From a virus, in IMG/VR virus record IMGVR_UViG_3300028198_000005, positions 1 through 55,796 of that record: a DNA stretch of 55,796 nucleotides; one strand, written 5' to 3'. The position numbers and the translations under genes are program-made. Below are positions 1 through 55,796 of this stretch, in pieces (position 1 is the stretch's first letter; each line of letters begins with the position of its first letter). The notes beneath the pieces were generated by a model that saw only the letters and a program-made list of their open reading frames with translations, ran no database searches and was not told where the DNA came from.

Positions 1-591
1 AAGCCTCTGGTGAGGTTTTTAGATAAGTTGATGGACAACCCATCTCGCAGAGCAGTAAACGAGTTATACGCTTTCCTAGAGCATAAAGCGATGCCTCTGA
101 CTCCTGACGGTAATTTCCTCGCGTACAAGGGAGTACGTTCCGATTATACTGATTGGCACTCTGGCAAATTCTCTAACAAGGTTGGGGATGAAAACGAAAT
201 GTCTCGCAGAAATGTTTGCGACGATGCGAACATTGGATGCTCCTACGGTTTCCATGCTGGCTCATTGGATTACGCACGGCAATACGGCAATGGAGGACAC
301 TTGATGGTTGTCGAGATTAACCCTTCTGACGTTGTTAGCGTACCTCTGGATTGCGACCAGCAAAAATTACGCACGGCAAAGTACAAGGTTGTTTCTCATT
401 TTGAGAAGAAGCTAGAGGAACCAATGTGCGACGAGTACGGTGATTACGAAGATTATTGCGAGGATGATTCCGAGGATGACTTCGATCAAGCGAGTTACGA
501 TGCGGGATATATAGCCGCAAAGAATGATTTGGTGAAGTATGCCAAGAGCAACTCTAACAGGGACGCTCAAGGACGCTTCGCTAAAAAGTAG
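1..591 (+). CDS. rIIB-like protein, 5' end cut by window
   Basis: The reading frame is open from the first base, so this is the C-terminal part of a longer protein. The visible part has the conserved C-terminal segment of phage rIIB-like proteins: a NPSRRAVNELYAFLEH helix, a PLTPDGNFLAYKGV strand, a CSYGFHAGSLDYA motif and a VVEINPSDVVSVP strand. T4 rIIB acts with rIIA at the membrane against prophage-mediated exclusion; whether this homologue does so is unknown. A GTG at base 10 could serve as a start, but homology continues upstream of it. The tail (about residue 135 on) is acidic and low complexity, then basic. Confidence 0.75.
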   Translation, partial: KPLVRFLDKLMDNPSRRAVNELYAFLEHKAMPLTPDGNFLAYKGVRSDYTDWHSGKFSNKVGDENEMSRRNVCDDANIGCSYGFHAGSLDYARQYGNGGHLMVVEINPSDVVSVPLDCDQQKLRTAKYKVVSHFEKKLEEPMCDEYGDYEDYCEDDSEDDFDQASYDAGYIAAKNDLVKYAKSNSNRDAQGRFAKK

Positions 592-713
592 CGTAGTAGT
601 CATAGTGACTTGTCAGAGCATTTAAGTTTTCGTTGTTGTTTCTTAATGTAAGTCTCTGTCAAGTTTCTACTACTTGTAAAAACACTAAACCAAAAACTAG
701 AAAAAATAATTTT

Positions 714-1394
714 ATGATTACTACAAAAGTTGAGAATTTTTTCGATTCAATCAAAGACAAGGATATAAAATCTTACAATGATTATTGGGGGGAATTGAAA
801 CCCCAATCAGACAACGCCGCTTTCAGAAGATATTTGTTTGCCTTCATGTCAGTTCACACAAGCTGGAAAAACAACTGTAAAGGATACAATGCAATCAAAC
901 AATTCACAAACTGGACGCTCGAAAAAGGAGAGCAACTTGAACTCTGGAACTACGATTCGGACAATCTATTCAAGCGGATTGAAAAAACGAGGGTTGGGAT
1001 GCAGAATAATCGAACTAACTATATCGGTCTTTTCAATGATACTTTTTGGGACTCTCCTAGTGACTTTATCGCTCGCAATTCTGGTGAAGGATGGAGTGAG
1101 TGGCGCGATAGGCTTGCCAAGAAGATTCTTGGTTTGGGTAAGGCGAAAACTTCCTTCGCAATAGAAATGCTTTATCCTACAGAAGCAAAGGTTGTTTGTA
1201 TGGATACACATTTGTTTCAAATTTATGGACTAAATCAAACCAAAAACGCAAAACTATATAACACCATTGAAGCGGATTGGCTTGAGCGAAGCGAGCAGCG
1301 AGGCGTTGCACCGTACATGGCACGATGCTTGTATTGGGACAAGAACCAGAACCGTAAAAACTCACGCTATTGGAGCAAGGTATTAGAAGCATGA
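714..1394 (+). CDS. HhH-GPD-like DNA glycosylase
   Basis: A 226-residue protein resembling helix-hairpin-helix base-excision DNA glycosylases. The hairpin is GLGKAK at residues 140-145 and the catalytic-type aspartate lies in VCMDTH (D164), the usual spacing. The lysine nucleophile of Ogg/Nth-type bifunctional enzymes does not align, so a monofunctional glycosylase is more likely (inference). I chose the ATG at 714; an upstream alternative start at 633 gives a poorly conserved-looking extension. It overlaps the next gene by ATGA. Likely role: repair of, or attack on, modified bases; the substrate cannot be read from sequence. Confidence 0.6.
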   Translation: MITTKVENFFDSIKDKDIKSYNDYWGELKPQSDNAAFRRYLFAFMSVHTSWKNNCKGYNAIKQFTNWTLEKGEQLELWNYDSDNLFKRIEKTRVGMQNNRTNYIGLFNDTFWDSPSDFIARNSGEGWSEWRDRLAKKILGLGKAKTSFAIEMLYPTEAKVVCMDTHLFQIYGLNQTKNAKLYNTIEADWLERSEQRGVAPYMARCLYWDKNQNRKNSRYWSKVLEA

Positions 1395-1630
1395 GCTACT
1401 CATTCCATCAACGCTGGACATTGCAAAAAGGTTGCTTCGACAAGAATAGATATGATTCAGTAGAGGAAGCATCGAATGAAATTGTGCGCGGTTTTAATAG
1501 AAGGGGAGAACTTTTAAGGCACTATAGATGCCCTAATTGTCACGGTTATCATTTAACAAAAAAGGACGCTAATCAAAAACATTTAGACAGAGCAAAAAAA
1601 ATAATTTTTAGAATAAAAAACAAAGCATGA
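1391..1630 (+). CDS. Small zinc-finger-like protein
   Basis: 79 residues, starting at the ATG that overlaps the previous stop (ATGA). A YRCPNCHGYHLTKK segment gives a CxxCHxxH metal-binding pattern near residues 48-55, in a basic protein. It is coupled by another ATGA overlap to the next gene. Function unknown; a nucleic-acid-binding role is inference. Confidence 0.7.
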   Translation: MSYSFHQRWTLQKGCFDKNRYDSVEEASNEIVRGFNRRGELLRHYRCPNCHGYHLTKKDANQKHLDRAKKIIFRIKNKA

Positions 1631-2388
1631 AGCATACAGCAAGACATATTGAACTACCAAGCTCGCCCATTTCAGAAAGCGAAGCGTTATCAACAAACAG
1701 AGTCAGGACTTACTCTATTCAAATTAGATTAGATTCACCTTATCCTTCCCCCAAGACTGCCACAACCAGAAACATAGATGGAGAGTTCGTATGGGAGAGG
1801 TTGGTTACTTGTAAGGGACGCTCACAAGCAGTTGTCATTGCAGCAAAGTGGTTTCAAGATTTGCGGAACGATGGCCGAAGAAAAGGAGGAATCGGTAAAA
1901 TCTTTATAGGAAAAGAAACTCACAACTATGTGACCGTCGATGATAACTGGAACGAATGCGTTTACGGTTCCAACTTCCAACCTCTTTCCACGAACAATCG
2001 TCTCCTCGACAAACAAACCATCGAAAGAGTTATCGAGGAATCTAAAGGGAATCTCAAGATCGCTGACAGTCCTTTGAAAAAAGGACGAAAGTATCCCTCG
2101 CTAGAATGGGCAAGTGGTTGTAAAAAAGTAAATTCACTCCCCATAAAAATTGGTTTTTCGTCTTACTCTGATCCAACAAAAGGAGGAATGAAGGAGTCTA
2201 TTGACAATGCCGTGCGGAGAGCAAAGAAAAGAAAAGTGTCTTGGTCGAGAGAGCAGGAGTTGAAGGAGGCTAGGATTACGGTTAAAAGGATGAAAGCAGC
2301 AGGACTCCTAAAAGAGAGAGAGTCGAATATGGATGCTATATTTGAAAAAATGTCAAAGTCTAAACACACAAAAGAATTAGAAGCATGA
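1627..2388 (+). CDS. Hypothetical protein (253 aa)
   Basis: Not recognised. The N-terminal half is beta-rich and the C-terminal 80 residues are helical and strongly basic (RRAKKRKVSWSREQELKEAR). It starts and ends in ATGA overlaps with its neighbours, so it belongs to the same translationally coupled operon. Confidence 0.75.
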   Translation: MKHTARHIELPSSPISESEALSTNRVRTYSIQIRLDSPYPSPKTATTRNIDGEFVWERLVTCKGRSQAVVIAAKWFQDLRNDGRRKGGIGKIFIGKETHNYVTVDDNWNECVYGSNFQPLSTNNRLLDKQTIERVIEESKGNLKIADSPLKKGRKYPSLEWASGCKKVNSLPIKIGFSSYSDPTKGGMKESIDNAVRRAKKRKVSWSREQELKEARITVKRMKAAGLLKERESNMDAIFEKMSKSKHTKELEA

Positions 2389-2594
2389 CATATCCAAAAG
2401 AAGATATTGCCGCAATGCGCGAAACCCTCCACATAAGCGAGTGGGAAGGGCTTGTAGATAGAGATTTGCTTGCGACCCTTTGGGAAGGTTGCGTTGGCTG
2501 GAAAAACATTCCTGACAAAGAAGTAATTGAAATGTACGAAAACATTTACGGTGAAACTGACAATGTTGAAATTGTTCAAGAAAAAGAATTATGA
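2385..2594 (+). CDS. Hypothetical protein (69 aa)
   Basis: Small acidic protein with no recognised family, containing a LWEGCVGWKNIPDKE segment. ATGA overlaps on both sides place it in the coupled operon. Confidence 0.7.
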   Translation: MTYPKEDIAAMRETLHISEWEGLVDRDLLATLWEGCVGWKNIPDKEVIEMYENIYGETDNVEIVQEKEL

Positions 2595-2779
2595 CATACA
2601 TAGTAAAATTCAAAGTAGATGGTGATGATGTTTCCTATACAGTCAATGCAGAGAATGTTTTGGAAGCGGAGGAGGCAGGGAAAAAAGCAATGTGCGCTGA
2701 CGTTAAGATTAGCGACAAACGAGGTTCTCTCGTTTCCTCATGGGAGATCAAAAGCATAGAACATATACCAGACGCATGA
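2591..2779 (+). CDS. Hypothetical protein (62 aa)
   Basis: Small beta-alpha-beta-looking protein (MTYIVKFKVDGDDVSYTVNA, then a charged helix). No family recognised. Coupled by ATGA overlaps. Confidence 0.7.
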   Translation: MTYIVKFKVDGDDVSYTVNAENVLEAEEAGKKAMCADVKISDKRGSLVSSWEIKSIEHIPDA

Positions 2780-2970
2780 TTGGAGAATTAAAGAATTGGG
2801 CATGGTGCGAGCATTGCCTTGGATGGAAAGATGCTGATGAGGTTAGCTTTATTGAAATGAAGGAAGATGTATACGGTAAAGATTTACTTTCATTTGCTTG
2901 TGATGATTGTAGTAAAGATACCATTGATTCCATTGTGATCTCATCAGTAACCAAGCCAATCGGAGGATGA
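2776..2970 (+). CDS. Small zinc-ribbon-like protein
   Basis: 64 residues starting at the ATG that overlaps the previous stop; an earlier in-frame start at 2740 is less likely given the operon's coupling pattern. Two cysteine pairs, WCEHCLGWK near the N-terminus and FACDDCSKD further on, suggest a metal-binding ribbon. Function unknown. Confidence 0.7.
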   Translation: MIGELKNWAWCEHCLGWKDADEVSFIEMKEDVYGKDLLSFACDDCSKDTIDSIVISSVTKPIGG

Positions 2971-3077
2971 AAAGGAGATGGAAAGGAATTACCGCTTCGC
3001 TATGTTTGTCGGTTCTTGCTCTCCTATGGTACGAGGCTTTAACAACTTTGAATGAAATTATATTATTAGCGAGATGA
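2967..3077 (+). CDS. Single-helix membrane microprotein (36 aa)
   Basis: Begins MKRRWKGITASLCLSVLALL: a basic N-terminus followed by one hydrophobic helix, ending in LLAR. GGAGG lies immediately upstream, and ATGA overlaps join it to both neighbours. The reading frame and context support expression; the function is unknown. Confidence 0.6.
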   Translation: MKRRWKGITASLCLSVLALLWYEALTTLNEIILLAR

Positions 3078-3271
3078 GAGAAGAACAATACTGGAAGCAA
3101 GGAAGCGGGGAAGTAATTGCAGTTGGAGACATGAGCGAACATTATGCCAAAAACGTCTTGCGAAAGATGATTAAGAAAAGTAGACAAAGAGGGCAAGATG
3201 TTTTGGTAATGCGCGACAAGATTAGTCAAATTAACAATACGCTAGGTGATATTAAAAGAGATTTACTATGA
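3074..3271 (+). CDS. Hypothetical protein (65 aa)
   Basis: Basic helical protein; the segment ALRKMIKKSRQRGQ-like region (residues about 30-45) is positively charged and may bind nucleic acid (inference). ATGA overlaps on both sides. Confidence 0.65.
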   Translation: MREEQYWKQGSGEVIAVGDMSEHYAKNVLRKMIKKSRQRGQDVLVMRDKISQINNTLGDIKRDLL

Positions 3272-3552
3272 CAGAAGAAAAGGAATATCCGCATTATGTA
3301 GACTGCTCCAGCAAGCGTAGCTTTATTGGAGATGTAAACGAAGATGCTTTATTTGCCGATGGTTTCGATGATGCTATAATAGGGTACGATGCTTGTGCGT
3401 ACAGAGTCGTTTACGATTATGATAAGTGCATGGACATTCTAAAAAATAACGATGACATGAGCTTGGCCGATGCAAACGAGTATATGCAGTTTAATGTAGT
3501 CGGTGCTTTCGTTGGAGATTTTACACCGTTGTTTGTTCACTCATTAGCATGA
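3268..3552 (+). CDS. Hypothetical acidic protein (94 aa)
   Basis: Acidic protein with many aspartates (DGFDDAIIGYDACAYRVV). It may be a small DNA-mimic or regulator, but no family is recognised. Coupled by ATGA to both neighbours. Confidence 0.7.
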   Translation: MTEEKEYPHYVDCSSKRSFIGDVNEDALFADGFDDAIIGYDACAYRVVYDYDKCMDILKNNDDMSLADANEYMQFNVVGAFVGDFTPLFVHSLA

Positions 3553-3935
3553 ATAATATGGATAAATTAGACGAATTACTATGTGAGGTATGCGGCGAGA
3601 TCATAGAGGGCAAGTGGGATTCTCAAGTTTACTTGGGGCTGGAAACAGGGGAGTTGGATAAAAGCGGCATAGCTCGTTGGTTGATTTACGACAAGCATAT
3701 CAAATGCTCTCCAAGTCGAGCGCAAAGGATTGTGCATCCAGAATATCCAGCAGTTGTGGACGAAAGACCACAATTCGATTGGCGACCAGAAGCAGACAAC
3801 TCTTGGACAGATGAGATGCGTAACAAGTGGAAAAAGGTTTATACTGACGCTTGGGTTAGCTTACAAGAAAGATACAACCCAAATTGGCCTACGCAAATTG
3901 CCATAAATGTAAAAACTATAACCAAGAAAGCGTAA
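3549..3935 (+). CDS. Hypothetical protein (128 aa)
   Basis: Begins with a CEVCGEIIEGKWDSQVYLG motif, which together with the later KHIKCSP could form a zinc-binding N-terminal domain; the C-terminal half is Trp-rich (FDWRPEADNSWTDEMRNKW). No family recognised. ATGA start overlap with the preceding gene. Confidence 0.7.
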   Translation: MNNMDKLDELLCEVCGEIIEGKWDSQVYLGLETGELDKSGIARWLIYDKHIKCSPSRAQRIVHPEYPAVVDERPQFDWRPEADNSWTDEMRNKWKKVYTDAWVSLQERYNPNWPTQIAINVKTITKKA

Positions 3936-3946
3936 AAAATAAAAAT

Positions 3947-4201
3947 ATGTACATCACATTATCACTAACGCCAGACAGAGACGGTTTTCAAGGCACGATA
4001 GCTTTGAATACAGAAAAGATCATAGGCTTCAAGGAAGCCGCATATAAAGACATTGGCGGCAACTCTCAAAAGGATAAGGCGGGATATGTAGGGACATACA
4101 CCGAGGTTCTCATGGAAGGATCGAAGCTCCCTATCAACGTAGCTGATCCTATTCAGTCCATATTAAGAAACTACGGGAACAATTTAGACGAAACGAAATG
4201 A
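3947..4201 (+). CDS. Hypothetical protein (84 aa)
   Basis: Starts at the ATG after an A-rich stretch (MYITLSLTPDRDGFQGTIAL). An in-frame start at 3884 would overlap the previous gene by 50 bases and is unlikely. Beta-strand-rich; C-terminus VADPIQSILRNYGNN. ATGA overlap with the next gene. Confidence 0.65.
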   Translation: MYITLSLTPDRDGFQGTIALNTEKIIGFKEAAYKDIGGNSQKDKAGYVGTYTEVLMEGSKLPINVADPIQSILRNYGNNLDETK

Positions 4202-4461
4202 CAGGCAGACTAAAAGTTGTATCATCCTCGGAAGGTAAATTGCTTCGCGCCAAAAGCGTACACAAGAAAGCAAGTATACATTTTGATAATCTCTATACTC
4301 ATACCCTCACGCTTGCAAGGAAAGTATTACAGATTGAGATTCATGCAGTAACCTTTGAATCGGATTCTATTTTAATTGACGCGCAAGGATGGATAGAAGG
4401 AAAGAGTAAAGAAGATGTAAGAAACCCTACGTTGTTGGAATTAAGATTTTACCCCGAATGA
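4198..4461 (+). CDS. Hypothetical protein (87 aa)
   Basis: Basic N-terminus then beta-rich sequence ending in LELRFYPE. No family recognised. ATGA overlaps at both ends. Confidence 0.65.
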   Translation: MTGRLKVVSSSEGKLLRAKSVHKKASIHFDNLYTHTLTLARKVLQIEIHAVTFESDSILIDAQGWIEGKSKEDVRNPTLLELRFYPE

Positions 4462-4560
4462 AGAACTCGCTCGTATATAAACTGATAGACAAAAGAATAG
4501 ACCAACATATAGCCCAAAAACAAAGTGAGGTTCATTTCAAAAAAGGGAAAGGTTTATTGG
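4458..4560 (+). other. Possible N-terminal part of a frameshifted gene
   Basis: The ATG at 4458 overlaps the previous stop, the standard start of this operon. Its first residues (MKNSLVYKLIDKRIDQHIAQ) look natural, but after the A-run near 4540 the frame becomes low-quality Ser/Lys-rich sequence until 4721. A +1 shift at that A-run would join it to the better-looking frame 4525-4830. Confidence 0.4.
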
Positions 4561-4830
4561 AAAAATCCAGAAAAACAAAAATTATGGGCAGCGAAAAGAA
4601 AAGCGAGAACAGTAAAGATTCGGGATATTCAAAAATCGGTAGCGAGAGAATGTTCGCTTCTAGGGGATTGCTCCAAGGAAAACATCAACGAGATCACAAG
4701 GCTTTATCTCAAGCAGCTTAAAGTAGATGGATTTATCGTTAACCATAAAACAACAGAAGGAAAAAACGCAACTAGGGTAAATTTTTATATAGAAAATGGC
4801 ACATTTAGTAACATTAACAAATGCGGATAG
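4525..4830 (+). CDS. Hypothetical protein, winged-helix-like end, start uncertain
   Basis: The frame reads KGKVYWKNPEKQKLWAAKRK and later a QLKVDGFIVNHKTTEGKNAT segment resembling a wing-type hairpin. The only in-frame start is a GTG at 4525 with no ribosome binding site. The protein may instead begin at 4458 and reach this frame by frameshifting, or the A-run may contain a sequencing indel. Its end overlaps the next gene by 35 bases. Confidence 0.5.
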   Translation: MRFISKKGKVYWKNPEKQKLWAAKRKARTVKIRDIQKSVARECSLLGDCSKENINEITRLYLKQLKVDGFIVNHKTTEGKNATRVNFYIENGTFSNINKCG

Positions 4831-5005
4831 CAACGAGGATATACTGTTCAATCTTGATACGGTTGTCTCCATTGAAAAAGGTCATCAAAACACGGTCATC
4901 ACTACCCGATGGGGCAGACAGTATGTTAAGGATACTCTTTCCGAGATAATGGATAGAGCATATTCAGAAGTAAAAACAGTTGACATTGCTCCCGAAATGG
5001 AGTAG
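4796..5005 (+). CDS. Hypothetical protein (69 aa)
   Basis: MAHLVTLTNADSNEDILFNL: a short beta-rich protein of the type that often occurs as small phage host-interaction proteins. No family recognised. Confidence 0.65.
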   Translation: MAHLVTLTNADSNEDILFNLDTVVSIEKGHQNTVITTRWGRQYVKDTLSEIMDRAYSEVKTVDIAPEME

Positions 5006-5015
5006 CCTTACCAGT

Positions 5016-5093
5016 ATGGTTCTAATTCCAATAACAATCACAATAATCGCAGGGTTTTTCTTTGTGCGATGGGTAGTAAATTCAGAAATTTAA
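5016..5093 (+). CDS. Membrane microprotein (25 aa)
   Basis: Almost all of this peptide is one hydrophobic helix (MVLIPITITIIAGFFFVRWV), with a short NSEI tail. It sits between two coupled genes with 10 bases upstream and 1 base downstream spacing. Function unknown; expression is inferred only from context. Confidence 0.45.
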   Translation: MVLIPITITIIAGFFFVRWVVNSEI

Positions 5094-5094
5094 G

Positions 5095-5172
5095 ATGGCA
5101 CTAAATAAGAAGTTTCGGAAAGTAACTAAAAACATAGAATACAACATGAAATCTGGCTCAAGAATTTTATAA
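5095..5172 (+). CDS. Basic microprotein (25 aa)
   Basis: MALNKKFRKVTKNIEYNMKS, ending GSRIL. Its start resembles the beginning of the next gene (both begin MAL and carry a Y-N-M motif 15-20 residues in), so it may be a partial duplicate of that gene's 5' end. Confidence 0.4.
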   Translation: MALNKKFRKVTKNIEYNMKSGSRIL

Positions 5173-5174
5173 TT

Positions 5175-5609
5175 ATGGCACTAAAAACTAGACACATACA
5201 CTACAATATGAGACAGATTAAAACAGAAATTGACAGGGACTTATACGATAAAATAGTCCCGAAGATAAATTGGGAAAAACATGGAGTTGTAAATAGCAAT
5301 CCAAGAATTGATAAAAATAAAATTATTGCCAAATCACAAACAAGCGATTTTCCCGCCGAATCAATCACGGTAAGGGTAACTAGCGCAAAGAACAAAAGAT
5401 TCACGGCGTACTTCGCAGGGAAAAGAGTGACTAAACAATGGGGCAACTATACTGCTCAATGGTTAAAAGTACCAGTAGATTGCTCGCGAAAGTGGAGTGA
5501 CAAGACTATTTGGCACTTTACTGGCGAGATGCCCCATGACACAACTCCAGAAGAAGCAGCCTACGCCTTGGGGTACATAGAGGACGTTTTATATGGAGAG
5601 CAGCACTAA
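5175..5609 (+). CDS. Hypothetical protein (144 aa)
   Basis: Mixed alpha/beta protein with central segment FTAYFAGKRVTKQWGNYTAQ and a C-terminal helix TPEEAAYALGYIEDVLYG. No family recognised. Follows the preceding microgene after two bases. Confidence 0.7.
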   Translation: MALKTRHIHYNMRQIKTEIDRDLYDKIVPKINWEKHGVVNSNPRIDKNKIIAKSQTSDFPAESITVRVTSAKNKRFTAYFAGKRVTKQWGNYTAQWLKVPVDCSRKWSDKTIWHFTGEMPHDTTPEEAAYALGYIEDVLYGEQH

Positions 5610-5612
5610 AAA

Positions 5613-5918
5613 ATGGACAAGGAAGATAACAAAGATACATATTATTTAGGAGATTTAACAGACTTAAACGAACTTAAACTCTTACGACCCATGAAAGACA
5701 TAAACGAAAAACCGAATCACGCCTTCAAATTTGATGGCATGACGGCATACGTTTATGATTTAAGTAATGTTTGGGAGGTTCATGTACGCATTTGGGAAGA
5801 TGAGCCAGAACCAGAAGGCAATAGAGTTGATAAAATGATAGACTATATGCAGCACGAAGGCTTTTTCGCCAGCAATAATAACCCTATTCAAGTTTGGGTT
5901 GTCGGAATAAAAAGATGA
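5613..5918 (+). CDS. Hypothetical acidic protein (101 aa)
   Basis: Acidic protein (IWEDEPEPEGNRVDKMIDYM). No family recognised. Starts three bases after the previous stop; ends in an ATGA overlap. Confidence 0.7.
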   Translation: MDKEDNKDTYYLGDLTDLNELKLLRPMKDINEKPNHAFKFDGMTAYVYDLSNVWEVHVRIWEDEPEPEGNRVDKMIDYMQHEGFFASNNNPIQVWVVGIKR

Positions 5919-6109
5919 ACAAGAAGGAAGTTTTAGATAAGATAAAGGAGGAAACTGGATGCGACGAAGAATCAGCGGAAAGAATTTTCAGAAAAGCGAT
6001 AAAAGACGGCATGGTGAAAGCAATGCCAAATTGGAATTTCATTGTCACTATAGCAATATACCTAGCGGTACTAATAACAGGAGCATGGGCTTTATGGCAG
6101 CATTTGTAA
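5915..6109 (+). CDS. Small protein with C-terminal membrane helix (64 aa)
   Basis: A charged helical N-terminal domain (LDKIKEETGCDEESAERIFR) resembles a UBA-like or ruler helix. It is followed by one membrane helix at about residues 45-62 (WNFIVTIAIYLAVLITGAWA), so it is tail-anchored with the soluble part in the cytoplasm. The next gene starts inside its 3' end. Confidence 0.65.
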   Translation: MNKKEVLDKIKEETGCDEESAERIFRKAIKDGMVKAMPNWNFIVTIAIYLAVLITGAWALWQHL

Positions 6110-6381
6110 AAAATACCTTTTTCGCCGCATTACTTTTATTTTTATGCGGTTGTACTATTACCAAGATCGGGGAACCGTTAAAACTCGACTTACCAAGAGA
6201 GAATCAGCACAAGTATTACGTCATTGACATAAACGCCGATGTACCAGATGCCAACTTCAAGACGTTTGAGGAAGCGTCAGTATATCAAAAGGAGTTTGCC
6301 GAATACCATGATTATGTTATAGTCAAAGCAGATGAGGAATTTAGTGTTTACTACATGGAAGTAATAAAAAATGAGAGATAA
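6085..6381 (+). CDS. Predicted lipoprotein (98 aa)
   Basis: Signal peptide with a lipobox LCGC ending at C23, then CTITKIGEPLKLDLP. AGGAG lies just upstream of the ATG at 6085; a second in-frame ATG at 6094 is possible. It would be exported and lipid-anchored. The start overlaps the previous membrane gene by 25 bases in another frame, an arrangement like nested Rz/Rz1 spanins, although the previous protein is tail-anchored rather than N-terminally anchored. Function unknown. Confidence 0.65.
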   Translation: MGFMAAFVKNTFFAALLLFLCGCTITKIGEPLKLDLPRENQHKYYVIDINADVPDANFKTFEEASVYQKEFAEYHDYVIVKADEEFSVYYMEVIKNER

Positions 6382-6538
6382 ATTAGCAAACAAGTACGAA
6401 TTAGCATATAAAAAACTGTATGCAGAACTGCCACAATGGAAACGTCAGTTAGTTGACGAAAAACATGATAGGCAATGCGATGAGTTAGCCAAGCAAGTAA
6501 TTAGATATGCCGAAAAAGATAAGAACAAAGAAGATTAA
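6371..6538 (+). CDS. Hypothetical basic protein (55 aa)
   Basis: Charged helical protein MRDKLANKYELAYKKLYAEL. Overlaps both neighbours in different frames; the codons read cleanly. No family recognised. Confidence 0.55.
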   Translation: MRDKLANKYELAYKKLYAELPQWKRQLVDEKHDRQCDELAKQVIRYAEKDKNKED

Positions 6539-6671
6539 GGACATTCGCCGCTATATAGAGCTAAACATAAAGGGAGTTGATGATGTAATGGCATCTCGTA
6601 TATACGAAGTAATGACAGGCTTTACTGCTTCCACAAAAGAAAAAGATGGTAGCATTAGATTGATAACATGA
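6507..6671 (+). CDS. Hypothetical basic protein (54 aa)
   Basis: MPKKIRTKKIKDIRRYIELN: strongly basic N-terminus, then an alpha-helical segment. It overlaps the preceding gene by 32 bases and ends in an ATGA overlap with the next gene. Confidence 0.5.
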   Translation: MPKKIRTKKIKDIRRYIELNIKGVDDVMASRIYEVMTGFTASTKEKDGSIRLIT

Positions 6672-6958
6672 ACGAAATAGATAATCCATATTATAGGGCA
6701 GCGTACTCAAGGTACGTTGCAGAGCAAGACGAGTCGGTAGCTAACCTACTGACTTTGTTTAATCGTCCAGTAGGAATCGGTGAACATACCGATTTCTTAA
6801 CAGAGATCGACAAGTGGGTAAACCAAGGTGCAAATGCTGTAGATAAGATCCAGTTCATTGCTAATGTATTCTCTCAAAACGAGGATAAGAGCATCGTTCC
6901 TAACGATACCCCTGACGTACCTCAAGAAAGCGTACAAACGTCCGCACAAGGGGCATAG
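6668..6958 (+). CDS. Hypothetical protein (96 aa)
   Basis: Helical N-terminal domain (NPYYRAAYSRYVAEQDESVA) and a disordered Pro/Gln/Ser-rich tail. No family recognised. ATGA start overlap. Confidence 0.65.
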   Translation: MNEIDNPYYRAAYSRYVAEQDESVANLLTLFNRPVGIGEHTDFLTEIDKWVNQGANAVDKIQFIANVFSQNEDKSIVPNDTPDVPQESVQTSAQGA

Positions 6959-6969
6959 AGGCCCAAAGA

Positions 6970-7095
6970 ATGACTATATATAATAACGAAGTTATGGCAA
7001 CGCTATTTGATATAAGAAAAGACCGAAAAGGAGAAGGAAAAATTGTATTTAATAGTATCGTTAATTATTGGGATGATATGGGGAATCATAAGTAG
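6970..7095 (+). CDS. Hypothetical protein (41 aa)
   Basis: MTIYNNEVMATLFDIRKDRK, rich in charged residues. Overlaps the start of the following membrane microgene. Weak support. Confidence 0.35.
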   Translation: MTIYNNEVMATLFDIRKDRKGEGKIVFNSIVNYWDDMGNHK

Positions 7096-7144
7096 AAGGA
7101 ATAAGAAGAAGAAAGAACATCTACCATATCCCTTTATAGAATAG
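7043..7144 (+). CDS. Membrane microprotein, TTG start (33 aa)
   Basis: A strong AAGGAG-type ribosome binding site at about 7028-7038 precedes a TTG. The peptide is one hydrophobic helix (LYLIVSLIIGMIWGII) followed by a basic cluster RRNKKKK. The ribosome site is what favours this frame over the overlapping 6970 frame. It is the last gene of the first operon. Confidence 0.5.
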   Translation: MYLIVSLIIGMIWGIISRRNKKKKEHLPYPFIE

Positions 7145-7221
7145 CAAAGATAATCAAACAAAGATGTAAAGATGTAAAAAATAGGTAGTGTTTAATTTAT
7201 ATTTTTAATAAATATAGCAAA

Positions 7222-7249
7222 GAGTTCAGTAAAATGGACTCTTTTTTTG
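7222..7249 (+). terminator. Rho-independent terminator of first operon
   Basis: Hairpin with 7-bp arms GAGTTCA and TGGACTC around a GTAAAA loop, followed by a run of T. It lies about 80 bases after the last gene. Confidence 0.75.
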
Positions 7250-7276
7250 TTGTATACCTATGTATTAACCCTATCT

Positions 7277-7566
7277 AATTAGGAATGAATAGTTGTAAAA
7301 TATAAGAAAAATTAGGAATGAATGTGGTATAAATACGGCTCAATATGATAGGAAATATAAAAATAGGGTAGAAATAGGGGGAGCGGCGGGATATTTATAA
7401 AACTTATAATTGCGTTTTTACTAATGTTTTTGCATATTTGGTCAGGTTTTTCATAGGGGTAAACATAAAAAAAAATTATGAATGAATTACTCTTAAATAC
7501 TGGGTTAATTGTGAATGAATATATCCTAAATACCGCAAATTAGGAATGAGTCTGGTCTAAATACCC
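7277..7566 (+). repeat. Iteron-like 29-bp repeats in a 620-bp gene-free gap
   Basis: Five degenerate copies of AATTRNGAATGAAT followed by 4-5 variable bases and TNTAAATACC begin near 7277, 7310, 7475, 7506 and 7538 (the first lacks the TAAATAC half). Spacing within each cluster is 31-33 bp, about three helical turns. The gap 7145-7768 otherwise holds only the terminator and a promoter. The repeats could be replication iterons or binding sites for a phage regulator; TATAAATA also resembles T4-type late promoters. Confidence 0.55.
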
Positions 7567-7716
7567 AGCGGCCAAAACATTAAAAATTATAGATAAAAAA
7601 TAATAATATAACCATGTAAAAAACTCATAACTTTCAAACATAAGATAAAATTTTATGGATACTTTTTACAAATAATCTCACTTTTTAACCATATTGATTT
7701 ATTTTAACTTTTTGCA

Positions 7717-7745
7717 TTGACTCCTAACCAGAAAACCTTTATTAT
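7717..7745 (+). promoter_or_regulatory. Sigma70-type promoter
   Basis: TTGACT, 17 bp, TATTAT, upstream of the gene starting at 7769. Confidence 0.7.
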
Positions 7746-7768
7746 TAAGTTTCCCGTTGAGGGATAAC

Positions 7769-8020
7769 ATGAAAACCAAAGGAAGCACATCATATACAGG
7801 GGTAACTCTAGGAGAATTAAGTAAGTTCTTTAAGGAGGATGCCGTTATTGAGGTGAGCAAGAAATTCCTGAATATGCACAAACTGGTATCTGGTAATAAC
7901 CACATATCACTTGTCGTAGGCAAGGAAGATGCTCAAGTCGAGGTCAAGGAAACACAACTGGAAAAACCAGTAGAAGAAAAGAAGGACGATACAATTTGCC
8001 ATCAAATAGAAAATTGGTAA
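7769..8020 (+). CDS. Hypothetical protein (83 aa)
   Basis: Starts at the ATG after GAGGG; a TTG at 7757 is an alternative. Sequence MKTKGSTSYTGVTLGELSKF with an acidic, disordered C-terminus. No family recognised. Confidence 0.7.
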   Translation: MKTKGSTSYTGVTLGELSKFFKEDAVIEVSKKFLNMHKLVSGNNHISLVVGKEDAQVEVKETQLEKPVEEKKDDTICHQIENW

Positions 8021-8028
8021 ATTAGTGT

Positions 8029-8058
8029 TTGACTTCTGATATAATTAAATTATATAAT
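8029..8058 (+). promoter_or_regulatory. Sigma70-type promoter
   Basis: TTGACT, 18 bp, TATAAT. Nine bases separate the -10 box from the ATG at 8068. Confidence 0.75.
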
Positions 8059-8067
8059 ATCGCCGCT

Positions 8068-9006
8068 ATGACTACTGCTGCTACATTATTCCCAAACATT
8101 ATCGGACAGGATGCCGCGAAACGAAAGATGGCATTCTTTATTAGGGGTTACGAGAAAACTCTCGTTGCCCCTCATCTCTTGCTTACCGCGCCGAAAGGCA
8201 CGGGTAAGACGCTTCTGGCGAAGGCTTTTGCTAGATGCTTACTGGATTCGGACACACTCAAGCCCAAGGCATTTCTTGAGCTAAATTGTGCTACGATTAA
8301 GAACTTGCGTCAATTCGTTGAGCAGATAATGAATGTCTACATGAACAACAACGACATTACTATATTGTTTGATGAATGTTCTGAACTGCCCAAGGACGTA
8401 ACAATGGCACTATTGACTATATTAAATCCCAATAAGGAGAATATGAATGAATTTTCCTATGAAGGATATAATTTTACAATAGATTTCAGAAGGATAAGTT
8501 TTATCTTTGCGACTACCGAGCCTCAAGATTTATTCCATGCTCTGATTGATAGGTTAGAGAGGATTGATCTGATCGACTACACACACGAAGAATTGGCCCA
8601 AATTCTCCACTTGAACCTTGAACATATTAAGTTTGAGAAGGGTATTCTATGTCGTATCGCGCCGACATTGCGCGGCAACGCAAGAGCAGCGCAAAAGATG
8701 AGTAAACATATCATTAGCTATTGCGAGGCTAAAGGCATAAGTTCTTTTGGAGTGAAAGATTGGCATAATCTTAAAAAGGTACTGGATATACTTCCTTTCG
8801 GCATGACGAAGATAGAAATGAAGCTATTGGAGGTGCTGAAACGTGACGGTATGCTGCGATTGTATAACTTGTCTGCCAAAATGCAGATGACTCGTTCTGC
8901 TGTCCAGAATGGTATCGAAGTGTATCTACAAAAGCTGAATCTCATTGAGGTAACTCAAAATGGAAGGAGGTTGACCGATGAAGGCAAAGAAATCTTTACA
9001 TCATAA
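8068..9006 (+). CDS. RuvB-like AAA+ ATPase
   Basis: 312 residues. The order matches RuvB: FPNIIGQDAAKRK at the start, Walker A APKGTGKT (41-48), Walker B ILFDEC (99-104), an IFATTEP sensor-1 strand, an arginine-containing DRLERIDL segment, then a C-terminal winged helix (QMTRSAVQNGIEVYLQKLNL). RuvB drives Holliday-junction branch migration as a hexamer with RuvA. No RuvA is visible here, so the phage may use the host's, or the protein may be a related AAA+ remodeller. The ATG at 8068 is chosen because the region upstream is a promoter. Confidence 0.75.
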   Translation: MTTAATLFPNIIGQDAAKRKMAFFIRGYEKTLVAPHLLLTAPKGTGKTLLAKAFARCLLDSDTLKPKAFLELNCATIKNLRQFVEQIMNVYMNNNDITILFDECSELPKDVTMALLTILNPNKENMNEFSYEGYNFTIDFRRISFIFATTEPQDLFHALIDRLERIDLIDYTHEELAQILHLNLEHIKFEKGILCRIAPTLRGNARAAQKMSKHIISYCEAKGISSFGVKDWHNLKKVLDILPFGMTKIEMKLLEVLKRDGMLRLYNLSAKMQMTRSAVQNGIEVYLQKLNLIEVTQNGRRLTDEGKEIFTS

Positions 9007-9109
9007 AAGTCTTGACAAACCTAGGGCGCGTATCCTCTGGAATACGGGGGAGCGCGTCCATCCGCCTAAAAAAGGTAGAGGTAGTTACAAAAGAGAAAAT
9101 TATAAATAA
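8978..9109 (+). CDS. Small basic protein with ArfA-like motif (43 aa)
   Basis: A strong GGAGG lies 7 bases before the ATG, inside the 3' end of the ATPase gene. The protein starts MKAKKSLHHKSLDKPRARIL and carries KKGRGSYKR near its end. E. coli ArfA, which releases ribosomes stalled on non-stop mRNA with RF2, contains the closely similar KKGKGSYMR in the part that enters the mRNA channel. The N-terminal RF2-contact half is not recognisably ArfA, so the assignment is tentative. Confidence 0.6.
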   Translation: MKAKKSLHHKSLDKPRARILWNTGERVHPPKKGRGSYKRENYK

Positions 9110-9218
9110 AAAGGAAATAAATAATTGCTAAATAAAAGGGAATTAAATAAGTACTAAATAAGAAATAAATAATCCCTAAATAAGGAATTACAAATACCTA
9201 AATACTAAATAATCATGT
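9110..9218 (+). repeat. Cluster of TAAATA direct repeats
   Basis: AT-rich stretch with about eight copies of (C/T/A)TAAATA(A/C) at irregular 11-18 base spacing. The gap 9110-9503 contains this cluster, one copy of the 73-bp inverted repeat and the promoter at 9465; I see no gene in it. Confidence 0.5.
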
Positions 9219-9310
9219 AAATCTATCAACTGATTAACAAATTTACATAAATAAATAATTATACTTTTATAAAAAAACAATAATTTTGTCATCGCCCCAT
9301 TCCAATGACG

Positions 9311-9384
9311 TAAGTCACTGACTATCAAGGACTTAGCTCGGCGCCCCCCGCCCGCGGCGTAAGTCCTTGCGCTGCAACGACTTA
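9311..9384. repeat. 73-bp nested inverted repeat, copy 1
   Basis: TAAGTC...GGACTTA on the left, a C-rich core, then TAAGTCCTTG...GACTTA on the right. This copy is 74 bp. Each half is itself a TAAGTC/GACTTA hairpin, and the halves pair with each other. The core carries its C-run on the + strand. Confidence 0.85.
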
Positions 9385-9464
9385 GGTACCTTTTAAAATC
9401 ATACTTTTTCGCGGATGTCAAGCCTTTTCTTAAAAAAATATCAGAAAAAACTTATCTTTTTGGG

Positions 9465-9493
9465 TTGACGCGGCGACTTTTTTACAAGATACT
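9465..9493 (+). promoter_or_regulatory. Sigma70-type promoter
   Basis: TTGACG, 17 bp, GATACT; exactly 10 bases to the ATG at 9504. Confidence 0.75.
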
Positions 9494-9503
9494 CGGGGGC
9501 GTT

Positions 9504-9746
9504 ATGACACGTTACATACACAGCAATTGCACCTACGTCCAAAACTACAACGAAGGCACCTATACATTCACCGGCCCGTGTCGGGTAACCGGCAAGCCCT
9601 ATAGTGTGACAATATTAGGGTGCGAACTTTGGGACTTAAACCAAGGCGCGTTGATACAAGACGCGCTTAAAACTGTAAGCGCAGAGGACAGGGAGTTTGT
9701 TTGCAGCGGGACAAGCCCCGAAGGATGGGAAAAATTATTTGCATAA
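9504..9746 (+). CDS. Hypothetical protein (80 aa)
   Basis: Starts at the ATG 10 bases after the -10 box; an upstream TTG at 9465 is part of the promoter. MTRYIHSNCTYVQNYNEGTY is beta-rich, and cysteines at several positions may bind metal. The C-terminal segment CSGTSPEGWEKLF occurs in small phage proteins of unknown function. Confidence 0.7.
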   Translation: MTRYIHSNCTYVQNYNEGTYTFTGPCRVTGKPYSVTILGCELWDLNQGALIQDALKTVSAEDREFVCSGTSPEGWEKLFA

Positions 9747-9761
9747 AAAACATTTTTTTGG

Positions 9762-9790
9762 TTGACTCGAATCATTGATTGAATTATACT
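9762..9790 (+). promoter_or_regulatory. Sigma70-type promoter
   Basis: TTGACT, 17 bp, TATACT; exactly 10 bases to the ATG at 9801. Confidence 0.8.
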
Positions 9791-9800
9791 TTTTGCAGTT

Positions 9801-10550
9801 ATGGAACTACTCAGCATATCATTTGAAAACGCAAAGCTCAAGGGCATTTATCACTTCTCTCTTCCGAGCGGACACACTTGCCCCGGCGCAAAAAACTGCT
9901 TAACTAAAGCGGACAGGGTAACGGGGAAGCTCACGGATCAGCAGACAGAAGTGGACGGGATTATCTTTCGCTGCTATGCAGCAGGGATGGAGAATAGGTT
10001 TCCCAAAGTAAGGGCATCGCGCTGGCGCAACTTTGATCTGTTAAAAGAAAAGAAAAGCACAGCCGAAAAAACACAGTTAATTGTGGAGAGTATAAAAGCC
10101 ACGGGCCTGAAGCGTGGCGGGACATTGCGTGTGCATATCGGCGGCGATTATTATTCCCAAAGTTATTTCAACGCATGGATGAAAGCGGCAAGCTATTTCC
10201 CAAACGTGGTTTTTTATTCCTATACTAAAAGCATTAAGTTTTTGTTGGAGTACGCCACCGCAATGGGCGGTTTGCCAAAGAACTTTGTTTTTACCTGCTC
10301 GCGCGGTGGAAAGTATGACAATTTAATTCCCTCGACGATGGTTAAAAGCGCAAAGGTTTTCTTCAACAAGGACGAGGCTGATGCACTTGGTTTAGAGATT
10401 GACCACACCGACGATCTGGCGATTTCGGGTTCTGATGATTTCGCGCTTGTGATTCACGGAGCGCAGCCAGCGGGAAGTGAAGCCAGCAAAGCCCTTTCGG
10501 CTAATAGAAAAAAAGGCTTTACAGGGTACAGCGCAACCGCTAAAATTTGA
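9801..10550 (+). CDS. gp88-family phage protein (249 aa)
   Basis: Matches my memory of the widespread phage 'gp88-like' family: LPSGHTCPGAKNCLTKADR (cysteine motif), FRCYAAG, RWRNFDLL, LRVHIGGDYYSQSYFNAWMK, FYSYTKS, FVFTCSRGGKYDNLIP, EIDHTDD and FALVIHGAQPAGS. The spaced cysteines suggest a metal centre. The family's biochemical role is not known to me. It has its own promoter and is followed by coupled small genes. Confidence 0.75.
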   Translation: MELLSISFENAKLKGIYHFSLPSGHTCPGAKNCLTKADRVTGKLTDQQTEVDGIIFRCYAAGMENRFPKVRASRWRNFDLLKEKKSTAEKTQLIVESIKATGLKRGGTLRVHIGGDYYSQSYFNAWMKAASYFPNVVFYSYTKSIKFLLEYATAMGGLPKNFVFTCSRGGKYDNLIPSTMVKSAKVFFNKDEADALGLEIDHTDDLAISGSDDFALVIHGAQPAGSEASKALSANRKKGFTGYSATAKI

Positions 10551-10553
10551 CCC

Positions 10554-10625
10554 GTGGAGCATACATGGTTCTGGGTCGGAGTAACGGTGTTTTTACTGAT
10601 GGCCTTCAAAAAATTATTTGAATGA
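10554..10625 (+). CDS. Membrane microprotein, GTG start (23 aa)
   Basis: V/MEHTWFWVGVTVFLLMAFKK: one membrane helix with a basic end. It starts three bases after the previous stop and ends in an ATGA overlap with the next gene, the typical coupling in this genome. There is no clear ribosome site. Confidence 0.45.
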   Translation: MEHTWFWVGVTVFLLMAFKKLFE

Positions 10626-11101
10626 CGAAAGTTATAGTACAGAAAGAAGGGACGAACTGGGCAGTCGGCATAGTTGGCGACACAAAAAGAGAAGTCGAAA
10701 GAAGATATTTCTATTTTTGGAATAATAAAGCGACAGACGGCGAACTGTTTTGGTTGAAAGATGAAGCCGCGCCATTCGTGGCATATTTTTGGACTGACAA
10801 GGACAGATTGAAAGAGTCATTGAAAAATGCCAGTTTATTGGAAGCGATGCAAGCGGGGTTTGGCGATGATTTCAAAGGTAAAAAAGGTGGGCTAATGCCC
10901 TTTGCGAAAGATATAGCAGAATCAAAATTTCTAGAGATTAAAACAGAGACGTTTATAGATAGAACAAAAAGATATAACTTCTACACACTAGGGAGCATAA
11001 AAGCAGAAAACTTTTATCCCGTTCCCCGGTCTGCTTTAGATCGGACTACGATTCACAATAAAAATGAATCTAACGGGGGTATATTCAAAAAAATAAAATG
11101 A
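10622..11101 (+). CDS. Hypothetical protein (159 aa)
   Basis: Aromatic-rich alpha/beta protein (RYFYFWNNKATDGELFWLKD) with a repeated KxSLxxASLLEAM-like helix. No family recognised. ATGA overlaps on both sides. Confidence 0.7.
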   Translation: MTKVIVQKEGTNWAVGIVGDTKREVERRYFYFWNNKATDGELFWLKDEAAPFVAYFWTDKDRLKESLKNASLLEAMQAGFGDDFKGKKGGLMPFAKDIAESKFLEIKTETFIDRTKRYNFYTLGSIKAENFYPVPRSALDRTTIHNKNESNGGIFKKIK

Positions 11102-11280
11102 TAAACGACAATCAAGAACACACACGGCAAGCGGATTCCTTTGATGATGTTTATAGTATCGACCTCGGAGCTATAAAAGAGTTTAATACGGCCTACGAAA
11201 AATGGGCAAAGAAAAACAACATTCAAAGCGGATGGCAAAAGAACAAGGGACAATTTAATTGTAAAACTGTAAAAGAATGA
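11098..11280 (+). CDS. Hypothetical protein (60 aa)
   Basis: MINDNQEHTRQADSFDDVYS, then a helical segment with WAKKNNIQSGWQK. No family recognised. ATGA overlaps both sides. Confidence 0.65.
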   Translation: MINDNQEHTRQADSFDDVYSIDLGAIKEFNTAYEKWAKKNNIQSGWQKNKGQFNCKTVKE

Positions 11281-11459
11281 AACTACCAAAAATAGATTTG
11301 CTAAATACTTATGTTTTTGAAACCAATCACGGTGAGAAAATAACAATAAAAGCATATTTTAAAGAAGAGGCGATTATTGAATTCCAAGAAGATTATCAAA
11401 AAATTGGAACCAGTTATTATAAACCCACTGTTTTTGTAAAAGTGGAAAAGGTGGCCTAA
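11277..11459 (+). CDS. Hypothetical protein (60 aa)
   Basis: Beta-rich small protein ending VFVKVEKVA. Its stop codon TAA is the first three bases of copy 2 of the 73-bp inverted repeat. Confidence 0.65.
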   Translation: MKLPKIDLLNTYVFETNHGEKITIKAYFKEEAIIEFQEDYQKIGTSYYKPTVFVKVEKVA

Positions 11460-11529
11460 GTCGTTGACTACCAAGGACTTACGGCCGCGCCCCCCCCGCG
11501 GCGCTAAGTCCTTGTGCGACAGTGACTTA
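11457..11529. repeat. 73-bp nested inverted repeat, copy 2
   Basis: Same architecture as copy 1, with a C8 run in the core on the + strand. It begins in the stop codon of the preceding gene. Confidence 0.85.
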
Positions 11530-11542
11530 CGATGGACCTTAG

Positions 11543-11833
11543 TTAAAAGCGGTTTGCTGTACTATTTCCGGCAAGGAAACTAGTAGCGACTTTCACAACC
11601 CCGTAATGAATGCCTTTTATCGCGGTGGGTTTTTTCCATTTTTCCTTTGTTGTGTCAACCGTTATCTTTCTGTCGTAATGTTTAGAGCCGTGAGTGGGGT
11701 GTTTGTGACACCCACGATTGCCAGCTCTATATACATTGAAAAGGATAACTTTTCTAAACTTTTCCTTTTTGTCTTTTTGGGAAACGAAGCGCCAAGGATA
11801 GTTGGAGAGAAGTTTAGGCTTTTGATGTTTCAT
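11543..11833 (-). CDS. Hypothetical basic protein (96 aa)
   Basis: Lys/His-rich protein (GCHKHPTHGSKHYDRKITVD) read leftward just after the hairpin that follows the 11882-12790 gene. It has no promoter or clear ribosome site. An opposite-strand frame (11606-11839) is also open, so support is moderate. Confidence 0.45.
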   Translation of the reverse strand: MKHQKPKLLSNYPWRFVSQKDKKEKFRKVILFNVYRAGNRGCHKHPTHGSKHYDRKITVDTTKEKWKKPTAIKGIHYGVVKVATSFLAGNSTANRF

Positions 11834-11842
11834 GATTAAATA

Positions 11843-11867
11843 CCCCCCACCCCTTGCGGGGTGGGGG
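11843..11867 (-). terminator. GC-rich hairpin after DUF932-like gene
   Basis: CCCCACCCC and GGGGTGGGG arms around a GCAA-type loop, with only a weak T-tract on the leftward strand. Probably a terminator or mRNA-protecting 3' hairpin. Confidence 0.6.
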
Positions 11868-11881
11868 TGTGATGTGTTCCC

Positions 11882-12790
11882 CTAGACCGTCAGCGTGGTC
11901 TCTATTTTCTCCTTGACAAGAGCTTTGGTGGTGAGCTCTCCAAAACGCTTGGCGGAGTTCTGAGCCTTGACCAAGTTCCCCAGCATCGTCTTGCTGACTC
12001 GGTTGGCGTACTCGAAGCGATCACCTTGAACCTCATGGGTCAGGTGCTGTGTGGTGGCGTTGTACAGGTTGTACAGGTTGTCACTGCGTTGCTCAAGCCT
12101 ATCCTGATTAAGGTAAGCCTCGTTTTCCCAGATGAACTGGATGGAGTCCCGCATGGATTCAGCCAGCACCTTCTTGATGGCGAGGTTGTCGAGAATCAGA
12201 ACACCTTGCTCTTTGGTGATCGTGCGCTCGCGCAGTCCCTTGAACATGGTGAGGGAGGTCTCAAACTTCTCCTTGCAAACGGCGATAGAATTGCCGATGA
12301 AGTCCAGCGTCAGCTTGGAGCTGTGCTTTTTAGTGACGCTCGTGTCGTTGACCAGAGCAGTCATCCCGTTGGTGCAGATTTGGCGTAGAAGCCCAATCGA
12401 CCATGAAACCCCGCAACTTCTATCGAATGAGTTGTTAAGGGTCAAGCGCATACCGACCGCATCACCGTTGGCGACCTTGCCAGTAACGGTAGGGAAGTCG
12501 TACACCCCATAGAAACGTGCGCCGTCACGGGCAACAAATTTCTGGCTAGTGAAACCGCTTAAACCGTTTTTGGATAAAGCGTCTTCGACTGAATCAACAA
12601 TTTTACTATTGTTGACGATCTCGTACTTCTCGGTGGAAGTACCTAAGCAGACATTGCTGTCTGTGCGAAAGTTCCCCATTACTGGAGACTTCCCGATCAT
12701 GACAGGCTTGCCGCCACGACTGAACAGAGGCTCCTGCACGACTTGGTAGTCGTACTCGGAACTTGTAGTAGGATTTTTAGGTTTTCTCAT
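11882..12790 (-). CDS. DUF932-like phage/plasmid protein
   Basis: 302 residues from the ATG at 12790 (a GTG at 12823 lies in the promoter region). Segments resemble the phage/plasmid DUF932 family: VVNNSKIVDSVEDAL, FYGVYDFP, VGMRLTLNNSFDRSCGVSWS, a RQICTNGM cysteine motif and a C-terminal helical repeat. Family members occur on mobile DNA beside replication and recombination genes; their biochemistry is unclear. Confidence 0.65.
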   Translation of the reverse strand: MRKPKNPTTSSEYDYQVVQEPLFSRGGKPVMIGKSPVMGNFRTDSNVCLGTSTEKYEIVNNSKIVDSVEDALSKNGLSGFTSQKFVARDGARFYGVYDFPTVTGKVANGDAVGMRLTLNNSFDRSCGVSWSIGLLRQICTNGMTALVNDTSVTKKHSSKLTLDFIGNSIAVCKEKFETSLTMFKGLRERTITKEQGVLILDNLAIKKVLAESMRDSIQFIWENEAYLNQDRLEQRSDNLYNLYNATTQHLTHEVQGDRFEYANRVSKTMLGNLVKAQNSAKRFGELTTKALVKEKIETTLTV

Positions 12791-12825
12791 AACAGTTGTT
12801 TCAAGTCCTTCCTCAGGACGCACTA

Positions 12826-12854
12826 ATCATCTCATATTTTTGGAATCAAGTCAA
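12826..12854 (-). promoter_or_regulatory. Probable sigma70-type promoter
   Basis: TTGACT, 17 bp, GATGAT on the leftward strand. Unlike most promoters of this block it leaves a leader of about 30 bases, containing AGGAAGG. Confidence 0.5.
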
Positions 12855-12904
12855 CCCCTTTATTGTCACTTTTTTAAAAAAATTTCTTTTATAAATCCTC
12901 AACA

Positions 12905-12920
12905 TTGGCACGGTTCTTTC
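12905..12920 (+). promoter_or_regulatory. TTGGCACG motif
   Basis: TTGGCACG followed by GTTC and TTTC; the -12 TGC of a sigma54 promoter is missing here. It lies 33 bases before repeat copy 3 and points into it. Confidence 0.35.
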
Positions 12921-12944
12921 CGAAAAACCCACTTTATTGAAACT

Positions 12945-13017
12945 TAAGTCGTTGCGCTACAAGGACTTACGCGCGCCGGGGGGGCGCGGACGTAAGTCCT
13001 TAAGCGTCAATGGGTTA
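12945..13017. repeat. 73-bp nested inverted repeat, copy 3
   Basis: Left half TAAGTC...GGACTTACGCGCG, G7 core on the + strand, right half CGTAAGTCC...; the outer right arm is GGGTTA instead of GACTTA. Confidence 0.85.
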
Positions 13018-13029
13018 GGTATAAAAAAA

Positions 13030-13058
13030 ACAACCCCTCGGCGTTGGCCAAGGGGTTG
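13030..13058 (-). terminator. Rho-independent terminator (leftward)
   Basis: CAACCCCTTGGC / GCCGAGGGGTTG hairpin followed on the leftward strand by eight T. It ends the 13112-13351 transcript. The 12791-13111 gap holds this, repeat copy 3 and the promoter of the DUF932-like gene. Confidence 0.85.
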
Positions 13059-13111
13059 CAGTTATGAGAGAAAACGCATTCCAAGATACGAGAATGCGTT
13101 CTCAAGAGATT

Positions 13112-13351
13112 TTAGAAAAGCCTCATGCTTTTAGCAAGCTTTTTCAAAAGGCTTTCCTTGCTTTCCAAGTAGCTCTCTACCTCTTCGCTTGTTGCGAGAC
13201 GTAGACTCTTGGCTTGCACGGAACCTTCTTCGCGCTTGTGATGTTCAGTCACTACCCGTGTGTTGCTGAACTGATTGGATATAACCCTTTCGACTCTCTT
13301 CTTTGGGACGTTGAAGTAGAGTGAACCGTTTCGTATGTCTTTGGTTTTCAT
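13112..13351 (-). CDS. Hypothetical protein (79 aa)
   Basis: MKTKDIRNGSLYFNVPKKRV, then a basic helical C-terminus (YLESKESLLKKLAKSMRLF). No family recognised. Single-gene unit with its own promoter and terminator. Confidence 0.7.
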   Translation of the reverse strand: MKTKDIRNGSLYFNVPKKRVERVISNQFSNTRVVTEHHKREEGSVQAKSLRLATSEEVESYLESKESLLKKLAKSMRLF

Positions 13352-13361
13352 AACCGAGATA

Positions 13362-13390
13362 AGTATAGATTAAACAGGAGAAGGAGTCAA
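13362..13390 (-). promoter_or_regulatory. Sigma70-type promoter
   Basis: TTGACT, 17 bp, TATACT; 10 bases to the ATG at 13351. Confidence 0.8.
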
Positions 13391-13392
13391 GT

Positions 13393-13671
13393 CTATTCTG
13401 AAATTGCTTGGCGTATCTTTTTCATCTTACCCTTCAAAAATGAAATAGCATCACAATTTTTGGCGTTGGTCTGCATGATGTGGCTCAGACTATATTCTAT
13501 TTTGCGCGTAAAGTCTTTGCGTAACGCATCCAACTTATCTGCATCTGCTCGCTTTATTGCGCGAGTCTTCTTGGCCGCTTTCTTCTTGTCAGCCTTCTTT
13601 ATTAAATGTTTAGTCTTCACTTTTTTTTCTCCGAATGCCTCTAGTAACTTGTCGTAATTGCTTACCTTCAT
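13393..13671 (-). CDS. Hypothetical basic protein (92 aa)
   Basis: MKVSNYDKLLEAFGEKKVKT, then Lys/Ala-rich DKKKAAKKTRAIKRADADK and helical sequence. Probably nucleic-acid binding (inference). It has no promoter of its own; it lies directly downstream of the structured RNA candidate and could be expressed by read-through of the RNA's 3' hairpin. Confidence 0.6.
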   Translation of the reverse strand: MKVSNYDKLLEAFGEKKVKTKHLIKKADKKKAAKKTRAIKRADADKLDALRKDFTRKIEYSLSHIMQTNAKNCDAISFLKGKMKKIRQAISE

Positions 13672-13683
13672 ATTAAATAAAAT

Positions 13684-13712
13684 GGTGGCGGGAGTATTTG
13701 TGTACCCGCACC
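13684..13712 (-). terminator. 3' hairpin of ncRNA candidate, possible attenuator
   Basis: GGTGCGGGT / ACTCCCGCCACC hairpin on the leftward strand followed by ATTTTATTT. It lies 13 bases before the ATG at 13671, so it could end the ncRNA or control read-through into that gene. Confidence 0.55.
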
Positions 13713-14228
13713 TTTTCAGTCCCCAGAAAACAAATGTTTCAGATCGACTTACTTCGGACTCACCCACGATTTTCCTCTGCCACTAGGCCGTTGTACTTCT
13801 CGCAGTCGCTACGTTACCCCTTTGGGAGGGGTTATTCCGTCACACCGAACTCTCTCCGTCGAGAGAGAAATTGATTTGAATGGCGGTCAATCAAGGGAGA
13901 AATCTCAGCCACCGGCTCCAACCCCAGTAAGCTCAGCAAAGCCCCGCTGCATCTTAATAGCAATCTGCACCATTCAAAATTAAATGAGTTGTTACCGCGC
14001 CACCAGTAAATGCACAGGTAAGTCCTGCTCCAGCGTAAGATGTCTTACCATCCCTGTCCCTAGCGCGTTTATAGCTTAAGGGCGACGGAGGCGTATTTAA
14101 ATCACCAACTCAAATTCAAAGAACAATTAAAAAGTGTCAGGGGTGATTAGCATTGCGTTCCCGCCCTAATCTTTTTTTGTTAAGTCAGCCCTGCCTGACT
14201 CGCATTTTATGAAAGCTCCCCTAAGGGA
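13684..14228 (-). ncRNA. Candidate large structured RNA (about 545 nt)
   Basis: The 13672-14240 gap has no plausible gene but has a promoter at one end, a hairpin at the other and many helices in the leftward transcript. Local hairpins include CUCUCUC/GAGAGAG (GACG loop), ACCCCU/AGGGGU, GUAAGA/UCUUAC, AGUCAG/CUGACU and GAUUAG/CUAAUC. Two long-range helices nest domains: UGAGUUG with CAACUCA, and UUUGAAUGG with CCAUUCAAA. Size, phage context and a tRNA 1 kb upstream recall the ornate GOLLD and ROOL RNAs, but I cannot match either. It lacks clear tmRNA or RNase P signatures. Confidence 0.6.
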
Positions 14229-14234
14229 AAGTAT

Positions 14235-14263
14235 AGTCTATCAGCTTTCTGTTTCGCTGTCAA
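14235..14263 (-). promoter_or_regulatory. Promoter of ncRNA candidate
   Basis: TTGACA, 17 bp, TAGACT (an overlapping TATACT lies 5 bases further on). The -35 box is inside the end of the 14241-14516 gene, which suggests a dedicated internal promoter. Confidence 0.65.
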
Positions 14264-14516
14264 CCTGAAAATCATCCTTTGAAGGAATTTGATTCTCTTT
14301 TAGACTCTTGCGAATGTACTCCAAAGCTACGCGCTGCTTCGCAACGGTAAGTTTGATTTGATTCAAGCTCAAGTCGTTAGCCTCTTCCAAGAAACCGAGA
14401 GCATCACCTACCATGCGAATCTCTTTAACAGCTTCGCGCTGGTTGCTGCTTCTGCGTTCGATTTCGTCTCTCCCCGCTTTAGTGCGGGCCTGTAACCAAT
14501 GTAATGGGATATCCAT
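14241..14516 (-). CDS. Hypothetical protein (91 aa)
   Basis: MDIPLHWLQARTKAGRDEIE: helical, likely coiled-coil protein with an acidic tail. No family recognised. Confidence 0.7.
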   Translation of the reverse strand: MDIPLHWLQARTKAGRDEIERRSSNQREAVKEIRMVGDALGFLEEANDLSLNQIKLTVAKQRVALEYIRKSLKENQIPSKDDFQVDSETES

Positions 14517-14526
14517 AACTTTTTAT

Positions 14527-14555
14527 ATATTACTTTGTTTCTGCTTGAAGGTCAA
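14527..14555 (-). promoter_or_regulatory. Sigma70-type promoter
   Basis: TTGACC, 17 bp, TAATAT; 10 bases to the ATG at 14516. It lies inside the 3' end of the upstream gene. Confidence 0.75.
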
Positions 14556-15123
14556 GCAAATTTTTCATCTTATCCTTTGGGGTATAGAAAATATTGTAGT
14601 GCGGCCCGATAGCGGTCTTGTCTCGGATGATCACCCTGTCAGACTTGTGAATGGGTGTTTTCTCTACATCATCAACAAAAGTCTCATGTTTATAGGGGTT
14701 GTAATACCCTCCGCGAAAATCTTCGCTCGACTCTGGGACGCATTGCTCGCAGTAGTCGTATGGTTTGTCGCTACAGTCACAGATACTGTACTTTTCGTAT
14801 AACTCATTATCAACCTCGCGAAAGCGTTCCTTGGAAACGTCACCAATCTCATGACATTTTCCGACAATATAAGCGTGAACATTCTTACGCTTTTCCCGAA
14901 GGACTCGCTGCCGACCTGCTGGCTGAACCCGAAACTTGGCATCATGCAATTCGACACGGTGAGCATGGCAGTATAACAGTCCCGTCTCAGCATCGATCAC
15001 CGACAGGCAATCCAAGTTCAGATTAAAATAAACCTTCACACGATCCGGTGCGACTTCGATGCCGTCTACCATCTTGCGTGGCCCTGCATCCTTCCAACTA
15101 ATGAATCCTTTTCTTTCCCTCAT
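14530..15123 (-). CDS. Hypothetical protein (197 aa), Cys-rich centre
   Basis: An N-terminal beta-rich part (VYFNLNLDCLSVIDAETGLL with YCHAH) and a central ICDCSDKPYDYCEQCVPE cluster suggest metal binding. No family recognised. Begins MRER, part of the MR-start pattern of this block. Confidence 0.7.
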   Translation of the reverse strand: MRERKGFISWKDAGPRKMVDGIEVAPDRVKVYFNLNLDCLSVIDAETGLLYCHAHRVELHDAKFRVQPAGRQRVLREKRKNVHAYIVGKCHEIGDVSKERFREVDNELYEKYSICDCSDKPYDYCEQCVPESSEDFRGGYYNPYKHETFVDDVEKTPIHKSDRVIIRDKTAIGPHYNIFYTPKDKMKNLLDLQAETK

Positions 15124-15133
15124 AACTTCAAAT

Positions 15134-15162
15134 AGTATAATTCAGTTCTTCTTGAATGTCAA
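15134..15162 (-). promoter_or_regulatory. Sigma70-type promoter
   Basis: TTGACA, 17 bp, TATACT; then ATTTGAAGTT (10 bases) to the ATG at 15123. Confidence 0.85.
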
Positions 15163-15192
15163 CGATTAATTTCAACTTTTTTAAAATTAAAT

Positions 15193-15266
15193 TGGACGCG
15201 AGGGACGGAATCGAACCGTCAATTGTTCTTTTGCAGAGAACCGTCTTACCGTTTGACCACCCCGCG
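15193..15266 (-). tRNA. tRNA-Cys (anticodon GCA)
   Basis: 74-nt cloverleaf on the leftward strand. The acceptor stem is CGCGGGG/CCTCGCG with one G-T pair, the D stem GTC/GAC, the anticodon stem GTTCT/AGAAC with loop CTGCAAA, and the T arm GACGG-TTCGATT-CCGTC. The discriminator is T, as expected for Cys, and CCA is encoded. It is the only tRNA I find in the window. Confidence 0.92.
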
Positions 15267-15313
15267 AGCACAAGAAAATAGTCTCATGCTTTCGGAAACT
15301 TGTCAACAGAAAA

Positions 15314-15370
15314 AAATAAGAAATAAGAAATCATTAAATAGGAAATAGGAAACGGTTAAATACTAAATAG
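15314..15370. repeat. AT-rich TAAATA/GAAATA cluster
   Basis: Several ATAAG/TAAATAG/TAAATAC units just before repeat copy 4, the same arrangement as the cluster before copy 1. The 15267-15553 gap contains this, copy 4 and a terminator. Confidence 0.45.
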
Positions 15371-15416
15371 AGGGACGTTTTATAAATATATTTTTGGAAA
15401 AATTTTATAATTTACC

Positions 15417-15489
15417 TAAGTCACTGATTACCAAGGACTTACGCGCGCCCCCTCCCCCCCGGCCTAAGTCCTTGTAGCGCAACGACTTA
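15417..15489. repeat. 73-bp nested inverted repeat, copy 4
   Basis: Same architecture, with a C-run core on the + strand (CCCCCTCCCCCCCC-type). Confidence 0.85.
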
Positions 15490-15513
15490 CGACTTTAAAA
15501 AGACACAAAAAAA

Positions 15514-15535
15514 ACTCACGCTTTTTAGCGTGAGT
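15514..15535 (-). terminator. Rho-independent terminator (leftward)
   Basis: ACTCACGC/GCGTGAGT hairpin with a TAAAAA loop, followed by eight T on the leftward strand. Ends the 15554-15799 unit. Confidence 0.85.
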
Positions 15536-15543
15536 GATGAGGG

Positions 15544-15560
15544 TTGGCACGGTTTATGCC
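15544..15560 (+). promoter_or_regulatory. Sigma54-like motif
   Basis: TTGGCACG-GTTT-ATGCC on the + strand, overlapping the 3' end of the leftward gene. No rightward gene follows, so it may be a protein-binding site rather than a promoter. Confidence 0.35.
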
Positions 15561-15799
15561 TTGCCGAAGCACGTGGGGCACGACTCGAAAATTTTGCACC
15601 AGCACACCTCCTCGACCTCGGCCATAGCCAGATCGCGCTCGCGATCCTCGCGCTCGCGTTGCGCTTGCTGGGCGGCTTCGGATTCCATAGCGGCGTCCTG
15701 CGCGGCGATGTCAGCCTCGCGCACCTCGTCGCAATGACGTTCCAATTCGAACACCTCTTCGCATGAGAGGTCGGCGTATAACGATTTCGTAAGTCCCAT
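15554..15799 (-). CDS. Hypothetical protein (81 aa), coiled coil plus Cys motif
   Basis: Central Ala/Glu/Arg-rich helix (AAQQAQREREDRERDLAMAE) and a C-terminal CWCKIFESCPTC cluster that may bind metal. No family recognised. Own promoter and terminator. Confidence 0.7.
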   Translation of the reverse strand: MGLTKSLYADLSCEEVFELERHCDEVREADIAAQDAAMESEAAQQAQREREDRERDLAMAEVEEVCWCKIFESCPTCFGKA

Positions 15800-15809
15800 A
15801 ACTGATTAG

Positions 15810-15837
15810 AGAGTAACAGATTTCCGGAAAAAGTCAA
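15810..15837 (-). promoter_or_regulatory. Sigma70-type promoter
   Basis: TTGACT, 16 bp, TACTCT; 10 bases to the ATG at 15799. Confidence 0.65.
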
Positions 15838-15854
15838 CAAAAAATCTCACTTTT

Positions 15855-16058
15855 TTAATACCATTGTTTGCGGTCGGTTTCCTGATCATAGCCCGCGTGG
15901 TAGGCCTCCACCTCGGCCTTGGCCATATCCTCCACCTTGACGCGAGGAGCGTTCCCCGTGCCGTTCGGATAATGGTGGGGCTCGCTGCCCCTGCCGTAGT
16001 AACGGTCAGCGGATCCCCGATCATAGGGGCTGCCGTGCTTCGTGTCGTATTTATTCAT
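15855..16058 (-). CDS. Hypothetical protein (67 aa)
   Basis: MNKYDTKHGSPYDRGSADRY: Gly/Tyr/Arg-rich N-terminus, helical C-terminus. GAGGA sits 8 bases before this ATG; an ATG at 16070 is an alternative. Second gene of a two-gene unit with 16078-16368. Confidence 0.65.
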   Translation of the reverse strand: MNKYDTKHGSPYDRGSADRYYGRGSEPHHYPNGTGNAPRVKVEDMAKAEVEAYHAGYDQETDRKQWY

Positions 16059-16077
16059 TTCAGTCCTCATAATAAAA

Positions 16078-16368
16078 TTACCAATCGCAGCATCCACCGT
16101 AATCCTCGTCGGTGCCAAAACCAGCGCTCGCGAGCGCGTCCCCGTCCGCTTCTGCGTCTGAGCGGAAACCGTCCCACGGCTCATCCGTGGCATCATCGAT
16201 AGACCACACCACGACACGAGTGCCGTCCGCGAGATGCTCGACGACATCCTCGCCCGCACGTTGGGCCAAATCGATGGCATCATTCAGCGCACTGTGATCC
16301 GCGTCGCCCATGTTCTGCGTGAAACTCCGCACGACACCCTCTTCGTCAACAACTGAGTACTTCCTCAT
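16078..16368 (-). CDS. Hypothetical acidic protein (96 aa), DHSA paralogue
   Basis: MRKYSVVDEEGVVRSFTQNM, then DADHSALNDAIDLAQRAG and an acidic C-terminus ending YGGCCDW. The pattern DHSA-x3-A-x3-AQ, then DG and W, is shared with the protein at 18190-18432, so the two look paralogous. Function unknown. Confidence 0.7.
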   Translation of the reverse strand: MRKYSVVDEEGVVRSFTQNMGDADHSALNDAIDLAQRAGEDVVEHLADGTRVVVWSIDDATDEPWDGFRSDAEADGDALASAGFGTDEDYGGCCDW

Positions 16369-16378
16369 AACGCAAAAC

Positions 16379-16406
16379 AGTATACCAGAAACCGGCGAGA
16401 TGTCAA
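16379..16406 (-). promoter_or_regulatory. Sigma70-type promoter
   Basis: TTGACA, 16 bp, TATACT; 10 bases to the ATG at 16368. Confidence 0.8.
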
Positions 16407-16446
16407 CCAATAATCTCACTTTTTTTCTTTTTTTTTCTTATGATTT

Positions 16447-16463
16447 TTGGCACGGTTGGCACG
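16447..16463 (+). promoter_or_regulatory. Tandem TTGGCACG motifs
   Basis: Two TTGGCACG copies 9 bases apart on the + strand, 33 bases before repeat copy 5 and pointing into it. Confidence 0.4.
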
Positions 16464-16495
16464 GAAACCCTTCTTAAAACGCTTTTCTGGAAACT

Positions 16496-16568
16496 TAAGT
16501 CACTGAGTATCAGGGACTTACGCGCGCGGGGGGGCCGCGGCCGTAAGTCCTTGTGGCTTAACGACTTA
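16496..16568. repeat. 73-bp nested inverted repeat, copy 5
   Basis: G7 core on the + strand. TTGGCACG motifs flank both sides and point inward. Confidence 0.85.
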
Positions 16569-16581
16569 CGACGTGGTTCCT

Positions 16582-16599
16582 TAGCATGTTGCGTGCCAA
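16582..16599 (-). promoter_or_regulatory. Sigma54-like motif
   Basis: TTGGCACG-CAAC-ATGCTA on the leftward strand: -24 and -12 elements at sigma54 spacing. It points into repeat copy 5, 14 bases away. Confidence 0.4.
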
Positions 16600-16600
16600 G

Positions 16601-16705
16601 TCAGGGGCTTTTATCTTGTGTCGCGATTACAGTAATCGCCAGCATTATTAAAAACGCAATGGTCGATATTAAAACAGTTGGGTCAGGGACTAAGTGGAGA
16701 ATCAT
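16601..16705 (-). CDS. Membrane microprotein (34 aa)
   Basis: MILHLVPDPTVLISTIAFLI followed by more hydrophobic sequence and a TQDKSP tail: one membrane helix. Its ATG overlaps the previous stop (ATGA), making it the fourth gene of the 17390-leftward operon. Confidence 0.5.
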   Translation of the reverse strand: MILHLVPDPTVLISTIAFLIMLAITVIATQDKSP

Positions 16706-16890
16706 TTGTAATTTGTAAAGTTGAAGTTGAAGGTTTTCTTTTCTTTCGCCGTCAATTTCAATTCTGTATTTTCAGCTTTAGCAATTACAGTTTCCCTTAA
16801 TTTTTTTCTCCTTCGCGCGTCACCTTCGCAAGCTGCGCGATCGTTTAAACTTAAGCCGCTCCAAATTTCGATTGAATTTTGTTTTTCCAT
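16702..16890 (-). CDS. Hypothetical basic protein (62 aa)
   Basis: MEKQNSIEIWSGLSLNDRAA, then Arg/Lys-rich helices. Third gene of the operon; AAGGA-like site upstream. No family recognised. Confidence 0.65.
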   Translation of the reverse strand: MEKQNSIEIWSGLSLNDRAACEGDARRRKKLRETVIAKAENTELKLTAKEKKTFNFNFTNYK

Positions 16891-16893
16891 AAT

Positions 16894-17130
16894 TTATCTT
16901 TTCCTTTTCTTTTGTCGGTTGGTGGCTTTTGTTTTATTTGATCCGGCTGGTCTTTCAAAAACTGTATGGACATTATTGCGACATCCGTCTTTACGGCCAT
17001 TGGAATCTGTTCCTTGGCTGCCCCAACTCCTTTTACCGCCGCTAGAACTATACAACATTTCTTGGTGGGCTTCTAGTCCTCCTAGCGGCATATGTCCGAG
17101 ATCGCCCATGTGTCGTTTTTCGTTTTTCAT
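16894..17130 (-). CDS. Hypothetical basic protein (78 aa)
   Basis: Gly/Ser/Arg/Lys-rich, probably largely disordered (SSSGGKRSWGSQGTDSNGRK, C-terminal NRQKKRKR). GGAGG lies 6 bases before the ATG and the start overlaps the previous stop. Confidence 0.65.
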   Translation of the reverse strand: MKNEKRHMGDLGHMPLGGLEAHQEMLYSSSGGKRSWGSQGTDSNGRKDGCRNNVHTVFERPAGSNKTKATNRQKKRKR

Positions 17131-17390
17131 GCGCGCCCTCCGTGTATGGCTTGCGCCATGTTAATAAGGTTGACGGCCTTGACCATACGATCCCAGCGGA
17201 AACGTCGAGTCTGGCCGGTTGGGCCTTGGTTGTCGTGGATCTCGACCGTTACCCCAGAAAAGGTTTCCCCCTCGGTAGTGTTGCGGAAGTGGTCAACGAT
17301 TACCCCAAGGTAGTTGTAAACGTGGTTGCCGTGATTTACCTCGCCCTCGTGGCGAGCCGGTTGATATTCGAACTTGTACATGTCTCTCAT
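17127..17390 (-). CDS. Hypothetical protein (87 aa)
   Basis: MRDMYKFEYQPARHEGEVNH then beta-rich sequence and FRWDRMVKAVNLINMAQ. First gene of a four-gene unit. Begins MRD like several unrelated neighbours. Confidence 0.7.
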   Translation of the reverse strand: MRDMYKFEYQPARHEGEVNHGNHVYNYLGVIVDHFRNTTEGETFSGVTVEIHDNQGPTGQTRRFRWDRMVKAVNLINMAQAIHGGRA

Positions 17391-17400
17391 AACTTCAAAA

Positions 17401-17429
17401 AGTATAACTGATTTTTCCTTAAACGTCAA
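17401..17429 (-). promoter_or_regulatory. Sigma70-type promoter
   Basis: TTGACG, 17 bp, TATACT, then TTTTGAAGTT to the ATG at 17390. The whole cassette is identical to the one at 20705-20733. Confidence 0.88.
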
Positions 17430-17659
17430 CCCCTAATTTGATATTTTAACCGTGGCAGCCAAGATTCTTTTTTCCATTCTAAAGCGAGCCGGTGGTTTTC
17501 CTTATTCTTTTTCCATCTCGCGATCCGAAGATCCAGCTTGAAAGCCGCGTAAAGCACTTTCTTAATCAAAAACACCTGCAACCTTACGGCCACGGCTAGC
17601 GGATGCAGAATCTTTTCAGCAATCGCAAAAACCGTTCCTTTTTCATTTTCATTTTTCAT
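17426..17659 (-). CDS. Hypothetical basic protein (77 aa)
   Basis: Starts at MKNENEKG. Its C-terminal LRIARWKKNK segment resembles LRIANWEAKN in the adjacent gene (17719-18120), so the pair may be related by duplication. No family recognised. Confidence 0.6.
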   Translation of the reverse strand: MKNENEKGTVFAIAEKILHPLAVAVRLQVFLIKKVLYAAFKLDLRIARWKKNKENHRLALEWKKESWLPRLKYQIRG

Positions 17660-17693
17660 TTTTTCAGTTTTTAGTGAGCCTCTCACTTCCTTA

Positions 17694-17722
17694 ATCATGA
17701 AGCAATCAGGCAAAAAGGTCAA
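17694..17722 (-). promoter_or_regulatory. Promoter with hairpin leader
   Basis: TTGACC, 17 bp, CATGAT. The leader contains GTGAG-AGG-CTCAC, a short hairpin shared with the promoters at 18145 and 21078. Confidence 0.6.
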
Positions 17723-18120
17723 CCCTTAAAATTAACTTTTTTAACTTTTGATTGGTCTTGCTTGTTTTTAGCTTCCCAATTAGCTATCCTTAAGCGCATC
17801 CTGTGGTTCGTCTGAAGCATTCGCATTGCAGTATTCCAACCGTGTTTCATTCCGTCAAGTAGAGCTTTTTGCTCAAGTCCATCTACTTCTCTGGTGTGCG
17901 CTTGGACACCACTTGCGGCCTTTCTGATCTTGAACCATTCTGATTTGATCAAGTCCGCTTCCGCTTGTTTGAAAATCTCCAACGGCCGCGGCTGTTTCCA
18001 TGTTTTGGCGAGTTCGGCATCCTTCAGGTCATTGGCTTCAGCGGCTTGTTTGTCAGCAGCAGCCATGTCCATTTTGGCGATCCAATTTTCATTCTTGTCT
18101 TTATTTTTCATTTTTTTCAT
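17719..18120 (-). CDS. Hypothetical helical protein (133 aa)
   Basis: MKKMKNKDKNENWIAKMDMA then long charged helices (EIFKQAEADLIKSEWFKIRK) and a basic end. Start chosen at the first ATG after the leader hairpin. Possibly nucleic-acid binding (inference). Confidence 0.65.
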   Translation of the reverse strand: MKKMKNKDKNENWIAKMDMAAADKQAAEANDLKDAELAKTWKQPRPLEIFKQAEADLIKSEWFKIRKAASGVQAHTREVDGLEQKALLDGMKHGWNTAMRMLQTNHRMRLRIANWEAKNKQDQSKVKKVNFKG

Positions 18121-18144
18121 TTCAGTGAGTCTCTCACTTCCCTT

Positions 18145-18173
18145 ATTCTGAAGCAACCAGAGAAAAAGGTCAA
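18145..18173 (-). promoter_or_regulatory. Promoter with hairpin leader
   Basis: TTGACC, 17 bp, CAGAAT; leader with GTGAG-AGA-CTCAC hairpin. Confidence 0.65.
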
Positions 18174-18189
18174 CCCTTAAATTTAATTT

Positions 18190-18432
18190 TTATCCGCAAG
18201 TCGGAAACAAGCGGCCCCTGTTCAATTGATCGCCGCCCCAACCGAAGGCGATTTCCTGACCGTCTCTCTCGATGATCCAAGGCCACATATTCCCATCCAA
18301 AACCTGCGCCATTTCGCAAGCGGCATCAAATGCAGAGTGGTCTTTGCCTCGTTCGTTCGTGAACTTTTTGCTGCCCACGCGGTTGGTGTCTTCGTCTCTC
18401 CAACTTAACTCGTATGTGATCTTGTCTCTCAT
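18190..18432 (-). CDS. Hypothetical protein (80 aa), DHSA paralogue
   Basis: MRDKITYELSWRDEDTNRVG; KDHSAFDAACEMAQVLDG aligns with DHSALNDAIDLAQRAG of the 16078-16368 protein. Trp-rich (MWPWIIERDGQEIAFGWGGD). Function unknown. Confidence 0.7.
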   Translation of the reverse strand: MRDKITYELSWRDEDTNRVGSKKFTNERGKDHSAFDAACEMAQVLDGNMWPWIIERDGQEIAFGWGGDQLNRGRLFPTCG

Positions 18433-18442
18433 AACTTCAAAA

Positions 18443-18471
18443 ATTATCGTTTATTTCGCCTTAAAAGTCAA
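18443..18471 (-). promoter_or_regulatory. Sigma70-type promoter
   Basis: TTGACT, 17 bp, GATAAT; TTTTGAAGTT to the ATG at 18432. Very similar to the cassette at 23314. Confidence 0.85.
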
Positions 18472-18479
18472 CACTTATT

Positions 18480-18701
18480 TTAAAGTATATTTGGCATACG
18501 CCGCCGCGTTACTACTATCTCGGCCGCTTTCCCGATCCTCTTAAGATTAGCCTCACGCTTGAACTGCTCCCAAGTGGGGCGATCGCTTTCGGCGGTCGTC
18601 ATGTCTAGTTGCAGAGCTTTCCACTCTTTCATGTCGGCCCTTCGGAGTGCTTGAACGCGTAGGGCAAGTTGCTTGAATTGGTTGTCTGTCATGTCTCTCA
18701 T
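18480..18701 (-). CDS. Hypothetical helical protein (73 aa)
   Basis: MRDMTDNQFKQLALRVQALR, helical and basic, ending TRRRMPNIL. No family recognised. Confidence 0.7.
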   Translation of the reverse strand: MRDMTDNQFKQLALRVQALRRADMKEWKALQLDMTTAESDRPTWEQFKREANLKRIGKAAEIVVTRRRMPNIL

Positions 18702-18711
18702 AACTGGGTTT

Positions 18712-18740
18712 ATTGTCTCAAAAAACTGATAAGGTTGCAA
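18712..18740 (-). promoter_or_regulatory. Promoter inside duplicated segment
   Basis: TTGCAA, 17 bp, GACAAT; 10 bases to the ATG at 18701. Identical to the promoter at 23904-23932. Confidence 0.75.
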
Positions 18741-18744
18741 GCTT

Positions 18745-18936
18745 TTATTCGCACTCGCGGCATTGGAACCAGTCGGTATCAGTCCATTGGCTGGCCTCTT
18801 CATGGCTAATGTGAAGCTCTTCATTGCATCCGCAGCAGGATACCAGTACTTTTTCGTTAGCCTTTTTGACTGCCTCTCGGCGGTTCCGGAGGTTGAAGTG
18901 TCGGCGAATTTCGGTCATTGTCATTGTGTTTTTCAT
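18745..18936 (-). CDS. Zinc-ribbon protein (63 aa), duplicated
   Basis: Basic helical N-terminus (MTEIRRHFNLRNRREAVKKA), then a C-terminal ribbon with CCGC and CREC cysteine pairs. The last 34 residues are nearly identical to the protein at 23937-24101. Confidence 0.75.
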   Translation of the reverse strand: MKNTMTMTEIRRHFNLRNRREAVKKANEKVLVSCCGCNEELHISHEEASQWTDTDWFQCRECE

Positions 18937-18964
18937 GTTGTTCTTAATCTCTCTCACTGAAAAA

Positions 18965-18992
18965 AGTATAGCAGAATCCGAGAAAAAGTCAA
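18965..18992 (-). promoter_or_regulatory. Sigma70-type promoter
   Basis: TTGACT, 16 bp, TATACT; leader of about 28 bases to the ATG at 18936. The gap 18937-19254 otherwise holds repeat copy 6 and a terminator. Confidence 0.75.
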
Positions 18993-19051
18993 CCAATAAT
19001 CTCACTTTTTTTCATTTTATTAAAGAAAGTTTTTTTTGTAATCGGGAGGGG

Positions 19052-19068
19052 TTGGCACGGTTCTACTT
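19052..19068 (+). promoter_or_regulatory. TTGGCACG motif
   Basis: TTGGCACG-GTTC-TACTT, 43 bases before repeat copy 6 and pointing into it; -12 element not conserved. Confidence 0.35.
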
Positions 19069-19101
19069 TGAAAAACGTTATTTTTTACCTTTTAAGAGTC
19101 G

Positions 19102-19174
19102 TAAGTCGTTGAAGCTTAAGGACTTACGCGCGGGGGGAGGGGGCGGCCGTAAGTCCTTGGTACTCAATGGGTTA
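19102..19174. repeat. 73-bp nested inverted repeat, copy 6
   Basis: G-rich core interrupted by one A on the + strand; outer right arm GGGTTA as in copy 3. Confidence 0.85.
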
Positions 19175-19186
19175 GGGTATAGAAAA

Positions 19187-19227
19187 CGCCCCGCCGAGAA
19201 GAAATGAAGAAAGACCCGACGGGGCGC
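19187..19227 (-). terminator. Probable terminator (leftward)
   Basis: GCGCCCCGTCG and CGGCGGGGCG arms about 20 bases apart, then TTTTCTAT on the leftward strand. Ends the 20694-leftward operon. Confidence 0.65.
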
Positions 19228-19254
19228 GCTGTTAGTTATGAGGTAACAGAAAAA

Positions 19255-19404
19255 CTATAATTTATTAAAAGTCTTTTTTAGTTTACGGCTTACTTTCAAC
19301 CGGCGCTGAACAGTATCATTGATTTCTTGTTCTGTCAATTCTTCTTTTTCGAAGTTTGGGTCTTTGCCTCTATACGGTTTAGTGTGACGGTATTCTTGTT
19401 TCAT
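19255..19404 (-). CDS. Hypothetical basic protein (49 aa)
   Basis: MKQEYRHTKPYRGKDPNFEK, then a helical basic tail RRLKVSRKLKKTFNKL. It starts three bases after the previous stop. No family recognised. Confidence 0.6.
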   Translation of the reverse strand: MKQEYRHTKPYRGKDPNFEKEELTEQEINDTVQRRLKVSRKLKKTFNKL

Positions 19405-19407
19405 AGT

Positions 19408-19737
19408 TTATAAGTACTCTTTTCTGTCTGGTTCTACATTTTTTTTGTAGTGGTCAAAGAATTTTTTTCTAGCTTGTTTCCTTAACTCTTTAAAGTATCC
19501 ATCAAAGCTCATTGAGACTTCCCACTTAGAATCCTCGCTCCAAGGCATCCCCTGTATGTCATCAACAACAATATTAACGATTTCTTCTATTGGCTTGCCC
19601 CATAGATTGCTCTCGTCTTTTACTAGAAACGATCTAGGACTGCACATCGATAACTGGCCTTCCTCTTTTTGGTTGTCCCACTTATCGCTAGCTTCTTCCC
19701 AAATTTCCTCCAAGCCTTTTTCTATTGTAGAGTTCAT
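19408..19737 (-). CDS. Hypothetical protein (109 aa)
   Basis: Acidic, Trp-containing N-terminus (EEIWEEASDKWDNQKEEGQL) and basic helical C-terminus. No family recognised. Operon gene following the hydrolase. Confidence 0.7.
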   Translation of the reverse strand: MNSTIEKGLEEIWEEASDKWDNQKEEGQLSMCSPRSFLVKDESNLWGKPIEEIVNIVVDDIQGMPWSEDSKWEVSMSFDGYFKELRKQARKKFFDHYKKNVEPDRKEYL

Positions 19738-19746
19738 TATAGTTTA

Positions 19747-20202
19747 TTATAGTTTATAGAAAGCGTGTTGACCTATAACTTTGACAGGCTTTTCGCCTTT
19801 GGCCCAGTATGGTTTTTTCTTCATCCATGTGGCATGGTAGTGATTAGCAAAGCCAACGTAGTCGCGGCTTAAAAGTTTGATATTCTTTGCCAACCCCAGC
19901 GCGTACTTACCTTGCGGAACCTTCAGCAGATGTTCTAGGTCTTTTAATTGCTTACCGTTCCAGCAACTAAACTGATAGGGTTTGAGACAGATTTCGGTTG
20001 GTGTTCTCTTTCTCTCGAATGCACGTTGAGCAATGACAGCAGCCACCGCGTACATTCCCTTTTCCCCTTCTCCCCTTGCTTCGGCAAGGATAGTGATCGC
20101 AATTATTTTCGTTTCACGGGTGAATTTTGCGTTGTTATGCGTGTGCGCATAAACAGAACAAAAGATGATAGGTAGGGCTAGTAGTGTTATTATTTTTTTC
20201 AT
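19747..20202 (-). CDS. SleB-type cell wall hydrolase with signal peptide
   Basis: 151 residues. A signal peptide (MKKIITLLALPIIFCSVYAH) precedes a Hydrolase_2/SleB domain: ILAEARGEGEKGMYAVAAVI with the catalytic-type Glu of AEARGE, QRAFERKRTP, KPYQFSCWN and a C-terminal GFANHYHATW motif. SleB enzymes are lytic transglycosylases acting on peptidoglycan. Export by Sec would allow holin-independent lysis. It sits in an early-type leftward operon, unusual for a lysis gene, so a non-lysis wall role is possible. Confidence 0.8.
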   Translation of the reverse strand: MKKIITLLALPIIFCSVYAHTHNNAKFTRETKIIAITILAEARGEGEKGMYAVAAVIAQRAFERKRTPTEICLKPYQFSCWNGKQLKDLEHLLKVPQGKYALGLAKNIKLLSRDYVGFANHYHATWMKKKPYWAKGEKPVKVIGQHAFYKL

Positions 20203-20204
20203 TT

Positions 20205-20366
20205 TCAATATCCGTTATATGTTGTGGTTGTGCCGTACTTTTTGCGCTTGGCATCAGCGGCCTTCCTCATTGTATCATGGTAAGAGCCTTCGCTCCAGTC
20301 TGATTTTGGATAATGTCTCCAAATGTTCATTGCCGTTATTTCTTCTTTTATTATTGGTTTTTTCAT
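20205..20366 (-). CDS. Hypothetical protein (53 aa)
   Basis: MKKPIIKEEITAMNIWRHYP, then DTMRKAADAKRKKYG. Short charged protein between two operon genes; no family recognised. Confidence 0.6.
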   Translation of the reverse strand: MKKPIIKEEITAMNIWRHYPKSDWSEGSYHDTMRKAADAKRKKYGTTTTYNGY

Positions 20367-20370
20367 GGGT

Positions 20371-20694
20371 CTACCGATTCCGTTTTCTTTCAAGACATCT
20401 GAGGACTTTTGCTTCGGCGAGTTCATCCTCGCCAGCGATACTCCGCTCATCAATGCCGCGCTCGCGTAAACTTTTGGTTACAGACTCGTCAGATAACCAT
20501 TCAAGATCTTCGCTATGTTCGATCTCTCGGAGGGTGTCGCTGATAGTTTCGAGCCTTTGCTTGAGTTGGCCTAGTCGGAGCTGGATATGTGCCTTGTCAA
20601 CTAGGTTGGTTTGTGCAAGTATATCGACCATACCGGTGATATCCTCAATCTTGCTCGCTTCGTTTCTGATGTGTTTTTGTGTTTCAACTCTCAT
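20371..20694 (-). CDS. Hypothetical coiled-coil protein (107 aa)
   Basis: MRVETQKHIRNEASKIEDIT, then a heptad-like helix (LRLGQLKQRLETISDTLREI). First gene of a five-gene unit that includes the SleB-type hydrolase. Confidence 0.7.
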   Translation of the reverse strand: MRVETQKHIRNEASKIEDITGMVDILAQTNLVDKAHIQLRLGQLKQRLETISDTLREIEHSEDLEWLSDESVTKSLRERGIDERSIAGEDELAEAKVLRCLERKRNR

Positions 20695-20704
20695 AACTTC
20701 AAAA

Positions 20705-20733
20705 AGTATAACTGATTTTTCCTTAAACGTCAA
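20705..20733 (-). promoter_or_regulatory. Sigma70-type promoter
   Basis: TTGACG, 17 bp, TATACT, TTTTGAAGTT, ATG. Identical to the cassette at 17401-17429. Confidence 0.88.
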
Positions 20734-21037
20734 CCCTTAAATCTAATTTTTTCAACTCTTCATTAGTCTCCGCTATTCGCTTTTGGAGGCTGTCCTTCTC
20801 GGTTTGCAGCCTTATCCTTGCGGCTTCCGAATCTGAAGTGTTGGCGAAATAATTAACGATTGTCTCGACGATAACGGTCATCGATACACCCAATCGACTG
20901 GACAGATCTTCGAGCTGCTGTTTTGTCTCCACTTTCAGCCGATAAGTAGCCATTACTCTATCGGGGATTTCTGGACTTTTCCCAACTTGGACGTTCGTTC
21001 GTTCAGCGACTGGGATTCTTTTGATTTTGGTATTCAT
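20723..21037 (-). CDS. Ribbon-helix-helix-like regulator (104 aa)
   Basis: Residues about 35-70 (YRLKVETKQQLEDLSSRLGV then SMTVIVETIVNYF) fit a ribbon-helix-helix DNA-binding domain: strand, helix, loop, helix. A C-terminal coiled coil follows. Such proteins are dimeric repressors; it may control the repeated promoters of this block (inference). Confidence 0.6.
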   Translation of the reverse strand: MNTKIKRIPVAERTNVQVGKSPEIPDRVMATYRLKVETKQQLEDLSSRLGVSMTVIVETIVNYFANTSDSEAARIRLQTEKDSLQKRIAETNEELKKLDLRVDV

Positions 21038-21077
21038 TGTTATTTTTTTTTGCTTTAGTGAGTCTCTCACTTCCCCT

Positions 21078-21105
21078 AGTATGAAGCAACCAGAGAAAAA
21101 GTCAA
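21078..21105 (-). promoter_or_regulatory. Promoter with hairpin leader
   Basis: TTGACT, 16 bp, CATACT; leader with GTGAG-AGA-CTCAC hairpin as at 18145 and 17694. Confidence 0.7.
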
Positions 21106-21113
21106 CCCCTTTA

Positions 21114-21635
21114 TTATCTTTTTGGCCGTCTCCCGTTGTCCCTATATTTGGGGCCGCGTGGGCCTTTGTATGGTTTTGGGGGTTGTGTGGGCCGTTTGCT
21201 CCAGTGAACGACGATCTCGGAAGGGTCGTAGCACTCGTTCGCGAGAACCTCGCCCAAGGTTACTTTGGCTTGGTGGTCGTCGGATAGGTGATGACGATGG
21301 CCTTCCGTCCCTTCGGGGAAGTACTCAAGGAATGACCACGCTATGCCGTCATCTAGTTTGCCGCAAGTGTCGTGGTTTAGGTAAACGTCCTGACCGTTCT
21401 CTGCCGCAAAAGCAATGGCATCAGCAAAACCGATTCTGTTTGCGGGCCAAGCCCATGTGCCGCAGTCGTAAACCGCGTAATGCGCGCCGAGTGGGACGCC
21501 GATCATCCATGCGTGACCCGAATGGTGGGAATCGGGCGGCGATGCGTATTTGCCCGATTTACACATAGGGCAACCCCTGCTGTGCTTTTCCATTGTCTCT
21601 TCGCTGTGGTCTATGTTGTCGTGTATTTCGCTCAT
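21114..21635 (-). CDS. Hypothetical protein (173 aa), CPMC motif
   Basis: A CPMCKSGKYASPP segment near residue 22 and several histidines suggest metal binding. The central domain has ADAIAFAAENGQDVYLNHDT, loosely like the DHSA paralogues; the C-terminus is Pro/Arg/Lys-rich. Function unknown. Confidence 0.7.
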   Translation of the reverse strand: MSEIHDNIDHSEETMEKHSRGCPMCKSGKYASPPDSHHSGHAWMIGVPLGAHYAVYDCGTWAWPANRIGFADAIAFAAENGQDVYLNHDTCGKLDDGIAWSFLEYFPEGTEGHRHHLSDDHQAKVTLGEVLANECYDPSEIVVHWSKRPTQPPKPYKGPRGPKYRDNGRRPKR

Positions 21636-21645
21636 AACTTCAAAA

Positions 21646-21674
21646 AGTATAGTTTATTCGATGGTGGAAGTCAA
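21646..21674 (-). promoter_or_regulatory. Sigma70-type promoter
   Basis: TTGACT, 17 bp, TATACT; TTTTGAAGTT to the ATG at 21635. Confidence 0.85.
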
Positions 21675-21692
21675 CCCTTAAAAGTCACTTTT

Positions 21693-21908
21693 TTACCATT
21701 TCACCACTCGGAACCATTCTCCGCGTACTCGCCTATTTAATGGCGTGTAGCTTGTCCACTCGTCCTGACTGATCTCTTTGACCGTTTGGACTCCGTCAAC
21801 CCAAGGCCCTTTGACCTTGACCATCTTCGGGCGACTGGCTTCAACCAACTCACGGGCGAATAACTCTTCATTTTCGAAGACCTCTTCTAGTTCGATTCTA
21901 TCCCTCAT
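21693..21908 (-). CDS. Hypothetical protein (71 aa)
   Basis: MRDRIELEEVFENEELFARE acidic helix, then basic beta-rich sequence ending RGEWFRVVKW. No family recognised. Confidence 0.7.
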   Translation of the reverse strand: MRDRIELEEVFENEELFARELVEASRPKMVKVKGPWVDGVQTVKEISQDEWTSYTPLNRRVRGEWFRVVKW

Positions 21909-21918
21909 AACAGAAAAC

Positions 21919-21946
21919 AGTATATCACAATCGCCGAAAAAGTCAA
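21919..21946 (-). promoter_or_regulatory. Sigma70-type promoter
   Basis: TTGACT, 16 bp, TATACT; 10 bases to the ATG at 21908. The gap 21909-22301 otherwise holds repeat copy 7, TTGGCACG motifs and a terminator. Confidence 0.82.
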
Positions 21947-22006
21947 CTTAAAAAGTCACTTTATTTCACTTTTTTTATTTTTATTTTTTGCTGTATTTGG
22001 CACCAG

Positions 22007-22023
22007 TTGGCACGCGTCCTGCA
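22007..22023 (+). promoter_or_regulatory. Sigma54-like motif
   Basis: TTGGCACG-CGTC-CTGCA, a good -24/-12 match, preceded 10 bases earlier by TTGGCACC. It points into repeat copy 7, 24 bases away. Confidence 0.45.
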
Positions 22024-22046
22024 CAAAAGTGTGATGTTTTAAAACC

Positions 22047-22119
22047 TAAGTTGTTGATTACCAAAGACTTACGCGCGCGGGGGGGCCGCGGCCGTAAGTC
22101 CTTGCGGCACAGTGACTTA
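22047..22119. repeat. 73-bp nested inverted repeat, copy 7
   Basis: G7 core on the + strand, with inward-pointing TTGGCACG/TGGCACG motifs on both sides, as at copy 5. Confidence 0.85.
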
Positions 22120-22134
22120 CGTACTAGCGGTGTT

Positions 22135-22152
22135 AGCATGTAGCGTGCCATG
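22135..22152 (-). promoter_or_regulatory. Sigma54-like motif
   Basis: ATGGCACG-CTAC-ATGCT on the leftward strand, pointing into repeat copy 7. Confidence 0.4.
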
Positions 22153-22205
22153 TAGCACCGATTATACTTTATTGTTTTAATTGTAATTATTAGATTATAA
22201 AAAAA

Positions 22206-22227
22206 CCCCGCCTCTTTCAAGGCGGGG
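22206..22227 (-). terminator. Rho-independent terminator (leftward)
   Basis: CCCCGCC/GGCGGGG hairpin followed by seven T on the leftward strand; ends the 22302-22847 transcript. Confidence 0.9.
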
Positions 22228-22301
22228 ACAAATGAATACAAGTAGATATGTTAGTTAACAACAACGGTTGACCTCCACCGTCAGGGGAAATTGTGCTGAG
22301 C

Positions 22302-22847
22302 TTAAGCCTTGGGGCCAAAGGCAATGCTGCCCTTGATCTTGCGCTTGCTTTTGCCGACCTTTTCCTTGGCCCACGTTAGCAGGCCTTTCTTGTTTAGGTC
22401 GACCATTACCGCGTTGACGCGATCCACTTCCTTCTTTGTCCAGAAGGGCGTACCCATGAACGTGGCGACGAACTTACCGGACAGGGAGTAGAACCCATCG
22501 TGGCCAGCGGCCTTGGCGTATTCTTCCTTGGCGTTCAGTAACGCCTTGACGGCCAGCCAAACGGCCCATTGCCGTGTGGTTAGCTTCACGTCCTTATGGG
22601 CGTGAGTGTACCTGCTGGACTTGACCTTAGCCTTGGCCTTAGCCTTGACTAACGATACCTTGGCCTTCGTCGTCTTGATGACGACCTTCTTCTCCCTCTT
22701 GGGGGACGTTACCGCGCTTACGGTGATGCTGCGCCCGGGGGCGTGTAGGCAATTCGCCAGAGCTAATGCGCCCTTCACGTTGCCGTTGATCAGTAACTGA
22801 CTTACCGCATTATGGATAGCGGCTGAACCTTCATTTTGCTTACTCAT
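22302..22847 (-). CDS. Basic histone H1-like protein (181 aa)
   Basis: A central stretch (residues about 50-75) of alternating Lys, Ala and Val (KTTKAKVSLVKAKAKAKVKS) resembles histone H1 or bacterial H1-like tails. It is followed by a folded region with TRQWAVWLAVKALLNAKEEY and a winged-helix-like FVATFMGTPFWTKKEVDRVN segment. Likely DNA binding (inference); it may compact or mask DNA. Confidence 0.6.
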   Translation of the reverse strand: MSKQNEGSAAIHNAVSQLLINGNVKGALALANCLHAPGRSITVSAVTSPKREKKVVIKTTKAKVSLVKAKAKAKVKSSRYTHAHKDVKLTTRQWAVWLAVKALLNAKEEYAKAAGHDGFYSLSGKFVATFMGTPFWTKKEVDRVNAVMVDLNKKGLLTWAKEKVGKSKRKIKGSIAFGPKA

Positions 22848-22889
22848 CTCGTTGTGTTTTTACCAAGAGGCGTTCGCCTCCATACCTCT

Positions 22890-22918
22890 AATGTAAGGGC
22901 TTCGAGCTATTCTGTCAA
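22890..22918 (-). promoter_or_regulatory. Promoter with structured leader
   Basis: TTGACA, 17 bp, TACATT. The leader of about 40 bases has a perfect GAGGCG-AA-CGCCTC hairpin that contains the only GGAGG. Confidence 0.75.
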
Positions 22919-23068
22919 CCCTTTTTTAAATTCTTCCGGCACCTTGTCTGGTGCTGGCTCGTCGTAGTCCATCTCGTTATCCTCCATCTTGGGCGGTGCG
23001 CCGTAGGGGAAGTTATTCGCTGCTACGAAGTATCTGCTTGTATTGTCGGTTAAGCTAAAGAATCTCAT
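22907..23068 (-). CDS. Hypothetical acidic protein (53 aa)
   Basis: MRFFSLTDNTSRYFVAANNF, then a Pro/Asp/Glu-rich tail. One base separates it from the previous stop, so translation is probably coupled. Confidence 0.65.
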   Translation of the reverse strand: MRFFSLTDNTSRYFVAANNFPYGAPPKMEDNEMDYDEPAPDKVPEEFKKGLTE

Positions 23069-23069
23069 G

Positions 23070-23303
23070 TTATTGATTGTCGTTTGCATCTTCTTGGCAC
23101 TCATCGCAGATCGTCCCGTGATCATACTCATTGCCCCAGCTATGCACGCTGATCGTGCCTTCCCACTCGCTCTTTGCGCCGTCTTCCCTGTTGCATATGT
23201 CGCAAACCAATTGACCAAAATTTTCTTTTGGTGTTAAGCTGCTATGAATGAAGCCTGCAAAGGCCGCTCCGTATGTGTTTATTGTTTCTTTCTTGTCCCT
23301 CAT
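23070..23303 (-). CDS. Hypothetical zinc-binding protein (77 aa)
   Basis: MRDKKETINTYGAAFAGFIH; cysteine pairs VCDICNRED and ICDECQED with intervening His suggest a zinc ribbon. First gene of a two-gene unit. Confidence 0.7.
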   Translation of the reverse strand: MRDKKETINTYGAAFAGFIHSSLTPKENFGQLVCDICNREDGAKSEWEGTISVHSWGNEYDHGTICDECQEDANDNQ

Positions 23304-23313
23304 AACTTCAAAA

Positions 23314-23342
23314 ATTATCGTTTATTTCTTTGGATAAGTCAA
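23314..23342 (-). promoter_or_regulatory. Sigma70-type promoter
   Basis: TTGACT, 17 bp, GATAAT; TTTTGAAGTT to the ATG at 23303. Confidence 0.85.
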
Positions 23343-23345
23343 CAA

Positions 23346-23609
23346 CTATTCGCAAGAACCTTCGTAACATTCCGCGATGCTCACGACTTGGATCATCTCG
23401 CCGTTTGTCCATGTCTTACCGTGGATATCCTTTACGACTGTTTCCGCATGGAATTTGTCGATCATGTCGGCCTCGCTTGTGCCGAGCGGGAAGGTCGTGT
23501 GAATCCTGTTGAATCTGGTAAGCTCATGGCTGCCATTGTAAGCGGGGTTGCGCTCGATGTTGAACACTACGTTGAGGAATCTCTTTTTGGTTTTCATTGT
23601 ATCTCTCAT
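23346..23609 (-). CDS. Hypothetical protein (87 aa)
   Basis: MRDTMKTKKRFLNVVFNIER, beta-rich, ending AECYEGSCE. No family recognised. Confidence 0.7.
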   Translation of the reverse strand: MRDTMKTKKRFLNVVFNIERNPAYNGSHELTRFNRIHTTFPLGTSEADMIDKFHAETVVKDIHGKTWTNGEMIQVVSIAECYEGSCE

Positions 23610-23619
23610 AACTGGGAAA

Positions 23620-23647
23620 AGTATAACAGGTTTTTCAGATAATGCAA
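23620..23647 (-). promoter_or_regulatory. Sigma70-type promoter
   Basis: TTGCAT, 16 bp, TATACT; 10 bases to the ATG at 23609. Confidence 0.75.
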
Positions 23648-23665
23648 GTAATAATCTGACTTTTT

Positions 23666-23893
23666 TCAAAAAAGTTCAATTAATTTATCGATCCTTTCCC
23701 GAAGCATTTCGGCCCTGTCGTTAGCTTCTGCCAACGCCTTGGTCAAGAATGTGTTTCCATTCTCGGCTTCCATCCAATCGCTGGACACTTTGCAGATCGA
23801 TTGAATCTCGATTAGCTCGCTGCTGATTTGTGCCTTCTCCTTGCTGATCTCCTTGACCTGCTCCAATGTCATTTCATTTACATTAACTTTCAT
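23666..23893 (-). CDS. Hypothetical coiled-coil protein (75 aa)
   Basis: MKVNVNEMTLEQVKEISKEK, helical throughout, ending MLRERIDKLIELF. No family recognised. Confidence 0.7.
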   Translation of the reverse strand: MKVNVNEMTLEQVKEISKEKAQISSELIEIQSICKVSSDWMEAENGNTFLTKALAEANDRAEMLRERIDKLIELF

Positions 23894-23903
23894 AACTGGG
23901 TTT

Positions 23904-23932
23904 ATTGTCTCAAAAAACTGATAAGGTTGCAA
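23904..23932 (-). promoter_or_regulatory. Promoter inside duplicated segment
   Basis: TTGCAA, 17 bp, GACAAT; 10 bases to the ATG at 23893. Identical to 18712-18740. Confidence 0.75.
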
Positions 23933-23936
23933 GCTT

Positions 23937-24101
23937 TTATTCGCATTCGTGGCATTGGAACCAGTCCAGATCATTCCAGTTTGCAGCCTCTTCTTGGCTG
24001 ATGCGAAGCTCTTCGTTGCATCCGCAGCAGGACACTAACACCTCGCTGGTAATCACTTGGCCGTTGTCGATAGGGTTCACTATTTCGTTGTTCTTATTCA
24101 T
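23937..24101 (-). CDS. Zinc-ribbon protein (54 aa), duplicated
   Basis: MNKNNEIVNPIDNGQVITSE, then VLVSCCGCNEEL and QCHECE. The C-terminal ribbon is nearly identical to that at 18745-18936, while the N-terminus is unrelated. Confidence 0.7.
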   Translation of the reverse strand: MNKNNEIVNPIDNGQVITSEVLVSCCGCNEELRISQEEAANWNDLDWFQCHECE

Positions 24102-24141
24102 CTTATTTATTTCGTTGTTATTTCTCTCACTCACTGGGAAT

Positions 24142-24169
24142 AGTATAGCACAACCTCCGAAAATTGCAA
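24142..24169 (-). promoter_or_regulatory. Sigma70-type promoter
   Basis: TTGCAA, 16 bp, TATACT; leader of about 40 bases to the ATG at 24101. Confidence 0.7.
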
Positions 24170-24212
24170 GCAAAAAAAGTCACTTTTTTAATCTTTTTTT
24201 AGGAGGGGGCGT

Positions 24213-24229
24213 GGCAGGTATCGTGCCAA
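24213..24229 (-). promoter_or_regulatory. Sigma54-like motif
   Basis: TTGGCACG-ATAC-CTGCC on the leftward strand, 44 bases upstream of the -35 box of the 24101 gene; also a TGGCA-N7-TGCCA palindrome. Confidence 0.4.
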
Positions 24230-24316
24230 CATGGGCCATTTATCTGAAATATTTTGTTGTGTAATCGGTGGCGGTCGGCGGGGGGTGGGTAATTTCATTC
24301 TACCCTTTTATCCTAC

Positions 24317-24372
24317 AAATATATTTTCAAAAATACAAAACGAGAGAAGATAAAATATATTTTCAAAAATAC
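24317..24372 (+). repeat. Direct repeat pair before 24397 gene
   Basis: AAATATATTTTCAAAAATAC occurs twice (24317-24336 and 24353-24372), 36 bases apart. It sits at the switch from leftward early genes to the next block and may bind a regulator. Confidence 0.6.
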
Positions 24373-24396
24373 TGATAAGTCGCTATAATAGGATAT

Positions 24397-24621
24397 ATGA
24401 AAATGTGCACAAGCTGCCACGAGTCCAAACCTTACGATTTGTTTAGGAGACAGTCGAAAACCAAGGATGGGTACAAATATAGATGTAAAGAGTGCGATAA
24501 TTTGGCCGCTAGGGAATACTATAAGAGAAAAAAGAGTAAAATTATTGAAAACGCGAAAGAATGGCAGAAAAATAACCCGGATAAGGTAAAGGAATACAAA
24601 AAAAAGTATTATAGTAAGTAA
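24397..24621 (+). CDS. Zinc-finger protein, HNH/endonuclease VII N-terminal type (74 aa)
   Basis: MKMCTSCHESKPYDLFRRQS with a later YRCKECDN: two CxxC pairs in the pattern found at the N-terminus of many phage HNH and endonuclease VII-type proteins, followed by a Lys/Tyr-rich helix. The nuclease domain itself is absent, so this is either a stand-alone finger or a remnant. Confidence 0.6.
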   Translation: MKMCTSCHESKPYDLFRRQSKTKDGYKYRCKECDNLAAREYYKRKKSKIIENAKEWQKNNPDKVKEYKKKYYSK

Positions 24622-24629
24622 AGACTGCC

Positions 24630-24950
24630 CTAAGGCTTATTGTACCGATTCGGCAGCTTCTTCTTAAGCCATTTTATAGATGAAACTTCGTAGCCGGAGT
24701 CTTTTACCATCTTTTTTATCTTCGAGGGATGAATTTCCACATTCCAATAATCTAGAAAGAGATTTCCCTGCTTGTAATCCATTTTAAGACTCTTGACCTT
24801 ACTGTTTTTGCTGAAGATCTTCTTAAGTCCTATGGCGCACGAGGGACAAACGAGTCCTCTGACGGCTATTTCGACATCAAAGAGTGGCGGCCGATCTTTT
24901 GCGTGAATTAAAGTCGCCGTTAAAAAAAATAATATAAAAAAACTTCTCAT
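24630..24950 (-). CDS. Exported HMA-like metal-binding protein (106 aa)
   Basis: A signal peptide (MRSFFILFFLTATLIHAKDR) precedes a heavy-metal-associated-like domain: VEIAVRGLVCPSCAIGLKKI with a CPSC metal site, a central strand-helix and KKMVKDSGYEVSSI at the end. HMA domains bind Cu or other soft metals. An exported copy in a phage is unusual. The start overlaps the preceding stop (ATGA), third in a leftward operon. Confidence 0.7.
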   Translation of the reverse strand: MRSFFILFFLTATLIHAKDRPPLFDVEIAVRGLVCPSCAIGLKKIFSKNSKVKSLKMDYKQGNLFLDYWNVEIHPSKIKKMVKDSGYEVSSIKWLKKKLPNRYNKP

Positions 24951-25453
24951 TTTGATTTGATTTGCCGCTGTCCAGACTGAAGGGACTCCATCCTTTTCAA
25001 AAGATAGTCTCTTTTTTCCCCTTCTTCCATTCTTCCTAGGTACTCCAAGCCTTTTTCATTTAGGGGTGCTTTTATCACAATCGTTGGAAGACCGTTCTTC
25101 TCGAAGCTAATTACCTGTTCTTTTCCGTAGGATGAGATAATGGCAGAGCTCGAAAGCACTTTTTCAAGTTCTAAGTTGTACAGCTTCTCGTTAGCTTTAA
25201 GAGAAACGAACTTATCCGGTTCCCCAGCCTTTCTGAGGATAAGATGAACCTTTTTAACTCCGTTTAATCGAGTAATGCCCGTTAGAAAAACTGTTGGAGC
25301 CGTTATATCATTAATTGGAGGGAGCACAAAGTCCGGCAGGGCTGGCTTTGAGGTTAGATCAAAAGCATTTCGGGCGCTTATTGATTTATATGGATTATCT
25401 TCGGCGAGAATAGAAACTGTAAATAGAAATATTAGTATGCTAATATTTTTCAT
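24947..25453 (-). CDS. Exported hypothetical protein (168 aa)
   Basis: Signal peptide (MKNISILIFLFTVSILAEDN), then SISARNAFDLTSKP and FLTGITRLNGVKKVHLILRK, ending in a charged helix. The ARNAF plus LTGIT-LNGVKKA pattern recalls exported proteins I associate with verrucomicrobial genomes (memory, not a search). Second gene of the operon; ATGA overlap on both sides. Confidence 0.65.
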   Translation of the reverse strand: MKNISILIFLFTVSILAEDNPYKSISARNAFDLTSKPALPDFVLPPINDITAPTVFLTGITRLNGVKKVHLILRKAGEPDKFVSLKANEKLYNLELEKVLSSSAIISSYGKEQVISFEKNGLPTIVIKAPLNEKGLEYLGRMEEGEKRDYLLKRMESLQSGQRQIKSK

Positions 25454-25758
25454 TGGGTATCGTGATTGGGTTTGACCCTGATGGGTACATTTCGAGTAAA
25501 TTCCTTATAATTTTTATCTAGCTTTTCGTCTAGTTTATCGAACCTGTCATGTATGATATCTATAGCGCGAGTTAAATCATTTCTAGATGCATAGTTTTTA
25601 GGTAGTTCGATTGCCATATTTGTTATTTTTTCTGTCACGTCATCATGCTTCCTCCATAGATCATCTATACTCTGGTATGCTCTTTTGATAATTAGTGCAA
25701 CCATGAAGCCCCCAGCGGCCAAAACACCCTCGATAATATAATGTACTGAATTATCCAT
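25450..25758 (-). CDS. Membrane-anchored coiled-coil protein (102 aa)
   Basis: N-terminal membrane helix (IIEGVLAAGGFMVALIIKRA) followed by a charged helix likely to form a coiled coil (ITNMAIELPKN; FDKLDEKLDKNYKEF). Topology resembles small phage holin/haemolysin-XhlA or inner-spanin-type proteins; none can be assigned. First gene of a three-gene operon with a late box. Confidence 0.65.
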   Translation of the reverse strand: MDNSVHYIIEGVLAAGGFMVALIIKRAYQSIDDLWRKHDDVTEKITNMAIELPKNYASRNDLTRAIDIIHDRFDKLDEKLDKNYKEFTRNVPIRVKPNHDTQ

Positions 25759-25768
25759 GTAAACATAG

Positions 25769-25779
25769 ATATCTTACAC
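25769..25779 (-). promoter_or_regulatory. Late promoter box
   Basis: GTGTAAGATAT on the leftward strand, 10 bases before the ATG at 25758. Confidence 0.6.
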
Positions 25780-25881
25780 AAATTTGGGCAATAACAACAA
25801 TCTAAATGGTAAATATCTCCCAAAATATAAAATAAAATTTAAAGTTTAGCAATTTTTACTGTAGAATTTACAAATTTGACA

Positions 25882-25908
25882 TTGGCACGAATCCTGCAGT
25901 GTAGTATT
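25882..25908 (+). promoter_or_regulatory. Sigma54-like motif fused to late box
   Basis: TTGGCACG-AATC-CTGCA (25882-25898) is the best -24/-12 match in the window, directly followed by GTGTAGTATT (25899-25908), a late box. The ATG is at 25913. Confidence 0.5.
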
Positions 25909-25912
25909 TGTT

Positions 25913-26491
25913 ATGTTTATCAAAAGTATACTTAAGATAGGGTTAGTTGCTGCCACGACGTCAGCGTTAACAGTTTCAGCGCAGGTCGCTAAACCCACAC
26001 CAGCGTCGGATATATGTCCAGCCGCGCCTAAACCAGATAAACCTGAGAAGGGGAAGCCTGAGCGCGGTGGCAAGAAATTTGATCCGGCCAAAGCCAAGGA
26101 GAGGCTTAAGGCAGCTTTCGATAAACGCAGGAAAAAGCGCGGAGACGCAAAGAAGCGCGGTCACAAGGTTCATGATCGCAAAAAGGGCGACCACGAGAAA
26201 GATAGTGGGTTCGGCAAGCTCGTGAGAGACGACGCCAAGATCAAAGAGCTCAAGGACGCCTTCTCTAAGGCCGCTAAGGGGCTCAAGGGGGCTTTTGATA
26301 GAGCTGGATGGAAAGATGCCACCGACGAAGAGAAAAAGGCTCTGAGGGAGAAAATGGCAGCTTCGAGAAAAGAGTGGGCGCAGCAAATGAGAGCTCACCA
26401 AAAAGAAGTACATGCCCGCATCAAGGAAATCCGCGAGGAGTTCAAAAATAACCGCGATGAAGTTATTGATGGAAACAAACCCGGAGAATAG
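25913..26491 (+). CDS. Exported Lys/Glu-rich helical protein (192 aa)
   Basis: A signal peptide (residues 1-23, cleavage near VSAQ) precedes a Pro/Lys linker and long charged helices. The mature protein is highly basic at first (KKRGDAKKRGHKVHDRKKGD), then mixed-charge (KEIREEFKNNRDEVIDG). Probably periplasmic or envelope-associated; function unknown. GC content looks higher than the late genes around it, consistent with acquisition from a host. Confidence 0.65.
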   Translation: MFIKSILKIGLVAATTSALTVSAQVAKPTPASDICPAAPKPDKPEKGKPERGGKKFDPAKAKERLKAAFDKRRKKRGDAKKRGHKVHDRKKGDHEKDSGFGKLVRDDAKIKELKDAFSKAAKGLKGAFDRAGWKDATDEEKKALREKMAASRKEWAQQMRAHQKEVHARIKEIREEFKNNRDEVIDGNKPGE

Positions 26492-26513
26492 GCTATATAC
26501 AATATAAGTAAAT

Positions 26514-26747
26514 ATGAAACTTAAAATACTTGACTGGAAATCATTCGCGATTGGTGTATTGTTGACCACTACGGTAATACTTGGAACAGGTGCTACATCC
26601 AGCCCGTTGATCATTTCTTGGGACCCAACTCAACAGTGGGAATATAAAACCTCCAATACTAAAAATATTCCCGAAGGCTGGGAGCCATTTGCTTATGACA
26701 GCAACGATAATTTTGATCCACTCCTCTTACGGCGTCGTATAAAATAA
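26514..26747 (+). CDS. Exported or membrane-anchored protein (77 aa)
   Basis: A hydrophobic segment (WKSFAIGVLLTTTVILGTGA) acts as signal anchor or signal peptide; the rest (DPTQQWEYKTSNTKNIPEGW) resembles small exported proteins with a WEYK motif. No named family assigned. Confidence 0.6.
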   Translation: MKLKILDWKSFAIGVLLTTTVILGTGATSSPLIISWDPTQQWEYKTSNTKNIPEGWEPFAYDSNDNFDPLLLRRRIK

Positions 26748-26765
26748 TCGAGACTCTATAAAGCT

Positions 26766-26795
26766 AAAAGCCCCGTGAAAACGGGGCTTTTTTAT
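26766..26795. terminator. Bidirectional terminator
   Basis: AAAAGCCCCGT-GAAA-ACGGGGCTTTT lies between convergent genes and has T-tracts on both strands. Confidence 0.88.
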
Positions 26796-27133
26796 TAACT
26801 TGTTATTTCAGGGCCTACTCTAACGAGACCTTCTTGAATTCGAATAACATTCGCACCGCTCGTTACTTCAACGTCGTATCTTAAATCTCCTACGATTAAA
26901 GCGGCGGTTTCCGTCGCAGTTAAAGAAAGGTCGACTAGTCCGTTAACATAACTGTCTTGGACGCTCGTTGTGAAGTCAACCAGAGAAGTTCCCGTACTAT
27001 AATTATACTTGATTTTACCGGCGGCAGAATACCCAGTGAGGTTCAACAGGTTTCCATCAACGTCATAACCTGTTATAGTGGTCGAAAACGTTGATCCCTG
27101 ATCTATTAGTAGATTTGATTTTGTATAAGCCAT
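26795..27133 (-). CDS. Ig-like virion/baseplate-type protein (112 aa)
   Basis: MAYTKSNLLIDQGSTFSTTI, LLNLTGYSAAGKIKYNY, a TLSLTATETAAL-like segment and DLRYDVEVTSGANVIRIQEG match a small beta-sandwich protein common in marine T4-like phages, usually annotated as a structural protein. GGA-type ribosome site upstream; a late box lies 30 bases upstream. Confidence 0.65.
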   Translation of the reverse strand: MAYTKSNLLIDQGSTFSTTITGYDVDGNLLNLTGYSAAGKIKYNYSTGTSLVDFTTSVQDSYVNGLVDLSLTATETAALIVGDLRYDVEVTSGANVIRIQEGLVRVGPEITS

Positions 27134-27163
27134 TTTTTATCCTATGCCGTGGGCCATTTTAAT

Positions 27164-27172
27164 ATATTACAC
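27164..27172 (-). promoter_or_regulatory. Late promoter box
   Basis: GTGTAATAT(A) on the leftward strand, directly after the terminator of the upstream gene. Confidence 0.65.
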
Positions 27173-27180
27173 TAAAAAAA

Positions 27181-27201
27181 CCCCGTTCAAGTTTGACGGG
27201 G
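27181..27201 (-). terminator. Rho-independent terminator (leftward)
   Basis: CCCCGTCAA/TTGAACGGGG hairpin followed by seven T on the leftward strand; ends the lipoprotein gene. Confidence 0.85.
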
Positions 27202-27230
27202 TCACGTTATACGTCTATTTTATTTGGATT

Positions 27231-27467
27231 TTATGGAATTAAATTTTCCAGTATTTTATCCTTAGCTTTATCTTTGGCTTTATCAGCTACCTTATCCACC
27301 ACTTCATCTACGGCGGTATCGACAGCCTGTTTAACTACTTTCTCTTTGAGTTGTTGTCCAAAAGATTTCTCAACTACGTTAGTAGTTGCCGAAGTTTCCG
27401 TGGCAGCTTCCTTATTACTGCAAGCTGCCAGAAAACCCAATAAAGCTATCGCAGCGTATTTTTTCAT
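27231..27467 (-). CDS. Predicted lipoprotein (78 aa)
   Basis: MKKYAAIALLGFLAACSNKE: signal peptide with lipobox LAAC (C16). The mature part is a low-complexity helix of Val/Asp/Lys repeats (DEVVDKVADKAKDKAKDKIL), an amphipathic rod. The ATG at 27467 is preferred over a TTG at 27473. Probably outer-membrane anchored; role unknown. Confidence 0.7.
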   Translation of the reverse strand: MKKYAAIALLGFLAACSNKEAATETSATTNVVEKSFGQQLKEKVVKQAVDTAVDEVVDKVADKAKDKAKDKILENLIP

Positions 27468-27474
27468 ACGCAAT

Positions 27475-27483
27475 ATATTACAC
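27475..27483 (-). promoter_or_regulatory. Late promoter box
   Basis: GTGTAATAT(ATT) on the leftward strand, 7 bases before the ATG at 27467. Confidence 0.7.
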
Positions 27484-27520
27484 TAATTTTAGTAACGAAG
27501 GTTTGCTAAAACTAGCAAAT

Positions 27521-27530
27521 GTGTATTTTA
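27521..27530 (+). promoter_or_regulatory. Possible late promoter box
   Basis: GTGTATTTTA, 4 bases before the ATG of the 23-residue peptide. Confidence 0.4.
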
Positions 27531-27534
27531 TGAT

Positions 27535-27606
27535 ATGAAAAGGAAGAATTATGATATTTTACCTGAAGATTGGTCTGGCGAGGACTATACGGTGTGGGTT
27601 TGGTAA
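27535..27606 (+). CDS. Putative 23-residue peptide
   Basis: MKRKNYDILPEDWSGEDYTV, ending WVW. It follows a late-type box and precedes the cyclase gene by 21 bases. Coding status is uncertain. Confidence 0.35.
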   Translation: MKRKNYDILPEDWSGEDYTVWVW

Positions 27607-27613
27607 AACTGTT

Positions 27614-27623
27614 GTGTAATATA
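27614..27623 (+). promoter_or_regulatory. Late promoter box
   Basis: GTGTAATATA followed by AGGA and the ATG at 27628. Confidence 0.7.
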
Positions 27624-27627
27624 AGGA

Positions 27628-29175
27628 ATGAGTGAACTGCATACTTTAGCCAGCAATGGCAACATAAAAGGTATTAGAAAAGCTTTATCCGAAGCAGCCG
27701 TCAAGAGAGCATTTTCATCTTTGGACGAGGAACTGGGCTGGACCCCTTTGCATTATGCCGCAAATTACAGCAAGGCGAAAGTAGTACAGGTTATATTAGA
27801 AGCGGGCATATCTCCGAATATTAAAAGCTCTCCCCCTCAGCACGAAAAACAAAGCGACTGGAATCTTGCTCTCCAGAAAAACGAACATGCTAAAGACCCT
27901 GTCGTATACCCTATGGACGTAGCAGAAGGCCCTAGTCGTCTTAAAATAATAAACAACTTAAAAGCAAAAGGGGGTAAATTTTACGGAAACGACATGACTC
28001 TTCACCAAGCTATTCAAATGCAGGATATGGATGAAGTAGAAACTCTCTTAGAAGATGAGTCTATAAGAGTAAACGGCAGAGATGGCCGGGGGTGGATGGC
28101 TATACATTATGCCGTAGAACTAAACAGTCAAGAGATGTGCGATTTATTATTTGAGTATAAAGCTAACCCTAATGGCTCCTGTCATGACGGACAGTTAAAT
28201 CCTTATGAAATTGCCTTAGACAACAACCATGAAAATCTTTTAAAATACCTAAAAACTAAAGGTTGCCTCAAAAACCCAAATAGAAACAAAACGAGACAGC
28301 ACAAGACGGTATCGACCACGAAAGTCGGAGTAGCCAAAGACCCTAGAGAATACAAGTCAATGGAGTTTCAGGACGTTAAACAGGCGCCGAAAAGCTTATG
28401 GGGTAAAATGACAGAGTCTAAATCCGACAGGGAAGCTCGAGACGCGGCCCTACAAAAAGAACATGACGAAAGAAGTGCTCGAATAAAAGAAGCTACCGAC
28501 AAAGCCAAAAAAGACGAGGAGAGAATAAAAAGGTCCAGAGTTATAACATGGAAATGGGGAGAAGATCCATTTTCCTGCAAAGGGGACTCTATTACTTACG
28601 ATAGCCCCTGTGAATCTTATACATATTTTATGGATATTGTGGGGTATTCCAAAAAAAGCACCGCAATGCAGAAGAAAGTGATGGATGATCTTATAGCTAT
28701 AGTTAAAGGGACAGAAGGCTATCAACAGGCCCAAAGACAAGGTAAGCTGATTGTTCTTCCGACTGGAGACGGAATGGCTCTCGTCTTCTTCAACAGCGTT
28801 CACGCCGCTTTTAAATGTGCCGTTGACGTGGGTAAGAAATGCTACAAGAGCGCAAGCATAGGTTTAAGGAATGGGCTTTATACAGGCCCAGTTGTCCCTG
28901 TGAGAGATATAAACAATAACCCTAATGTTAGTGGGCACGGGATCAATATGGCTCAAAGATGTATGGATGCTGGAGATAATGACCATATTTTAATCTCTAA
29001 TGGTGTATATATGAATGTTAGTGAAATGGGTATTCCGGGTCTAAAATTTGAAGATTGGGGGCCAGTTATTGTAAAACATGGATCTACGGTCCACCTTCAC
29101 ACAGCTTACGGCCCCAACTTCGGTCGCACGGAGTTTCCCGACTGGAGAGGAACAAAGAAAGCAGAATACAAATGA
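27628..29175 (+). CDS. Ankyrin-repeat / class III nucleotidyl cyclase fusion
   Basis: 515 residues. Residues 1-210 contain ankyrin repeats (GWTPLHYAANYSKAKVVQVI and GWMAIHYAVELNSQEMCDLL). A charged linker/coiled coil spans about 250-305. Residues about 330-500 form a class III cyclase domain: FMDIVGYS with metal ligand D336, LPTGDGMALVFF with D381, and HGINMAQR with transition-state residues N440 and R444. The lysine that selects purines in canonical enzymes is replaced by Leu (L377), so the base used is uncertain. It likely makes a cyclic nucleotide in the cytoplasm. ATGA overlap with the next gene. Confidence 0.8.
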   Translation: MSELHTLASNGNIKGIRKALSEAAVKRAFSSLDEELGWTPLHYAANYSKAKVVQVILEAGISPNIKSSPPQHEKQSDWNLALQKNEHAKDPVVYPMDVAEGPSRLKIINNLKAKGGKFYGNDMTLHQAIQMQDMDEVETLLEDESIRVNGRDGRGWMAIHYAVELNSQEMCDLLFEYKANPNGSCHDGQLNPYEIALDNNHENLLKYLKTKGCLKNPNRNKTRQHKTVSTTKVGVAKDPREYKSMEFQDVKQAPKSLWGKMTESKSDREARDAALQKEHDERSARIKEATDKAKKDEERIKRSRVITWKWGEDPFSCKGDSITYDSPCESYTYFMDIVGYSKKSTAMQKKVMDDLIAIVKGTEGYQQAQRQGKLIVLPTGDGMALVFFNSVHAAFKCAVDVGKKCYKSASIGLRNGLYTGPVVPVRDINNNPNVSGHGINMAQRCMDAGDNDHILISNGVYMNVSEMGIPGLKFEDWGPVIVKHGSTVHLHTAYGPNFGRTEFPDWRGTKKAEYK

Positions 29176-29375
29176 CGAATAAAAGAAATAGACTAAATCA
29201 CTTATTTATCGTCTTTATGTTAATTTTGTTACTTCTTTTCGGGTTAACCTATTCTCCTAAAGCGCCCGTAAAAAGAACCGGTATTTTCATCCCTTTATTC
29301 GGTCATTTTTACCCCGAAGCATCAACCAATGTTTTTTCGATGCCGAATTCAAGATATGGGTCGGGGATAAGATAA
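29172..29375 (+). CDS. Single-helix membrane protein (67 aa)
   Basis: Basic N-terminus MTNKRNRLNHLFIVFMLILL, one membrane helix, then a Pro/Phe-rich tail. Coupled to the cyclase gene by an ATGA overlap, so it may work with it; this is inference from position only. Confidence 0.6.
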   Translation: MTNKRNRLNHLFIVFMLILLLLFGLTYSPKAPVKRTGIFIPLFGHFYPEASTNVFSMPNSRYGSGIR

Positions 29376-29389
29376 GAAAGCTAAATAAA

Positions 29390-29551
29390 ATGAGCAGAAC
29401 CACGAGAAACAATTTAAACCTAGAAACCGGCAGGTCAGAGAAGACAAGAGATAATAAGCCCCGCTGTGAATGCTGCTGTAATCCTCGTCGCAGCAAATAC
29501 GGCAATAAAAAAGAAAAGCTAACCATACAAGAGAGAAAGGAAATCGGATAA
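29390..29551 (+). CDS. Small Cys-rich protein (53 aa)
   Basis: MSRTTRNNLNLETGRSEKTR; a CECCCNPRRSK cluster may bind metal. Its stop TAA shares a base with the next start. Confidence 0.5.
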   Translation: MSRTTRNNLNLETGRSEKTRDNKPRCECCCNPRRSKYGNKKEKLTIQERKEIG

Positions 29552-29706
29552 TGAAAAAAAACATTCACTGTATAAATCCAAATTGTTTCGATGACAACTG
29601 TCATGGATCATGCGAATCAAAAGACATGGATATGAACGAAGAACACTGGGATAGTTTAGCTAGAGATTTTTCGCTTAAAAAGGAAGAAAGCGATCAAGAA
29701 GACTAG
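29551..29706 (+). CDS. Small Cys/His-rich acidic protein (51 aa)
   Basis: MKKNIHCINPNCFDDNCHGS then CESKDMDMNEEHW: four Cys and two His in 20 residues suggest a metal site. Start overlaps the previous stop. Confidence 0.5.
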   Translation: MKKNIHCINPNCFDDNCHGSCESKDMDMNEEHWDSLARDFSLKKEESDQED

Positions 29707-29727
29707 CATTATGCCCGTAATGTAAAA

Positions 29728-29859
29728 ATGAAAAACCCAATAGGAGAAAAACTTCTTTTAATTGTGGGATGGATAGCTGTTTCACCATTTGTGATTCAGT
29801 ACTATGTTATAGAGGGGTTTAAGTGGATCATGAAAAAAATAAAAAAAGATAAGATATAA
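29728..29859 (+). CDS. Membrane microprotein (43 aa)
   Basis: MKNPIGEKLLLIVGWIAVSP, continuing FVIQYYVIEGF, then basic KKIKKDKI: one membrane helix with a cytoplasmic basic tail. Stop overlaps the next start. Confidence 0.5.
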   Translation: MKNPIGEKLLLIVGWIAVSPFVIQYYVIEGFKWIMKKIKKDKI

Positions 29860-30011
29860 TGACAGAAAAGAACAATAAACCCCTTCGAGTTAAGTGGGAA
29901 ATGGCTGATAAAAAGAGAAAGAAGTAGTTCCCGGAACGTGACTTATTCACGACCATAGTAATAACAATAATTGTAGGGGCCGCTATACTAATTAAAGCTT
30001 ATAATGGCTAA
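29859..30011 (+). CDS. Small membrane protein interrupted by in-frame TAG
   Basis: The ATG overlaps the previous stop. MTEKNNKPLRVKWEMADKKR KK is followed by TAG at 29925-29927. The same frame then continues with FPERDLFTTIVITIIVGAAI, a membrane helix, to TAA at 30009. The second part has no start codon. A basic cluster before a membrane helix is the usual topology here, so the TAG looks like an interruption: read-through, mutation or sequence error. Confidence 0.4.
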
Positions 30012-30192
30012 ACTGATAGGGAAACCAACATGGAGGAACCTTTATCACTACTTAAGGCGCGAAATCAAAAAAACGTGGAAAGAATATGCAATAATAGCTG
30101 GGGGAGCCTTCTTGGGGATACTGCTGCTTATTCTTTGGATTACATATGCTAACTGGGAGTTTAGGTCAACATACGGAGGCTTTTTAAAATAA
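30004..30192 (+). CDS. Single-helix membrane protein (62 aa)
   Basis: Basic N-terminal part (MAKLIGKPTWRNLYHYLRRE) and one membrane helix at about 30-48 (IIAGGAFLGILLLILWITYA). No family recognised. Confidence 0.65.
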   Translation: MAKLIGKPTWRNLYHYLRREIKKTWKEYAIIAGGAFLGILLLILWITYANWEFRSTYGGFLK

Positions 30193-30196
30193 CTTT

Positions 30197-30394
30197 GTGA
30201 ATATAGAATCTATAACTCAAGAAGCCCTGACTATAGCAGTATATAAGGAAATAGAATCTTCGCGATTAATGGAAGCTAAAGAATTAGACGATATTAACAG
30301 AGTCAAACAAATAGACGAAGTTCAAGAGCTTAACGCGTTAATGAACGCTGAAGTGATGATAAACCAAGGAGGCTTCTTTGATTTATATGTCTAA
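30197..30394 (+). CDS. Hypothetical acidic protein, GTG start (65 aa)
   Basis: V/MNIESITQEALTIAVYKEI: helical acidic protein. The GTG and following bases (GTGAATATAG) also resemble the late box, so the true start could be a later codon. Confidence 0.5.
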   Translation: MNIESITQEALTIAVYKEIESSRLMEAKELDDINRVKQIDEVQELNALMNAEVMINQGGFFDLYV

Positions 30395-30411
30395 GATAGA
30401 ATTATAGAATA

Positions 30412-30762
30412 ATGAAATTCCATTTGTATTTAAAACAGCTTAGATCCGTACGGTTCAAGGACACTAAAAAATTATGCATGATGCTTGGCGTCTCAAAAGA
30501 GAAATGGCGTAAAATTGAACGAGGAATAAACCCTCCGCCTCGAAGATCGCTATTAAACAAGTTTTGCGTTTTGACGGCCGCTTTAAGTTATGAACAGGCC
30601 CAGCTTTTCGAGCTCGCTAGAAGATGGACGCCGCATGAAAATACTAACACGGGTCACCATAGACTGCTGAGCGAAAACTCTAGTCCTGAATGGATCCAAG
30701 CGATGACGAAAGAAAATACCCCTGACTACCCTATACCCAAAGAGTGGTCTAGGTCTAATTAA
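30412..30762 (+). CDS. Cro/C1-type HTH protein (116 aa)
   Basis: Residues about 8-55 (RFKDTKKLCMMLGVSKEKWR then KIERGINPPPRRSLL) fit an XRE-family helix-turn-helix. The C-terminal part is disordered and Asn/Pro-rich. Probable DNA-binding regulator of late or host genes. Confidence 0.65.
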   Translation: MKFHLYLKQLRSVRFKDTKKLCMMLGVSKEKWRKIERGINPPPRRSLLNKFCVLTAALSYEQAQLFELARRWTPHENTNTGHHRLLSENSSPEWIQAMTKENTPDYPIPKEWSRSN

Positions 30763-30769
30763 GTTGCCT

Positions 30770-31732
30770 CTACTCCGTGCTCAAAAAAGCTGAGGTGGGT
30801 GGTGTGAAACTAGATGTATAACGAGCTTCACCTTTCGTGATTCTAAGTTCGTCTATATAACCATTAAAAGGATAATCAGTAGGAGGTTCAGATCTGCTGT
30901 CCATACCTACTATAATATTCTGCGTTGTATCCGTTATTGCGCCCGACCAAGTAGCGGTCGCGTTGGAGACGCCATTTCTGTATATATTTATAGCAGTTCC
31001 GTTGCGGACAACAGCTACATGATGCCAAATATTGTTTGTCCATCCACTTGTACTTCCGGCCTGAACGTTTCCGAGATTAGTGCGAAGCCCTAATCCATCT
31101 TCCCAACTACCCTTGCTAGAGAAAACAACCCTGAAACCACCGCCAATCTGATTGCCTATAATATCTTGATGATACCCCGCCATTATATCTGTAGCGTACA
31201 TCCAAAACTCGATGGTGAAATCACTACTGCCAAAATTAAAATCAGCACTATTTAGAACTTTTGCGTAATCGTTGGATCCGTCAAACTTAGCGCTGCTCCC
31301 CCCGAACTTGCTTTGGGTTGTGGAGATTTGAGTCCCGTTATGAAACGTAACCGTATGACTGTTCGTGGTGCTGTCAGTAGTTGTAGTAGCTCCGTCTGAG
31401 CCGTCAAAATGAAGCAGGAGCTTAAGGTTAGCATTGCCAGCAGAAGCAGTACCCTCGTAAAGCCCAGTAGGAGTCATGGATATAGTTCTAAAAGATGAGT
31501 CTACTGCATCCGTTATTAAATTATCTAGTCCAGCATAATGCAACGAGCTATAATACACTCTACCTAAATGGTTTCTTAAAAAAGAATCATCTGCCGCATT
31601 TCCGGAAGTTAAAACTCCTGTAATATGAGGTTTGTATCCTGTTAGCTCGGCTTTGTTTGGTGCCGAGTGAATCATATTAAGAAGAGCAGTTTTCCCTTCG
31701 CCGTTATAAGTTGGATTGGTTCCTTGACTCAT
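30770..31732 (-). CDS. LamG/concanavalin-like virion protein (320 aa)
   Basis: Residues about 100-315 fit a LamG-type lectin fold: LLLHFDGSDG, SAKFDGSNDYAKV, DFTIEFWMYA, WHHVAVVRNG, INIYRNG and YIDELRITKGEARYTSSFTP. Such modules occur in phage fibres and decoration proteins and may bind host glycans. The N-terminal 100 residues are probably the attachment part. Confidence 0.75.
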   Translation of the reverse strand: MSQGTNPTYNGEGKTALLNMIHSAPNKAELTGYKPHITGVLTSGNAADDSFLRNHLGRVYYSSLHYAGLDNLITDAVDSSFRTISMTPTGLYEGTASAGNANLKLLLHFDGSDGATTTTDSTTNSHTVTFHNGTQISTTQSKFGGSSAKFDGSNDYAKVLNSADFNFGSSDFTIEFWMYATDIMAGYHQDIIGNQIGGGFRVVFSSKGSWEDGLGLRTNLGNVQAGSTSGWTNNIWHHVAVVRNGTAINIYRNGVSNATATWSGAITDTTQNIIVGMDSRSEPPTDYPFNGYIDELRITKGEARYTSSFTPPTSAFLSTE

Positions 31733-31738
31733 TTTAAA

Positions 31739-32230
31739 TTATTTCCTTGTGGTTTTCTTATTATTTTCTCTTTCAACGACTTCTACCTGCATAGGAGCTG
31801 GCTGAATAAGGGCCTCTTCGGTTCCTATGTACCCGGGATCCCCTCCCGATGGTAGGTATGGGACTTTCCCGTTTTGCATTAGCTTCTTTTCTATAGTTAA
31901 TTGTTTTAATTGCTCATTAGGAACGACCATTTTAGATGATCTGTCTGTCATGTAAAAGCAGGTTGTTCTTATGCCTACTCTCACTATTCGTGCCTGACGA
32001 CCTGAAATATATATTATGTCATCATTATTAAAATCACTCCCCATAAACACTAATAACGCTTGCGCGAAATTTATAATCATGTCTTTCGCTAATATCGCTG
32101 CAAGTGCGCCCATTATAAGCCATCCGTACTGCCCAACCAAGTCCTGAGCCACTTTCTCTGCTTGCTCTGTGGTTACTCCTTGGCTTAATAGGCTGACGGC
32201 ATGAGGCACCGCATTTGTGATTTCGTTCAT
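31739..32230 (-). CDS. Short MscS-like protein (163 aa)
   Basis: One pore-like membrane helix (LIMGALAAILAKDMIINFAQ) is followed by an MscS beta-domain: FMGSDFNNDDIIYISGRQAR, VRVGIRTTCFYMTDRSSKMV and VPNEQLKQL. MscS channels release pressure under osmotic shock. The first two MscS helices and the alpha/beta C-terminal domain are missing; the tail is disordered. GAGG precedes the ATG at 32230. Confidence 0.7.
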   Translation of the reverse strand: MNEITNAVPHAVSLLSQGVTTEQAEKVAQDLVGQYGWLIMGALAAILAKDMIINFAQALLVFMGSDFNNDDIIYISGRQARIVRVGIRTTCFYMTDRSSKMVVPNEQLKQLTIEKKLMQNGKVPYLPSGGDPGYIGTEEALIQPAPMQVEVVERENNKKTTRK

Positions 32231-32241
32231 AATCCTCATAG

Positions 32242-32251
32242 GTATTTACAC
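32242..32251 (-). promoter_or_regulatory. Late promoter box
   Basis: GTGTAAATAC on the leftward strand, 11 bases before the MscS-like start. It lies 8 bases from the rightward box for PhoH. Confidence 0.6.
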
Positions 32252-32259
32252 TTAAAATA

Positions 32260-32270
32260 GTGTATAATAT
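32260..32270 (+). promoter_or_regulatory. Late promoter box
   Basis: GTGTATAATAT just before the PhoH start. Confidence 0.65.
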
Positions 32271-32274
32271 GAAG

Positions 32275-33036
32275 ATGCCTAAAGTTAAAAGCGTAGAGGG
32301 CTTTGATTCCCTTGAGGTTACGAACGGAAAAATCAAAATTCACCAAAGAGGCCCAATTAAACCAAAAGATAATTTTTATATAGAAGAATTACCTTGGACA
32401 AACAAACAAAAGAGTTTTTTAGAAGTTGCATTAGATAAATCTACTAGGCTTATTTTATGCAAAGGCCCCGCGGGAAGTTCTAAAACTCTAATATCAGTAT
32501 ATGCGTCCTTAAACCTCCTTAACCAAAGTAAAGTCTCAGATATTCTTTATATGCGTTCTGCGGTAGAGAGTTCTGATGCTAGACTGGGTTTTCTCCCCGG
32601 AGACGCTGATGAAAAGCTCCATTATTATAATTTACCATTTATGGATAAATTAGACGAATTACTAAGCGAAGAAACAGTAAAAAAACTTCAAAAGGAAAGA
32701 AGAGTCTCTATTCATCCGGTTAATTTTGCTAGAGGAATGAGCTGGAATGGAAAAGCTATATTACTTGACGAGGCTCAGAATAGCTCTTTTCGGGAAATAG
32801 TTACTGTTTTGACTCGTATCGGTAAATATTCTAGATGTGTTATAACAGCTGATCCTATGCAGACAGATTTAAAAAACGGAAACCGAGGAGGCTTCGAGAA
32901 AATCTATCACGTTTTCGATAACGAAGAGAGTAAAGATAAGGGAATCCATACTTTCGAATTCAGCGAAGAAGATATCGTAAGGTCAGAATTAACCAAGTTT
33001 ATCGTATCAAAACTCTCCGAAGTAAATATTACTTGA
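32275..33036 (+). CDS. phoH: PhoH-like ATPase
   Basis: 253 residues with Walker A GPAGSSKT (64-71), YMRSAVESSDARLGFLPGD, and Walker B AILLDEAQ (161-168) followed by VITADPMQTDL, the standard PhoH order. PhoH proteins are RNA-helicase/ATPase-like and common in aquatic phages; the exact role in infection is not settled. The ATG at 32275 is preferred (32269 also possible; the GTG at 32260 is the promoter box). Confidence 0.88.
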   Translation: MPKVKSVEGFDSLEVTNGKIKIHQRGPIKPKDNFYIEELPWTNKQKSFLEVALDKSTRLILCKGPAGSSKTLISVYASLNLLNQSKVSDILYMRSAVESSDARLGFLPGDADEKLHYYNLPFMDKLDELLSEETVKKLQKERRVSIHPVNFARGMSWNGKAILLDEAQNSSFREIVTVLTRIGKYSRCVITADPMQTDLKNGNRGGFEKIYHVFDNEESKDKGIHTFEFSEEDIVRSELTKFIVSKLSEVNIT

Positions 33037-33298
33037 TCTGTTTATTAATTAATCCAGCTAGGACAGAGGAGAACTTTCTAACCTCTCTCTCGGACTTGTC
33101 CCAAAAGAAAGCATGAGTCACTTCTTCTATTAAAGTGCTTAATTTCCTTCTTTTCTTAAGCTTTGGGTCTACTAGGATCTTAGGATTGTCCATTTCCGGA
33201 GAGTGGCATAAACCATCTGCGTTATAAGTATAATGGGGCTTTCTCCATATTAGCTCGTATTCCACTCCGTCCGAATTTTTAAACTTGACGTTTTCCAT
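33029..33298 (-). CDS. Small metallopeptidase-like protein (89 aa)
   Basis: ILVDPKLKKRRKLSTLIEEV and THAFFWDKSEREVRKFSSVL resemble a phage family in which the helix reads HExxHAxxW. Here the first His is Glu (EEVTH), so a standard zinc-protease site is incomplete and the protein may be inactive. Confidence 0.55.
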   Translation of the reverse strand: MENVKFKNSDGVEYELIWRKPHYTYNADGLCHSPEMDNPKILVDPKLKKRRKLSTLIEEVTHAFFWDKSEREVRKFSSVLAGLINKQIK

Positions 33299-33307
33299 AT
33301 CTTTAAA

Positions 33308-33315
33308 GATTACAC
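33308..33315 (-). promoter_or_regulatory. Late promoter box
   Basis: GTGTAATC on the leftward strand, 9 bases before the ATG at 33298. Confidence 0.55.
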
Positions 33316-33357
33316 ACTTTTTTTTAGAAAAAAGTTTTTTTTACCATAGAATATATA

Positions 33358-33367
33358 GTGTAAATTC
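33358..33367 (+). promoter_or_regulatory. Late promoter box
   Basis: GTGTAAATTC, 4 bases before the ATG at 33372. Confidence 0.55.
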
Positions 33368-33371
33368 ATTT

Positions 33372-33737
33372 ATGAAACTATATTGCAGTAAATGTGGATC
33401 CGGACATTCGTACTCCATGCAGAAGCCAAAATTTTGCGCTAACTGCGGTAAGTCTTATATGTCGACTCCGTCCGCTATAAAGAAAAAGCGAATTGCAGCC
33501 AAACCTGCCGAATCTAAGGCTAAGTTAGAAGATGACGAAGAGTTCTTTGAAGTGGGGATTGATTCGTTGGAGTTCGATCTAAAAACCTCTTTCGCGAATG
33601 TTCATAAATTGGGGGATATCGTAGGAAGCGCTACAGAGGAGCAAGCGGAAGGATCTAGAGAGAGAGATCCTAGTTATAACAAGGGGAATATTGAGAAGGA
33701 CTTCTTAAACGATGCGGGGAGCATAAAGAAGTCATAG
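33372..33737 (+). CDS. Zinc-ribbon protein (121 aa)
   Basis: MKLYCSKCGSGHSYSMQKPK then FCANCGKS: a CxxC-x14-CxxC ribbon in the first 27 residues, followed by an acidic disordered region. It sits one base before the sigma-factor gene, so it may act in late transcription (inference). Confidence 0.65.
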   Translation: MKLYCSKCGSGHSYSMQKPKFCANCGKSYMSTPSAIKKKRIAAKPAESKAKLEDDEEFFEVGIDSLEFDLKTSFANVHKLGDIVGSATEEQAEGSRERDPSYNKGNIEKDFLNDAGSIKKS

Positions 33738-33738
33738 G

Positions 33739-34419
33739 ATGCCGAGAAAAAAGAAGCTTAAATTTGAAGATTGTATAGAGCAAATTGACTCAGAAATAAG
33801 AAAAAGAAAAAGCAGATGGAACTTGACTGCTCTTTCTTGGATGGATTTTGATGATGTTTCTCAGATAATTAGAATTCATATTTTTAAAAAGTGGCATTTA
33901 TATGACCAGTCTAAAGCTTTAGCTCCTTGGATAAATACTCTTATCTCTAATCAAATTAAAAATTTGATCAGAAACAATTATGGAAATTACTGTAGACCTT
34001 GTTTAAAATGTGCAGCCGCAGAGTCCGATTCTCTATGCTACATCTACGGAACCCAAAGTTCTGCTTGTCCGCTATTCGCTCAGTGGGAAAAAACAAAAAA
34101 AGCTGCGTACTTAACTAAACTTCCCTCACCCCTAGAATCGGTAGAGCACGAAACTGAAAATATGCAGTTGCAGGAATTTGACTTTGATACGGTATTAGAA
34201 AAACTAAATAAGCAGCTCAAAGAAAAACTAAAAGAAAACGAATGGATAGTCTATCAGAACCTTTTTCTAAAAAGAAAAACAGAACAAGAAGTGGCGAAAA
34301 TGCTAGGGTATAAAACTTCAGAAAAGAACAGGAGTCCCGGATACAAACAAATCAAAAACATAAAAAAATCTATTATAGAAAAAGCTAAGGAAATAGTATC
34401 GGAGGATATGCATATATGA
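33739..34419 (+). CDS. Phage RNA polymerase sigma factor (late, gp55-like)
   Basis: 226 residues. Region 2-like helices span 35-80 (FDDVSQIIRIHIFKKWHLYD; LAPWINTLISNQIKNLIRNN). A Cys-rich insertion follows (C85, C88, C91, C100, C110: CRPCLKC...C...C), probably zinc-binding. A region 4-like HTH is near 165-215 (KRKTEQEVAKMLGYKT). Such proteins direct host RNA polymerase to phage late promoters, here plausibly the GTGTAATATA boxes. AGG precedes the ATG; ATGA overlap with the next gene. Confidence 0.75.
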   Translation: MPRKKKLKFEDCIEQIDSEIRKRKSRWNLTALSWMDFDDVSQIIRIHIFKKWHLYDQSKALAPWINTLISNQIKNLIRNNYGNYCRPCLKCAAAESDSLCYIYGTQSSACPLFAQWEKTKKAAYLTKLPSPLESVEHETENMQLQEFDFDTVLEKLNKQLKEKLKENEWIVYQNLFLKRKTEQEVAKMLGYKTSEKNRSPGYKQIKNIKKSIIEKAKEIVSEDMHI

Positions 34420-35513
34420 AGAAAAAAGAAGAAATACTGCTAACAGAAGAGCAAATCGCAGAAGTCGATAATTTATACGATAATAAAAACATAACAGCGA
34501 TAAAAGAATTAGTGGCTCAAGTATTTCCTGATATCGATGAAAAATACAGAGATGGCAGAAGCATCTACGGGAGAGCGATTAAAAAGCACCTAGCGTCAAA
34601 AGGTAAAAAAACAATTGCGACTTCTGACTACATAAAAAAAGAATACGAACTAAGCCAAGAAGAAAGAGACTTTTTGTATAATAACTGTTCGACAATGAAG
34701 GTTTCCGACATGGCTAACACTTTATACGAAGAACAAATAAACCCTCTGGATAGAAGATACAGAGCTTGCAGCGACTTCGTAAAAACTATCGACAATAAAG
34801 TCGTTCTTTCTGAGGTCGTTAAAGAAGTTTCTCCTAGCGATTATCTACCTCCCAAGAACGAAACAAAGGCTGTAGCCAGAATTAATAAATACGTCCACGA
34901 AGGAATAGATAAAAACAATCTTAAAGCTTCGGATAAAAAAAATATTTCTAGACTCATAGCGTATATGCATACTTATAGATTTTTGCATCAAATATCAAAT
35001 TATACCTCTCAAAGTAACCGAGAACTTTTTGAGAGCAGTTTCGTAAGATACACTAACGATAAGCCAGATTTAACACAAGAGGAAGTTGATCAGTACATAG
35101 TCCTATCTGCAGAAGTTGTTATTGCATCTAATATTCAAATAAGAGTAGAGAGGCTTCAAGAATTACTTGATCAAGCGGCCGAAGAAACCGAAGGAAAAAA
35201 AATGGCAATGAGTTTAGTCGAATCAATCAACACTGCTCAAACAGAATATAATCAGTGTGTAAACCGACAAACAAAACTCTTAAACGAACTTAAAGAAAAA
35301 CGAAGCCAAAGAATCAGTAAACAGATCAAGGAAAACGCCTCGATTTTAAATCTTGTGGAAATGTGGAGAGACGAAGAGTCTAGGCATAAAATGATCAAGC
35401 TGGCCGAAATCAGAAAAAAAGCGCTCGAAGAAGAAGTAGGCAGGCTCTCCAGCATGGATGAAATTAAATGCAGGATCATGGGTCTGACGGAAGAGGAGGT
35501 ATTAAATGGTTGA
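34416..35513 (+). CDS. Helical protein upstream of terminase, possible small terminase
   Basis: 365 residues, almost entirely helical. The N-terminal 100 residues contain HTH-like segments (EIAEVDNLYDNKNITAIKEL-like; LSQEERDFLYNNCSTMKVSD) and the C-terminal third is a long coiled coil. It overlaps the nuclease gene and lies two genes before TerL, which suggests a DNA-recognition subunit of the packaging complex; no family match is visible. Confidence 0.5.
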   Translation: MKKKEEILLTEEQIAEVDNLYDNKNITAIKELVAQVFPDIDEKYRDGRSIYGRAIKKHLASKGKKTIATSDYIKKEYELSQEERDFLYNNCSTMKVSDMANTLYEEQINPLDRRYRACSDFVKTIDNKVVLSEVVKEVSPSDYLPPKNETKAVARINKYVHEGIDKNNLKASDKKNISRLIAYMHTYRFLHQISNYTSQSNRELFESSFVRYTNDKPDLTQEEVDQYIVLSAEVVIASNIQIRVERLQELLDQAAEETEGKKMAMSLVESINTAQTEYNQCVNRQTKLLNELKEKRSQRISKQIKENASILNLVEMWRDEESRHKMIKLAEIRKKALEEEVGRLSSMDEIKCRIMGLTEEEVLNG

Positions 35514-36441
35514 TTGTAAAGAATGCGGAAAAGATTTTACCTCAGATAGAAGTCTTCACGCTCACTTAAAAGCTCACAAGCTTAAGGTCAAAGAGTATTA
35601 CTATAAATATTTCCCTAGAAGAGATAAATACGACAACAAACTAATAAACTTTACAAACAAAGATAATTATTTCTCTTCAGACTTTAATAATAAAACTAAC
35701 CTGAAAAAATGGATGGCTCACGTTGTTCCAGAAACTGCTAAAACGTATTTTAAAAATTTCCTCATCAACAGAAAAAAAAAGAAAGATTTAGAGTTCGCCC
35801 CATGCCAAGTCGAGCTTAGATCTTTGATGAGCCCTTCTGTAACTTATTACCAAAAAGTGTTTGGGGATTATAATGAAATATGCGAAGAAGTTGGGCTTTC
35901 TACAAAATACGAAACTATTTCTAAACCGTTGGAATTTTCCCCGGAAAAATACGAAGGGGGGAAAATTTATATAGACACAAGGGAACAACGTCCTTTGGAA
36001 ATTGACGATTACCCTACAGAGGTTAAGGGCTTAAAATATGGCGATTACGCTTTTAGCGACAAAGACTTGACCTGTAATTGCTATATAGAAAGAAAATCTA
36101 TTCAGGATTTAATCGGTACTTTGAGTGGCGGATACGAAAGATTTTGCGACGAAATAGAAAGAGCTGAAACGGAAAACGCTAATTTAATTGTTCTTGTGGA
36201 AAGTGATTATAATGCGAGTTTAATGTTCCATAAGCTTAAAAGAACCTATAAAAACATAAGAACTAACCCGCAACATATTTTCCACAACATAAGAACTGTG
36301 ATTCAGGAATACCCCAATGTACAGTTTCTCTTTGTTAAAGACAGACGGGAGTCTATAAGAGTAATGAAAAGGATATTCTTTAGTAATTGCGAGTATGCAA
36401 AAGTAGATTTGCAATACGCATATGATTCAAAACTGTTGTAA
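35506..36441 (+). CDS. C2H2 finger plus ERCC4-type nuclease (311 aa)
   Basis: The N-terminal C2H2 finger uses C4, C7, H20, H24. Residues about 150-290 form an ERCC4/XPF-like PD-(D/E)XK domain: YIDTREQRPLEI (154-165), LKYGDYAF, IERKSIQDL (194-202) and SGGYERFCDEIERAE. XPF-type nucleases cut branched DNA. Placed next to TerL, it may resolve DNA junctions before packaging, like T4 endonuclease VII (inference). Confidence 0.75.
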   Translation: MVDCKECGKDFTSDRSLHAHLKAHKLKVKEYYYKYFPRRDKYDNKLINFTNKDNYFSSDFNNKTNLKKWMAHVVPETAKTYFKNFLINRKKKKDLEFAPCQVELRSLMSPSVTYYQKVFGDYNEICEEVGLSTKYETISKPLEFSPEKYEGGKIYIDTREQRPLEIDDYPTEVKGLKYGDYAFSDKDLTCNCYIERKSIQDLIGTLSGGYERFCDEIERAETENANLIVLVESDYNASLMFHKLKRTYKNIRTNPQHIFHNIRTVIQEYPNVQFLFVKDRRESIRVMKRIFFSNCEYAKVDLQYAYDSKLL

Positions 36442-36451
36442 ATAATTAAAC

Positions 36452-38275
36452 ATGTGGTACACTCACGAGAAGTATAACCGAGTCGTAAACGACACTAATC
36501 TAGAACTGTTAAATTTAAAAGGAGAGCTCGATTCCAAGGAGGCGAAGATAACGCTAGCGAAATTTCTAAGGGCCAACTTAGGGTTTACGGTAGAGTTGAT
36601 TTCCGGAATAAAACTGGCGCCATATCAAGAAGTTACCCTTAAAGGTTTTTTTAATAGGAATTTTAATATGTGTGTTTGGGGACGCGGATGCGGCAAAACT
36701 TTTATCGCGTCTATTTATTGTTTTCTTCAATGCATATTTGAACCCAATACAAAAATCCTTATAGCTGGCCCAACGTTTCGTACTGCTAGATTTATTTTCC
36801 AGAATCTAGAAAATATAGTAGAAACCAAAGGGGCTGAATTGCTAGCGCAGGCTTTCGGAGCAAAGTCTAAACGTAATGATCAGTTTGAGTGGAGAATTAA
36901 CGGAGGAAGCGTAACAGCTATACCTTTGAGTGGAGAAAAGATTCGTGGATTTCGAGCGAACATTCTGGTGCTTGACGAGTACCTTTTACTTCCCGAAGAA
37001 ACTATTAAAACAGTCCTTATGCCTTTCTTGGTTGCCCCTCAAGACATGGCGGAAAGAATAAAGATCAGAGAAATAGAGGACTCGTTGATTAAGGCTGGAA
37101 AGATGGGGGAAAAAGATCGTATGGTTTTTGAGAATAAATCAAAAATGATAGCTTTATCTTCTGCTAGTTATAGCTTCGAAAATTTATACAAAACATATAA
37201 AGAATGGATGGGGAATATTTATTCGGATGACATTCTAGACTCTAAGTATTTTATATCTCAAATGGGCTACGACTCTATTCCCAAAGATATGATCGATGAA
37301 ACGATTATTGAAGAAGCTCAAGCTGGGGGCGCGTCCTCTTCTTCTTTTCAGCGGGAATACTGTGCTCAGTTTACTGATGGAAGCGATAGCTATTTTAGCG
37401 CGAAAAAAATGTATGAATGCACAGTGCCCGACGGAGAATCTCCGCATTCAAGGATAGCCGGGAGCCCCGACAAAGAGTATATTCTAGCGATCGACCCAAG
37501 TTTTAGTAATAGCCCGAGTTCAGATTATTTCGCAATGTCTATACTGGAATTAGACGAAACGTCTTATACATTGGTTCATTCTTATGCAGTGGCGGGAGGA
37601 AACCTAAAGGATCATATCAAGTATTTATTTTACGTATACAAGAACTTTAATATCAAGCTGATTATAATTGATAACGCCGGGTATCAATTTATTGATGGGG
37701 CAAATGAATCTGAGTTATTCAGAGAAGCTAAGTTGAAAATTAAGTTTTTTGATTTTAATACCGAAAAAGAAGGTGTTGAATATGAAAAAGAGCTTAGATC
37801 AGTCAAAAGGAAATATAGCGCTAAAGACAATGTTGTTTGCTTTAGGCAGATTTTCAGCTCCGATTTCTTAAGAAACGCTAATGAATACTTGCAGTCTTGT
37901 ATCGACCATAAAAAAATATTTTTCGCTTCAAGGACTTCGGCGTATGGAAGTTTCTTTTCAAGAGCTACATCGTTAAAGATTCCGGTAAACCTCACTCCCT
38001 TTAACGATATAGGGGAATTAATCGAGACTCAAGACGATCTAATTTACCAAACTAAGAAGCAATGTGCTCTAATCGAGGTTAAGTCAACAGCTAAAGGAAC
38101 ACAAACCTTTGACCTCCCCCAGCATCTTCGCCGAAGTAATTCTGCGAGCAGGGCCAGAAGAGATAACTATACGACGTTAATGTTAGGTAATTGGGCCGTA
38201 AAGGCCTATAATGACCTTAGGGACGTAAAGGTTGAAGAAGCTAACTTTACTTTTGTTCCAAGAATGATTAATTAA
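36452..38275 (+). CDS. terL: Terminase large subunit
   Basis: 607 residues with an N-terminal packaging ATPase, Walker A GRGCGKT (77-83) and Walker B ILVLDEYL (171-178). The C-terminal RNase H-like nuclease has YILAIDPSFSNS (D348), LIIIDNAG (D407) and a later acidic DDLIYQ segment. It pumps and cuts DNA at the portal, which is the next gene. Confidence 0.92.
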   Translation: MWYTHEKYNRVVNDTNLELLNLKGELDSKEAKITLAKFLRANLGFTVELISGIKLAPYQEVTLKGFFNRNFNMCVWGRGCGKTFIASIYCFLQCIFEPNTKILIAGPTFRTARFIFQNLENIVETKGAELLAQAFGAKSKRNDQFEWRINGGSVTAIPLSGEKIRGFRANILVLDEYLLLPEETIKTVLMPFLVAPQDMAERIKIREIEDSLIKAGKMGEKDRMVFENKSKMIALSSASYSFENLYKTYKEWMGNIYSDDILDSKYFISQMGYDSIPKDMIDETIIEEAQAGGASSSSFQREYCAQFTDGSDSYFSAKKMYECTVPDGESPHSRIAGSPDKEYILAIDPSFSNSPSSDYFAMSILELDETSYTLVHSYAVAGGNLKDHIKYLFYVYKNFNIKLIIIDNAGYQFIDGANESELFREAKLKIKFFDFNTEKEGVEYEKELRSVKRKYSAKDNVVCFRQIFSSDFLRNANEYLQSCIDHKKIFFASRTSAYGSFFSRATSLKIPVNLTPFNDIGELIETQDDLIYQTKKQCALIEVKSTAKGTQTFDLPQHLRRSNSASRARRDNYTTLMLGNWAVKAYNDLRDVKVEEANFTFVPRMIN

Positions 38276-38285
38276 GTGTAATTTT
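38276..38285 (+). promoter_or_regulatory. Late promoter box
   Basis: GTGTAATTTT, 9 bases before the portal ATG. Confidence 0.55.
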
Positions 38286-38294
38286 AAATTAAAT

Positions 38295-40226
38295 ATGGCC
38301 GTAACAAGAAAAACTAAGGAAGAAAATTCTCTTAAAGAGCCCTTAATGGCCGGAGAAGGGTTTCAGGAGTCTTTCGCTTCTACTAGGACGCGGCGCAACA
38401 GGGCTGGGTCAATAGAAAGAACTGACAGGTATTCGAATATCAACGACGGCATTATCCCTTTTCGTTATTCTCAGGGGGTTTCCAACAATTCTAGTCTTGA
38501 CATAAGGGACACTATAGTTCTTTGCCAGAAGGCTTATTATAACTTTTCAGTCTTTAGGAACACTATAGATCTCATGACAGAATTCTCTATGAGTAATCTA
38601 TATCTTACGGGAGGAAGCAAGAAGTCTAAAGATTTTTTTAACGCTTTACTTAAAAAGATAAACATTAATAATTTACAAAGTAAGTTCTTTCGCGAGTATT
38701 ACAGATCAGGAAACGTTTTCGTCCATAGGTTTGACGCGAATCTTTCACAAGAAGACGTTACGAGGATGACCCAAACTTTTGGCTTGGTTTCAAATGCTTC
38801 TTATTCGCTACCTGCAAGGTATATTATCCTAAACCCTGCCGATATCCAAATTACAGGAAATATCACTTTTACTTCGGGAGAGTTTAGAAAAGTATTAACC
38901 GATTACGAATTAGAAAGGTTACGAAATCCCAAAACAGAAGAAGACGTTCAGGTTCTAGAGAATCTCGATCCGGAGACTGTAAAGAAAATTAAAGGAGGAA
39001 AGAAAAAGCCCGGCCATAGCGCTGTGTCGATTCCTCTTCCTGTTGAAAAAATGACGGCGGTCTTTTATAAAAAACAAGACTATGAGCCTTTTGCTGTGCC
39101 GATGGGTTATCCTGTTCTGGAAGATATTAACTGGAAGCAGGAGATGAAAAAAATGGACATGGCTCTAACCCGTACGACAAACCAAGCTATCTTGTTGGTA
39201 ACGATGGGGTCCGAGCCTGAGAAGGGTGGGGTCAACCAAAAGAACCTCCACGCCATGCAAAAGCTTTTTGAGAACGAGTCTGTTGGTAGGGTTTTAATTT
39301 CTGACTATACGACTCAAGCTAAATTTGTAATACCTGACATCGCTGGTATTCTCGATCCTAAAAAATATGAAGTAGTCAATCATGATATTCAAATGGGTTT
39401 GAATAATATTCTCTTGAGCGATGAAAAATTTGCAAACTCAAGTATCAAGGTTCAAGTCTTCATGGAAAGACTTAACGAAGGTAGAAAAGTTTTCATTAAC
39501 GATTTCTTAATTCCAGAAATTAAGAGATTGTCTAAAGAAATGGGTTTCAAAAACTACCCAACTCCTCATTTTGAAGATTTAGATTTAAAAGATAATTCTG
39601 TTTATGCTAGAGTATACAGTAGGCTAATAGAACTGGGAGTTTTGACTCCCGAAGAAGGGATTCAGGCTATAGAGTCCGGCCGCATGCCAACTACGGAAGA
39701 ATCGTTAGAATCTCAAGAAAGGTTTAAATCGCTCAGAGACGAAGGCTTATATGAGCCGGTTTTGGGTAATAAGCAAATCGAAGTCCCGAAAGAAACGCCT
39801 AACCAAAATAACAAAAAGCCGGTACCGCAACAAAAGGGAAGGCCGCAGGGAACCGGTAGGCCAAAAGAAACCGATAAGAAGAACCCAATAGGTCTAAAAG
39901 CTTCGACTAAATTCAGCTTAACTAAAATTCAAAATAATTTAAATCTTGCGGATAAGCTAAATCTAGAAGTGGAAGCTTCCTTGAGGGAGCTTCATAACAG
40001 AAAAAGATTAAACAAGTCTCAAAAAGAAATTGCTCAACAAATTTCTAATATAGTTATTCATAACGAAGATCCAGAAAACTGGTTAGCTAAAGCCGGAAGA
40101 TATGCGGCTGAGCCTATTGACAGAAATGAGGAAAGGGTAAAGGAAATCCAGTCTATTGCTTACGAGCATCAAGTAGATGATTTTCTCGCTGGTATATTGT
40201 ACTGTAGTAAGCATGATGGGGAATAA
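38295..40226 (+). CDS. Portal protein
   Basis: 643 residues directly after TerL. Segments typical of portals are LCQKAYYNFSVFRNTIDLMT, FFREYYRSGNVFVHRF, YIILNPADIQITG and a long helical domain (EDINWKQEMKKMDMALTRTT). The C-terminal 100 residues are charged and helical. Portals form the dodecameric DNA gate at one capsid vertex. The stop overlaps the next start (TAATG). Confidence 0.85.
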   Translation: MAVTRKTKEENSLKEPLMAGEGFQESFASTRTRRNRAGSIERTDRYSNINDGIIPFRYSQGVSNNSSLDIRDTIVLCQKAYYNFSVFRNTIDLMTEFSMSNLYLTGGSKKSKDFFNALLKKININNLQSKFFREYYRSGNVFVHRFDANLSQEDVTRMTQTFGLVSNASYSLPARYIILNPADIQITGNITFTSGEFRKVLTDYELERLRNPKTEEDVQVLENLDPETVKKIKGGKKKPGHSAVSIPLPVEKMTAVFYKKQDYEPFAVPMGYPVLEDINWKQEMKKMDMALTRTTNQAILLVTMGSEPEKGGVNQKNLHAMQKLFENESVGRVLISDYTTQAKFVIPDIAGILDPKKYEVVNHDIQMGLNNILLSDEKFANSSIKVQVFMERLNEGRKVFINDFLIPEIKRLSKEMGFKNYPTPHFEDLDLKDNSVYARVYSRLIELGVLTPEEGIQAIESGRMPTTEESLESQERFKSLRDEGLYEPVLGNKQIEVPKETPNQNNKKPVPQQKGRPQGTGRPKETDKKNPIGLKASTKFSLTKIQNNLNLADKLNLEVEASLRELHNRKRLNKSQKEIAQQISNIVIHNEDPENWLAKAGRYAAEPIDRNEERVKEIQSIAYEHQVDDFLAGILYCSKHDGE

Positions 40227-41701
40227 TGTCAAGAGTTATTTACAATGTAGAGGGGCTTTTTACAGGGCCATCCGGACATAACTTTCTGAGTTATATAGGA
40301 GAGAGGCCTCACGACGACTATTCTAATCCGTTACTCACTCATAACTTAATAAAACAAATAGATAGGGTTCAGTCTTTTTCTTATGACATAAACATTCCCC
40401 ATACCCAAATCAATCAGCTAAATACTAGATCTGTATTAGGTAGACCTATCATTAACCCCCCGCAAGTAGACTTTAGTTTTAGATATTTAGTCGCGGACGT
40501 TTCAAACGAATCAAAACTCGGCCTTTATGTAAACTATCCTCAGTATGAACGCGCCGGAGAAGGAAGTTCGTCGTACGATCTTAACGGTACGCCTTTTTAC
40601 TTAAATAACACAGGGCATACTTTACTATCCGGTTTTGTCGACGAGGAAGAGCATCAAGATTATTATTACCAAACAGGAAAGTATGATCCGTTTTTCCCCG
40701 CTAGAACTTATAGAGATAGGAAAAACTTTTACTTAGCGGTAAGAAGTGACCTTGAGGATATATACACCGGGGAAAGACTAGAGGATTTAAACGCTAAGGA
40801 CCCCCAAGAGGTAGTAGATCCAAACGCTACTGGTTACAACGTCATTTCTTTTGGTCGCTGTTACATGACTTCATATTCAACCGAAGCTTCTGTCGGAACC
40901 CTTCCAACCGTAGATGTTACTTATGTCGGGGAAAATGTAATGTTCGAAACGAGCGGGAGTGGGTTTTTAAGCCCAACGATAGAGCCTAAATACGGAAAAC
41001 AGTTTGCTGACATGCATTGTGTTATCCCGAAGAGAATAGAGAGAAATCCTATATCTGTAGTAAGACCGGGGGACATTAATTTTTCAGTAGATTCTTTTTC
41101 TGGGGTAGGTGTAGATTTCAATAATCTTCATTTAGAATCTTATGTTATATCTTTTGATATTCCGCGAGAAAGAGAAAATAATCTAGGGTACAAGTTTCCA
41201 ATAAGCAGAAAAGTTAATTTCACCGCCCCGGTGACCATAAGCATTAATGGGGTAGTAGAAAAAATGAGCTCCGGATCTCTGATTGATTTAGTTAATTTAA
41301 ATCAGGATTATAACTTCACAATAACTTTGGATATGCCTCAAAACTGTAAAACTCCTTTAACCGGAGACCCAGTTAACGCCGGTGTCGCCCCTCTGCAGTT
41401 AAGAGAAGAAGAGTTAATAAGGTATTCTTTTAATAGCGCTAAATTAGATCAATTTTCATACGATACTTCAATCGGGGAAAATAAACTTTTCTCAGCAAGC
41501 TTCAGTACAGAAATAGATCCAGACGATTTATCCAAAGGTCTTTTTATTAGTGGGTTTTTATCAGATAGAAAACTAGAAGACTTTCAACTTTTAGAAACAA
41601 CTCCGGAGGCAGAAGTGCATACTGAGGATATCGAAAGATTCCATCTGGAATTAGAGGAATCTAGCGGGTTACTGGTTTCTAACTACCTACCCCTCTATTA
41701 A
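40226..41701 (+). CDS. Virion structural protein (491 aa)
   Basis: Beta-rich throughout, with RVQSFSYDINIPHTQINQLN, VTYVGENVMFETSG and FSFNSAKLDQFSYDTSIGE-like segments that look like a tail-tube or neck protein. No firm family match. Follows portal directly. Confidence 0.65.
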   Translation: MSRVIYNVEGLFTGPSGHNFLSYIGERPHDDYSNPLLTHNLIKQIDRVQSFSYDINIPHTQINQLNTRSVLGRPIINPPQVDFSFRYLVADVSNESKLGLYVNYPQYERAGEGSSSYDLNGTPFYLNNTGHTLLSGFVDEEEHQDYYYQTGKYDPFFPARTYRDRKNFYLAVRSDLEDIYTGERLEDLNAKDPQEVVDPNATGYNVISFGRCYMTSYSTEASVGTLPTVDVTYVGENVMFETSGSGFLSPTIEPKYGKQFADMHCVIPKRIERNPISVVRPGDINFSVDSFSGVGVDFNNLHLESYVISFDIPRERENNLGYKFPISRKVNFTAPVTISINGVVEKMSSGSLIDLVNLNQDYNFTITLDMPQNCKTPLTGDPVNAGVAPLQLREEELIRYSFNSAKLDQFSYDTSIGENKLFSASFSTEIDPDDLSKGLFISGFLSDRKLEDFQLLETTPEAEVHTEDIERFHLELEESSGLLVSNYLPLY

Positions 41702-41704
41702 AAA

Positions 41705-41716
41705 GTGTATAATATA
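41705..41716 (+). promoter_or_regulatory. Late promoter box
   Basis: GTGTATAATATA, 13 bases before the fibre gene ATG, with AGGAATAAGGA between. Confidence 0.7.
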
Positions 41717-41729
41717 AAAGGAATAAGGA

Positions 41730-44700
41730 ATGCCAAATAAAAAAATATCACAGCTTTCGGGCATATCTCCGGTACCCACTGGAGCCTTAATGGTTTTAGC
41801 TAATTCAGGCGTTAGCAGAAGCGCTACCGTCAAAGACATAGCGGAAGCTATTCAAGGGGAATCTTCTACTACGTGGAGCGGTCTTTCTGATACTCCGTCT
41901 GACATAACTGGTAATATGTTTGTAATGGGGCATTCTGACGCTCATGGCCTCACCTTTTCAAATGACGCTGGAATTCTCACGGGGGGTTATTGGCTGGATA
42001 AAAGATATGGAGGTATTGTTAGCGGTGATGTGACAATGGCTGCTGGGGATACGATATATTTAAACGATAATGCTTTTAACAAAAACTATATCAGTCATGA
42101 TGGTACTGGAGTTGTCACTATTGGTGCCGGAAAGTTTTTACGGTTAACTTCTAGAACTGGCGTCGTAGTTTATGGGGACGGACAAGACAGCGCTATAACT
42201 TTAGTAAGCGCTCTGGATGATGCAGGCATAGATCAGGGTCATAAAATATCTCTCAAAGGCGCCCAGTTGTTACTTTCTGGCGCTGGCAACACTGTCATAC
42301 AAAGCTCCGAAGACCATACAAAAGGTTTAGATGTAAGCGGAAGATATTATCAAAGCGGTGTTGAGATAAATTTTGGAGATTTCTTTAAATCAGGACAGGG
42401 GTTCACGGGACTAGATGATACGCCAAACAGTTACCATCTTCCCGGCGGCGCGCCCGGAGACACTGTTGCAGGAAGTGGGATTGTAGTAAATGCTGCTGGA
42501 GATGGTTTGGAGTTTCTAAACACTGGTTCCTATTTCGTTGGTCATTGGCAAACCGGAGGTTTTATCGACACAAACATGACGGGCAATTTCTTGGATATAA
42601 ATTATGATTCTGGAAAATTTGTTCCTAGGACGGAAACGGGCCTTTTTGTTTCAGGTTCAGGTATAGCTGGCTATTATACTAAATGGGCAGAAAAACAAAT
42701 TCTTACTTCGGGAATATTTTTAGACGATGGTACTCATCTTTATCCTGTTTCGGGGGGCGGCGGATTGGGATCCTCTGCAAATAGATGGAGCGGGATAAAC
42801 GCAAGAACAATAGATATCTTACAAGGAGGGTACGATCCGACTACTCAGGTTGGTTTCGGAGCGAATATAACGGCGAAGTCGAGCTACACAGGCTACGTTA
42901 GCACTAATATATTTTTAAAAAATAGCGATGATGATCGGCTTATAGCGGGAATTTCTTCGACAGGCAAAAAATGGACTAATAATTCTGGGGACTCTTATAT
43001 ATATACATCGAATACCGGGTACCCTTTTCATATAGGTAGCAAAAGTCAGCTTAATATTTACGCTAATCGGCTTACGGGATATAACCAAGTAGATGTTGAG
43101 CCTTCGATTGAACTGTCGAACGAGGATCCTTATACTATATCTTTAAATAAACAGGTTGAGTTTAGTAAAGCTTTCACTTTCCCTACGGAAGATGGAACAA
43201 CAAATACGCCTATTTTGATGACGGACGGAGCCGGAACGGTAACTTGGGGTAATCATTTTTCTGGGTACATCACAGGGTTGTGGGACGTTAACGTTGATGC
43301 ATCAACTAAAATTCCCCAAGGCGGTTACGGTAACCCTTTGGATTCTCTCGTAGTTGATCCGGCCGGAAATGGGATGATATGGTCAGGGGTTGCTGGTGGG
43401 GGAGCGGGTACGGCTGTATCCGTTTTTACAACTAGCTTAACAGATACTCCGGCTAATTATACTTCCCCTGCCGCCGGAGGTAATTTAGTTAGAGTCAAGG
43501 ATACTCAAGACGGTTTAGAATTTATTCCCACAGGAGATTTCGTGGGGGCTGGAGAAACTGGAGATTTCCTAACTCAATATCTTTTAAATAATAAGTTTCC
43601 ATGGGGTCCTTCTGGTCCGTTCAATCATGCCTACACTGGATACCTGATGGATAAACATGATTCTGGGGTGCTTGTTAATACTGATATGACGGGCGGGTTC
43701 ATGGATTTGAACGATTCTGGCTTTTTTATAACTCAAACAAAACTAGATGATGTAACCGACAAAGCCTACACAGGGCATTTTATTGCGTCTGGCGTAGTTT
43801 TTACGGGGGCTTTCTCTGATTATTGTGCCGAATATAATATCGGCATACACTCTACTCATAAAATAAGCGTAAGAGAAACGAGCCCGTTAGGCCCAGCGCA
43901 TCCCGAGGGGAATTCGGATACTCTAGCTGGAGCCCAAAGAAATCAACCAGATTTGTTTTTGCAAAAAGGTTGCACGTATAAATTTAATGTAACTGGGTCG
44001 AATGTTACTAATGCTCATTTCGGTATTTCTACAGGGCTTCTTGGTACACATAACGCTGCTCCGTATCCGGCAACTTGGTCAGATTACCTGTATAGATCTG
44101 GGCAGTTTGCCGGAGATGATATTACTGCGACTCGAGCCGCAGCTAATGGGCAAAGCTTATACTTCAGAGTACCGCAAACCGCACCGAATACTCTTTATTA
44201 TAATGCTTTTACTTCTAGTGATCCGTCATCATTTTCTTTAATAAATGATTATGGTGGCACAATCAAACTTTACGACGATAGTAGAGTTGGTCACGACGAA
44301 ACAGGGAATTTGATTAGCAATATAATGACCGGTGGATTTGTTGATGTAAATATGACCGGTGGATTTGTTGATATTAACATGACGGGAGGTTATGTTGACA
44401 TTAACATGACAGGAAAATTCTTAGATCATCAAGACTCTGGACATTTTTACAGTAGATACGGCGGACCCATTACCGGCGACGTTTTAATAACTGGCAGCGC
44501 AAACAACGCCTTCAAGGTTAAGTATACAGACCCGTTATGTGAAATCGATGGTTACGATAGGGACGTAGTAGTTATTAATAACTCTGGAATATTTGTTTCT
44601 GGCGATGTTCATATTCGTTCTGGTGTTTCTCATCACAAACCTCATAGCGGAGAAGGAGCTGTAATTGATTGGAGTAGGAGTAACGCACAGTTTAAAGACG

Positions 44701-44975
44701 TGGCAGCTAGTACAAACTTTAGTTTTACAAACGTAAAAGATGGACAGACTTTAACAATGTACGTTAAGAATACCTCGGCGTCGTTGATCGATTGCACTTT
44801 TATGTCTGGCGACCCTGCTACCGCTGCGGCAAACAGGGTTAAAATGCCAATGGATGCTCTCGGTAGCACAGACGCTCCACAAATCCAAATAAAGAAAGCT
44901 AATGTTTATACTTTCGTTAGAATAAACACAGGTATTTTTACTAGTTATATAACTGGGTATGATTTCATCGATTAA
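41730..44975 (+). CDS. Large tail fibre-like protein (1081 aa)
   Basis: Starts MPNKKISQLSGISPVPTGAL, a common fibre N-terminus. The body has many degenerate Gly/Asp repeats (TWSGLSDTPSD, FTGLDDTPNS, LTDTPANY; TGNFLDINYDSGKF, TGGFVDVN) that fit a trimeric beta-helical fibre. A four-unit tandem repeat lies near residues 865-900. The C-terminal 250 residues look globular and may contact the host. Confidence 0.75.
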   Translation: MPNKKISQLSGISPVPTGALMVLANSGVSRSATVKDIAEAIQGESSTTWSGLSDTPSDITGNMFVMGHSDAHGLTFSNDAGILTGGYWLDKRYGGIVSGDVTMAAGDTIYLNDNAFNKNYISHDGTGVVTIGAGKFLRLTSRTGVVVYGDGQDSAITLVSALDDAGIDQGHKISLKGAQLLLSGAGNTVIQSSEDHTKGLDVSGRYYQSGVEINFGDFFKSGQGFTGLDDTPNSYHLPGGAPGDTVAGSGIVVNAAGDGLEFLNTGSYFVGHWQTGGFIDTNMTGNFLDINYDSGKFVPRTETGLFVSGSGIAGYYTKWAEKQILTSGIFLDDGTHLYPVSGGGGLGSSANRWSGINARTIDILQGGYDPTTQVGFGANITAKSSYTGYVSTNIFLKNSDDDRLIAGISSTGKKWTNNSGDSYIYTSNTGYPFHIGSKSQLNIYANRLTGYNQVDVEPSIELSNEDPYTISLNKQVEFSKAFTFPTEDGTTNTPILMTDGAGTVTWGNHFSGYITGLWDVNVDASTKIPQGGYGNPLDSLVVDPAGNGMIWSGVAGGGAGTAVSVFTTSLTDTPANYTSPAAGGNLVRVKDTQDGLEFIPTGDFVGAGETGDFLTQYLLNNKFPWGPSGPFNHAYTGYLMDKHDSGVLVNTDMTGGFMDLNDSGFFITQTKLDDVTDKAYTGHFIASGVVFTGAFSDYCAEYNIGIHSTHKISVRETSPLGPAHPEGNSDTLAGAQRNQPDLFLQKGCTYKFNVTGSNVTNAHFGISTGLLGTHNAAPYPATWSDYLYRSGQFAGDDITATRAAANGQSLYFRVPQTAPNTLYYNAFTSSDPSSFSLINDYGGTIKLYDDSRVGHDETGNLISNIMTGGFVDVNMTGGFVDINMTGGYVDINMTGKFLDHQDSGHFYSRYGGPITGDVLITGSANNAFKVKYTDPLCEIDGYDRDVVVINNSGIFVSGDVHIRSGVSHHKPHSGEGAVIDWSRSNAQFKDVAASTNFSFTNVKDGQTLTMYVKNTSASLIDCTFMSGDPATAAANRVKMPMDALGSTDAPQIQIKKANVYTFVRINTGIFTSYITGYDFID
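44322..44429 (+). repeat. 27-bp tandem repeat in fibre gene
   Basis: Four units encoding (I/N)MTGGFVD(V/I) or close variants. The first two units are almost identical at DNA level, the last two diverged, consistent with recent unit duplication. Confidence 0.7.
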
Positions 44976-46942
44976 TGCAACCCTTTCCTACAGCATTTTG
45001 GAAAAAGGAAAACCTAATCTTAGAAGAAGATAGTTGTTTTTCTCCTTTTAAGGGATCCTTCTCCCAAAACCCTACGGACTCTGTATATAGAATGCTGGTC
45101 GCTGAGGAGCCAAGTACTCCGACCAAAGCAGAAACTTCCGACGGGGCTATAGGCCTTTATGTTGACATAATACCCCAATCCCATCTTCATCGTCGAATTT
45201 TAATAGATGAATATGGGTTAGAAGAACCTTTCGGTGCATGGCGTATGTGGTGGGGCGATTTAAATCCGTATTTCGCAATAGATGAAGCCAGTGGCGCGTA
45301 TAACAGATTTGATAACTGGGCGACAGATATCCTACAAGACAATATCGTCGCAGAAGGAGTTTTCGGCCCGATAGACGTAAAAGTTGAGGGTAAGTTTCTC
45401 GGGGTGTTACCAGTTCCAATTAATTTAGGGAAGACAGACGCGACTGCGCTAATTTCAAACGCATATTCAATATACGAAGTCAATAAAGGTCATGCCGATT
45501 ACGAAGAGTTAGTGAAACATTTTTGGAACCGGCCAACATGCCATTGGCCATACGTCAAAGCAGATAAAGATAAAGATAATGACGGTACAGTTTTTTTAAC
45601 TAACGAGCCCATCTATATCCTGTTATTTGATAGTTCCTATCAATACATTTCTGCTAGCGAAGAAATAAAACGAAAGGGGTTTTTAAGTGCAAATAATACA
45701 AATGGCATGGGAATCAGTTCATCTTACGGACAGATAGATTATACTGGACGAGAAGTCGATAATTATCCCGAGACTATAAAGCATAGTTGGCTAGATTCTT
45801 GGATACGAAGAGATGACCTTCACAGAGCGCTTGGCCCGGTAACTTATTCCTCCTCGGAAGACTGTAAAACTATTACTGTGAAATGCTATTTCGAAAAAGA
45901 TGCTTTTCAAGCTATATCAGAACATTTACAAAACTCTGGTCACAACCCTAATGGTTTTTTCGGAGACAATGAGAAATTCGGCGGGGATTTTATTAGTCAC
46001 GACGTTTTAAAAGCTATCAGAATGGGGTACAATGGATATAGTGACACCAGCACTCTTCAGCAGTTTTTTTATCGACAAAGAGCCAAGGCCAGATTTTCAT
46101 TTGCTCTCGGCTCACAAAAAGCTATCAGGATTACGATAAAAGGATTAGGGACAGACACCGTTGGTGGTGGATACGGCGGTGGGCTGAATCTACATATAGG
46201 CCAAGACGCGGCCCTTAAAGGGGGAACGAAACAAGATGAGGGAGAATCATACCCTAAATCTTTTACTAATAAAGAGTCCGCGGGAACTCCTTATCCATGT
46301 GCCCCGAGCGATTCACAAACATGTAAAATATTTATAGACAACACTGAAAAAATAAAGTGCGTTGCCCCACAGATAGGTTACTTCGAGTTTGAAGATGCTT
46401 CTTATCCTTCAATCGGTCCTGCAGAATCTAACCCTATCTACAATGAGACTTGGAAGGGTAACTATCTAAAAGGTCCAGTTAGAATTTTTGAACTAGCAAG
46501 TTCGACAATTAACGATGAAGGTGAAACGGTTAACAATTATAAAGGTACCGGCGGGGATAAATTTGCGCTAGATTCAAACCTCGATATTGTAAATGGGACC
46601 AGAGGCGGTCTAGAGGCTGACGATTATCATTATTTTCATGGGCTAGAATATATTGATATATCGAACTTTGATAATAGAAAATCTTACTCAACAAACAGCG
46701 AAATTGACGCTGGCAACACTACGGTTAATCCATATGGTAATTCGTGGAAAAACGGAGACTCGACTAATTTTTACGATTATGATTCGATTATGGTCACCCC
46801 AACTTACGAAAGCCCGTATTCATTTATTAAAGACTATACGTTAGAAAAAGGAGATCATACAATAGACTTACTCTTTGATAGTGTGCGTTGTTCCATGAAT
46901 GGTGGGGCTTATTACGAAATACAAATAGAAATACGCGACTGA
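44975..46942 (+). CDS. Virion structural protein (655 aa)
   Basis: MQPFPTAFWKKENLILEEDS, beta-rich with many aromatic and Gly residues. Part of a run of fibre/structural genes and starts in the previous stop (TAATG). No family recognised. Confidence 0.65.
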   Translation: MQPFPTAFWKKENLILEEDSCFSPFKGSFSQNPTDSVYRMLVAEEPSTPTKAETSDGAIGLYVDIIPQSHLHRRILIDEYGLEEPFGAWRMWWGDLNPYFAIDEASGAYNRFDNWATDILQDNIVAEGVFGPIDVKVEGKFLGVLPVPINLGKTDATALISNAYSIYEVNKGHADYEELVKHFWNRPTCHWPYVKADKDKDNDGTVFLTNEPIYILLFDSSYQYISASEEIKRKGFLSANNTNGMGISSSYGQIDYTGREVDNYPETIKHSWLDSWIRRDDLHRALGPVTYSSSEDCKTITVKCYFEKDAFQAISEHLQNSGHNPNGFFGDNEKFGGDFISHDVLKAIRMGYNGYSDTSTLQQFFYRQRAKARFSFALGSQKAIRITIKGLGTDTVGGGYGGGLNLHIGQDAALKGGTKQDEGESYPKSFTNKESAGTPYPCAPSDSQTCKIFIDNTEKIKCVAPQIGYFEFEDASYPSIGPAESNPIYNETWKGNYLKGPVRIFELASSTINDEGETVNNYKGTGGDKFALDSNLDIVNGTRGGLEADDYHYFHGLEYIDISNFDNRKSYSTNSEIDAGNTTVNPYGNSWKNGDSTNFYDYDSIMVTPTYESPYSFIKDYTLEKGDHTIDLLFDSVRCSMNGGAYYEIQIEIRD

Positions 46943-46943
46943 T

Positions 46944-47783
46944 ATGTCTTATACGAGATACGCAGGAGATAGATTTGTTGGCCCAGCCGGAAACCCTACT
47001 GGGTTTCCGCTTGATGTCGCTGATGGCGCGGTTCTGTTTACTTCTGGAGCTTTCGGAAATAATCAAGCTTCGTATATTAAAGTTTCTGGGACTTGGCAAC
47101 AGGTAGTCCAAACTGGCGTGGTTTTACAAACCATGACCGGCGATCTTCTGGATAAGTATTCGGACCAAGATATACACGGGGTAAAAAGCTTTCATAATAA
47201 TGTTTTTATAAGAGATTTAACCGTTACCGGTACGCAAACTACGCTTAATACGGTAGACTCTACGATCAAAGACAATATTATACTACTTAATAGTGGTGAG
47301 GTTGGAGCGGGAATAACCTTGTTGTCCGGAGGGGTACAAATAGATCGAGGAACAAAGCCCGACGTTTCTTTGGTTTTTGACGAAACTTTATCCGGAGAAT
47401 TTTATACTGGCGCTTTCAACTTTAGCTCTGAAGTAACCGTAACTGGAGACAAGCTAGTTAAATCTAGCGAGACAGGAATCTTTCAAACGGTAATAAACTC
47501 GGTGCACGAAACAGGGTATACAACCACTACCGGAGTTTCCGAAATGCTTCTTACTGGGGTTTCTAGTATATACAATATAGACGGAGTAGTTTTAGGGGAG
47601 GCAACTATTACTCAAAGTCAGCAGATTCAATGTTATGTCGGAGGCGTAGTCCAAACTCCTGTAAGATACTCTTTGTCTAATGCTTCAGCAGGTACCGGAG
47701 TCCCTACTGTTACTTTTAGTGAAAATCTGTTTTCTGGAGTCAGGGCTGATTTTATCTATTCGGCTTCAGCTAGGGTGGTTTAA
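46944..47783 (+). CDS. Tail fibre-like protein (279 aa)
   Basis: Contains IRDLTVTGTQTTLNTVDSTI and KDNIILLNSGEVGAGITLLS, the widespread phage fibre module, followed by a C-terminal beta domain. Starts one base after the previous stop. Confidence 0.75.
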   Translation: MSYTRYAGDRFVGPAGNPTGFPLDVADGAVLFTSGAFGNNQASYIKVSGTWQQVVQTGVVLQTMTGDLLDKYSDQDIHGVKSFHNNVFIRDLTVTGTQTTLNTVDSTIKDNIILLNSGEVGAGITLLSGGVQIDRGTKPDVSLVFDETLSGEFYTGAFNFSSEVTVTGDKLVKSSETGIFQTVINSVHETGYTTTTGVSEMLLTGVSSIYNIDGVVLGEATITQSQQIQCYVGGVVQTPVRYSLSNASAGTGVPTVTFSENLFSGVRADFIYSASARVV

Positions 47784-47796
47784 AGACTAAAAAATA

Positions 47797-47805
47797 GTGT
47801 AATAC
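47797..47805 (+). promoter_or_regulatory. Late promoter box
   Basis: GTGTAATAC, 7 bases before the ATG at 47813. Confidence 0.65.
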
Positions 47806-47812
47806 TTTTCGT

Positions 47813-48031
47813 ATGAAAGCACTTTCAGGCAAAAAAACTTATTTTACCGCTGGTGCAGCGGTTTTGACGGCTCTCGGCGCATATTTCGCTGGAGAGGTAG
47901 ATATGCAAACAACGATTTCTGCTCTATTTGCATCACTAATGGCTATTTTCCTTAGAAAGGGTATCACTTCGGAAGCTAAAAAAGCTGCTTCTGATGAAGC
48001 TGCTCCCGCCGAAGATAAACCAGCCGAGTGA
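47813..48031 (+). CDS. Holin-like membrane protein (72 aa)
   Basis: Two hydrophobic segments, TAGAAVLTALGAYFAG and MQTTISALFASLMAIFL, then a charged disordered tail. Size and topology suit a class II-type holin, and the next two genes look like spanins. No direct family proof. ATGA overlap with the next gene. Confidence 0.6.
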   Translation: MKALSGKKTYFTAGAAVLTALGAYFAGEVDMQTTISALFASLMAIFLRKGITSEAKKAASDEAAPAEDKPAE

Positions 48032-48234
48032 TGGGGTGGCTTAATTCTATATTATCTATACTTACTTCGTTTTTTAAGGTTTTAGATAAAAAAACTTTGA
48101 CTTATGAGGAAAAGGTAGATAAGATAGAAAGAGGCGAAAAGGAACAGGTAAAAAGTGATTGGAAAGAAACACAGAATGAGATTGATCGTGCTTTTGAGCG
48201 CGCTAAGTCTCGTAATAAGTTGCAAGACAACTAA
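48028..48234 (+). CDS. Inner spanin-like protein (68 aa)
   Basis: N-terminal membrane helix (MMGWLNSILSILTSFFKVLD) and a charged coiled-coil tail (EEKVDKIERGEKEQVKSDWK). A lipoprotein gene starts inside its 3' end, the Rz/Rz1 layout. Confidence 0.55.
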   Translation: MMGWLNSILSILTSFFKVLDKKTLTYEEKVDKIERGEKEQVKSDWKETQNEIDRAFERAKSRNKLQDN

Positions 48235-48400
48235 TAACCATATTTCTTTACCATCTGTTCCCCAAGATGTTGTAAAAAGGATGATGAACCATCCTCAAAT
48301 AGACAAGGCTTGGGAGAATGTTCCTGAATTTACCAGAGACACTCTTAAGGTTATCTCTGATCAGTCAGCTGAAATAGAAACCTTAAAAATCGATAAATAA
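48176..48400 (+). CDS. Outer spanin-like lipoprotein (74 aa)
   Basis: MRLIVLLSALSLVISCKTTN: signal peptide with lipobox VISC (C16). It is embedded by 59 bases in the previous gene in another frame. Together they could span the envelope for the last lysis step (inference from architecture). Confidence 0.6.
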   Translation: MRLIVLLSALSLVISCKTTNNHISLPSVPQDVVKRMMNHPQIDKAWENVPEFTRDTLKVISDQSAEIETLKIDK

Positions 48401-48404
48401 CATT

Positions 48405-48710
48405 ATGAAAAGAACACTAGCACTAGTTGCAATATTAGCAATCTTTTCTCTTACGGCTAACGCAGGAGAAGAGAAAGAAAGTTGGTTCGCGGCAGGCGTT
48501 AAGCCTGATCCTTATATCACTATTCCTTTTATTGGAATCAAAACGCCTCTTCCTGCCGTTTGTGCGGGTAAGGGAATTTCCGCGTCTTTTGATTTTAAAT
48601 GCACGAAGGAAAACTTTATGCTTAAACTTCCTTATTTTAAGATAGACTGGGATTTTCCCGCTTTGTCTCTCGGAAGAGGAAAAGCAAAGGTGACTTTGGG
48701 TACAGAATAG
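48405..48710 (+). CDS. Exported protein (101 aa)
   Basis: Signal peptide MKRTLALVAILAIFSLTANA, then a beta-rich mature part with two Cys (VCAGKGISASFDFKCTKENF) that could form a disulfide. No family recognised. Confidence 0.65.
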   Translation: MKRTLALVAILAIFSLTANAGEEKESWFAAGVKPDPYITIPFIGIKTPLPAVCAGKGISASFDFKCTKENFMLKLPYFKIDWDFPALSLGRGKAKVTLGTE

Positions 48711-48771
48711 TTAGAGTGGGTTTAGAGGACCCCATCTTTAAATTCTAAAAGTTAATTGCAAACCTCTCATT

Positions 48772-48801
48772 AGACCTACCTTTTTGGTAGGTCTTTTTTT
48801 T
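48772..48801 (+). terminator. Rho-independent terminator
   Basis: AGACCTACC-TTTTT-GGTAGGTCT followed by T-run; separates the lysis-type genes from the head genes. Confidence 0.92.
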
Positions 48802-48819
48802 CTAAAAACTCATAATTAC

Positions 48820-48829
48820 GTGTATATTA
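48820..48829 (+). promoter_or_regulatory. Late promoter box
   Basis: GTGTATATTA, upstream of the head-gene cluster. Confidence 0.6.
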
Positions 48830-48854
48830 CGGATAAGTGACTAGGGAAAGACAT

Positions 48855-49238
48855 ATGATTTTAGATATCTCCTCTTCGAAGGAAGAAGCTCCGCAGGATG
48901 AATTCATAGATCACTCTCTAAAAGTTAAAAAATATTTAGAAGCTAAAGCTGAAGAAGCCGGAGGAATCAGTTCGGAAAAGCTTATCGAAGTTTTTAAAGA
49001 AGCCGCAAAAGAAGAAGCGGAAATGGTCTTTTGTTTAGCTAAAATTAATAATTTTTTAGAACTGTTTTTAGGAAATCAAAGCTTTAAGACAGCGGTCGCT
49101 AACGAATTCTTCCCAGAAGAACAGTGTTTCATTAAAGCGAAGGAAGAAGTTAAGGAATTTGGTTTGGAGGAAATTGTTTTCGAAGATGCGAGTCAGTTTT
49201 ACCTCGAGACAGAAATGATGAATTTAGAAATTCTATAG
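48855..49238 (+). CDS. Hypothetical acidic helical protein (127 aa)
   Basis: MILDISSSKEEAPQDEFIDH, then long acidic helices (KLIEVFKEAAKEEAEMVFCL). AGGG precedes the ATG at 48855; a GTG at 48837 is less likely. First gene of the head cluster; perhaps a head-assembly factor. Confidence 0.6.
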   Translation: MILDISSSKEEAPQDEFIDHSLKVKKYLEAKAEEAGGISSEKLIEVFKEAAKEEAEMVFCLAKINNFLELFLGNQSFKTAVANEFFPEEQCFIKAKEEVKEFGLEEIVFEDASQFYLETEMMNLEIL

Positions 49239-49242
49239 AAAC

Positions 49243-50688
49243 ATGAAAACGAAATATACAACTATTTTTAGTTCTCATATCAAACCTTTGGTTTCTGAGG
49301 AGAAAGATAAATATCTTGCTTTGGCGTCACTGGTTGATTTAGAGAAGTTCGTGCCCAATGTCGACACAGAGGAAAACTACGATCTGCTTCCTGTGGCATT
49401 CAACGCTTTTGTCGCAAATAGAGTGAATAAGAACGGCGATGTTGTAGACACTGAAACAGCTTTGGCGATGTATAAAAATTTCATCAATAAGCCTGTCAAC
49501 ATCGAACATAACCGTAAATCTGTTATCGGAACTATACTTACGGCAGGATTCTCCTCTTTCGGCGAAGATAAGCCATTAACAGAAGAGGAAGTCAAGGGGT
49601 CAAACGAGCCGTTTAATGTTACTCTTGGGGGAATTGTCTGGAAAATAACAGACCAAGACCTCGCCAATAAAATAGAAAACTCTAGCGACCCTACCAGCGA
49701 AGACTATATGAATATTAGCGCAAGCTGGGAGCTCGGCTTTAACGATTACAATATTGTAGTAGTGGAGGGCGAGGAAAAAAATATCGGAAACGCCAAAGAA
49801 ATTTCTGACCCAAAAGAAATCGAAGAGCTCGAGCCTAAACTAAGAGGTTTCGGCGGAGAAGGCAAACTAGAAGACGGCTCTCATATCTATAGAAAGGTGA
49901 TAAACAAAGTAATTCCTTTAGGAATTGGACTGACAGAAGCGCCAGCAGCTGACGTAAAAGGTGTCCTTACCGCTTCGGGAGAAAAAGAAGATACACAAAT
50001 CGAAGCTGAAATTGCCGAACAAAAAGAAGAAAAAATTTCCCAAAATACTAAAACAAATGTAAGTATTCGAAAGGTGGAACCTATGAAAATAGAAAATATC
50101 ACAGACATAAATGATGAGTCCTTGCAGACTCTTAAAGCTTCTGCGATTCATGAGTACATCCAAAAGAGCCTTCAAGACGCTTCTGAGAAGTTTACTTCTG
50201 AGAAGCAGGAAAAAGATAGCGTTCTAGCGGAGTCTCAAGAAAAGCACGATGGCTTGCTTAAAGAGCACGATTCTCTTAAGGCTGAATTAGAATCCATTAA
50301 GGAGAAGTTGGCTTCTCTGGAAACTGAAAAAGCAGAAAGAGAAATGCTAGAGCGATTCAATCAAAGAATGGCCTCTTTTGACGAGCGCTATGATTTGACT
50401 GACGAAGACCGCAAGGTTCTCGCTAGTCAGGTTAAGAACTTGTCAGACGAAGAGTTCGCCGCCTTTGATGAGAACATGACGGTTCTTCTCTCCTCTAAAA
50501 CTAAGAGGGAAGAAGAAGTAGTTGAGGAAGTAGAAGCATCTACTGCTGAAGAAGTTGTTGAGGCCGCTGTTGAAAACGCAGAGGTTGAAAAGGAAACTGT
50601 TCCTGTATCTTCGCCAGCTGAAGAGCCTTCTATTACCGATAAATATAGTAAAGCTTTTAATATCGATCAGTTCGATATAAAATTGTAA
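49243..50688 (+). CDS. Prohead protease / scaffold fusion (481 aa)
   Basis: Residues 1-250 look like a prohead serine protease: VNIEHNRKSVIGTI with H89, then YMNISASWELGFN with candidate Ser (S159/S161), and IPLGIGLTEAP. Residues 281-481 are a charged coiled coil typical of scaffold. A strong AGGTGG site precedes an in-frame ATG at 50083 (M281), which would give a separate scaffold of 201 residues, as in lambda C/Nu3. It sits directly before the decoration and capsid genes. Confidence 0.75.
   Translation: MKTKYTTIFSSHIKPLVSEEKDKYLALASLVDLEKFVPNVDTEENYDLLPVAFNAFVANRVNKNGDVVDTETALAMYKNFINKPVNIEHNRKSVIGTILTAGFSSFGEDKPLTEEEVKGSNEPFNVTLGGIVWKITDQDLANKIENSSDPTSEDYMNISASWELGFNDYNIVVVEGEEKNIGNAKEISDPKEIEELEPKLRGFGGEGKLEDGSHIYRKVINKVIPLGIGLTEAPAADVKGVLTASGEKEDTQIEAEIAEQKEEKISQNTKTNVSIRKVEPMKIENITDINDESLQTLKASAIHEYIQKSLQDASEKFTSEKQEKDSVLAESQEKHDGLLKEHDSLKAELESIKEKLASLETEKAEREMLERFNQRMASFDERYDLTDEDRKVLASQVKNLSDEEFAAFDENMTVLLSSKTKREEEVVEEVEASTAEEVVEAAVENAEVEKETVPVSSPAEEPSITDKYSKAFNIDQFDIKL
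50083..50688 (+). CDS. Nested scaffold protein from internal start
   Basis: In-frame internal ATG with AGGTGG 6 bases upstream. MKIENITDINDESLQTLKAS, a coiled coil (KAELESIKEKLASLETEKAE), and an acidic tail ending FNIDQFDIKL. Expected to build the inner core of the procapsid and be removed by the protease part. Confidence 0.6.
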   Translation: MKIENITDINDESLQTLKASAIHEYIQKSLQDASEKFTSEKQEKDSVLAESQEKHDGLLKEHDSLKAELESIKEKLASLETEKAEREMLERFNQRMASFDERYDLTDEDRKVLASQVKNLSDEEFAAFDENMTVLLSSKTKREEEVVEEVEASTAEEVVEAAVENAEVEKETVPVSSPAEEPSITDKYSKAFNIDQFDIKL

Positions 50689-50708
50689 ATTGGAGAAAAT
50701 AAAATATT

Positions 50709-51278
50709 ATGGCAAATGAAAGATTAGAGCCGTTTAGAGATTATGACGAGCACGACGTTATCAATTTGTTCAGCTTCGATGATGCTGCAGTTACCCTTAA
50801 TAATTCAACCGTCGTTTACGCCGGTTCGGTTGTTAAGATTAGAACAGGCTGGAGCAACACCGATGAGGTTCAATTTTTAGGTGGCGCAGGTGCTGATTAC
50901 GATAACGTTGTTTCACAACGTTATGGCGTTAACGCAAAAGTAGAATACTGTAACGGCGGACCTTCCGAGGTTCCGTTGGGTATTACTCTTTATGACGTTA
51001 GAGAATACGACGAGAACGGAGAGCTTCTGAAATTTAACCCTCAGAAGGCCTGCGAACTACAAGCTACTGTTAGCGGACAGGCTGTCCCGGTTGCTACAAA
51101 GGGAATTTTCCTTATGGCAACTGGTGCATTTACCGATGCTGACGCGCTTGCTGCGGGTTCCTCGCTTTATGCGACAGGAAATGGTCAACTCTCTCCGACT
51201 GTTGGCGGAGTCAAAGTGGGTAAAGCCCTCGGTGATTCAGACGCAGACGGAAGTGTTCTGGTTAAACTTGAACTGTAA
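50709..51278 (+). CDS. Head decoration-like protein (189 aa)
   Basis: MANERLEPFRDYDEHDVINL, then Gly/Val-rich beta sequence (KGIFLMATGAFTDADALAAG; VGGVKVGKALGDSDADGSVL) like head-decoration/stabilising proteins. Directly before the capsid gene. Confidence 0.65.
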   Translation: MANERLEPFRDYDEHDVINLFSFDDAAVTLNNSTVVYAGSVVKIRTGWSNTDEVQFLGGAGADYDNVVSQRYGVNAKVEYCNGGPSEVPLGITLYDVREYDENGELLKFNPQKACELQATVSGQAVPVATKGIFLMATGAFTDADALAAGSSLYATGNGQLSPTVGGVKVGKALGDSDADGSVLVKLEL

Positions 51279-51299
51279 TTTTAAAGGAGATTTAATAAA

Positions 51300-52439
51300 A
51301 TGAAATTAAAATTTAAAAATACCCCAGAACAGGTTGAATTAATTAAAGCTATGGGCTCAAAGCGTCCAGAGGTTTCTCGCGAAGCTTCTGAGGCTTTTGC
51401 AGCTTTTATTGGCCCCGTTATTCAACAAGTACTTAGTCAGGCTGATACCGCTTCTGCTGTATATGCTGACGTCGTTTATGACGAAGACGATAACCCAAGC
51501 TATCCTCTTGATTTGTTCTACGAGCAAAGAAACGCGGATAACTACGTGACTGTCTTTCAGCAGAACATGGCCGGTGGTCTTCCTAGTTCTCAAGTCGCAG
51601 GCGCCAACGAGCTGAAGGTTTCGACCTATAAGCTTGATAGCGCTGTCAGCTTCTTGAAGAAGTATGCTCGTCGCGGCCGTTTGGACGTTGTGAGTAAGGC
51701 TGTTGAGCGTATGGCTCAGGAAGTCTTGGTTAAACAGGAGCGTAATGCTTGGGCCGTTCTTTTGAAAGCTCTCTCAGAGGGTAAAGGAACTGGTTCCGCT
51801 AACGGTAACCATATCGTCAACAATGTTGGGTCTACAGAGACCTTCCAGCTGGACACTCTTAATGCGATGATTACTCGTATGAAGCGTATTAATAAGTCGT
51901 TCGCTGGCGGCACTGCTGCTCAGGTTTATTCCGAGGGCATTACCGACTTGTTTGTTAGCCCTGAAGTTAAGCAGGATATCAGAGCCTTCTCGTATTCTCC
52001 GATCGGCAATAATGCTGCTCAGAGTTTGCCAGAAGACGCCAAGAGTGGCGCTTATAGGGCCGCTGGTATCGCTAATATCTTCGGTGTTAATATCATCGAC
52101 TTGCAGGAGCTCGGTGTTGGTCAGAAGTACAATACTCTGTACGAGACCTTCAGTGACGCTGCCGGTTTGGCCGCTGCTGTTAACGAGGCTGGTGCTACTA
52201 CTACCTCCGCGTTTAACGATGCTTCCAGCCATGAGGTTGTTGTTGGCGTTGACGCAAGTCGCGAGGCCCTTATCCGGCCTGTCGCTGCTAACTCTGAAAC
52301 TGGCGGAACCTTTACGGCTCTTCCGGACGATCAGTTCACGCAACGTGCAGACAAGACCGGTTTCTACGGTTCTGTCGAAGAGGGACGCGTGTGTATTGAT
52401 GCTCGTGTTTTGGCAGGTGCTCATCTCAAGCGTTCTTAA
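51300..52439 (+). CDS. Major capsid protein
   Basis: 379 residues after protease/scaffold and decoration genes. An N-terminal helix (SREASEAFAAFIGPVIQQVL), KKYARRGRLDVVSKAVERMA and VKQERNAWAVLLKALSEGKG (long spine-type helix), and a beta-rich C-terminus fit the HK97 fold of T4-like capsid proteins. AAGGAG lies upstream. Codon use is GC-richer and more biased than neighbours, expected for an abundant protein. Confidence 0.85.
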   Translation: MKLKFKNTPEQVELIKAMGSKRPEVSREASEAFAAFIGPVIQQVLSQADTASAVYADVVYDEDDNPSYPLDLFYEQRNADNYVTVFQQNMAGGLPSSQVAGANELKVSTYKLDSAVSFLKKYARRGRLDVVSKAVERMAQEVLVKQERNAWAVLLKALSEGKGTGSANGNHIVNNVGSTETFQLDTLNAMITRMKRINKSFAGGTAAQVYSEGITDLFVSPEVKQDIRAFSYSPIGNNAAQSLPEDAKSGAYRAAGIANIFGVNIIDLQELGVGQKYNTLYETFSDAAGLAAAVNEAGATTTSAFNDASSHEVVVGVDASREALIRPVAANSETGGTFTALPDDQFTQRADKTGFYGSVEEGRVCIDARVLAGAHLKRS

Positions 52440-52461
52440 TAGAAGCGCTATTAAATTCAAA

Positions 52462-52490
52462 AACCCGTCGACTTCGGTCGGCGGGTTTTT
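52462..52490 (+). terminator. Rho-independent terminator after capsid gene
   Basis: AACCCGTCGAC-TTCG-GTCGGCGGGTT hairpin followed by a T-run. Confidence 0.92.
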
Positions 52491-52513
52491 TATTTCTATT
52501 TTTTAGATAAAAT

Positions 52514-52525
52514 GTGTAAAATATA
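52514..52525 (+). promoter_or_regulatory. Late promoter box
   Basis: GTGTAAAATATA, followed by AAGGAAAGG and AAAAGG before the ATG at 52551. Confidence 0.6.
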
Positions 52526-52550
52526 TTATAATAAGGAAAGGTAAAAGGTA

Positions 52551-52910
52551 ATGGCAGCAAAAAGGAAAAAGAGAAAATTAGACAGCGTTAAACAAACTCA
52601 CGCAAAGGTGGAGAAAAAGTTCCAACCAACAACCCTTGATCAGATTTGGGGGGATGATGGCTCTTCAGAATACGGTACTTTGAGCTATGAAAAGTACAAG
52701 GATAAAGTGTATGATATGAATATGTCCGATCTTCAGGCTCATGCATCAAGAGTAGGAATAGTTCCTGTTGACAATAGAAACATGCTTACGGACAGACTTT
52801 TGAGAGAGTTCGGCAGACATGCGTCGACGTATTCAAAACCAGCAGAAGCCTCCGCCGCAGAACAAAAAATTCCTGAAAAAATAAAGCAAATCCTTGCCGA
52901 GGGGAGATAA
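52551..52910 (+). CDS. SAP-like small protein (119 aa)
   Basis: A basic N-terminus (MAAKRKKRKLDSVKQTHAKV) and a SAP-type helix-extended segment (MNMSDLQAHASRVGIVPVDN then RNMLTDRLLREF). SAP motifs bind DNA. May be a head-completion or neck component. Confidence 0.6.
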   Translation: MAAKRKKRKLDSVKQTHAKVEKKFQPTTLDQIWGDDGSSEYGTLSYEKYKDKVYDMNMSDLQAHASRVGIVPVDNRNMLTDRLLREFGRHASTYSKPAEASAAEQKIPEKIKQILAEGR

Positions 52911-52914
52911 ATAA

Positions 52915-53379
52915 ATGTCTCACGGGTTGGATAAAATAGACCCTAGGTATGTAGACGGCTCCAAAGGAAGAAATAGTCAAATACTAAGACTTGACTCTGA
53001 CTTAGATTCTGATTTTGGAGACTTACTAAGGGTAGCTAACCCTTCCGGCACGACTGGGAATAACGGAACATATTACTTTGATCATGGTTCCGAGTTTCAT
53101 ACTTTTATCCTGAATCACAACAACTCAAACATATACTTTTCAGGCACTCCTGACGTCAAGGGTAGTTATCAAGTTAGAATATATAATAACTCAGGAAATG
53201 GAAATATCACAGTAAATGAATACGAAAAATTTGCTTGGCAGGGACAGAAACCTCCAGTAAGCGTTATCGTCCCAAGCGGACAACATTATATATATGCTTT
53301 GACTCACCACGGAGATTTCACTTCTTCATATCCAGATTTGAAGGACTGGTCTGCTATATTTGTTTCAGAAAGTCCATAA
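52915..53379 (+). CDS. Hypothetical structural protein (154 aa)
   Basis: Beta-rich (FHTFILNHNNSNIYFSGTPD; VRIYNNSGNGNITVNEYEKF). Looks like a small virion beta-sandwich protein. No family recognised. Confidence 0.6.
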   Translation: MSHGLDKIDPRYVDGSKGRNSQILRLDSDLDSDFGDLLRVANPSGTTGNNGTYYFDHGSEFHTFILNHNNSNIYFSGTPDVKGSYQVRIYNNSGNGNITVNEYEKFAWQGQKPPVSVIVPSGQHYIYALTHHGDFTSSYPDLKDWSAIFVSESP

Positions 53380-53383
53380 AAAA

Positions 53384-53395
53384 GTGTAATAGATA
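53384..53395 (+). promoter_or_regulatory. Late promoter box
   Basis: GTGTAATAGATA, 7 bases before the ATG at 53403. Confidence 0.65.
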
Positions 53396-53402
53396 AAACA
53401 AG

Positions 53403-55502
53403 ATGATTAAATACGAGCCTAAAAAAGTGGTAGAAATACCAGAAATAGAATTTAATAGATCTGTACAAGGACAGTATAAGACATCTGTAATTAACCCTGA
53501 CGGATCTGCCGAAAGAGAAGGAGACTGGAGTAAGAACTTAATTCTTGATTGTGGCTTGGATAAAATTGCCTACATGCCTTGGGCTCAGGTGTTTCAGTTT
53601 TGCGTAGCCGGAGATCAGCTTTCTGGATCAGTAACCCCCGCAACGATTTCTGACACCGAGTTAGAAAAACCTGCGATGATGAATTCTTTCTACCTTCCGG
53701 GTAGCGGGAACTGTGGATATAATGTTTATTCCAGCGGGGACAACAGGTATTTGCAGCTTTTCAGAACTTTTGATTTTCTCGCTCAAAAGCAAAACGCTAC
53801 GATTACAGAGCTAGGATTTAAAGAAACCCCCGGCGCAAAGAAGCTTTTTTCTCGAGTTGTGTTAGACGGAAACACAGCGGCCGGAAGACCAGACCCAGAA
53901 GTTCTTCGCCCGGGTCAATTCTTAAGAGTAAAATACGAATTAAATGTTCAGCTTGATCCTGTGGCTCCAAGTACGACAGGGTTAATTCCTACCGGTTCAG
54001 ACGGAAATCTTCCTACTATTTCGTGGAGCGGAACAGCGGCTTCTGGGGATAGGCATGGTCTACAGCACATAGGAATGGTAGGTATAGATCATTCCGGTAT
54101 AGCTACTCCTGTAGACGATGGAGGGGCTTGTAATGAGCCGTTTGCTGTTGGGGCTGTGGACTTTGGTCCGGGGTTTGGTTATGTTAATAGATGGCAAAAT
54201 GGGGAAGGGGTACCTAACGAATTTAATACGGCATACGTTTACAGCGGGGAATCTGGCAACGCGGTGGATGGTTGGAGCGGGGACCTATCTTATGCGCTTA
54301 AATACCCGGCAGTACCATCTGGGGTCTGTATAGGGTATAAACAACCGACAGGGACAGAAAGGCTTTCTGATAGACCGGGGCCGCTTTTGACTTTGGTTGA
54401 TCATCAAGATTTTAACAGATTTATAAATCACGAGGCGATAACGAGCTCTACCTTTTTGGGTACTGATATTCACAAGAATATGAGTGGGATTGCAGGAAAT
54501 GGCACTACCTCTAATCTTGTTTCCGGAGCTTCGGGATACTGGCCTTGGGGGGATTACTTGCGTTATCAACAGCTTCAGGATTTTGATACGGTTTACAGTT
54601 TGCCGGGGCAACAGAAGACCTCATTCAGCAGCAATTTCTATGGCCATAGCCAGCTGTTTAACTTCAGCAACAACTCGCTTACTTATGCTACCGTTTTTAA
54701 AACTCCGTTTTTTACTCAAGGTCCATTGACTTTTGTAATGCGTCCTGTCGCTCGATACGGGATAGATAATAGCATGATAAATTGGAGTGCTTTTGGTCCG
54801 TACGTAGGATCTGATGCGGGAACCTCCGCGGATACTAGTTCCGACATCACCAATATGAAGTATTCTCCTCACCATAATCTTTATGCAGTAGAGCTTAACG
54901 CAGAATACGTAAGCAATAACTCGTCTCCAAACAGCAACGATATAAACGAAAGAGCTCAGTATTTTAACGTTACTCACTTTTATGCTCCTAACCAAAACTC
55001 TAATGCTGGGTCTTATTTAACAATGGATGAAAGCGTAACCACTAGAGGTTTTGACGACGCTTCGTCGAGCGTTTTTTGGGGGCCTTGGGATATGAGAGGA
55101 GCTTCCTGTTTCTTATCTACGAACACAGGGACCGTTCAACCTTTCGGAAGCACAGGCGTAGCTTTTGATAGGTCGGCTGGAGAAGATTTTTACGAGCTTC
55201 CTTTAAGGAAGGCAGAATACAACGCCGCTCAAAGCGGAGACTCAAGGACTCTTACTAAGTTTTGCTTCTATGATAACGCAGTTGGCAATACAATAGAAAA
55301 CGGTCAAACTGTGCATCCTTCATGGAGTACTATAGGGGTTGGAGCCACTACTGACTGGTCAATTAATCCGGTTTCTATGAGCGGTGCGGCTAGAGACAAT
55401 GGTTATGTCTACAGGCTTGAAACCCCTAGAGAAAAAGATAACGACCATATCTTAAAGGTTTCATTTAAGTATACTTGGACTAGGAACACTGGGCAACTAT
55501 AA
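53403..55502 (+). CDS. Large virion structural protein (699 aa)
   Basis: MIKYEPKKVVEIPEIEFNRS, then PDGSAEREGDWSKNLILDCG, a segment seen in phage structural proteins. It is beta-rich with many Gly/Asn/Ser. Probably a tail or fibre component. No firm family. Confidence 0.65.
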   Translation: MIKYEPKKVVEIPEIEFNRSVQGQYKTSVINPDGSAEREGDWSKNLILDCGLDKIAYMPWAQVFQFCVAGDQLSGSVTPATISDTELEKPAMMNSFYLPGSGNCGYNVYSSGDNRYLQLFRTFDFLAQKQNATITELGFKETPGAKKLFSRVVLDGNTAAGRPDPEVLRPGQFLRVKYELNVQLDPVAPSTTGLIPTGSDGNLPTISWSGTAASGDRHGLQHIGMVGIDHSGIATPVDDGGACNEPFAVGAVDFGPGFGYVNRWQNGEGVPNEFNTAYVYSGESGNAVDGWSGDLSYALKYPAVPSGVCIGYKQPTGTERLSDRPGPLLTLVDHQDFNRFINHEAITSSTFLGTDIHKNMSGIAGNGTTSNLVSGASGYWPWGDYLRYQQLQDFDTVYSLPGQQKTSFSSNFYGHSQLFNFSNNSLTYATVFKTPFFTQGPLTFVMRPVARYGIDNSMINWSAFGPYVGSDAGTSADTSSDITNMKYSPHHNLYAVELNAEYVSNNSSPNSNDINERAQYFNVTHFYAPNQNSNAGSYLTMDESVTTRGFDDASSSVFWGPWDMRGASCFLSTNTGTVQPFGSTGVAFDRSAGEDFYELPLRKAEYNAAQSGDSRTLTKFCFYDNAVGNTIENGQTVHPSWSTIGVGATTDWSINPVSMSGAARDNGYVYRLETPREKDNDHILKVSFKYTWTRNTGQL

Positions 55503-55511
55503 TGAATTTAA

Positions 55512-55796
55512 ATGAGTTTCAATCTAGAAGTCATAAATACAGGGACTACCGCAAATGACGGAAATGGAGACCCTTTAAGGACCGCGTTTTATTATACTTA
55601 TAAGAATGACCTTCTGTTAAGCGGGGAAATAGTTAACTTAAGCGGCAACTTAGCTGTGGCTTATACAGATGCGGATAACGCTTTAAGCGCCAGAATAGAA
55701 TCTACTGGGTCCAACTTACAATCCCAGCTACCAATAGAAACAAACAGAACTTACAATAATTTAAACAGCGGCGAATATATAGATATAACCAACGGA
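55512..55796 (+). CDS. Fibre-like protein, 3' end cut by window
   Basis: MSFNLEVINTGTTANDGNGD then PLRTAFYYTYKNDLLLSGEI: the NTGTTANDGxGDPLRxAF module is common at the N-terminus of phage fibres. The frame is open to the end of the window. Confidence 0.65.
   Translation, partial: MSFNLEVINTGTTANDGNGDPLRTAFYYTYKNDLLLSGEIVNLSGNLAVAYTDADNALSARIESTGSNLQSQLPIETNRTYNNLNSGEYIDITNG

What the first reader, a model, noticed from the sequence alone, without database searches (positions are those of the whole stretch)
27628..29175. Phage ankyrin-repeat / class III nucleotidyl cyclase fusion
Both metal aspartates and the Asn/Arg transition-state residues are present, so the cyclase is probably active, but the purine-selecting lysine position is Leu. 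Host Pycsar defence uses class III-like cyclases making cCMP or cUMP. A phage-borne relative with an ankyrin sensor could inject a decoy or hijacking second messenger, inhibit other phages, or alter host physiology late in infection. It has its own late box and is coupled to a small membrane protein.
Basis: partly seen in the sequence, partly recalled or inferred. Interest (0 to 1): 0.86.

Follow-up and report, generated by a model that had tools for sequence, protein, structure and literature searches.

The report
Phage ankyrin-sensor nucleotide cyclase family
A lineage of uncultured bacterial viruses carries a strongly conserved late gene that joins a protein-binding ankyrin part to an enzyme that looks able to make a cyclic-nucleotide signal, suggesting that these viruses may send their own chemical message inside the infected cell.

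Summary
Window 27628-29175 (+) encodes a 515-aa protein: two ankyrin blocks, a charged helical linker, and a class III-type nucleotidyl cyclase domain (AlphaFold2 pLDDT 94; class III cyclases at Z about 19-20). Both metal Asp (D336, D381), the Asn/Arg pair (N440, R444) and K483 are present and invariant. It is a phage family, not a stray gene: 41 further viral contigs plus one phage contig binned in a MAG; every full-length copy has the ankyrin-cyclase architecture. The cyclase part is under strong purifying selection (pairwise dN/dS about 0.005-0.05). The clade sits on a long stem beside an uncharacterised Acidobacteriota/Verrucomicrobiota cyclase family, so recent capture is not supported. 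It is accessory: 4 of 14 terminase relatives with enough flank carry it. The late box is real: GTGTAA lies 14-17 nt before the start in 26 of 30 homologues and is the most enriched hexamer upstream of these phages' genes (25-fold). The Pycsar link is not supported: no PycC model hit, no PycTM/PycTIR or cNMP-binding partner found, and Leu at the Lys site is a family trait. The membrane-protein partner is local only. Product, receptor and ankyrin ligand are unknown. Best reading: a late, ankyrin-regulated cyclase releasing a cNMP that acts on a host receptor.

The parts
27628..29175 (+). Ankyrin-cyclase gene, 515 aa
27614..27623 (+). Late-promoter-like box GTGTAATATA, 14 nt before the ATG
   Evidence: GTGTAA at 14-17 nt in 26 of 30 homologues; most enriched upstream hexamer in this phage group; same box before portal and tail-fibre genes
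27637..27828 (+). Ankyrin block 1 (residues 4-67)
   Evidence: Pfam, PDB phmmer; AF2 pLDDT about 77-95
27988..28275 (+). Ankyrin block 2 (residues 121-216)
   Evidence: Pfam Ank_2, residues 125-216; AF2 pLDDT mostly 74-94
28273..28563 (+). Charged linker with a predicted long helix (residues 265-304), least conserved part
28603..29127 (+). Class III-type nucleotidyl cyclase domain (about residues 326-500)
28633..28635 (+). Metal Asp D336 (FMDIVGYS)
   Evidence: invariant in A1 and A3
28756..28758 (+). L377, at the purine-selecting Lys position of adenylyl cyclases
   Evidence: Leu in nearly all bacterial relatives too
28768..28770 (+). Metal Asp D381 (LPTGDGMA)
   Evidence: invariant in A1 and A3
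28924..28926 (+). N433, where Rv1900c and 3mr7 have Asp (second base-selecting position)
   Evidence: alignment; Asn invariant in A3
28945..28959 (+). Transition-state pair N440 and R444 (GINMAQR)
   Evidence: invariant in A1; R invariant and N at least 90% in A3
29074..29076 (+). K483 (VKHG), at the triphosphate-binding Lys position
   Evidence: invariant in A1 and A3; role from knowledge of mammalian IIC2
29172..29375 (+). Downstream 67-aa membrane-like ORF, ATGA overlap; partner only here and in L003
   Evidence: no PADLOC hit
29390..29551 (+). Small Cys-rich ORF (MSRTT...CCCNP), a similar ORF follows the cyclase in many homologues
30412..30762 (+). HTH protein (WRKIERGINPPPR), near the cyclase in 18 of 24 loci
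   Evidence: Pfam HTH_31
33739..34419 (+). Sigma-70 region 2-like protein, candidate reader of the late box
   Evidence: Pfam Sigma70_r2, just over cut-off; phrog_1740

Best explanation
This is a phage-encoded, late-expressed, ankyrin-regulated class III-type nucleotidyl cyclase. Shown by sequence and fold: the two-part architecture, the intact catalytic set on one chain, strong purifying selection, and a late-type box of its own. [quoted passage not shown] the ankyrin part binds a partner protein (host or phage) that turns the enzyme on or places it; the enzyme turns an NTP into a 3',5'-cyclic mononucleotide late in infection; and that messenger acts on a host receptor to change the infected cell's physiology, because no cNMP-binding or TIR effector was found in the phage records. 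Which NTP is used cannot be read from the pocket: Leu377/Asn433 fit neither the Lys/Asp of adenylyl cyclases, nor the Glu/Cys of guanylyl cyclases, nor the reported pockets of PycC enzymes.
For: Fold and motifs. Family of 41 other viral contigs plus L042, all full-length copies with ankyrin plus cyclase. Purifying selection: dN/dS about 0.005-0.05 in the cyclase against 0.04-0.12 in the ankyrin part. Phage clade with full support on a long stem. Late box. No cNMP_binding match over cut-off and no TIR in the phage records. A PAS histidine kinase and a response regulator lie directly upstream in one subclade, and PII, Amt and PAS genes lie near others, so these phages carry other signalling genes.
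Against: No activity, product, receptor or ankyrin ligand is known. The base-selecting pair is non-canonical, so a non-cyclase NTP reaction is not excluded. The phage records are fragments, so missing effectors prove little. The bacterial family of the domain is sporadic (3 of 140 genomes in one host-candidate phylum), so the likely hosts need not have a matching pathway.
Confidence: 0.5

Rival explanations
1. Phage-borne defence or superinfection exclusion: the ankyrin part senses a component of a competing phage, and the messenger triggers a host-encoded or unrecognised effector that stops the competitor, as Pycsar does for bacteria.
For: Accessory gene in a variable slot (4 of 14 terminase relatives); the N-terminal ankyrin and linker vary more than the cyclase, and L007 looks like a mosaic at its 5' end, as expected of a sensor.
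Against: No PycC hit, no PADLOC effector among the tested neighbours, no TIR or cNMP-binding domain; expression looks late, when exclusion is less useful; the ankyrin part is itself under purifying selection.
Confidence: 0.2
2. Counter-defence: the enzyme floods the cell with a harmless or competing cyclic nucleotide that blocks a host receptor, or replaces a messenger that the phage has depleted.
For: Phages are known to attack cNMP signals with Apyc1 (PMC9117128) and hosts use decoy nucleotides in Panoptes (abstract of PMC12657218), so such moves exist.
Against: Late box; sporadic carriage; no Apyc1-like MBL phosphodiesterase in 15 of 16 records tested.
Confidence: 0.12
3. The protein acts outside the bacterium on a eukaryote, as ankyphage ankyrin proteins are reported to do in sponges (PMC7064744).
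For: Phage ankyrin proteins are scarce and the known ones act on eukaryotic hosts (PMC7064744); weak ankyrin-only hits in Wolbachia phage WO.
Against: The N-terminus (MSELHTLASNGN) shows no hydrophobic signal stretch by eye; a late phage box and a bacterial cyclase family argue for action in the bacterium; no phage WO-like or sponge-specific context was found.
Confidence: 0.05
4. The cyclase domain is no longer a cyclase and serves as a nucleotide-binding or scaffold module.
For: Non-canonical Leu/Asn base pocket; Pfam score under cut-off.
Against: All metal, transition-state and triphosphate positions are invariant and the domain has the lowest dN/dS of the protein.
Confidence: 0.1

Closest known systems
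Bacterial class III-type cyclases with the LPTGDGMA motif in Acidobacteriota and Verrucomicrobiota (kinase-cyclase, cyclase-TPR; no family name found)
   Same: 37-45% identity over the domain, same Leu at the Lys site and Asn at the Asp site, same NVxGxGIN.AQR motif
   Different: Bacterial ones are fused to Ser/Thr kinase, TPR or WD40-like parts, not ankyrin; the phage clade is separate on a long stem
Class III adenylyl/guanylyl cyclases (Rv1900c, Ma1120, 3mr7, CyaB)
   Same: Fold, metal Asp pair, Asn/Arg pair, triphosphate Lys
   Different: About 20% identity; base-selecting Lys/Asp or Glu/Cys absent; ankyrin sensor
Pycsar pyrimidine cyclase PycC
   Same: Same superfamily fold and metal Asp pair (PMC11224242)
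   Different: No PADLOC PycC hit; pocket residues reported for EaPycC (R142, Q144) and AnPycC (K104, F109) are L377/T379 and T379/A384 here; no PycTM or PycTIR partner
Giant-virus and CHASE2-type phage cyclase-like proteins in BFVD
   Same: Virus-encoded class III-like fold
   Different: 10-18% identity, other architectures, no ankyrin-cyclase phage family among the hits

Membership tests
Class III nucleotidyl cyclases | Class III catalytic fold | tested here: met
   AF2 pLDDT 93.9; Foldseek and VIA matches to class III cyclases
Class III nucleotidyl cyclases | Two metal-binding Asp | tested here: met
   D336 and D381 invariant
Class III nucleotidyl cyclases | Transition-state Asn and Arg | tested here: met
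   N440 and R444
Class III nucleotidyl cyclases | Cyclase activity giving a 3',5'-cNMP | not testable with these tools
   needs purified protein
Adenylyl cyclase (purine-selecting Lys/Asp) | Lys and Asp/Thr at the base-selecting positions | tested here: not met
   L377 and N433
Guanylyl cyclase | Glu and Cys/Gly at the base-selecting positions | tested here: not met
   L377 and N433
Pycsar PycC | Match to the PADLOC PycC model PDLC00734 | tested here: not met
   no hit up to E=1; the model is not specific, since canonical class III cyclases match it
Pycsar PycC | Partner gene PycTM or PycTIR next to it | tested here: not met
   no PADLOC effector among window neighbours; no TIR in 16 phage records
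Pycsar PycC | Pyrimidine-pocket residues as in EaPycC or AnPycC | tested here: not met
   positions counted from the metal Asp as in PMC11224242; F at D1-2 is shared with ordinary class III cyclases and says nothing
Pycsar PycC | Structural or sequence kinship to PycC entries of the PDB | tested here: inconclusive
   no PycC entry in the profile hits to E=10 nor in the 50 fold rows; absence there does not exclude
Pycsar PycC | cCMP or cUMP as product | not testable with these tools
   needs assay
Ankyphage secreted ankyrin proteins | Ankyrin repeats in a phage protein | tested here: met
Ankyphage secreted ankyrin proteins | Secretion signal | tested here: inconclusive
   no hydrophobic N-terminal stretch by eye in the sequence; no predictor was run

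The most novel reading that the evidence does not exclude
Phages run their own second-messenger pathway late in infection: a phage ankyrin-cyclase senses a protein partner and makes a cyclic nucleotide, possibly of unusual base, that switches the infected cell (or its neighbours after lysis) into a state that favours the phage; in one subclade it is wired to a phage two-component system encoded just upstream.
Probability: 0.25. Interest if true: 0.9.

Novelty: new variant of a known kind. Interest (0 to 1): 0.7.

Why it matters
Phages are known to destroy cyclic-nucleotide signals (Acb1, Apyc1; PMC9117128). A conserved, late-controlled phage family that looks able to make one would be the reverse move and would make it testable whether phages signal inside infected cells with cNMPs. 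My searches of the held open-access papers found no phage-encoded class III cyclase of this type, and none of the 50,697 phage records matched the cyclase domain. The non-canonical base pocket, shared with hundreds of uncharacterised Acidobacteriota and Verrucomicrobiota enzymes, means that one assay would also speak for a whole bacterial family.

Tried and rejected
Pycsar membership: rejected on the tests above; PDLC00734 turned out to be unspecific because canonical class III cyclases match it. No PycC sequence could be brought into the tree, so the tree does not place PycC; PycC entries were absent from the PDB profile hits and the shown fold rows, which does not exclude kinship. Recent capture of a host gene: rejected (long stem). 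The outgroup branches of that tree are very long, so the exact sister of the phage clade is not resolved. The membrane-protein partner as a conserved effector: rejected. A phage-encoded cNMP receptor, TIR effector or Apyc1-like enzyme: searched in 16-18 records, none over cut-off except one MBL-fold match in G020; records are fragments. The full-length AF2 model was poor in the cyclase part because that alignment was shallow, so the domain was modelled alone with bacterial relatives. The Flavobacteriales label of L042 was not taken as the host: its contig is phage and syntenic with the window. Pseudopilin cargo near several homologues finds matches in 139 of 145 genomes of the phylum of a Verrucomicrobia MAG and 0 of 61 in the Bacteroidota one, at different E limits; this hints at a Verrucomicrobiota-like host for that subclade but is weak.

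Full report
Observation. The ORF at 27628-29175 (+) is real and complete, 515 aa. Pfam sees two ankyrin blocks clearly and the cyclase only under its cut-off. The PADLOC and NCBIfam hits are ankyrin-only and far under any family cut-off. The cyclase identity comes from the family, the PDB profile search and the fold.

Family. A scan of viral contigs with the cyclase domain gave 40 loci at 69-100% identity; a profile scan added a more distant one, L150, at 59%. The 35 full-length copies aligned with the window all have ankyrin, linker and cyclase; L150 has the same architecture. In the genome collection the only close relative is L042 (84%), on a contig that is phage and syntenic with the window. 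In the phage record collection only ankyrin parts match. Two loci carry partial or broken copies: L026 has an open frame of 226 aa only, and L039 and L040 are cut by contig ends.

Conservation and selection. Identity to the window falls fastest in the linker and least in the cyclase. Pairwise dN/dS is about 0.005-0.05 in the cyclase, 0.04-0.12 in the ankyrin part and 0.03-0.16 in the linker (simple Nei-Gojobori counts, some pairs saturated). L007 looks like a mosaic: its first 150 bases are closer to L006 (82% against 65%), the rest to the window.

Active site. D336 and D381 (metals), N440 and R444 (transition state) and K483 (triphosphate) are invariant in the phage family and nearly so in the bacterial relatives. 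The two base-selecting positions are L377 and N433; both residues are shared with the bacterial family. Residue roles are from knowledge of mammalian IIC2 and related cyclases. PycC pocket residues were compared through PMC11224242 and do not match.

Origin. The bacterial relatives (227 confirmed stretches, 37-45% identity among the 80 kept, besides L042) are mostly from Acidobacteriota and Verrucomicrobiota MAGs and are fused to kinase, TPR or WD40-like parts. A quick maximum-likelihood tree puts the 11 phage rows in one fully supported clade on a stem of 2.5 changes per column. The stem argues for an old, phage-held gene; its exact sister is not resolved and the outgroups are very long. The bacterial family is sporadic: 3 of 140 genomes in the phylum of G003 and, apart from the phage contig, 0 of 98 in the phylum of G001.

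Place in the phage. The window's contig carries a T7/T4-like terminase match, PhoH, a sigma-like protein, and structural genes. More than 600 viral-contig stretches match its terminase patterns. Among the 80 kept loci, 14 have at least 9 kb upstream of the terminase and 4 of these carry the cyclase, so it is accessory. An HTH gene is near the cyclase in 18 of 24 loci, and PhoH, sigma-like and terminase-side genes in 11-13.

Late box. GTGTAA lies 14-17 nt before the start in 26 of 30 homologues, against 0.8% of random 30-mers. Over 589 predicted gene starts in 26 contigs it is the most enriched upstream hexamer, 100 genes against 7 in a wider background stretch. In the window it precedes the portal-like gene (38276), a tail-fibre gene (53384) and others, and all boxes that sit before a start lie in the 25-55 kb half. 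That it is a late promoter is inferred from the genes that carry it. If it is a -10-like element, the transcript would start close to the ATG.

Partners. The ATGA-coupled 67-aa membrane-like ORF is next to the cyclase only in the window and L003; other homologues have other small ORFs there, often the Cys-rich one. In L033, L034 and L036 a histidine kinase (with PAS in L033) and a response regulator lie just upstream. No cNMP-binding domain over cut-off, no TIR and no Apyc1-like fold except one in G020 were found in the phage records.

Mechanism. The sequence shows a complete cyclase on one chain, so a homodimer with two sites is expected. The ankyrin part is the likely switch or tether. Late control and strong constraint on the catalytic domain make catalysis the selected function. 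The target is most likely a host receptor, since none was found in the phage. This is about even odds overall; activity itself is more likely than not, the downstream effect is open.

Literature. Searches of the held open-access library for ankyrin with nucleotidyl cyclase and phage, and for phage- or virus-encoded adenylate or guanylate cyclases, returned nothing of this kind. Subscription papers and preprints are not held, so novelty is provisional.

Noticed in passing
L033:6748-8389, L036:7164-8414: Phage two-component system (histidine kinase and response regulator) directly upstream of the ankyrin-cyclase, with a 190-aa unknown gene between.
   Followed up: partly
L018:17515-18735 (-), L028:3056-3397, L018:12996-14279 (-), L010:5461-5802: Ammonium transporter, PII protein, DUF1552 protein and a PAS-like protein in phage contigs of this group.
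   Followed up: no
window 25779-53384, both strands: Phage-group promoter-like box (A)AGTGTAATA close to start codons, possibly giving near-leaderless mRNAs.
   Followed up: partly
window 18480-18824 (-) and 23666-23974 (-): Two ORFs share a stretch SNA.NANKSLQPYQFFETINPVM, and ORFs near 12937, 16440 and 21981 share an R/K-rich stretch; these look like dispersed repeats rather than genes.
   Followed up: no
L006, L009, L010, L012, L013, L014, L029, upstream of the cyclase: Type II pseudopilin-like genes next to the cyclase; matches are common in a Verrucomicrobia phylum sample and absent at E 1e-10 in a Bacteroidota sample.
   Followed up: partly
L007:9050-10585: Mosaic ankyrin-cyclase gene: 5' end like L006, rest like the window.
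   Followed up: partly
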